IMG/VR virus record: IMGVR_UViG_3300023294_001081
Span: 1 to 26,189 of that record
Origin: a virus
Direction: 5' to 3' (one strand)
DNA: 26,189 nt
Below, piece by piece: positions 1 through 26,189 of the stretch. The first letter of the stretch is position 1; every line of letters starts with the position of its first letter. The position numbers were made by a program, and so were the translations under genes. The notes beneath the pieces are model-generated. The model was given only the letters and a program-made list of their open reading frames with translations. It was not told the origin of the DNA and ran no database searches.

Positions 1-8
1 GCTAGAGA

Positions 9-1073
9 GTGGAACAACCAACTGAGGAACCGAACGTGACAGAATCGAATGAAGGGAATAGTGACTCAAAAGAAGACAAGGTCTTTATGCGTTCACTGAA
101 GAAGCAGTTTGAGGATACTCAGTTTCACTCTGGTGATCAGTTAGAGCTACCAATTGGTAACTCCACTGGGTCACTTAGCCTGGACATCAACCTACAGGTG
201 CCATGCTACCAAGGTGGCATCATCGAGATCTTCAGTAACTCAGGCGCTGGTAAGACGACGCTCGTGCTGTCCATCCTGGCAGAGGCTGCAAAGAGGGGCA
301 AGAAGGTTCTATTCATTGACCAAGAGCAGGCGCTACAGCCCACGCTGGTTGATTCGTTCCCCATACTACGAGACCCCGGAGTCCTAGAGGTTATTACAGC
401 ACCGACAGGTGAAGACGCGCTAAGGCTAGCAGAGCTTTGGGCGCTGCAATATCCTGGGTCAGTCATCGCTATTGACTCTGTAGATGCACTACTCCCAGAA
501 CAGACAGACTCTAAGGGGATCGGAGAGACCGATGTTGGAACTCTGCCTAAGCTTATGAGTGCTGGATGTCGCAAGCTACAAGCTGCGGTCGGCAGGGCTA
601 AGAGCACGATCATCTTTCTGAACCAGCAACGCACCAACATTGGCGCATACGGCGACCCGGACACCACTAGTGGTGGTCGCGCACTCCCCTTCTATGCAGC
701 GCAGCGAATCAAGCTGATGGACATCACTAAGGCGACTCGTATCATGGGCGAGGATGGTGACCAGATCGGGCACACTGTTCGATTCAAGATCATCAAGAAT
801 AAGGTTGCTCCACCTTTCGTGAGCGGTGAGTTTCCCCTCATCTACGGCAAGGGTATCGATATCTGTGAAGAGCTTGTGACGATGGCGGGCGACCTTGGTG
901 TGCTTGAGAAGGACGGCAAATACTTCATGCTACCGAACGCAAAGGGTGAGCTTGTAAAGAGACCTCACAAGACCACAGTGGAGATCATGCGCGGTGACAT
1001 AAACCTATTCATGTCTACTCTAAATGAACTGAAGGGACTTTACCCAGAGACATTCGGTGAGCAAGGGAGCTAA
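9..1073 (+). CDS. recA: RecA/UvsX-family recombinase
   Basis: ATP-dependent strand-exchange protein of 354 aa, close to the usual RecA length (~350), acting on single-stranded DNA in phage recombination and recombination-dependent replication. Visible motifs: Walker A EIFSNSGAGKTT (residues 73-84, Lys82), the RecA-type catalytic glutamate in FIDQEQAL (Glu106), Walker B SVIAIDSVDAL (Asp156), and the L2-side block NQQRTNIGAYGDPDTTSGG (205-223), matching RecA's NQxRxKIG...PETTTGG. The P-loop differs from the classical GPESSGKTT. The start is GTG with an in-frame TAG six bases upstream; an ATG at 87 (Met27) would remove a charged, low-complexity leader and is a real alternative. The end overlaps the next gene by 17 bases. 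Function is confident; the start is less so. Confidence 0.93.
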   Translation: MEQPTEEPNVTESNEGNSDSKEDKVFMRSLKKQFEDTQFHSGDQLELPIGNSTGSLSLDINLQVPCYQGGIIEIFSNSGAGKTTLVLSILAEAAKRGKKVLFIDQEQALQPTLVDSFPILRDPGVLEVITAPTGEDALRLAELWALQYPGSVIAIDSVDALLPEQTDSKGIGETDVGTLPKLMSAGCRKLQAAVGRAKSTIIFLNQQRTNIGAYGDPDTTSGGRALPFYAAQRIKLMDITKATRIMGEDGDQIGHTVRFKIIKNKVAPPFVSGEFPLIYGKGIDICEELVTMAGDLGVLEKDGKYFMLPNAKGELVKRPHKTTVEIMRGDINLFMSTLNELKGLYPETFGEQGS

Positions 1074-1395
1074 GGCACTGCTAGAGATTGTGAAACTGAT
1101 CTATCCAAACCAACGGATAGAGCTAGAACATAACGTTGCTATACGCGGCGGGTTGTTCATTGACATATATCTACCTAGGTTTAAGATCGGATTTGAGTAT
1201 GATGGAGAATTCCACTTCTCATATAATGAACACTTCCATGGTAGTAAAGAGAACTTCATTAAGGCGAAGCGACGCGACGCCAACAAAGACCAGCGATGCG
1301 AGGAAGAGGAAATAACTTTGATTCGAGTAGCATACAACGAAGAAATGACCAAGGACTTAGTCCTGTCTAAACTAGAGGAAGCCACTAATGGGTAA
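1057..1395 (+). CDS. Vsr/DUF559-like PD-(D/E)XK nuclease
   Basis: Small 112-aa protein resembling very-short-patch-repair and DUF559 endonucleases. The core reads FIDIYLPRFKIGFEYDGEFHF, with Asp36, Glu47, Asp49 and His53 at positions expected for the metal-dependent nuclease fold. A basic helix follows with DANKDQR (74-80), and then ITLIRVAYNEE, which resembles the closing 'G-x-x-V-x-R' strand of the family. The GTG start lies inside the end of the recombinase gene and the stop overlaps the helicase start by 8 bases, so it is translated as part of the recombination/replication operon. A role as a nick- or junction-processing nuclease in recombination is plausible. A compact free-standing homing nuclease is the alternative, since related folds occur in phage selfish genes. 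Confidence 0.6.
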   Translation: MSKGAKALLEIVKLIYPNQRIELEHNVAIRGGLFIDIYLPRFKIGFEYDGEFHFSYNEHFHGSKENFIKAKRRDANKDQRCEEEEITLIRVAYNEEMTKDLVLSKLEEATNG

Positions 1396-2902
1396 TATCG
1401 CCGCTGAGTTCACGTTCATTGCAGGTCTATGCAAGAACCCAGATGTCTACTTCAACATTCAGCAGCATGTCTCAGTAGATGACTTCTCAACGAAGGCACA
1501 TCAGAAGCTCTTTATCGTCCTTCAGCGTTTTTTGATGAACGCCACTGGAGATCTGACAGTTACTCGTGCGGGTCTCTTAGCGGAAGCAAGTGCCCTAGGC
1601 TTCAAGGACTTCCTTGAGGTTATGCGGGATGGAGAACTACTCGACGCTTGTTTCGAGCATGAGGCGTCTGCGGCTGATACGGGTCGATCCTTCTTGCAAG
1701 TAAAGCGTGAAACGGTGAAGGGCAGCTATCAGGGTATGCTCAAGCAACTAGGAAAGTATCTAGAGGACACTTCTGATGATACTAGCGACATGATCGGCAG
1801 GGTCGATAACTCGCTAATGACACTATCGAACAAGCTTCAGGGCGTGGTAGATGACGAGATCATCCACCTACCAGAACGAGCCCTAGAGATCATTGAGGAC
1901 TTGGCGGATCACCCAGGTGAGCTTGGTGTGGATATCGGATTTCCAGTTTGGCAGCGTGCCGTCGGTGGACTTCGTAATGGTAGTGTGACGTTTGTGGCGG
2001 CTACGGCTAAGGCTGGCAAGTCTCAAATTGGGGCTCGTGCAGCAGTTGAGCTATCTCGCCACATGCCTGTGCTATACTGTGACAGTGAGCTGAATGAGAT
2101 CGCACAATCAGTTCGCTCGTTTGGTATGCACGCAGAAATTAACTATGAGATCCTAGAGACTGGCTACTGGAAGTCTGATCCTTCTACTATCGTCAGAGAC
2201 GGCTATGACAGGACATTTGCGACTCAGTGTCAGTTGGCTCGTCAGTTGGTTCAGGATGAGAATATCAGAGCAGAGTTTCAATCCAAGAAGCTTTACTACA
2301 AGAAGATGACGGGTATGACAGCGCGAGATATGCTGCCATTCCTACGTCGTTGGGTTATGCAACATGTCGGTCTCGATACTCAGACAAGGCAAGCACGCTG
2401 CTTGATCGTTTGGGACTATGTTAAGTTGGCTCGTATTGATGAAGTTAAGGCTATGGGTGTTGGGGCACACGATGTGCTTGGCGATACCTGCATGGCGCTT
2501 CATGACTTCGCAGAAGAGTTCAACCTACCAATCCTTGCGTTCGGTCAGACTAACCGTGCGATGGATAAAGACCTCGGTATGATTGCTGGTGCCAAGAAGA
2601 TTGTTGAGCTAGTTGACTCGATCAGCCTATTCCACAAGAAGGACCCCGACGACATTGTAAAGGCTCCTAATGGCACACACGAAATGCACATCCTAGGAAC
2701 ACGATACGGTAAGGGCGTCAGCACTCATGTTGACATCTCAGCCGACCTGGGTATCGGCAAGTTCAAAGAGCTAGGTGTAGCTAAGTTCGCACCACCAGTA
2801 TCTCAGCAGGTAGTCAAGCCCGCCGCTAGGGGCAAGGCACCATCAGTCGCTAATATACCACAAGCACCGACCCCGGGCACCCCAAAGACACAAACGCCAT
2901 GA
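1388..2902 (+). CDS. dnaB: DnaB-type replicative helicase
   Basis: 504-aa RecA-fold hexameric helicase that would unwind DNA at the phage fork. The N-terminal ~100 residues form a helical DnaB-N-like domain. The C-terminal motor has GGLRNGSVTFVAATAKAGKS (193-212; Walker A Lys211), a long insertion after the P-loop strand, Walker B-like CLIVWDYVKL (Asp343), and the GQTNR motif (386-390), equivalent to DnaB's SQLxR. The Walker B strand differs from the usual DYLQL. The last ~45 residues are Ala/Pro-rich and probably disordered, a possible partner-binding tail. The gene starts inside the preceding nuclease gene and overlaps the primase by four bases (ATGA), fitting a helicase-primase pair. Confidence 0.88.
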   Translation: MGNIAAEFTFIAGLCKNPDVYFNIQQHVSVDDFSTKAHQKLFIVLQRFLMNATGDLTVTRAGLLAEASALGFKDFLEVMRDGELLDACFEHEASAADTGRSFLQVKRETVKGSYQGMLKQLGKYLEDTSDDTSDMIGRVDNSLMTLSNKLQGVVDDEIIHLPERALEIIEDLADHPGELGVDIGFPVWQRAVGGLRNGSVTFVAATAKAGKSQIGARAAVELSRHMPVLYCDSELNEIAQSVRSFGMHAEINYEILETGYWKSDPSTIVRDGYDRTFATQCQLARQLVQDENIRAEFQSKKLYYKKMTGMTARDMLPFLRRWVMQHVGLDTQTRQARCLIVWDYVKLARIDEVKAMGVGAHDVLGDTCMALHDFAEEFNLPILAFGQTNRAMDKDLGMIAGAKKIVELVDSISLFHKKDPDDIVKAPNGTHEMHILGTRYGKGVSTHVDISADLGIGKFKELGVAKFAPPVSQQVVKPAARGKAPSVANIPQAPTPGTPKTQTP

Positions 2903-3996
2903 CAACTTCACAGCCAATTACTGGCAAACTAAATAAGTCCAAGCTTGAGGGCATCCGTAGGCTCGCGCACAAGAACATGCGTATCATCATGAAGAAGCTC
3001 AACTTTAAGGGCTTCGACTATGGTAGTCGTTTAGTGGGTTGCTGCCCCATTCCTCATGGAGATGGCAGGAGCCCTAATGATAACGAACAGGCATTTAGCT
3101 GGGACTTCAGCAGACAGATGTGGCAGTGCTTCAGCAATCGTTGTCACGACATAAGCGGGTCTGATGTCTTCGCGCTGGTTCAGTGTGTGAAGAAGATCGG
3201 TTTCAAAGACTCACTACAGTGGATTCTAGATGCAGTCGAGAAGGACATTGACGACATTAAGGAGCTAGACAAGGATGAGTCCGACAGGATAGAAGAAGTC
3301 ATTCGTAAGCGGTCTCAGTTGGTAAAGCACCAGAAGATGGAGGATGACCTAATGCGTCATCTAAAGCCCAGCTCATACTTCACGAACCGAGGCTTCTCTG
3401 AAGAGGTGGTTCAGGAGTTTGGCTGTTGGGGTGAATGGCACAAGAACGGAACGTATGGTGAGAACCGTGCAATCGTTCCAGTCTATGATCCGTTGGACGG
3501 ATTCCTTATCGCATTCACATGTCGCCTACTGGACGACAACTTGGTTGAGCAGTGGCGTCCGAAGTGGTGTCATGCGCTTAACTTTGCAGACATACGTAAG
3601 AAGTCCGCTGACAGGGCAGACGAAGAGAAGTTCCACGCATCATCCGTGCTGTATAACCTGCATCGCGCAAAGGGCTTTATGGGTGAGTCTAAGACGATCA
3701 TTCTGGTGGAGGGACCGGGTGACGTAATGCGTATGTGGGAAGCTGGTATCAAGAATGTGGTTGCGGTTCTGGGAACTGGATTTGGAAAGCATCACAGAAC
3801 ACTCCTGCATAAGATCGGTTGCAGTAGGATCATGTGTGTGTTTGACAATGATGAGCCAGGACAGAAGGCAAAGAAGAGTGTAGAAAAGACGTGTAGTGAG
3901 TATTTCACATTTGTAAACGTAGAGCTAGAGTCTGGTAAGGATCCAGGAGATCACGACCCATCACAACTTAAGCTCATCTTTAAGGAGTATGTATGA
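2899..3996 (+). CDS. DnaG-like primase (zinc finger + TOPRIM)
   Basis: 365-aa primase making RNA primers for lagging-strand synthesis. The N-terminal zinc-binding domain shows C49-P-I-P-H53 followed by C77-F-S-N-R-C82, an irregular form of the CHC2 finger, then HDISGSDVFALVQ, which corresponds to DnaG's 'GGDAIxFL' helix. The TOPRIM domain has the catalytic glutamate in ILVEGPGDVMRMWEAG (Glu271) and the metal-binding pair in CVFDNDEPGQKA (Asp316, Asp318). It is much shorter than bacterial DnaG (~580 aa) and lacks an obvious C-terminal helicase-binding domain, as is common in phage primases. ATGA overlap with the helicase upstream; four-base overlap (ATGA) with the HAD gene downstream. Confidence 0.88.
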   Translation: MTTSQPITGKLNKSKLEGIRRLAHKNMRIIMKKLNFKGFDYGSRLVGCCPIPHGDGRSPNDNEQAFSWDFSRQMWQCFSNRCHDISGSDVFALVQCVKKIGFKDSLQWILDAVEKDIDDIKELDKDESDRIEEVIRKRSQLVKHQKMEDDLMRHLKPSSYFTNRGFSEEVVQEFGCWGEWHKNGTYGENRAIVPVYDPLDGFLIAFTCRLLDDNLVEQWRPKWCHALNFADIRKKSADRADEEKFHASSVLYNLHRAKGFMGESKTIILVEGPGDVMRMWEAGIKNVVAVLGTGFGKHHRTLLHKIGCSRIMCVFDNDEPGQKAKKSVEKTCSEYFTFVNVELESGKDPGDHDPSQLKLIFKEYV

Positions 3997-4718
3997 TAAA
4001 GTCTAAGTGGGTAATTTTTGATATGGACAATACGCTCATTGACACTGAACCGCTTTACACCAGTGCATCTAAGAACTTTGGCGATTTCATGTCTAGTCAT
4101 GGCTTCAATAAAGAACAAGTTATGAAGAAGCAGGACGAAATTGACGCTGGCTTATTCGAAGAGTTCGGATACTCTACAGATAGGTTTGCAGAGTCTTTTG
4201 AGAGAACCGCCAAGCACTTCTTTCAGTTCGGGTTCATGGATGAGGAGCGTAGCAAAGAGGTCGTAGCTCAAGTTAGGCAGTTTGCTATGGATGTGTTCGA
4301 ACAGACATCGATTGAGTATGATTATGCAGCGGGCGTCGTGCGACAGTTTGCTAACTCTGGCTTCAAGGTTGCCGTAGTCACCGCTGGCGAACGCTGGGTT
4401 CAGATTAAGCGATTCGATGACCTAACAATGCGCAACCTATTCCATGACTGCTGGGTCGTTCTAAAGAAGACTAGTGATGTCTTTGAGGACTTCTGCATCA
4501 AGCATAACGTGGACAAGGAAAACTCTTGGATGATCGGAGATAGCATTAGGAGTGACATCTTGTCTTCCCATGCAGCCGGTCTAAATGCAATTCACCTTGA
4601 CACCTCCAACTGGGGAAGTGTCGAGGTTGGTAAGGACCAGATGCCCGATGGTGTTATTACGGTTCCGGATCTATCATATACACCTGACATCATTTTGGGA
4701 GTCAAAAGCAATGGTTAA
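3993..4718 (+). CDS. HAD-superfamily hydrolase (phosphatase)
   Basis: 241-aa haloacid-dehalogenase-type phosphohydrolase. Motif I VIFDMDNTLID has the nucleophile Asp10 and the acid/base Asp12. A helical cap lies at about residues 20-110. Motif II is KVAVVT (Thr130), motif III lysine is around 158-159, and motif IV is WMIGDSIRSDIL (Asp183, Asp188), all intact, so it should be catalytic. The substrate cannot be read from the sequence. Position between primase and dNMP kinase suggests a nucleotidase or phosphatase in nucleotide metabolism, but phosphoglycolate phosphatase-like or polynucleotide phosphatase activity is also possible. Start overlaps the primase stop by four bases and the end overlaps the kinase start by eight. 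Confidence 0.8.
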   Translation: MIKSKWVIFDMDNTLIDTEPLYTSASKNFGDFMSSHGFNKEQVMKKQDEIDAGLFEEFGYSTDRFAESFERTAKHFFQFGFMDEERSKEVVAQVRQFAMDVFEQTSIEYDYAAGVVRQFANSGFKVAVVTAGERWVQIKRFDDLTMRNLFHDCWVVLKKTSDVFEDFCIKHNVDKENSWMIGDSIRSDILSSHAAGLNAIHLDTSNWGSVEVGKDQMPDGVITVPDLSYTPDIILGVKSNG

Positions 4719-5340
4719 GTTCATCACCCTGGCGGGCAAGAAGCAAGTAGGTAAGGATTCATCTGCTCAATACATCAAGCAGTTCCTTGGGGAAGAGCGG
4801 ACGCACATCGTTCACTTCGCTGACGCCCTAAAGGATGCGTGCGTTCTTATCTTTGGTATCCAACGAGAGGATATGGAGACTGAGACTGGTAAGCAAAAGC
4901 TGACTCAGGTTAAGTGGCCCGTAGGAATTGAGCGCAATGGCGCTACTCTAGGATATGAGCCATATGAACAGCACAAGGATATGGTCCCTGAAAAGTTCAT
5001 GACTGTCCGAGAGGTGCTTCAGTTCGTTGGCACTGACCTATTTCGCAATCAACTAGATCCGGATATTTGGGTGCAGTCGGTCTACCGCAAGAAGTATCGT
5101 GATGATGATATTGTTGTAGTTGCCGATGCTCGCTTTCCTAATGAATGCGACTTTGCTAGGAACAATGGTATCCTCATTGGCGTTGAACGAGAGACTGGTT
5201 TGAAGTCTGACGGACATAAGTCTGAAACAGCCCTAGATGACTACGCTGGCTACAACCATGTCATTGACAATAACGGTAGCTTTGATGATCTCCGCCGCGC
5301 AGTAAGTGCAATCCTAACTGGTAACAGCCTAGTAGTATGA
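4711..5340 (+). CDS. deoxynucleoside monophosphate kinase
   Basis: 209-aa P-loop kinase resembling T4 gp1-type dNMP kinases, which convert dNMPs to dNDPs for replication. The N-terminus FITLAGKKQVGKDSSAQYI carries the P-loop G9-x4-G14-K15-D16-S17, the 'GKD' form typical of this family, and VVVADARFPNE is the conserved arginine-containing stretch seen in these kinases. I chose ATG 4711, eight bases inside the HAD gene, because it places the P-loop strand right at the N-terminus; the frame is open further upstream only as an antiphase shadow of the HAD gene. It ends in an ATGA overlap with the nuclease. Broad dNMP specificity, or action on a modified dNMP, is possible but not visible. Confidence 0.8.
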   Translation: MVKFITLAGKKQVGKDSSAQYIKQFLGEERTHIVHFADALKDACVLIFGIQREDMETETGKQKLTQVKWPVGIERNGATLGYEPYEQHKDMVPEKFMTVREVLQFVGTDLFRNQLDPDIWVQSVYRKKYRDDDIVVVADARFPNECDFARNNGILIGVERETGLKSDGHKSETALDDYAGYNHVIDNNGSFDDLRRAVSAILTGNSLVV

Positions 5341-6332
5341 AAATCCCTTACGTCAGTCCATCAAGGCTCAAGAAAGCCTTAGAGTGTGAATTCCAATACT
5401 TCCTCTCGTATGAATGGGGCTGGGCAGATGCGCTATTCCAATACACCTTCTGTAGCGAATTTGGCAGTGCCGTTCACTATACGTTGGAGCAGTATGCGGA
5501 ATCCAAGGGGACAGCAAGCTACGAAGAGCTTTACGCTAAGAATGTAGATGATCTACGTCCATTTAGTGACGACATGAACAAGGCACCGTCGAAGGCGCGT
5601 GCCTCTTTCTTCATTGAGAAGGACTGTGAGAACTGTCCATTTTTTAATGCGAAGAAGGCTAGTTGTAGTATCGTAGAGAAACACGTAGAACACTTCGAGG
5701 GATGCCCCAGGAAGCTCTACAAGGAAGGTCTTCAGATGGTCGAGACGGCGATCGATCGATACGGCAAATACTTTGACACTGGTGTAAAGAGCAAGGACAA
5801 CCCTGGTGGTAAGGTGATTGGCATTGAGGCACCGACTAGAGAGGGCGCGCTTGCCGAGGGCGAGAATATTTCGTGGGGACCAGACGAGGATGGTAACCCC
5901 ATTCTAATGAATGGCTTTATTGACTTAGTGCTTGAATATGATCCTGAGACACTGTTGGTCGTTGACTATAAGACTGGGTATTCAGTCCCACAGCATGAGA
6001 AGTTCATCGAAGACCTACAGCCAAGGATGTATTCTTTTGCAGCCAAGACTATGTATCCAGACTATAAATACTACTGGGTTCAGTTTGATTACTTCCGTAG
6101 CATCCCACTAGAGCATGCATTCACCGCCGAGGATGATGAGGTCACGCGTAGTCAAGTCACCAAGTTATACAACAAGATTAAAAAGGCTCGATCAATCAAA
6201 CGCCGGGGTATGGATCACTACTGCAAGTATCTATGTAATCGTCCGCTTTGTGATAAGAAGTGGGCAGAATTACTTAATGGTATTGACGGATCAAATCCGG
6301 CAAAGAAGCCAAGAGAGCCTGAAGCAAAGTGA
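5337..6332 (+). CDS. Cas4/RecB-like PD-(D/E)XK exonuclease with Cys clusters
   Basis: 331-aa nuclease of the PDDEXK_1 (RecB/AddB/Cas4) type. Motif I histidine is in GSAVHYTLE (His47). The catalytic core is GFIDLVLEYD...LLVVDYKTG with Asp196, Asp210 and Lys212. The QxxxY motif is LQPRMYSFA (Gln228, Tyr232). One cysteine near the N-terminus (Cys17 in LECEFQYFLSY) and a C-terminal group Cys296, Cys300, Cys305 match the 1+3 layout of the 4Fe-4S cluster in Cas4 and AddB, although the C-terminal spacing differs. A separate group, Cys97-x2-Cys100, Cys110 and Cys123, lies in an insertion and may bind zinc. It probably resects or trims DNA ends for the recombinase. ATGA overlap with the kinase gene upstream. 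Confidence 0.8.
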   Translation: MKIPYVSPSRLKKALECEFQYFLSYEWGWADALFQYTFCSEFGSAVHYTLEQYAESKGTASYEELYAKNVDDLRPFSDDMNKAPSKARASFFIEKDCENCPFFNAKKASCSIVEKHVEHFEGCPRKLYKEGLQMVETAIDRYGKYFDTGVKSKDNPGGKVIGIEAPTREGALAEGENISWGPDEDGNPILMNGFIDLVLEYDPETLLVVDYKTGYSVPQHEKFIEDLQPRMYSFAAKTMYPDYKYYWVQFDYFRSIPLEHAFTAEDDEVTRSQVTKLYNKIKKARSIKRRGMDHYCKYLCNRPLCDKKWAELLNGIDGSNPAKKPREPEAK

Positions 6333-6715
6333 ATGATGTTCCAGACGATCGCGCCAAGTATCTTCTTGGCCAACCAAAGGATCTCAGCGTAAGTCAAAAG
6401 TTTAGGCTTATTCTAAAGCTGTTACGTGCGGACTTCCCAGCAGTCGCACCCATCAAAGTTCGCAGGCTTACTGGCGAGATCATCAAACGGAAGATTTTCG
6501 GATGGTGCTCTTTAGTTAATAGTGACGGGCCAAAAGCCAAGAAGTATTTTCTAATCACTATCAATAAGAGTTGTTCGTGGTCTCAGCAATTTGACACTAT
6601 CCTCCACGAATGGGCTCACGCCTTAACCTGGAATGAAGTAGAGCAAGGTAAGGATCATAGTGATGTCTTTGCTCGTGCATACGGAAAGCTCTACAGGGCT
6701 TACATAGAAGACTAA
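6329..6715 (+). CDS. SprT-like zinc metalloprotease-fold protein
   Basis: 128-aa protein with the metalloprotease signature ILHEWAHAL (His93, Glu94, His97) and a downstream His110/Asp112 (KDHSDVF) that can supply the third ligand, the arrangement of SprT-like/Spartan-core domains. Family members act on DNA-protein crosslinks, but phage versions are uncharacterised. It is a bare catalytic core with no obvious zinc-ribbon tail or signal peptide, so it is probably cytoplasmic. The start is GTG in a GTGA overlap with the nuclease stop; the nearby ATG at 6333 is out of frame. It is the last gene before one of the few true gaps in the window, so it may end a transcription unit. Confidence 0.72.
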   Translation: MNDVPDDRAKYLLGQPKDLSVSQKFRLILKLLRADFPAVAPIKVRRLTGEIIKRKIFGWCSLVNSDGPKAKKYFLITINKSCSWSQQFDTILHEWAHALTWNEVEQGKDHSDVFARAYGKLYRAYIED

Positions 6716-6737
6716 GTTGCAAGAAACACAGCACGAT

Positions 6738-6760
6738 TTTGCTATGTCGACACATAATAA
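6738..6760 (+). promoter_or_regulatory. putative phage promoter-like element
   Basis: A 54-base gap precedes the gene at 6770. It contains GACACATAATA (6749-6759), an 11-base exact match to the gap before the gene at 10804. CATAAT resembles a -10 box, but no TTGACA-like -35 sits at 16-18 bases, so a phage sigma factor or an activator would be needed. A ribosome-binding site (AAGGAC/AGGAC) follows immediately, so the leader would be very short. It could instead be an RNA-level element. Confidence 0.35.
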
Positions 6761-6769
6761 GGACAGGAC

Positions 6770-7183
6770 ATGAACACGTTTACAATCTACTTTGAATGCG
6801 ACAACTGCACTCATATTCAATCGTTAAAGATCAAGTCCGATAAGTGCTTCTATCAGATTGAAGGTCAATATCTGGATGAGGATAAAAAGACAAAGACTGA
6901 GACGTGTGAGAAGTGCAGCTCTGCCAGCATGTCTTATCATACCTCCGGTGACGGACCCTCTGTTCTTGGCGGGACAAAGGGATATGTCAGCATGGAACGC
7001 TACCAGCAGTTGAATCCAGACAACTACAAGCGCAAGGAGGAAGAGTTGGAAACTAAGATGGCAGACAGACATCGCAAGCGCGTCCTCGACAAACTTAATA
7101 AAGAGATGGGCGGTGGAAGACGACAAGACAGACATGAAGGCTACGGCAAAGGCCAAGGCGAAGAGAGACTACGAAATGACTAA
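6770..7183 (+). CDS. hypothetical zinc-ribbon protein
   Basis: 137-aa protein of unknown function. The N-terminal half shows two CxxC knuckles, Cys10-x2-Cys13 (FECDNCTH) and Cys46-x2-Cys49 (ETCEKCSS), separated by 32 residues with beta-like sequence between. This is a zinc ribbon of the kind used for nucleic-acid or protein contact. A middle linker GTKGYVSMERYQQLNPDNY is followed by a strongly charged, helix-forming C-terminal part (about residues 85-137) rich in Lys, Arg and Glu. It is the first gene after a promoter-like gap and its stop overlaps the DNA polymerase start by eight bases, so the two are likely coupled and it may assist replication. No enzyme motif is visible. Confidence 0.7.
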   Translation: MNTFTIYFECDNCTHIQSLKIKSDKCFYQIEGQYLDEDKKTKTETCEKCSSASMSYHTSGDGPSVLGGTKGYVSMERYQQLNPDNYKRKEEELETKMADRHRKRVLDKLNKEMGGGRRQDRHEGYGKGQGEERLRND

Positions 7184-10100
7184 AAATAACGAAATCGTCC
7201 ACCTCCACAATCACTCAAGTCACAGCTTTCTTGATGGTCAAGCCTCTATCAAGAATATGGTTGCTAGGGCAAAGGAGCTAGGGTTGGACGCCATGGCTAT
7301 TACCAACCATGGTAATATCTTTGCCTGGGTAGAGTTCTTCAAGGAGTGCCAGAAGGCTGGAATCAAGCCGATCCTTGGTAGTGAGTTCTACATGACGGAC
7401 GAGCACGACCTTAAGAACCGTCATGCACATCACCTAGTTGTGCTTGCGGAAAACGAGGTTGGATTGAATAACATCGTGCAGCTAACCACCCGCGCAAACG
7501 AGAACTTCTTCTACAAGCCACGTATTGACCTTAAGGACCTTGAGCGTCATAAGGAGGGGTTGATTGTCCTAACTGCGTGCATGCACGGTCCTATCTCCTA
7601 CTGGTTGTTTGATAAGATGTCATGGCCAGTCCCCGGCGAAGAGTCCAAGCTTAAGGAAGCAGCTAACGTTCCAGAGGCGTATCGCTTTGCTAATGAGCTG
7701 AAGCGAATCCTAGGACCGGACAACTTGTTTCTAGAAGTCCAAGACGGTGGTATCCCAGAGCAGCTCTTGATCAACAAGAGGGTCCGTCAGATGGCGGGAG
7801 AGATGGGGTTGAAGACAGTGGCGACACAAGACGCGCACTATGTCAACCAGGACGACGCTACCGCGCATGGCTTTCTAAAGGCTATGGCGTGGGGAAAGGT
7901 TGGAGTCCCACAGGGGGAGAGTGGATTCTCCACCAACGAATTCTACATTAAAAACAGGAAGCTTGTCCTAACAGACTCTGACATTAAGCCGTCAGAGGTA
8001 GACATCACGCGAGAGATCTCAGACCGATGCAACGCAGTGCTAGATCTCAACAAGATGCGCCTGCCGACTTATCCAACAGAGGATCCGCGCCCATCTATCG
8101 AGATCCTCAGGGAGAAGCTGCGTGAAGGTTGGACCCGCCGTGACATCAAGGACCCTAAGGGTGTCTACGCTGCTCGCGTTAAACACGAACTTAAAGACAT
8201 CGAGGGTGCCGGTCTAGAAGACTACTTCCTGATCGTGTCCGACATTACTGACTACTGTCGTAAGAATGATGTAATGCTTGGTCCGAGTCGCGGTTCTGCT
8301 GGTGGCTCGCTTGCTAGTTTCCTACTGGGTATCACGCAGATCGATCCGATTCAGTATGGTCTGATCTGGGAGCGATTCTACAACGCTGGTCGTAAGGGCT
8401 CCATGCCAGATATTGATACTGACGTGGAGAAAAGTCGGCGCGACGAGGTCATCGCCTATATTCGAAAGCGCTTTGGCGAACAACGAGTGGCGCAGATCGT
8501 CACCCTATCATCTCTAGGTGCCAAACAAGTCATCCGAGATGTATTTAAGGTTGCGGGTATTGACGAAAGCGTCAAGAGCCTTATCGCTGGCTTGATCCCA
8601 GCTAAGAACGAGGACCATGGTTCGATCAGTCTTAAAGAGGCTATCGCGGCAGTCCCAAAGCTGAAGGAGTATTCAGAAGATGCAAAACCATTCGATATCA
8701 TCCGAGGAGGAAGAGTCATTAGAACAACGTCCTGGAAAGAGTTGTTCGACATTGCGGGTCGTCTTGAGGGGTGCTATAAAACTAGCGGAGTTCATGCTGC
8801 TGCGGTTGTTATTGCTGATGATGATTTCTGCCGTGCTGGTGTCCCCCTCGTAAAGGGCGCTAGAAAGGAAGACTTGATCTGCGGCTGGGACATGGATTCG
8901 GTTGATGCGCTTGGTCTGCTCAAGGTGGATATCTTGGGAATCGCGACACTCGACGTTCTTAAGACTGCACTCGGGCTAATCAAGCAGCGCCATGGCAAGA
9001 CCTACGAGCTACTAGAACTCCCTCTAGATGACAAGAAGGTATTTCAGCTACTAGGTGATGGATACAACCAAGGTGTATTTCAACTAGAGTCTAACTTAGG
9101 TAAGTCATGGTCTAAGAAGTGTCAGCCACAGACAATTGAAGAGATCGCTGAACTTGTGGCTATCATTCGTCCTGCGTGTTTGGACACGGGGATGTCTGAG
9201 AGTTACGCGAAGATCAAGAGTGGTGAAGAGACTCCGAGCTACATTGACCCAATCCTTGAGCCTATCCTAGAGCCGACGAAGGGCATCTTGCTTTACCAGG
9301 AGCAGGTTATGGCTATCTGTCAGGCTGTTGCTGGAATGGACCTAAAGGATGCTGATGCTGTCCGAAAGGTTATTGGTAAGAAGAAGCCAGAAGAACTTCG
9401 ACAGAAGAAGAAGGAGTTCATGGATGGCGCAGCAAAGAACGTAACCAAGAAGGTTGCAGAAGAGATTTGGGGCTGGATTGAGAAGCAGGCTGGCTATGGC
9501 TTTAACAAGAGTCACGCGGTTGGCTATGCTGTTATGGCTTACTGGACCGCATGGGTAAAGGCCAACTACTTCCTAGAGTTCATGACCGCCAATTTGATGC
9601 ACGCCAAGGATAAGGCTAACCAACAACGAACCCCACAGGATGTTATCGCTCAGTTTGTGAATGATGGCAAGCTGAAGGATATCGATGTGGTTCCGCCACG
9701 TATTGAGACTAGCGAGATCGACTTCGCCATCGTGGGTCCAACGACTATCTCGTATGGTTTCTCTCACATCAAGGGAGTCGGAGTGTCTGCACTTAAGTCA
9801 GTTAAAGCCTGCCAGGGCGCTAAGACCTTTACCGAGTTCCTTAATCTTGCCTCTACAAGTAAGATGAATAAGCAGGTAGTCGAAGCATTCATCTGTGCTG
9901 GCGCACTAGATGGCTACGGCATCGCCAGACGCTCCATGAAGGCGCAGTATGCCCTCTGGGACGCACTGACGGATAAGGAGCGTTCCAACCTAGGCTTTTA
10001 TCCCGGGGTCCTCCTAGAGCAGCTTACGGCGCTCACGGACGAGACTACGCTAGATGAGCGGAAGGAAAAGAAGATGGCGGTTCCCAATGTGAACCGCAGA

Positions 10101-10535
10101 GCAAAGATCAGAGTCTTGATCGACGAGTTTAACCAGGAGAGCCACAGAGACACAGTGGCTCAGCTTCTGGTATGGGAGAAGGCTTACCTCGGAGCTACGC
10201 TTTCGGGCAGCATGGCTGACCTTGAGCGGGCCATGAGTGGGGCGAAGCACACGTGTCGAGATGTAGGCACCGGCATGCCTCCGGGGACTTACGTTAATCT
10301 CTGCGTGGTCGTCGAAGAAATGAAGGAAGTGACGGTTAAGCGTGGTAAAACGCAAGGTCGTCTCATGTCGTTTATCACCTTAAGTGACTCTACATATAGT
10401 CTAGATGGCTCATGTATTTTCCCAGATCTTTATGACAAAGTCAGATTGATGGGAATTGGCGTAGGTGATGTTGTATCTGTAAATGGTAAGATGTCCGATC
10501 GAGGACTAATCGTAAATCAAATGAGGTTGTTGTAA
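7176..10535 (+). CDS. dnaE: DNA polymerase III alpha subunit (DnaE type)
   Basis: 1119-aa family C replicative polymerase, near bacterial DnaE length (~1160). The N-terminal PHP domain starts with VHLHNHSSHS. All family metal ligands appear present: the HLH pair, Asp in FLDG, His in TNHGN, Glu in LGSEFYM, His in HAHHLVVLAEN, Cys in LTACMHG, and Asp/His in TQDAHYV. Palm residues: GPSRGSAGGSLASFLLG, then MPDIDTD (Asp412, Asp414), and Asp585 in GLLKVDILGIATL. Fingers and helical motifs include YQEQVMAICQAVAGM and NYFLEFMTANL. A helix-hairpin-helix (IKGVGVSALKS) and a C-terminal OB fold follow. ATG 7176 overlaps the previous stop by eight bases and starts like other DnaE proteins; an in-frame GTG at 7113 would only add a charged, low-complexity leader. 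Confidence 0.95.
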   Translation: MTKNNEIVHLHNHSSHSFLDGQASIKNMVARAKELGLDAMAITNHGNIFAWVEFFKECQKAGIKPILGSEFYMTDEHDLKNRHAHHLVVLAENEVGLNNIVQLTTRANENFFYKPRIDLKDLERHKEGLIVLTACMHGPISYWLFDKMSWPVPGEESKLKEAANVPEAYRFANELKRILGPDNLFLEVQDGGIPEQLLINKRVRQMAGEMGLKTVATQDAHYVNQDDATAHGFLKAMAWGKVGVPQGESGFSTNEFYIKNRKLVLTDSDIKPSEVDITREISDRCNAVLDLNKMRLPTYPTEDPRPSIEILREKLREGWTRRDIKDPKGVYAARVKHELKDIEGAGLEDYFLIVSDITDYCRKNDVMLGPSRGSAGGSLASFLLGITQIDPIQYGLIWERFYNAGRKGSMPDIDTDVEKSRRDEVIAYIRKRFGEQRVAQIVTLSSLGAKQVIRDVFKVAGIDESVKSLIAGLIPAKNEDHGSISLKEAIAAVPKLKEYSEDAKPFDIIRGGRVIRTTSWKELFDIAGRLEGCYKTSGVHAAAVVIADDDFCRAGVPLVKGARKEDLICGWDMDSVDALGLLKVDILGIATLDVLKTALGLIKQRHGKTYELLELPLDDKKVFQLLGDGYNQGVFQLESNLGKSWSKKCQPQTIEEIAELVAIIRPACLDTGMSESYAKIKSGEETPSYIDPILEPILEPTKGILLYQEQVMAICQAVAGMDLKDADAVRKVIGKKKPEELRQKKKEFMDGAAKNVTKKVAEEIWGWIEKQAGYGFNKSHAVGYAVMAYWTAWVKANYFLEFMTANLMHAKDKANQQRTPQDVIAQFVNDGKLKDIDVVPPRIETSEIDFAIVGPTTISYGFSHIKGVGVSALKSVKACQGAKTFTEFLNLASTSKMNKQVVEAFICAGALDGYGIARRSMKAQYALWDALTDKERSNLGFYPGVLLEQLTALTDETTLDERKEKKMAVPNVNRRAKIRVLIDEFNQESHRDTVAQLLVWEKAYLGATLSGSMADLERAMSGAKHTCRDVGTGMPPGTYVNLCVVVEEMKEVTVKRGKTQGRLMSFITLSDSTYSLDGSCIFPDLYDKVRLMGIGVGDVVSVNGKMSDRGLIVNQMRLL

Positions 10536-10768
10536 TGAGTTATATGGAATACAAGGAAGTTAAGGTCCCGGATAATGTGTGTGAAAAGCTTGAGGCTATG
10601 CGGACGGCGAATGATCCTGCTAACCCGCCGACGCTAGGTGGTGCTGGTTTTTTCGAATTCCTAAATGCACTTGCAGAGAACGAAGGCTGGAGGGCTGTGT
10701 GGGCTGGATTTAACTTTCCGTATCTAGTTTTGGAACGTAAAGTTGTTTTAGATAAGTCTGAAAAATAG
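10535..10768 (+). CDS. hypothetical small protein
   Basis: 77-aa protein, function not recognised. The sequence begins MSYMEYKEVKVPDNVCEKLEAM and ends in a short charged tail. The centre (GGAGFFEFLNALAENEGW, then AVWAGFNFPYLVLERK) looks like a small amphipathic helix followed by a beta strand, with no catalytic motif, signal peptide or membrane span. The style resembles small phage proteins that carry a general 'make sure the reply is computed properly' fold, with no assigned role. Start and polymerase stop share one base (TAATG), so it is co-translated with DnaE and could be a polymerase accessory factor. It is followed by a 35-base promoter-like gap. Confidence 0.6.
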   Translation: MSYMEYKEVKVPDNVCEKLEAMRTANDPANPPTLGGAGFFEFLNALAENEGWRAVWAGFNFPYLVLERKVVLDKSEK

Positions 10769-10778
10769 CATACGAATT

Positions 10779-10800
10779 TAGCATCTAGACACATAATAGA
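10779..10800 (+). promoter_or_regulatory. putative phage promoter-like element (second copy)
   Basis: The 35-base gap before the gene at 10804 contains GACACATAATA (10788-10798), identical over 11 bases to 6749-6759, within a slightly longer similarity (TAGACACATAATAGAGG here). The ATG follows five bases later with GAGG as the ribosome-binding site. As in the first copy, there is no convincing -35 hexamer. Recurrence in two separate gaps, at similar distance from a start codon, is the main evidence. Confidence 0.35.
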
Positions 10801-10803
10801 GGT

Positions 10804-11310
10804 ATGGCCAAGATCACTACTACCATTAATGGCATTCATGGAACTGTCAAGATTGTCATCGTCGATAAAGACGAGAAGCAGACAATGGACTTCCGGTGGT
10901 GTATCTTTGACGAAAATCAATCGACAGGATTTGTAACATCCTTTAGTGAAGGTCCGATTATGGTAACTGAACTTGCGGCTGAGCAATTCATCCGCACGGT
11001 TACAGCTAGCTTAGTTCGAACCTTCGAGGTCAAGCCAGGAGACCTAACGATTATCAACCACATGGGAGAGTGTCTCTCCGATGTGCAGTTTTTACCCCCA
11101 ACCTTAAAAGGGAATGAGGCAGACATCACGATGTTTGTTTCTCAGCAGACGGCGCTACTCAACGTATATTCTAGATATGATGAGGTTGGTGTCCTTAATG
11201 CTGAGATCATTCAAATTGCAGAAGATGAGGGTATTGTGGATGACTTCTTGAGTCTCGTTCAAATTCGAGCCTCTGGAATCTTTTTGGCAGTTAGAAAACC
11301 AAGTCAGTAG
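10804..11310 (+). CDS. hypothetical protein
   Basis: 168-aa soluble protein that I do not recognise. The first ~75 residues are rich in alternating hydrophobic and polar residues (TVKIVIVDKDEKQTMDF, FRWCIFDENQSTGFV), consistent with a beta-sheet domain. The second half is more helical and acidic (ALLNVYSRYDEVGVLNAEII, DEGIVDDFLSLVQIRASG). No cysteine cluster, nucleotide-binding loop, signal peptide or membrane segment is visible. The ATG follows a GAGG ribosome-binding site and a promoter-like motif, and SSB starts 11 bases after its stop, so it is probably transcribed together with SSB and the sigma factor. A replication or early-late switching role is only a guess from this position. Confidence 0.65.
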   Translation: MAKITTTINGIHGTVKIVIVDKDEKQTMDFRWCIFDENQSTGFVTSFSEGPIMVTELAAEQFIRTVTASLVRTFEVKPGDLTIINHMGECLSDVQFLPPTLKGNEADITMFVSQQTALLNVYSRYDEVGVLNAEIIQIAEDEGIVDDFLSLVQIRASGIFLAVRKPSQ

Positions 11311-11321
11311 GAAAAAAAAAT

Positions 11322-11738
11322 ATGGATCAAGGATCAGCAGTTGTAGTCGGTCGCCTTTCGCGTGACCCCCAGTTCTTTGGAGAGGGTGACAAGCAGCGCG
11401 CAGTGTTCTCTATCGCGTATAATCGCGGTCGTGACGAGAAGCGTAAGGCAAACTTTATCGACGCTATCGCCTGGGGCAAGCGTGCAGATATCATGCGTGA
11501 CTTCACCAAGGGTATGGGCATTTTTATCACGGGTGACCTTGAACAGGATAGTTATGAGAATAAGGAAGGCGTTAAGGTAAGCCGTGTCCAGGTGAATGTG
11601 AATAGTATTACTGCGACCACAAGCACCCGTCGTTCGGACAACGAAGATGCAACCGCTAATGCTGGTGGTGGTCAAGCTAGTGGTGGTAATGATCGCTCCT
11701 CGTCGCAGGGCAGCGAGTCCGCTCCGATCCCCTTCTAG
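11322..11738 (+). CDS. ssb: single-stranded DNA-binding protein
   Basis: 138-aa SSB with an N-terminal OB fold (residues 1 to ~100) that opens SAVVVGRLSRDPQFFG and contains AVFSIAYNRG, FIDAIAWGKRADIM and GIFITGDLEQDSYENKEG, matching the bacterial/phage SSB pattern 'N...v.lvGrL..dPe', 'f.ia', 'wgk.Ae' and 'GrL....y....G'. A Gly/Ser/Asn-rich flexible linker follows. The last residues, SAPIPF, resemble the SSB tip DDDIPF used to recruit replication partners, but the acidic run is weak. It would coat single-stranded DNA for the polymerase, primase and recombinase encoded upstream. ATG follows an AGG then a run of nine A; the stop lies inside a small hairpin that reaches toward the sigma gene. Confidence 0.9.
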   Translation: MDQGSAVVVGRLSRDPQFFGEGDKQRAVFSIAYNRGRDEKRKANFIDAIAWGKRADIMRDFTKGMGIFITGDLEQDSYENKEGVKVSRVQVNVNSITATTSTRRSDNEDATANAGGGQASGGNDRSSSQGSESAPIPF

Positions 11739-11742
11739 GGGG
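11728..11742 (+). promoter_or_regulatory. hairpin spanning ssb stop and sigma ribosome-binding site
   Basis: CCCC (11729-11732), loop TTCTA and GGGG (11738-11741) form a short GC stem, extendable by a U-G pair. The right arm is part of AGGGGG, the only Shine-Dalgarno-like sequence ahead of the sigma factor ATG at 11753, and the ssb stop codon sits in the loop/right arm. Ribosomes finishing ssb would open it, which would couple sigma translation to ssb. It is not followed by a U-run, so it is not a terminator. Confidence 0.35.
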
Positions 11743-11752
11743 TCTAGTTGCC

Positions 11753-12391
11753 ATGACGTTGTGTAGGATGGATCAATCTCCAGATAAGGTATATCTCAAG
11801 CATCGAGGCTTAATCAGATCTCTGATTAACTCGATCGTGGTAAATAACCCAGCAGTCGTAGATACGCAAGATCTACAACAGGCAGGTGCTCTAGCACTTG
11901 TGGTTGCGCTGAAGTCATACGATCCATCACTTGGGTCTCTCCCATCCTATATACGTAAGTGTATCCGCCACGCTCTATTAGAGCAAGCCAACTCATTCAG
12001 TAACGTATTTACGGTTGATGAGAAAGTGCGCCGTCAAGCCAATGCCGTTCGTCGTATGAGGCGAGACGGAATTGACGATGCGGAGATCATGGCTAAGCTC
12101 GGAATCAAAACCCGGGCTACTTTTCTTTCTTTACTAGGACTAGTTGAGAATCGTTCCGTTGATCCCAATCAGATTGAGGTAGTCGATGACACTTCTCCTG
12201 AAGAAGGCAGCATCTTTAAGGTGCTAGATGAGATCGGATTGACTGAACAGGAATTGAAGTTCGTCAACTTAGTAACAAGTAACTATTCGATGGATGATAT
12301 CGTAACGGAGATGGCGGTGAGTCGCTCCACCTTATTCGTTATCAAAGCATCTATTCGTGACAAGATCCTGGCATGGGGCCAGGACAGCTAG
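11753..12391 (+). CDS. small sigma-70-family factor
   Basis: 212-aa RNA polymerase sigma factor that would redirect host polymerase to phage promoters, a role like T4 gp55. Region 2 is at about residues 37-78: DTQDLQQAGALALVVALKSY then YDPSLGSLPSYIRKCIRHAL, matching the sigma-70 pattern 'DLxQxGxxGLxxAxxxYDPxxGxxFxxYxxxxIR'. A region 3-like helix-turn-helix lies around 105-130. Region 4 is at about 162-205 (LTEQELKFVNLVTSNYSMDD, then IVTEMAVSRSTLFVIKASI), fitting -35 recognition. The ATG at 11753 is downstream of AGGGGG; Met6 at 11768 is an alternative start. It sits exactly between the replication genes and the glycan island, the right place for a factor that switches on later genes. Confidence 0.82.
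   Translation: MTLCRMDQSPDKVYLKHRGLIRSLINSIVVNNPAVVDTQDLQQAGALALVVALKSYDPSLGSLPSYIRKCIRHALLEQANSFSNVFTVDEKVRRQANAVRRMRRDGIDDAEIMAKLGIKTRATFLSLLGLVENRSVDPNQIEVVDDTSPEEGSIFKVLDEIGLTEQELKFVNLVTSNYSMDDIVTEMAVSRSTLFVIKASIRDKILAWGQDS
12366..12384 (+). other. 7-bp GC-rich hairpin at end of sigma gene
   Basis: TCCTGGC and GCCAGGA pair perfectly around the loop ATGGG, lying within the last codons of the sigma gene. No U-tract follows, so an intrinsic terminator is unlikely. It may slow 3' decay or mark the border between the replication and glycan segments, directly before a promoter-like sequence. Confidence 0.4.
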
Positions 12392-12405
12392 ACAGGATAA
12401 ATAAG
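12388..12405 (+). promoter_or_regulatory. late-promoter-like element before glycan island
   Basis: The 21-base gap between the sigma gene and the first glycosyltransferase contains CTAGACAGGATAAATAAG. It shares CTAGACA with the gap at 10785-10791, and GATAAATA differs by one base from the T4 late promoter core TATAAATA. AAGGA (12403-12407) serves as the ribosome-binding site for ATG 12413. The call rests on resemblance and position only. Confidence 0.3.
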
Positions 12406-12412
12406 GAACTGC

Positions 12413-14290
12413 ATGGGTGTCGAGAGTAAAGAAGACTACAAGAAGCGCATTCTCTTTGTCGGAGAAGCGTCTTTTCTAAACACGGGATTTTCTAATATCT
12501 ACGATCAACTACTGCCTCGCCTTGCTGCGACTGGTAAGTATGAGATTGCGGAGTTCGGTTCCTATGCCAGGGATGATGATCCCCGTATCAAGGGATCTAT
12601 CCGAGGCCGGTGGAAGTTCTACGGCAACCAACCAATGACTCCTGAAGAGGAGCAGGTATTCCAACAGCAGGATCCGGCTCAGCCAGGACAGAACACTAAT
12701 CAGTTTGGTCGATGGAAGTTCGAGCATGTTCTTTCTGATTTTCGTCCTGATATCGTAATTGATATTCGTGACTGGTGGATGGTCGCATTCCAAGAGCGAA
12801 GCCCATTCCGCAAATACTTCAACTGGTTGGTAATGCCGACTGTTGACTCGATCCCTCAGAAGGAAGAATGGATCAACACCTATAACGGTGCTACCTATGT
12901 CATGGCATACTCCGACTTTGGTATTGACTCGCTTCGCAAGTCTTCGCCACGTCTAGAGTTACGCTCTGACCCACCGGGCAAGCCTGGGTTCATTGGTATT
13001 GATAAGATGCCCGGCAAGCTACACCCTGTGCCAATGCGTCCAGGTGTTGACCTGAAGACGTTCCATCCGCGTGACGATAAGGCTAAGGCGGAGCTGAGGC
13101 AAAAGTGGGGTCTCAAGCCTGACGTGCCAATCATCTTGCTGGTGCAGCGAAACCAAGCTCGAAAGCGTATCTCGGAAGTCATCCAGTCGTTCGCGCTTAT
13201 GAAGAAGGCGTTCCCGGATGATGAGACCGTGCAGAAGTCAATTTTGCTTATGCATACTGCATGGCCAGACAACGCTATGTCAATCGACTTCCCTCGTGCT
13301 ATTGCCCGCATCCAAACTGGCACTCACGGTATCCCGGTAACTCGCAAGGGAATCATTCGAGAAGTATGTTCGACATTCATGTGTCATAACACAACATGTG
13401 GTGATGTGTTTGTTGCTCCTTCAATTAACCTACGCCAAAGTCACACAATTATGTGTCCTAAGTGCGGTCAGCAATCAGCTAGAACTCCAACTACTGGAGC
13501 TGGACTTACTCGTGAGCAGCTATCCGAAGTCTACGGTATGGCTGACATTATGGTGCAGATGAGTATTGCGGAAGGCTGCGGCATGCCCGTCCAAGAAGGA
13601 AAGGCGTGCGGTATCCCAGTGCTGGTGACTGACTACGCTGCCATCTCCGAGAAGGGCAAGGTCCCTGACTATGACCACATCGACAAGAAGACTTACGATG
13701 TCAACAAGGGTGGCGAGGTAATGAAGGTCAGTCAGCTTTACGAAGAGCCCGAAACTACTTGCTGGCGTGCTGCCACGTCTATGACTGACTGCGCTCAGAA
13801 GATGGGTGACATGCTAAGTGATCATAAGCGACTTAAGACAATGAGTGTCGAAGCCCGCGAGTGTGCTGAGAAGCATTATGACTGGGATAAGAACTATAAG
13901 GAATGGGAGTTCATCCTAGACCATATTACGCCATTGGATCGTGACAAGACCTGGGATAAGCCTGTGTCTCTAGTTGAGATCGATGCGCAGCAACCTCCAG
14001 CAGATGCAACTGACGAAGCGTTCGTTGTCTGGTGCTACACAAAGGTGCTAGGTTATGCAACCGAGCATGACATTGATGAGGACGGACGACGTAACTGGAT
14101 GCAGAAGCTATCTGTCGAAGTATCGCGAGGAGTCCCCGCCGAAAAGACCCGTGGCGAGATAGCTAACTTCTTCCGTCAGCAGGCTGAGGCTCAGAATCAA
14201 GTTGAGCTTATGCGTGCAGGGAAGACTAATGAACCGTCCGCGCAAGTGGGCAGTGAAGACACCGATTCGTTCGAGGCAATGATTCTATGA
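12413..14290 (+). CDS. GT-B (GT4-like) glycosyltransferase with zinc-ribbon insert
   Basis: 625-aa protein, long for a GT4 enzyme (~380-420). The N-terminal Rossmann half opens RILFVGEASFLNTGFSNIYD, and the C-terminal half carries the family signature AEGCGMPVQEGKACGIPVLV with the E-x7-E pair Glu387/Glu395, which contacts the donor nucleotide sugar. Between them, at Cys324-x4-Cys329 and Cys348-x2-Cys351, is a zinc-ribbon insertion (MCHNTTC ... CPKCGQQ) not usual in GT4 proteins. A C-terminal ~110 residues add a helical extension ending in an acidic tail. It would transfer a sugar from a nucleotide-sugar donor; the acceptor is unknown. It is the first gene of the glycan island. Its stop overlaps a homing-endonuclease remnant (TATGATG). 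Confidence 0.82.
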   Translation: MGVESKEDYKKRILFVGEASFLNTGFSNIYDQLLPRLAATGKYEIAEFGSYARDDDPRIKGSIRGRWKFYGNQPMTPEEEQVFQQQDPAQPGQNTNQFGRWKFEHVLSDFRPDIVIDIRDWWMVAFQERSPFRKYFNWLVMPTVDSIPQKEEWINTYNGATYVMAYSDFGIDSLRKSSPRLELRSDPPGKPGFIGIDKMPGKLHPVPMRPGVDLKTFHPRDDKAKAELRQKWGLKPDVPIILLVQRNQARKRISEVIQSFALMKKAFPDDETVQKSILLMHTAWPDNAMSIDFPRAIARIQTGTHGIPVTRKGIIREVCSTFMCHNTTCGDVFVAPSINLRQSHTIMCPKCGQQSARTPTTGAGLTREQLSEVYGMADIMVQMSIAEGCGMPVQEGKACGIPVLVTDYAAISEKGKVPDYDHIDKKTYDVNKGGEVMKVSQLYEEPETTCWRAATSMTDCAQKMGDMLSDHKRLKTMSVEARECAEKHYDWDKNYKEWEFILDHITPLDRDKTWDKPVSLVEIDAQQPPADATDEAFVVWCYTKVLGYATEHDIDEDGRRNWMQKLSVEVSRGVPAEKTRGEIANFFRQQAEAQNQVELMRAGKTNEPSAQVGSEDTDSFEAMIL

Positions 14291-14374
14291 TGAAGAATGG
14301 TGTATATCAAATTCGACATAGCGCAAACTACAGTAAGCGCTATCAATAATAGAAAAATCTGGAGTCATGTATGA
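14287..14374 (+). pseudogene. GIY-YIG homing endonuclease ghost (ends only)
   Basis: Translation from ATG 14287/14290 gives (M)MKNGVYQIRHSANYSKRYQ then TAA TAG. This matches the start of GIY-YIG endonucleases and is nearly the same as the start at 26126. In another frame, 14336-14374 reads VSAINNRKIWSHV-stop, matching the end of the related DNA-binding domains at 21626 and 22514. So about ten to twenty 5' codons are joined out of frame to the last thirteen, with the whole catalytic and linker part missing. TATGA brackets the remnant (14286-14290 and 14370-14374), and the last codons supply GGAG and the ATG of the next gene. It cannot encode an active nuclease. Confidence 0.7.
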
Positions 14375-15567
14375 AAATTCTTTATATCGCACCCCTGCGA
14401 GATTTTAGCGGATACGCAACAGCTAGTCGTGCATATGTCAGGGCGTTGGATGAGGCTGGTGCTAATATCGTAACCCGTCCGGTTAGATACGATCAAGCAG
14501 ATCCGGGCTCTTCATATAAACCAACAGAGCGAGAGCGAGAGCTATTCAAGGGAAGCTTAAATGATGTTGATGTTGTTATTCAGCATACAACACCCAATGA
14601 ATGTCGTCCAGCATCCGGCAAGGTCAACATCGCTATCGTCGCTTGGGAGACTACAAGGATCCCTAGCTACTGGGCGGACAAGCTTAACCAGTTCGACTCA
14701 GTGATGACCTTCTGCGATGCTAGTGTCAAGGCGTTTAAGGACTCCGGTGTCACTGTGCCAATCCACAAGGTGCCGCACACCTTCGACATCCCCTCTTATT
14801 CTCTAGATGACGTTGAGGAAATCGTGTCACCTAGTGATCCTAACTTCTTGAAGGACCGATTTGTATTCTACAATATCAGTCAATTCTCCCAGAAGAAGGG
14901 TATCGATAGTTTGCTACGTGCCTATTTTGGTGCATTCCATGGCAAACAAGATGAGGTCGTGCTACTATTAAAGACCTATGTGAACATGCAGGGACGCTCG
15001 CAGGAACAGCAGAAGCTAAAGGCTTACATTGATAATGTAAAGCAGGGTATGCGACTTCCCGCAGATGGTTTTCCTCCAGTGATGCTGGTAACAAAGACGC
15101 TAACTGATCATCAGATCCGAAAGATCCACAAGACTGGTGACGCTTACGTGTGTAGTTCGCGTGGTGAGGGTTGGTGTATTCCAGCATTCGACGCACTAAC
15201 CCATGGCAATAAGTTGATCACTACCCTCTGGGGTGGTATGGGTGAGTTTGCTCAAACAGCAGAATATCCCGATGGACACTCAACATACAAGGTGGAGCGC
15301 ACACGAGACAACGTGTATCCTATAGCCTTCTCGATGGAGCCCCTAGTCAGCCAACAACATGCTGACCCAGAGCTTTACACGAGCTTTGACATGATCGCAG
15401 AACCATCTGTCTCTTCGATGATGGTTCAAATGAAGATCGCCAAGGAGGCTCAAACACTTGAAGCTCCAAACATGACAGAGTTCGACCACTCGGTAGTTGG
15501 ACCAAAAATGCTTGCTGTGATTGAAGAGATTGCAGCTAGCAAGACTAAGGAGACTAGCAATGTCTAA
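14371..15567 (+). CDS. GT-B (GT4-like) glycosyltransferase
   Basis: 398-aa glycosyltransferase of normal GT4 length. The N-terminus MKILYIAPLRDFSGYATASR is a typical GT-B opening with a Gly-rich acceptor loop. The linker region FVFYNISQFSQKKGIDSLL starts the C-terminal donor domain. The donor motif is SSRGEGWCIPAFDALTHG, with Glu266-x7-Asp274 replacing the usual E-x7-E. No signal peptide or membrane helix, so it is cytoplasmic. The ribosome-binding site GGAG (14361-14364) lies within the last codons of the preceding endonuclease ghost. The next gene starts eight bases before its stop. Transfers a sugar from a nucleotide donor; donor and acceptor unknown. Confidence 0.85.
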   Translation: MKILYIAPLRDFSGYATASRAYVRALDEAGANIVTRPVRYDQADPGSSYKPTERERELFKGSLNDVDVVIQHTTPNECRPASGKVNIAIVAWETTRIPSYWADKLNQFDSVMTFCDASVKAFKDSGVTVPIHKVPHTFDIPSYSLDDVEEIVSPSDPNFLKDRFVFYNISQFSQKKGIDSLLRAYFGAFHGKQDEVVLLLKTYVNMQGRSQEQQKLKAYIDNVKQGMRLPADGFPPVMLVTKTLTDHQIRKIHKTGDAYVCSSRGEGWCIPAFDALTHGNKLITTLWGGMGEFAQTAEYPDGHSTYKVERTRDNVYPIAFSMEPLVSQQHADPELYTSFDMIAEPSVSSMMVQMKIAKEAQTLEAPNMTEFDHSVVGPKMLAVIEEIAASKTKETSNV

Positions 15568-16603
15568 TAACCCATTCAATAACAATCTTCCCAATCAGAT
15601 CTCTGTCACTGTTGATGCGCTTGACGCAAAGCCTCAGATTGTGCAGTGCATTCAAGTCTGTAATGAAGAGAAGCTCGTCGAGGCGTGTATGCTTCAGCTC
15701 TACGATAAGGTAGATCGCATCATCGTTATCGAAGGCGCAGTCCAAAGTAAGGCGGCTGCCGGTCAGGCTACTCCCGATGGTCACTCGCTAGATCGCACGG
15801 TCGAGATCATCAAGGACGTGAAGGCAAACAAGGACCCAGACAAGAAGATTATCTTTGTGCAGATTGATCGTCCATGGGCTGACCTAGAAGAACTAAAGAA
15901 CAGCTTCTTCCAATACATGCAGCAGGGCGATTGGATGCTGATCACTGACGCTGACGAGTTTATCATGCCGGACGTTGCCGACAAGCTTCGTGAAGCCATC
16001 AGCCTGGAGCCGTGGGCTACAGAGTTTGTTCCCGCTGGCTTCTATCACTTTTGGCGCGATGCCTATCATGTGCGTAAGCCTAGTGGGGATTGGGGTCAGC
16101 AACACCAGAGGTTCATTCGCTTTCAGCCTGGACTGAACTATCAGAATCATCCCGTTGCTCGTGACAAGGATGGGATTTGCACATACTTCGACCCTCGTTA
16201 TCTGAGTCGTCGTTTCGTTCTTCCTGAGTTCGCAGTTTACCATTACTCTTACTGCAAGGATAATGATAAGGAGATCGCGGAGAAGAAGGCGTTCTATGAT
16301 GAGGAGCTTGGCAAGGACAAACACGGTGACGTAGGAGCCTATGCTCGTGGCGGTCAGACTGATGAGTATCTAGCTCAGTCAGAAGATATGGATACGGTCC
16401 TGTTCTTTGATGGTATTCATCCTCCAGCCATGGCTAATCATCCGATTGTGCAACGTAAGGATGCATTCCTAGACGCACAGGAAGAGATTATGAATCACGA
16501 GTTGGCGGCACCATATTGCCTAACTCATGTCCCCTTGATTTGGATCTTTGCCGAAGAGGGCAAGCAAGGATACGACAAGCTCTTTAACTTGGTGGATGCG
16601 TAA
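15560..16603 (+). CDS. GT-A-like glycosyltransferase
   Basis: 347-aa probable GT-A enzyme. The N-terminal part has PQIVQCIQVCNEEKLVEACM, then VDRIIVIEGAVQSK, the 'act on incoming activity / directed attention' pattern typical of GT2-like openings, and DWMLITDADEFIMPDV with the DxD-type metal site at 130-133 (DADE). The second half is aromatic and His-rich (GFYHFWRDAY, FAVYHYSYCKDNDKEIAEKK), as in GT17-like and related 'Glyco_tranf_2_4' proteins. I chose ATG 15560, which has a strong AAGGAG (15547-15552) seven bases upstream and overlaps the previous stop by eight bases. An upstream in-frame ATG at 15521 lies in the preceding gene and lacks such a site. Stop shares one base with the next start. 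Confidence 0.75.
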   Translation: MSNNPFNNNLPNQISVTVDALDAKPQIVQCIQVCNEEKLVEACMLQLYDKVDRIIVIEGAVQSKAAAGQATPDGHSLDRTVEIIKDVKANKDPDKKIIFVQIDRPWADLEELKNSFFQYMQQGDWMLITDADEFIMPDVADKLREAISLEPWATEFVPAGFYHFWRDAYHVRKPSGDWGQQHQRFIRFQPGLNYQNHPVARDKDGICTYFDPRYLSRRFVLPEFAVYHYSYCKDNDKEIAEKKAFYDEELGKDKHGDVGAYARGGQTDEYLAQSEDMDTVLFFDGIHPPAMANHPIVQRKDAFLDAQEEIMNHELAAPYCLTHVPLIWIFAEEGKQGYDKLFNLVDA

Positions 16604-16851
16604 TGACGAAGCAACCACTAGCAAAGCTTCCAGAGAAGCCGCGTAAGCATCCTTGGGTTAGTAGTGCGATTACCGCTGGCGAGGCGAGGCTTTCAGTCTG
16701 GCCATCGCCCGATGATCTAAAGACGGAAGTGAAGAAGACTCGCTTTCTAGAGACGATCGTCAAGGTCGGTAACGATCCTCGTGTGTCTGATGTTAAGCGT
16801 CACCCACATGACATCCATGGTGTGGTGTATGTCTTTGACATCAAGACTTAA
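16603..16851 (+). CDS. hypothetical small protein
   Basis: 82-aa basic protein of unknown function. It starts MTKQPLAKLPEKPRKHPWVS, contains a mixed helical segment (DDLKTEVKKTRFLETIVKVG) and ends with a strand-like HGVVYVFDIKT. No cysteines, membrane segment or catalytic motif is visible. TAATG links its start to the preceding glycosyltransferase, and the next glycosyltransferase begins one base after its stop, so it is embedded in the glycan operon. An adaptor or accessory role for these enzymes is possible, but nothing in the sequence demonstrates it. Confidence 0.6.
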   Translation: MTKQPLAKLPEKPRKHPWVSSAITAGEARLSVWPSPDDLKTEVKKTRFLETIVKVGNDPRVSDVKRHPHDIHGVVYVFDIKT

Positions 16852-16852
16852 G

Positions 16853-17668
16853 ATGGTTGACATATCCTTTATTACTAGCTGTTTTAACTCGGAAGAGTTT
16901 CTAGATGGACTCATCGAGAACCTTAGCCAGCAGAGTAACCCTAACTACGAACATATCATTGTAGATAGTGAGTCAACCGACAGAAGCGTAGAGATCATCA
17001 AGAAGTGGCAGAAGCGTGACCCGAGAATCAAACTCTTAGAGCAGACTAAGCGAACACCGTATGGCGTGTCATGGCTAGAGGGCTGGCATGTAGCGAAGGG
17101 TGGCATAGTGTGCAACACCAACAGCGATGACAGGTCCTACCCCTGGCGCGGCGTGCAGGTTCTAAGCGCGGCTGACAAGGCTAATCGACAGGCTGCCATG
17201 CTACGTTGGGAGAAGCTCCACTTCTACTACGGCGGTTATGAAACGCGGGTCGACGACATCGTCACGGCTAAGGGCATCCCGCCGAAGTATACAGAACTCG
17301 ACCTACAACAGTTCTTCCGCTGTGGCGTGCATGTTCACTGGGATAATAAACTGCGCGACGTGGCTGATTGGGATCTGATGATTAAGGCTGGCAACGAGTA
17401 TCGGTCGGCTTTCGACTACTGGCTCGTCCTCTACTTTATGTCTCTAGGTGCTAAAGGCGTAGACATCCCATCGTGCTTCAGTATCTACAATCAGAGAAAG
17501 GACTCACTAGAGCAGTCCGACAAAGAGCGTAGTAACTTCGAAGCTATGCGTGCCATGCAGTCGTTCTACCCCGGTGGTCCATCTGCTGTCGGATTAGAGA
17601 CGGAAACGAAGTTTAAGTCTCCTGACTACTACAAACGCTACAAAGATTTCCTTAAAGAATTTGCATAA
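16853..17668 (+). CDS. GT2-family glycosyltransferase
   Basis: 271-aa GT-A enzyme. The opening MVDISFITSCFNSEEFLDGL and HIIVDSESTDRSVEII (residues 35-50) are the standard GT2 nucleotide-binding start (compare 'iiiDggStDgT'), and the metal site is NTNSDDRSYPW (Asp92-Asp93) where GT2 enzymes have a DxD or DDD. The C-terminal half (WDLMIKAG, YWLVLYFMSLGAKGVDIPSC) matches the family acceptor domain. ATG 16853 follows the previous stop by one base; a longer reading from 16781 would lie inside the upstream gene and adds an atypical leader. The ribosome-binding site is weak, so translation is probably coupled. No transmembrane segment, so a soluble transferase. Confidence 0.82.
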   Translation: MVDISFITSCFNSEEFLDGLIENLSQQSNPNYEHIIVDSESTDRSVEIIKKWQKRDPRIKLLEQTKRTPYGVSWLEGWHVAKGGIVCNTNSDDRSYPWRGVQVLSAADKANRQAAMLRWEKLHFYYGGYETRVDDIVTAKGIPPKYTELDLQQFFRCGVHVHWDNKLRDVADWDLMIKAGNEYRSAFDYWLVLYFMSLGAKGVDIPSCFSIYNQRKDSLEQSDKERSNFEAMRAMQSFYPGGPSAVGLETETKFKSPDYYKRYKDFLKEFA

Positions 17669-17684
17669 AGCCCTGGTTTTTAAC

Positions 17685-18383
17685 ATGTCTAATAGAATGA
17701 CAATGACTAAGAAACTAATCACATTCTCACTTTGGGGAAGTGAAGAAAAATATACAGTCGGGGCGTGCCGTAATGTTATACTAGCACAGAAGCTTTACCC
17801 TGATTGGACTTGTCGCTTCTATGTTGACCGTAATACGGTTCCACTTCAATATCAAATGATGTTAGCTCAGGCTGGTAACGGAACCGAACTAGTAGATATG
17901 CCAGGGGGCATGAGGGGATGGAAGGGTATGTTTGCTCGATTCCTACCAGCCAGTGAGGATGACGTAGATGTTTTTATCTCTCGTGACTGTGACTCACGAC
18001 TGAGTGAACGTGAGGCGAAGGCAGTTCAAGAGTGGCTAGATGGACCTAAGTTGGTTCATTCAATGGGAGACCACCCTCATCACTTCAATCCGTCTTACGC
18101 CTTGATGGGTGGTATGTTTGGAATGAAGAAGTATGCCTGCCCGCAGATGAGTGAGCTAATCAAGCAGTTTTGCTTACAGTATCCAGATGCTTGGCAGTGC
18201 GATCAAGATTTTCTCAAGCAGCACGTATTTCCGCTAATAGCCCATAAGGTGCATGCAGCTAGTGATATCCATCCGGGGTGTCATAGATTCCCGATACCTA
18301 GAGATGCGGACAACTTCATAGGTTCCATCATTGGTCCGAACGAAGAGAGACTTCATCCCGAACATCATGCAATACTCAAGTAA
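17685..18383 (+). CDS. DxD-containing putative glycosyltransferase
   Basis: 232-aa protein from ATG 17685. The central motif VDVFISRDCDSRLSEREAKA (DCDSR at 101-105) followed by KLVHSMGDHPHH and SYALMGGMFGMKK is a block I associate with a family of uncharacterised glycosyltransferase-like proteins that carry 'D-x-D-S-R ... RDHP.H ... GGMWG'. The DxD would bind a divalent metal and the donor diphosphate. No membrane segment is seen. The start is uncertain: ATGs at 17697 and 17703 and a TTG at 17661 are in frame, and none has a strong ribosome-binding site. Its stop shares one base with the phosphoribosyltransferase start. Confidence 0.62.
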   Translation: MSNRMTMTKKLITFSLWGSEEKYTVGACRNVILAQKLYPDWTCRFYVDRNTVPLQYQMMLAQAGNGTELVDMPGGMRGWKGMFARFLPASEDDVDVFISRDCDSRLSEREAKAVQEWLDGPKLVHSMGDHPHHFNPSYALMGGMFGMKKYACPQMSELIKQFCLQYPDAWQCDQDFLKQHVFPLIAHKVHAASDIHPGCHRFPIPRDADNFIGSIIGPNEERLHPEHHAILK

Positions 18384-18820
18384 TGCCAAGTAACGTAATC
18401 AAGAAAGACCAGCCGATTGATATCGTAGCATGGGAGTCAGTTAAGCTTGGCTCTGTCTATATCTCTAAGTGGATCCAAGAGAAGGTCGGTAACGACGTTG
18501 TCCTATATGGAATTCCACGCGGCGGAATGGTTCCAGCAGTAACGATTGCTCATCATCTAGAAGATCAAGGTGTTAGGGTAAGGCTCGTTCCTGATATCTA
18601 CCACGTCTTACCTAGTGAGCTGCACAAGCTTGTAATCGTAGACGAAATCTGTGACAGCGGAGATACCTTCAGGGTTCTCAAGCAGTTGTTCCCTATGGCA
18701 AGGACTGCGACGCTATATCATCGTATTGGTGCCAAGTTCACTGCGGACTTTTACGCATTCGCTATTGATGATGATCGGTGGTTGCAGTTTCCTTGGGAGA
18801 AAGACCTTGACAAGAATTAA
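18383..18820 (+). CDS. purine phosphoribosyltransferase (xanthine/guanine type)
   Basis: 145-aa type I phosphoribosyltransferase. The PRPP-binding loop is LVIVDEICDSGDTF (83-96), the first pyrophosphate loop is YGIPRGGMVPA (42-52), and the C-terminus has DDDRWLQFPWE, like the 'W-x-x-FPWE' end of Gpt-like xanthine/guanine enzymes. It would join a purine base to PRPP to give a nucleoside monophosphate, with xanthine or guanine the most likely base. Its position directly before an IMP dehydrogenase-family gene supports a guanine-nucleotide role. Start is TAATG-coupled; its end overlaps the TTG start of the next gene by 14 bases and holds that gene's ribosome-binding site. Base specificity cannot be fixed from sequence alone. 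Confidence 0.82.
   Translation: MPSNVIKKDQPIDIVAWESVKLGSVYISKWIQEKVGNDVVLYGIPRGGMVPAVTIAHHLEDQGVRVRLVPDIYHVLPSELHKLVIVDEICDSGDTFRVLKQLFPMARTATLYHRIGAKFTADFYAFAIDDDRWLQFPWEKDLDKN
18795..18809 (+). promoter_or_regulatory. ribosome-binding site fixing a TTG start for the IMPDH gene
   Basis: GGGAG (18795-18799) lies seven bases before TTG 18807. This start places the conserved N-terminal block of the IMPDH/GMP reductase family ([12 protein letters not shown]) at residue 11, as in family members. The only ATG options upstream in this frame would add about 50 residues of antiphase sequence from the phosphoribosyltransferase gene. Confidence 0.65.
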
Positions 18821-19865
18821 CGATAGACCAGCATACAGCTTCGATGATGTCTTGATGGTGCCTCAGCATTCCAAGATTGTATCTAGACAGGACGTAGACC
18901 TTAGCGTTAAGCTAGGTCGTGGACTCTATCTAAAGCTGCCAATCTTGTCTTCCAATATGGATACGGTAACTGAAGCGTCTATGGCTATCGAAATGGCCAA
19001 TAACGGTGGAGCGGGGGTCTTACATAGGTTTGCGGATTTAGAGAGGCAATATTTCTGGCTACAGGACATGCGCTCTGGGGGTGTGGAGCCAAGAATCATC
19101 TCGGTTGGTTTGGATACAAAACCAAAAGACGTTCGTTTTATGGCTGATGAGTATGGCTTAGATGGCATATGCGTTGACGTTGCTCATGGAGATCATCAAA
19201 GGGTGATAGAGGTTATTCGTGATATGAATACCGTTCTACGCGACACGGTTGATATCATTGCTGGTAATGTAGCGACTGGCAAGGCGGCATGTCGACTAGT
19301 AGAGGCTGGCGCAACTATCGTCAAAGTGGGTATCGGTCCTGGGTCGGTATGCACAACACGAATAGTAAGTGGTCATGGCTACCCTCAGTTTAGCGCTATC
19401 CTTAACGTAGAGCAAGAGCTAAGATTGAATGGGTATCGCGATGCCAACGGACACTACACTTCGATCATTGCAGATGGTGGTATCCGTTACTCTGGCGACA
19501 TCGTAAAGGCTCTTGCCGCTGGTGCTGATGCGGTTATGCTAGGTTCGCTATTGGCTGGGACGGAAGAAACCCCAGGTAGTCGCATCATAGAGGATGGCAC
19601 TTCATACAAAATGTTTAGGGGAATGGCGTCTCGTGAAGTTCAAACAGAAAAAAGGCCAGGGCGGTATCCCAGGGTCGAAGGTATTGCTACTCGTGTTCCC
19701 TATCGTGGTCCTGTTGGGGATACTCTTCGCGATCTTGAGGCTGGTATTCGTAGCGGGCTTAGCTATAGCGGTGCTCGCAATATTACTGAACTACGCGACG
19801 CCGCTGAGTTTGTGGTAGTCACAAACAACACCCTTAGGGAAAGTCACCCACGTCACACATCATGA
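18807..19865 (+). CDS. guaB: CBS-less IMP dehydrogenase (IMPDH/GMPR family)
   Basis: 352-aa TIM-barrel enzyme converting IMP to XMP with NAD+. Motifs: [12 protein letters not shown] (11-22), [20 protein letters not shown], the catalytic cysteine loop [12 protein letters not shown] (Cys182), [26 protein letters not shown], and a flap with Arg286-Tyr287 and [17 protein letters not shown]-type features ([11 protein letters not shown], Arg-Tyr dyad, and a C-terminal LRESHP) favour IMPDH over GMP reductase, but GYPQFSA and the lack of a CBS pair between barrel strands resemble GMP reductase (~345 aa). The CBS domain's absence means no adenine-nucleotide control through it. TTG start with GGGAG. 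ATGA overlap with the SLOG gene. Confidence 0.82.
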
Positions 19866-20395
19866 TTATTACTGGAATTGGAGCACGAGCAACCCCAGAT
19901 CATATCTGTGAGTTGTTCACAGAGCTTGGTAGAGAAGCCCGCACTCGCGGTTGGTGGGTTCGTTCTGGTCATGCTGATGGTGCGGACTACGCCTTCGAGA
20001 AGGGCGCTACAAGTAGCTGTATCGTCTACATGCCATGGTCGACCTTTAATAAAGACAAGGAGGTTCTAGGTGTCCCCAGGACCCAGCAATTGAGGGATGA
20101 AGTCCTCAAGATTGTATACAAGCACGAGAAGTATGCTAAAGACCTCAGTGATGGAGTGAAGCTTATAAAGTCGCGCAACGTCTATCAAATTCTGGGTGAG
20201 AATCTAAAGTCTCCTTCAGATCTAATTGTATGTTGGACACCATATGGTGAGGTAACCGGGGGAACTGGACTGGCTATCAAAATCGCAACTGCAAACAATA
20301 TTCCAGTAATCAATGTCGGAGATCTCGAAACAGAGAAGAACTTCGATAGCATTCTTCAACACGCCATCAATAACGCGGAGATGAAACATGTCTGA
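19862..20395 (+). CDS. SLOG-superfamily Rossmann protein (DprA/LOG-like)
   Basis: 177-aa single-domain SLOG protein. Motifs are TGIGARATPDHICELFTELG (residues 4-23), VRSGHADGADYAFEKGA (33-49) and VCWTPYGEVTGGTGLAIKIA (123-142), with IPVINVGD closing the sheet, the pattern of DprA-, LOG- and YspA-like SLOG folds that bind nucleotides or single-stranded DNA. The GGTG loop (133-136) is the usual phosphate-binding element. Functions in the family include nucleotide-base hydrolysis and ligand sensing. Its ATGA overlap with the IMPDH gene suggests a nucleotide-linked role, but a DNA-processing role as in DprA cannot be excluded. It ends next to a 14-codon frame that bridges to the following glycosyltransferase. 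Confidence 0.72.
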   Translation: MIITGIGARATPDHICELFTELGREARTRGWWVRSGHADGADYAFEKGATSSCIVYMPWSTFNKDKEVLGVPRTQQLRDEVLKIVYKHEKYAKDLSDGVKLIKSRNVYQILGENLKSPSDLIVCWTPYGEVTGGTGLAIKIATANNIPVINVGDLETEKNFDSILQHAINNAEMKHV

Positions 20396-20432
20396 GTGTG
20401 ACAAGGAACGGAACTGTAGGTGGGTGTCATGA
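20388..20432 (+). CDS. 14-codon bridging ORF (possible coupling peptide)
   Basis: ATG 20388 overlaps the SLOG stop and TGA 20430-20432 overlaps the next ATG (ATGA). The frame encodes MSECDKERNCRWVS. It exactly fills the 33-base gap between genes and would let terminating ribosomes carry on to the glycosyltransferase. It may be a coupling peptide or chance; no homology can be claimed. Confidence 0.25.
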   Translation: MSECDKERNCRWVS

Positions 20433-21325
20433 AAGTATTAGTCACGGGGAGATGTATCCCCACCCAGCCTGATCGCTGCACGGGGCAGCAGCTTGCGGAG
20501 GGTTTCCGTCAAGCGGGGCACGAGTGTGTGTTCTACGGTTGTTTCTATGGAGAGCCTAATAACTTTCTAGGTGTCAAAGGAGTCCAAGGAGCAGACTTCG
20601 ACCTAGTAGTAGTCACCGAAATGAACGACGGTATGTGGGGGTATGAATCGCTATTCAACTACTATAGACTTAAGGATGTGCCGCGACTCTACTGGGACTT
20701 TGATGTTAGCTATCACCCGGACGTGTCGTTTGCACGGGCTGGCAAGATCGCCTACGATGGTTACCTAGTAGGTAATCGATTCTTCGTTGATGACTTCGCT
20801 AAGAAGTTCGGCAAGCCATCTCTACTGCTGCCTTATGCGTGCTCACCTACTATCCATAGACGTAAGCCAGAGATCCTTAAGACAGACATTCTTGGCTTCG
20901 TTGGTAGTATGACTCCAGAAAGAGAGCAGTTATTACAGAGTGTTCGCTGCGTTCAGGGCGTATTTGGCGAGGCACTAATTAATGCAACTAATCAACTCTA
21001 CACTATGGTCCACATTAATCAGGATGCATGTAAGGGGCTTGTGCCGGGACGGCCACTTGAAAGCACTGGCTGTGGCACAACACTACTAATGGATCGTTCT
21101 TCATATGAAGACTTCGTAGAGTTTTTGCCACAAGAATTACATGAGTGTATTTTTGTGTTTGATGGCGCAGATGATATTCAAAAATGGATGTTTGAGTGGA
21201 GCGAAAAACTACCTACCCTAGAAGGGTATGGAGAACGTATTCAACAATATATGTATCAACATCACACCTACCGCAATAGGGCAGAATCTATTATAGCCTT
21301 CGCCAAGACAAATGATTTACTATGA
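20429..21325 (+). CDS. CgeB-like glycosyltransferase
   Basis: 298-aa GT-B-like protein similar to spore-coat CgeB and related glycosyltransferase family 1 variants. The N-terminal Rossmann half begins MKVLVTGRCIPTQPDRCTGQ. The central block LLLPYACSP (132-140) then ILGFVGSM (154-161) marks the linker into the C-terminal domain, which has VHINQ and RPLESTGCGTTLLMD (208-222), where family members read 'R.FE..acGa..l.d'. ATG 20429 follows AGGTGG (20418-20423), and an in-frame GTG at 20420 is unlikely. The stop overlaps the start of an endonuclease ghost (CTATGA). It probably transfers a sugar to a phage or host acceptor. Confidence 0.72.
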   Translation: MKVLVTGRCIPTQPDRCTGQQLAEGFRQAGHECVFYGCFYGEPNNFLGVKGVQGADFDLVVVTEMNDGMWGYESLFNYYRLKDVPRLYWDFDVSYHPDVSFARAGKIAYDGYLVGNRFFVDDFAKKFGKPSLLLPYACSPTIHRRKPEILKTDILGFVGSMTPEREQLLQSVRCVQGVFGEALINATNQLYTMVHINQDACKGLVPGRPLESTGCGTTLLMDRSSYEDFVEFLPQELHECIFVFDGADDIQKWMFEWSEKLPTLEGYGERIQQYMYQHHTYRNRAESIIAFAKTNDLL

Positions 21326-21626
21326 AGAATGGCGTCTATCAAGTCAGAAATATAACCTATCACGAACTCAAATTAAGGCGATTATGTCTGGTAAAAGTTG
21401 GTCACATATTTTGGTTAGTAATGAGATTGAACGACTTAGACAAAGCAATTCAAAAGAGCCCAATCTAGGTTCTAGAAATGGTAGATCTAAGTTGATAGAA
21501 CAAGATGTATTGCATATCAAGCTAATGCTTAAGAATACGACTGTTAAGAATATAGCAACTACGTTTGGCGTGTCTGTATCTTGTATTAAAAACATCAAGT
21601 ATGGATATAGATGGAGTCACCTATGA
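21322..21626 (+). pseudogene. GIY-YIG start joined out of frame to homing-endonuclease HTH repeats
   Basis: From ATG 21322 the reading is MKNGVYQVRNIT, the same GIY-YIG opening as at 14290 and 26126, then it runs into an unrelated frame. The adjoining frame from about 21337 reads SSQKYNLSRTQIKAIMSGKS then WSH, followed by a second unit, SKLIEQDVLHIKLML ... TTFGVSVSCIKNIK, ending RWSHL-stop. Both are helix-turn-helix units like the tails of phage homing endonucleases. The catalytic core is absent. TATGA flanks the remnant (21321-21325, 21622-21626). Its last codons TGG AGT CAC CTA TGA provide GGAG and the ATG of the next gene. A 104-aa frame starting inside the previous gene (21312) covers the repeats but has no ribosome-binding site of its own. 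Confidence 0.7.
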
Positions 21627-22339
21627 GTCAACCACTAGTCTCTATATGTGTGCCCACGTATCACGCGAACGGTGAGCAGGAAAGGATCTTGACACGACTG
21701 ATCATGTCTGTGAAGGAACAGGTCTATCCCAACATTGAGCTAGTCATCAGTGACCAGGACGCCACAGAGAAGAAAGAGCGCGCTATCCTTAAGTTTCTAG
21801 ATGCAAAGGTTCAACTCAGGTATCTAGACTTCAAAGACGACAGTGGTATCTCAGCTCATAACACTAATAATGCACTCGCTCATGCAACAGGTGAGTATAT
21901 TCAGGTTTTGAATCAGGATGATTTCTTTTACCACGAGAATGCTTTACGTGATGCTATTCCGTTATTGCAATCGTCAGGCAAGAAGTGGCTCGCGGCGGCA
22001 TGCTTGCATACAGATGACTATGAAACATATCTAGATCGACTACATACTCCAGTCTGGAGAGGTGAGAAGAGTATGGTTGAGGGCGTTAATTCTATTGGAT
22101 GTCCGTCAGTCGTGATTTTTGAAAGGTCGTTAAAACTAAGATGTGACCCGAACGTTTTTTACGCAATGGACTGTTCGATGTGGATTGATTTATTTAGGAG
22201 CGGTGGAGAGCCAGTGATCCTATCCGACGTAGCGGTTGTTATTCGTATGTGGAAAAATCAGCTAACGAATCAAATCAATGTGCCTCGACAGCTTGAGCTA
22301 GATAAGGTGGAGATGCGTAAAAAGTATGGCTACTCCTAG
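21623..22339 (+). CDS. GT2-family glycosyltransferase
   Basis: 238-aa GT-A enzyme. The opening PLVSICVPTYHANGEQE and NIELVISDQDATEKKE (37-52) are the canonical GT2 nucleotide-binding segments, and the metal site is QVLNQDDFFYHENAL (Asp99-Asp100). The remainder (CPSVVIFERSLKLRCDP, DCSMWIDLFRSGGEP) matches the acceptor-binding half of short GT2 enzymes. I chose ATG 21623 with GGAG (21613-21616) upstream, rather than ATG 21611, because the homing-endonuclease tail ends in an ATGA overlap there. No membrane segment. It overlaps a small helix-turn-helix remnant by 14 bases at its end. Confidence 0.82.
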   Translation: MSQPLVSICVPTYHANGEQERILTRLIMSVKEQVYPNIELVISDQDATEKKERAILKFLDAKVQLRYLDFKDDSGISAHNTNNALAHATGEYIQVLNQDDFFYHENALRDAIPLLQSSGKKWLAAACLHTDDYETYLDRLHTPVWRGEKSMVEGVNSIGCPSVVIFERSLKLRCDPNVFYAMDCSMWIDLFRSGGEPVILSDVAVVIRMWKNQLTNQINVPRQLELDKVEMRKKYGYS

Positions 22340-22514
22340 GCAAAGGTTTTGGCTAAAAGTAGACAAAACAGAACTAACAGAAGATGACGTTATCGCAATA
22401 CGCAAGCTTTATGATGGTGGCGGTCACACCCATAGAAGTTTAGCAAAGAACTATAACGTATCCTCTCCTACGATTACATCAATCCTAAATAGAAGAACAT
22501 GGACTCACGTATGA
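22326..22514 (+). pseudogene. HNH-type homing endonuclease ghost, in-frame HTH tail
   Basis: 62-codon frame. Residues 4-15, PRQRFWLKVDKT, match the opening of HNH_3-type homing endonucleases ('RFWSKVDKSGG...CWxWTG'), but the HNH core is missing. The rest, ELTEDDVIAIRKLYDGGG, then SLAKNYNVSSPTITSILN and RRTWTHV-stop, is a helix-turn-helix unit of the same type as at 21500-21626. So the N-terminus of one nuclease is fused in frame to the DNA-binding tail. The product might still bind DNA, so it may be a small functional protein, but it cannot cut. It overlaps the upstream glycosyltransferase by 14 bases and its stop overlaps the aminotransferase ATG at 22511. Confidence 0.55.
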
Positions 22515-23683
22515 ATAACAAGCATAAGATTCAGGTGCTTAAGCCCTTTTACAGAGTAGACGAATGTCTTGAGGCTATTCGCGAGTGTTTGGAATGTGGC
22601 TGGACGGGACTAGGGTTCAAGACTACTGAATTTGAAGAAGAGTGGAAGAGGTATACAAATCTCCCACACGCTCACTTCCTAAACTCTGCCACGGCAGGAC
22701 TACATCTAGCTGTCAAGATCCTTAAGGACGCATACGGCTGGCAAGACGGTGATGAAATCATTACCACACCGCTAACCTTTGTGTCAACCAATCATGCCAT
22801 TCTATATGAACGGCTCTTCCCCTCATTCGCTGATATTAACCCTAATACTCTGTGCTTGGATCCGGTTTCGGTCGAAGCTAAGATCACGCCGCGAACGCGA
22901 GCAGTAATGTATGTCGGCGTCGGTGGGAGTCCAGGACAGCTAGATGAAATAAGAGCACTATGTAAGCGCAAGGGACTAAAGTTAATCCTTGATGCTGCAC
23001 ACATGGCTGGCACCAAGATAGGTGGTCGTCACGTGGGGCACGAAGCTGATGTGACAGTGTTCAGTTTTCAGGCGGTTAAGAACCTACCGACTGCTGACGG
23101 AGGAATGATCTGCTTTCAAGATGCTGAGTTCGATGCCAAGGCGCGCAAATTAGCTTGGCTTGGTATCGACAAGGATACTTATCTTCGCAGCAGCATGCAG
23201 GGCGACTACAAGTGGAAGTATGATGTGCCCGAGATGGGATTCAAGTATCACGGCAACTCAATCATGGCGTCACTAGGTCTAGTTGCACTTAAGTATTTAG
23301 ATGAGGATAACCTCCGTCGTCGCCAGATCGCACGTAGGTATAGCGAGAAGCTAAAGCTCAACGGGGTCAAAATCCATAACGAGCCTGGGATATTGTCGCT
23401 TGTGGAACATTCTGGTCACCTATTTCAAATCAGCATTCCAAACCGTGACGGGGTTTTGGTAGAACTAAACAACATGGATATCTATCCAGGTGTGCATTAC
23501 GTCGACAACACTCATTATCGCATGTATCGACATGGTATGGATACCTGCCCCGTAGCTCACAAGCTGTCGGATGAATTACTAACACTGCCTATCCACCTTG
23601 GTGTCACAAATGAAGACGTTGACCGAGTAGTAGATATGCTTAAGATCGCAATAGATATCACTAATGGAACACAGCCTAACTGA
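22511..23683 (+). CDS. DegT/DnrJ/EryC1 sugar aminotransferase
   Basis: 390-aa PLP-dependent aminotransferase that puts an amino group on a keto-sugar nucleotide. Conserved elements: GWTGLGFKTTEFEEEW near the N-terminus, LNSATAGLHLAV (substrate/PLP phosphate loop), LILDAAHMAGTKIGG with the PLP-pairing Asp161 and His164, and VFSFQAVKNLPTADGG, where Lys190 is the Schiff-base lysine of the family. The C-terminal stretch GVHYVDNTHYRMY is the usual acceptor-side motif. ATG 22511 overlaps the preceding remnant's stop; an ATG at 22499 is in frame too. Likely GDP- or dTDP-4-keto-6-deoxysugar 4-aminotransferase, but sugar identity is not readable. It is followed by sugar-methyl and formyl transferases. 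Confidence 0.86.
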   Translation: MNNKHKIQVLKPFYRVDECLEAIRECLECGWTGLGFKTTEFEEEWKRYTNLPHAHFLNSATAGLHLAVKILKDAYGWQDGDEIITTPLTFVSTNHAILYERLFPSFADINPNTLCLDPVSVEAKITPRTRAVMYVGVGGSPGQLDEIRALCKRKGLKLILDAAHMAGTKIGGRHVGHEADVTVFSFQAVKNLPTADGGMICFQDAEFDAKARKLAWLGIDKDTYLRSSMQGDYKWKYDVPEMGFKYHGNSIMASLGLVALKYLDEDNLRRRQIARRYSEKLKLNGVKIHNEPGILSLVEHSGHLFQISIPNRDGVLVELNNMDIYPGVHYVDNTHYRMYRHGMDTCPVAHKLSDELLTLPIHLGVTNEDVDRVVDMLKIAIDITNGTQPN

Positions 23684-24350
23684 TCTAGAAGCCCTTGCCC
23701 GCAAGTTCGATACGGACAAGCAGGCAGGGCAAAACGAATACCTAGCGTTGTATCTAGAGTATTTCAAACGTCAGGGGTTCAAGCGCGACGCACCTCTGAA
23801 TATCTTGGAGATCGGAACTAACAAGGGCTCATCTCTTAGGATGTGGGCTGAGTATTTTCCTAACGCTAGTGTGACAGGCTTGGATATCACGCGTCAGTAT
23901 GAGCTACCTGGGATGTTGGATAACGATCGCATCTCAACTTATCTAGTAGACACTGGCGATTCCATTAAGCTTGGTAGTTTCTTTGCGGCAGATGATAAGT
24001 TTGACATCATCATCGACGATGGTAGTCACGACCAGAAAGACATGCAGGTTGCGTGGGGTGTATTGTTTCACTGGCTAAGTGGTGGTGGCGTGTATATCAT
24101 AGAGGACATTATCACTGGAGAGAACTGGTGGGATGGTAACCTATACAATAAGTCCAAGGTCACACCAACAAGGAACATCATCAAGCAGATCGAGGCTGGT
24201 ATTCCCATTACGAAGGTGGATGTCATCCCAGAGGATGAGTGGGGTTACATCGAGAAGACGATGTCATATTGTGAGTATCGAGAGTCTCCCGCTATCATCT
24301 ACGAACGTCATCATCCACAGATGGCATTTATCGGTAAGAAGCATGGGTAA
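23664..24350 (+). CDS. SAM-dependent methyltransferase (sugar O-methyltransferase-like)
   Basis: 228-aa class I methyltransferase. The block ALARKFDTDKQ then YLALYLEYF, the SAM motif LNILEIGTNKGSSLRMW (45-61) with FPNASVTGLDI, and the metal-type site DIIIDDGSHDQKDM (114-127) resemble the MycE/CmcI-like family, several of which methylate sugar hydroxyls in antibiotic glycosides with Mg2+. VYIIEDIITG is the usual closing strand. The start lies 20 bases inside the aminotransferase gene and no strong ribosome-binding site is seen, so coupling is likely. Its stop overlaps the formyltransferase start by eight bases. Sugar O-methylation is inferred from family and neighbours; protein or small-molecule methylation is possible. 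Confidence 0.75.
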   Translation: MEHSLTDLEALARKFDTDKQAGQNEYLALYLEYFKRQGFKRDAPLNILEIGTNKGSSLRMWAEYFPNASVTGLDITRQYELPGMLDNDRISTYLVDTGDSIKLGSFFAADDKFDIIIDDGSHDQKDMQVAWGVLFHWLSGGGVYIIEDIITGENWWDGNLYNKSKVTPTRNIIKQIEAGIPITKVDVIPEDEWGYIEKTMSYCEYRESPAIIYERHHPQMAFIGKKHG

Positions 24351-25110
24351 GATCGCATTTCTATGTGGTGACACGGCAGCGGCACGACACTGTGCCGAGG
24401 TGTTCACCGATAGGTTTCCTGAAAGAGTAGGTTTTGTCTGCAAGATTGGCAATGATACTACCAAGTATGTTTCTAACAGGAACGCCATCAAGACTACGTG
24501 CAAGAACCGTGTAGTCCCGCTTCTCCAATATCGTAGCGAGAAAAGACTACTAGAACTGGCTCAGGACAGGGAGGTGACAACCATCGTGTGTCTTTGGTGG
24601 CCACATATCCTTAAGCTATTGCAAAAGCATGTGATCAACGTCATCAACACCCATCCCTCACTACTGCCTTACAACCGTGGGAAGTATCCATACTACTGGT
24701 CTATCATGGATGGGACACCATTCGGAGTAACGATTCATCGTATCGATAACGGTGTTGACACCGGTAGAATACTTTGGCAATCAAAGATTGATGTGCTTCC
24801 AGAGTCAACCGGAGGGGGTTTATACCGTGCGGGGGTCACCAACATGGTTCATCTATTTATGGCTAACATCAATGAAATTGCCGCCCAAAGGTTTCCTGCT
24901 GGTAAGGACCAGAATGAAGAGGACGCTACGTTTCACCTAGCTAAAGACTTTGATCGTGACAAGATACTAGACCTAGATGACTATGAGCATATCGGTTGGT
25001 TGCTTGATGACCTAAGGGCTAGAACATTCAAAAACCTTGAGTCTGGTATGCGCGTTCGGATTGACGGCAAGTTTTACCGGATCCATCTTAAGTTAGTCGA
25101 GGAAGAATAA
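24343..25110 (+). CDS. formyltransferase-family enzyme (probable sugar N-formyltransferase)
   Basis: 255-aa protein of the 10-formyl-THF formyltransferase fold. The catalytic residues N-x-H...D appear as VINTHPSLLPYNRG (Asn102, His104) and GVTIHRIDNGVDTGRILWQ (Asp139), as in methionyl-tRNA formyltransferase and sugar N-formyltransferases. It lacks a recognisable tRNA-binding C-terminal domain; the last ~60 residues are short and basic (RVRIDGKFYRIHLKLVEEE end). Next to the DegT aminotransferase, the likely job is formylation of the 4-amino sugar made by that enzyme, as in N-formylperosamine or Qui4NFo pathways. ATG 24343 overlaps the previous stop by eight bases; the next gene begins TAATG. 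Confidence 0.8.
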   Translation: MGKIAFLCGDTAAARHCAEVFTDRFPERVGFVCKIGNDTTKYVSNRNAIKTTCKNRVVPLLQYRSEKRLLELAQDREVTTIVCLWWPHILKLLQKHVINVINTHPSLLPYNRGKYPYYWSIMDGTPFGVTIHRIDNGVDTGRILWQSKIDVLPESTGGGLYRAGVTNMVHLFMANINEIAAQRFPAGKDQNEEDATFHLAKDFDRDKILDLDDYEHIGWLLDDLRARTFKNLESGMRVRIDGKFYRIHLKLVEEE

Positions 25111-26117
25111 TGAAGGTCTTGTTTGTTTCTATCAATGCAGAGTTTGGTCAAAATGGAGTATTGCAATTCGATGAGAATAATAATGCAGTAAATGAATCAT
25201 GGGAAAAAGCTAGCGTATTTCCATCATGGCAAAAACTAGCAGATGAGGGACTGATTGAGCTACAGACACATTGGGTTGACCAGCAGTCAACTCCAAAGGG
25301 GCTTGATAGGTTAGTCAATATCGCCAAAGATGTTGATCTAGTCTTTCAAATTCCAGTGACGCATGCCTTGGGGATTCATTTACCGCAAGCTAGACAAATC
25401 ATCGAAGGAGGCACACCTATTGTTAGCTTTCATCCTGATCTTCACCTTCGTTACGATCATCCTGCTGGTGATCGCTTTGTAATGTCGAGAGTAACCGAAG
25501 GTTACGATACTCATACGATTACTCCCGCGCAGCATATGATGCCGAGGTTGTTACTTGAGGGGGTTCGATCTTACTGTATGCCATTCGGCATCCCGGAGTA
25601 TTCCTCAAAAGAGGACTGCGATAAGAAATACGATGTGACTTTTATTGGACAAAAACACGGAATTAGAGAGCGTGTGATATCTCAGCTTAGAGGTGCCGGA
25701 ATCAAGGTTGATGTATTCGGGTTCTTTTGGCCGGAGCATCCAGACAACCATCATAGACCATCATATCGAGAAATGAACTCTATCTTCAATCAGAGTAAGG
25801 TCAACCTTAATCTCCGCTGGTGCTCTAGAAGCGAACAGCATGGTCAGATCAAGGGGCGCGACTTTGAACTAATGGGATGTGGCGCATTCATGATGGCAAC
25901 AAAGCACTTTGAGACTCAAGACTTCAACGAGCTTTACGTTCCGGGACAGGAGTTTGTAGAAGTTGATATGATCGATCTTGCAGATTCGATCCGTAATTAC
26001 GTTAATGATGACGCACTGCGGCAAGATATGGCTGATCGTGCATATCTAAAACGAGAGGAGCACCTATGGACAACTAGATTAAAAGAATTCATCTCTTCGG
26101 AGTTCTGGCTAGTGTAG
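25110..26117 (+). CDS. CgeB-like glycosyltransferase
   Basis: 335-aa GT-B-like protein of the CgeB/DUF3880 group. The start MKVLFVSINAEFGQNGVLQF has the typical first strand, PFGIPEYSS and YDVTFIGQKHGIRERVI (174-190) mark the linker into the donor domain, and IKGRDFELMGCGAFMMATKH (247-266) is the family's conserved 'R.FE..acGgf' block. About 20-30 N-terminal residues differ from the 298-aa relative at 20429, but the domain order is the same. It starts one base inside the previous stop (TAATG) and is the last complete gene in the window, followed by a homing-endonuclease start. Confidence 0.75.
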   Translation: MKVLFVSINAEFGQNGVLQFDENNNAVNESWEKASVFPSWQKLADEGLIELQTHWVDQQSTPKGLDRLVNIAKDVDLVFQIPVTHALGIHLPQARQIIEGGTPIVSFHPDLHLRYDHPAGDRFVMSRVTEGYDTHTITPAQHMMPRLLLEGVRSYCMPFGIPEYSSKEDCDKKYDVTFIGQKHGIRERVISQLRGAGIKVDVFGFFWPEHPDNHHRPSYREMNSIFNQSKVNLNLRWCSRSEQHGQIKGRDFELMGCGAFMMATKHFETQDFNELYVPGQEFVEVDMIDLADSIRNYVNDDALRQDMADRAYLKREEHLWTTRLKEFISSEFWLV

Positions 26118-26125
26118 AATACTAC

Positions 26126-26189
26126 ATGAAAACAGGAGTATATCAAATACGACATCTAGCTAGCAACAAGAGATACGTCGGGAGCGCCG
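26126..26189 (+). CDS. GIY-YIG homing endonuclease, N-terminal part (truncated by window edge)
   Basis: The frame from ATG 26126 reads MKTGVYQIRHLASNKRYVGS up to the window edge. GVYQI and KRYVGS are the two halves of the GIY-YIG catalytic motif, with the spacing of phage GIY-YIG endonucleases. In contrast to the ghosts at 14287 and 21322, it passes through the motif in frame and may be intact. It lies eight bases after the last glycosyltransferase stop. The remainder is outside the window, so completeness cannot be judged. Confidence 0.75.
   Translation, partial: MKTGVYQIRHLASNKRYVGSA

Follow-up and report, generated by a model that had tools for sequence, protein, structure and literature searches.

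The 26,189-nt stretch of viral DNA analysed here (the window; IMG/VR record IMGVR_UViG_3300023294_001081, positions 1-26,189) carries two copies of a bipartite element, which we call class 1. Taken as a whole, the evidence is best explained if class 1 is a phage-specific promoter read by a phage sigma factor, and this factor is probably sigma1, the FliA-like protein encoded at 11753. A role as a promoter for a phage sigma factor is strongly supported: the element is bipartite, oriented with the strand, placed before start codons, kept in five divergent phage groups and nearly absent from controls. It very probably starts transcription of DNA-replication genes. The two copies and the genes that follow them are:

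6725-6759, + strand: class-1 promoter copy 1 (predicted), with -35-like GCACGAT at 6731-6737 and CATAAT at 6753-6758
6770-7183, + strand: CxxC-containing protein, first gene after copy 1; no PHROG or Pfam family at E 0.001
7113-10535, + strand: DnaE-type DNA polymerase III alpha, a member of the transcription unit that copy 1 precedes; phrog_405 (E 2.8e-282), PF07733, PF17657, PF02811
10764-10798, + strand: class-1 promoter copy 2 (predicted), with -35-like ATACGAA at 10770-10776 and CATAAT at 10792-10797
10804-11310, + strand: 168-aa protein, first operon gene after copy 2; no PHROG or Pfam family at E 0.001
11322-11738, + strand: single-strand DNA-binding protein, second operon gene; PF00436 (E 1.3e-15), phrog_44 (E 2.1e-23)
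11753-12391, + strand: sigma factor sigma1, FliA/WhiG-like, third operon gene; PF04542 (E 2.9e-7), phrog_351

Architecture of the class-1 element

The sequence-only reading of this DNA had drawn attention to the 11-mer GACACATAATA, which is indeed present without mismatch at 6749-6759 and 10788-10798 (+ strand) and has no other mismatch-free match in the window. It makes up the -10-like half of an extended element, in which an A-rich tract, GCACGA(A/T), 11 bases and GACACATAATA follow one another at fixed spacing; the 16-nt spacer between GCACGA and CATAAT is identical in all matrix sites. This arrangement agrees with the sigma70-type architecture of two blocks 15-19 nt apart with a TATAAT-like downstream block. 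It does not agree with the single-block type of late promoter, ACGA being conserved at offsets -16 to -13. The element would be a two-element sigma promoter, with transcription beginning about 7 nt past CATAAT. Copies 1 and 2 have matrix scores of 36.8 / 45.2 and 41.4 / 46.0, respectively.

A third site, 12388-12403, had been proposed as a looser relative, and that part of the proposal was discarded. The best alignment of CTAGACAGGATAAATA to the 11-mer has 4 mismatches, and all matrix scores there lie below -20 bits, as against 36.8 and 41.4 bits at the two real sites. The stretch takes in the final codons of the sigma gene with its stop codon TAG (12389-12391) and runs into AAGGA, which is Shine-Dalgarno-like and sits just before ATG 12413. 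A match at 13447 (- strand, one mismatch) was also rejected, as it lies antisense within the gene 12413-14290 and has no matrix match. The remark that nearly all other genes overlap is roughly right. By our own gene list, the window has five gaps of at least 20 nt (6716-6769, 10769-10803, 12392-12412, 14291-14370 and 20396-20419), two of which contain the element.

Conservation in relatives

Recurrence of GACACATAATA within the window is in itself weak evidence. Among 25,996 distinct + strand 11-mers, 179 occur at least twice, and matches to GACACATAATA with up to 2 mismatches number 4, below the shuffle mean of 7.55. From the window alone, a chance repeat of an AT-rich 11-mer would thus not be a rare event. 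The motif claim becomes strong only once the relatives and the extended element are added. When each phage group was left out of matrix training and then scanned at a cut-off of 15 bits, matches appeared in all six relatives scanned (G002, 6; G005, 2; G009, 6; G007, 13; G006, 4; G011, 2), with none in reversed sequence and a mean of 0 in 10 Markov shuffles each. This held-out detection with clean controls refutes the chance repeat, to which we leave next to no probability. One relative, G009, was found via the element and then shown to hold sigma1 at 73% identity; another, G011, was found via sigma1 alone and then shown to hold the element.

The earlier suggestion of a phage-specific sigma factor also gained support. 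In collection scans with a strict pattern, which recovers just 7 of 34 known sites, cellular genome contigs gave only 4 scattered matches in 4 unrelated records, and 7 of the 8 viral contigs matched belong to this phage group. The G010 viral contig match was rejected as chance (antisense within a gene, contig GC 26%), and a matrix match at G007:67711 (21.6 bits) was dropped from the 32-site list for lying within a gene. Named phages yielded no near DNA match to the window, portal and tape measure alone giving weak partial matches; WhiB, which would point to an actinobacterial host, was found in 0 of 9 records. Among the papers listed for the two motif sequences (10 of 49, none of them on phage promoters judging by title) and for phage sigma promoters, no description of the element was seen.

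Placement relative to start codons

Class-1 elements precede replication and accessory genes and share their strand. Copy 1 has orthologous sites in G002, G005, G006, G007 and G009, and its transcription start is predicted at about 6765, before ATG 6770. Upstream of the sigma1 operon, the element is present in all six relatives compared, and in all six it stands 5 nt from the ATG, while the five letters themselves vary; the product of 10804-11310 has an N-terminus conserved in relatives from the ATG onward. At copy 2, transcription is predicted to start on the A of ATG 10804, which would give a leaderless mRNA.

The same geometry recurs elsewhere. In 12 of the 32 sites outside the window record, an ATG stands exactly 5 nt past the element, placing the first base of CATAAT 12 nt before it, and 11 of these ATGs open a reading frame of at least 30 aa. 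With such a distance, transcription would start on the ATG itself. By downstream family, the placement is seen in 5 of 12 (P 6.7e-7), the families having been grouped by eye; the argument relies on the raw site count, not on the family count. Genes were called with a home-made script, and some starts are wrong, for instance in the frames around the orthologues of 6749. At one site, a tRNA-Ile gene begins 8 nt past the end of the element; two sites lie within a reading frame and three precede no credible reading frame. For the regions after these last sites, Rfam returned no family, and folding was not clearly better than in shuffles (z -0.05 and -1.59).

Some actinophages have asymmetric repeated operator sites, and class 1 could likewise be a regulatory protein-binding site and no promoter, as it is asymmetric, repeated, situated in short intergenic gaps and oriented with transcription. 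However, it consists of two blocks with an unconserved gap between them, it is placed directly before a tRNA gene, and its TATAAT-like block lies exactly 12 nt before the ATG, as in the leaderless genes described in the cited part of PMC3160421. We therefore regard an operator as very improbable.

Promoter classes and sigma factors of the group

Structural genes of the relatives are marked by a second motif, TTAGTGTAT. Its 36 intergenic sites have no upstream column above 0.31 bits, i.e., no -35 element, and 19 of 21 fall in structural blocks, in agreement with late promoters of the T4/Kayvirus type (a single -10 block, no -35, structural genes). Across G007, G009 and G006, class 1 accounts for 1 structural and 16 replication sites, as against 19 structural and 2 replication sites for TTAGTGTAT (Fisher p 1.5e-7). 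A host-type class, TTGAC-N17/18-TATACT, marks the accessory arms of relatives. Class-1 reading would switch on the replication block, a set intermediate between the genes of the host-type early promoters and those for structural proteins.

The phages of this group encode up to three sigma factors. Sigma1 has region 2 and region 4 of the sigma70 superfamily, with PF04542 above its cut-off and a C-terminal helix-turn-helix; it scores 44.4 bits against TIGR02937 (cut-off 42.9), residues 11-205 mapping onto positions 4-161 of 165. It matches FliA 6pmi at E 2.5e-5 and NCBIfam FliA_WhiG at E 3.8e-9, the latter with 36.6 bits, below the cut-off of 189.6. On sequence grounds it is FliA-like, yet by the NCBIfam cut-off not a member of the FliA/WhiG family. 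An invariant Met6 suggests that its true start may be ATG 11768. Because its AlphaFold model is poor (mean pLDDT 54.9), the domain calls rest on sequence. Sigma3 (G007:29289-29915 and G009:128192-128833, both in accessory arms) has region 2 and region 4, with TIGR02937 over 22-198. SigmaL is a region-2-only sigma, again with a poor AlphaFold model (pLDDT 57.0). Neither sigma1 nor sigmaL had a relative among 50,697 named phage records by tblastn.

The sequence-only reading had named the sigma factor at 11753 as the possible reader of the motif. It is indeed the best candidate, being present in 10 of the 11 element-bearing records (the eleventh, G008, is a fragment), FliA-like with a C-terminal helix-turn-helix, and encoded in an operon that itself starts at the element. 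That sigma1 reads class 1 is likely but unproven, since two relatives carry another region-2-plus-region-4 sigma. If it does, RNA polymerase with sigma1 would transcribe the operon after 10788, including the sigma1 gene itself, and thereby create a positive feedback loop. A point against this reading comes from classical cascades, where a sigma factor made under class-1 control would serve the following class instead of class 1 itself.

In such an SPO1-style arrangement, class 1 would be read by sigma3, and sigma1, made from class-1 promoters, would read the next set. The two regions of sigma3, its place in the accessory arms and the location of the sigma1 gene within a class-1 operon would all be in keeping with this. 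However, of the 11 records that have the element, 2 were found to contain sigma3, compared with 10 for sigma1; sigma3 is absent from G006, G002 and G011, though these are all fragments. Furthermore, the -35-less structural motif fits a sigma without region 4, such as sigmaL, better than sigma1. We consider sigma3 as reader unlikely.

It is still less probable that class 1 is read by a sigma factor of the host, be it the housekeeping or an alternative one, perhaps with a phage activator. CATAAT with a -35-like block at 16-nt spacing does resemble ordinary sigma70-family promoters, and TTGAC-N17/18-TATACT promoters are present elsewhere in these phages. Nevertheless, the class-1 consensus differs from that host-type class of the same genomes, and the strict element is enriched in no cellular genome, although the host may be absent from the collection.

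Comparison with known systems

The cited part of PMC9429907 describes a cascade in the Bacillus phages SPO1 and SP10, with gp28 for middle and gp34 for late genes and three sigma factors in SP10. To that extent, the present phages are similar in having several phage-encoded sigma factors that would partition middle and late genes, but sigma1 resembles FliA. The letters of the SPO1 promoters presumably differ from those of the class-1 motif.

According to the passages cited, the late promoters of Staphylococcus Kayvirus read TGTTATATTA and have no -35 box (PMC7698491); T4 gp55 (PMC2988020) is a further system for comparison. Measured against these, TTAGTGTAT is similar, as a single block without -35 at structural genes, whereas the class-1 element of the window has a -35-like block. 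The sigma28 (FliA/WhiG) consensus is given as TAAAGTTT-n11-GCCGATAA in the cited part of PMC2859248. Class 1 can be parsed as GCACGAAW-n11-ACACATAA with the same n11, albeit with block edges chosen by the analyst; ATAA ends the -10, and the candidate reader is FliA-like. In contrast, GCACGAAW shares few letters with the -35 consensus TAAAGTTT as quoted there. According to PMC3160421, leaderless promoters whose -10 precedes the start codon by about 12 bp are common in Actinobacteria and Deinococcus-Thermus. The +5 sites have the same 12-nt distance, but their signal would be a promoter specific to the phage, in contrast to the host TANNNT of that account.

A wider view is possible, though we hold it only tentatively: gene expression would proceed in three tiers under as many as three sigma factors encoded by the phage, in which sigma1 would act on the bipartite class-1 promoters and sigmaL on the -35-less structural promoters, with sigma3 in addition. 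The private sigma would be coupled to leaderless translation, the middle promoters being built such that transcription begins at the A of the ATG and, once, 1-2 nt before a tRNA.

For large uncultured phages without a close named relative, these results mean that a promoter code can be read from sequence alone, and that this code tells early-type, replication and structural genes apart. The sigma genes can be paired with promoter classes, and the pairing lends itself to in vitro tests. Should the leaderless reading be right, phage sigma factor and mode of translation would be linked through the geometry of the promoter.

Results

The window, which is the entire virus record of 26,189 bases, carries GACACATAATA exactly on the plus strand at 6749-6759 and 10788-10798, as the sequence-only reading had noted. 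The window alone is weak evidence for this repeat, because 179 of the 25,996 distinct 11-mers on that strand occur two or more times. Over the 45 positions ending with the 11-mer the two copies are identical at 28, and both have an ACGA block 13-16 bases upstream of it. Related viral contigs were found through sigma factor and DnaE protein searches, and others were added by a scan with a strict pattern; searches among named phages gave none near this group.

Groups of related contigs
Group A: G000 (the window) and G001-G005
Group B: G009 and the overlapping fragment G008
Group C: G007, 175,148 bases
Group D: G006, 81,875 bases
Group F: G011, 47,866 bases

An exact 126-base direct repeat lies at the ends of G007 (5-130 and the last 126 bases), and this 175-kb genome is therefore probably complete.

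A matrix was built from the aligned sites of this two-part element (class 1), with GACACATAATA as positions 0 to 10. Upstream, it has A-rich columns at -27 to -23, GCACGA(A/T) at -18 to -12 and, nearer the 11-mer, weak T-rich positions with a T at -2. When each phage group was left out of training in turn, matches above 15 bits were found in G002 (6), G005 (2), G009 (6), G007 (13), G006 (4) and G011 (2). At this threshold the reversed sequences gave 0 and ten third-order Markov shuffles a mean of 0; at 12 bits, the reversed control gave one match, in G011. A weak match inside a gene (G007 67711) was dropped, so that the relatives contribute 32 sites in addition to those of the window record. 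Class 1 is very probably a genuine promoter class, specific to these phages and represented twice in the window, which upholds the promoter reading of these two sites. The third site proposed as a looser relative, at 12388, scores below -20 bits and was rejected as a stop codon plus a Shine-Dalgarno-like sequence.

The motif had been placed in gaps before genes, and in the relatives just 2 of the 32 sites lie within a reading frame (G007:86126 and G009:60816). These two and G006:75714 are counterparts of the first window promoter (6716-6759), which in G006 and G007 lies within a frame with Cys pairs (RCKKC); read by eye, the window retains the DNA element without that frame.

The ATG stands exactly 5 nt downstream of the element at 12 of the 32 sites, one of which (G007:64632) has a very short frame only and a credible start at +18. 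At the others the distances are scattered, mostly 10-22 nt, often with a Shine-Dalgarno-like stretch between, and a credible downstream reading frame is absent at three (G006:14814, G007:151313, G007:174753). All six relatives compared keep the 5-nt distance at their counterpart of the 10788 site, although the five letters vary (gaggt, gaggt, gaagt, gggat, gatat, atact). In the +5 sites CATAAT begins 12 nt before the ATG; PMC3160421 gives a -10 about 12 bp upstream of the start codon as the mark of leaderless genes. Another class-1 site, G007:14268-14278, ends 8 nt upstream of a tRNA-Ile gene. The transcription start predicted in G007:14244-14286 is 1-2 nt upstream of this tRNA-Ile(GAU), which would therefore have almost no 5' leader.

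A second promoter-like motif found de novo, TTAGTGTAT(A/T)A, lies upstream of structural genes and lacks any -35 element.

Examples of TTAGTGTAT(A/T)A
G007: 131553, 128379, 97984
G009: 11614, 15177, 25261
G006: 31697, 35094, 43577

Exact TTAGTGTAT copies are intergenic in 30 of 37 cases, against about 6% of sequence that is non-coding. The two motifs were compared by block in G007, G009 and G006, leaving out five TTAGTGTAT copies inside called genes and the accessory-arm sites: class 1 had 1 structural and 16 replication sites, whereas intergenic TTAGTGTAT had 19 and 2 (Fisher p 1.5e-7). Structural blocks were set by terminase, portal and tape measure in G007, and by gene order and length in G009 and G006; the sole structural-block class-1 site is upstream of an HNH/Mom-like gene. 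A third class, TTGAC-N17/18-TATACT, occurs in accessory arms (G007 1242-160881, G006 616-22426) and looks host-type; many of its members have an ATG 5-8 nt past the -10 and are leaderless-looking. TTAGTGTAT(A/T)A is absent from the window, and the 80-nt gap after the first glycosyltransferase gene (14291-14370), which holds an inverted repeat, ATAGCGC...GCGCTAT, showed no match to any of the three promoter motifs.

An element of 35-62 nt, with the core GCA-AGC-CGAG followed by GGTGT, occurs fifteen times in non-coding gaps within L027:15085-19741 and L028:955-1789 of G006 and L025:2943-11080 of G007. Every copy is on the strand opposite to the adjacent genes. A host-type promoter lies directly upstream of at least four copies, and two are about 270 nt downstream of class-1 sites. 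It is possibly a small RNA family; an Rfam search of parts of these regions matched no family. ARAGORN gave a permuted tmRNA-like gene at G007:144848-145276 and none near 21.1 kb of G006, where a tmRNA-like 3' end was seen by eye.

Discussion

Three phage sigma factors could be considered as readers of these promoters.

Sigma factors
Sigma1: window 11753..12391 (+), FliA-like, regions 2 to 4
SigmaL: G009:3714-4337, G006:25510-26118, G007:139050-139661; region 2 only; its gene opens the structural arm
Sigma3: G007:29289-29915, G009:128192-128833; regions 2 and 4; accessory arms

Sigma1 matches sigma-70 models (TIGR02937, 44.4 bits, cut-off 42.9) and, weakly, the FliA/WhiG model (36.6 bits, cut-off 189.6); its best solved relative is FliA 6pmi (E 2.5e-5). 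It is present in 10 of the 11 element-bearing records, the exception being the fragment G008. G009 was picked up by the element and then had sigma1, and G011 by sigma1 only and then had the element; these two tests were close to independent.

The motif without a -35 fits a sigma lacking region 4. To read the bipartite class-1 motif a sigma should possess region 4, and the reader would therefore be sigma1 or sigma3. The reader is probably sigma1, as the sequence-only reading had suggested: it is present in every phage group, the class-1 site that is best conserved heads its operon, and alternative sigmas commonly drive their own genes. Our confidence is no higher because the cascade argument, by which a sigma made from class-1 promoters would read the next class, points the opposite way. 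A host reader, with a promoter set of variant consensus, may be considered, as the strict form of the element finds only 7 of the 34 known sites. Against it, the strict form gave just four scattered matches, in four unrelated records, in the genome collection; in the viral collection it gave 11 stretches in 8 contigs, seven of them from this phage group. As to the host, WhiB was not found in the nine records searched for it, and the leaderless-type spacing at host-type promoters would suit one that translates leaderless mRNA well, e.g., an actinobacterium.

Phages that encode a sigma and carry promoters for it are already known: SPO1 with gp28/gp34 and SP10 with its three sigma factors (PMC9429907), and T4 with gp55 (PMC2988020); Kayvirus late promoters lack a -35 (PMC7698491). 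Under one parse, which depends on where the block edges are set, the class-1 element would have the same n11 spacing as the sigma28 consensus, given in PMC2859248 as TAAAGTTT-n11-GCCGATAA. Within the literature searched on phage sigma promoters, and as far as shown there, what is new is the sequence of the element, the phage lineage and the regular leaderless geometry.
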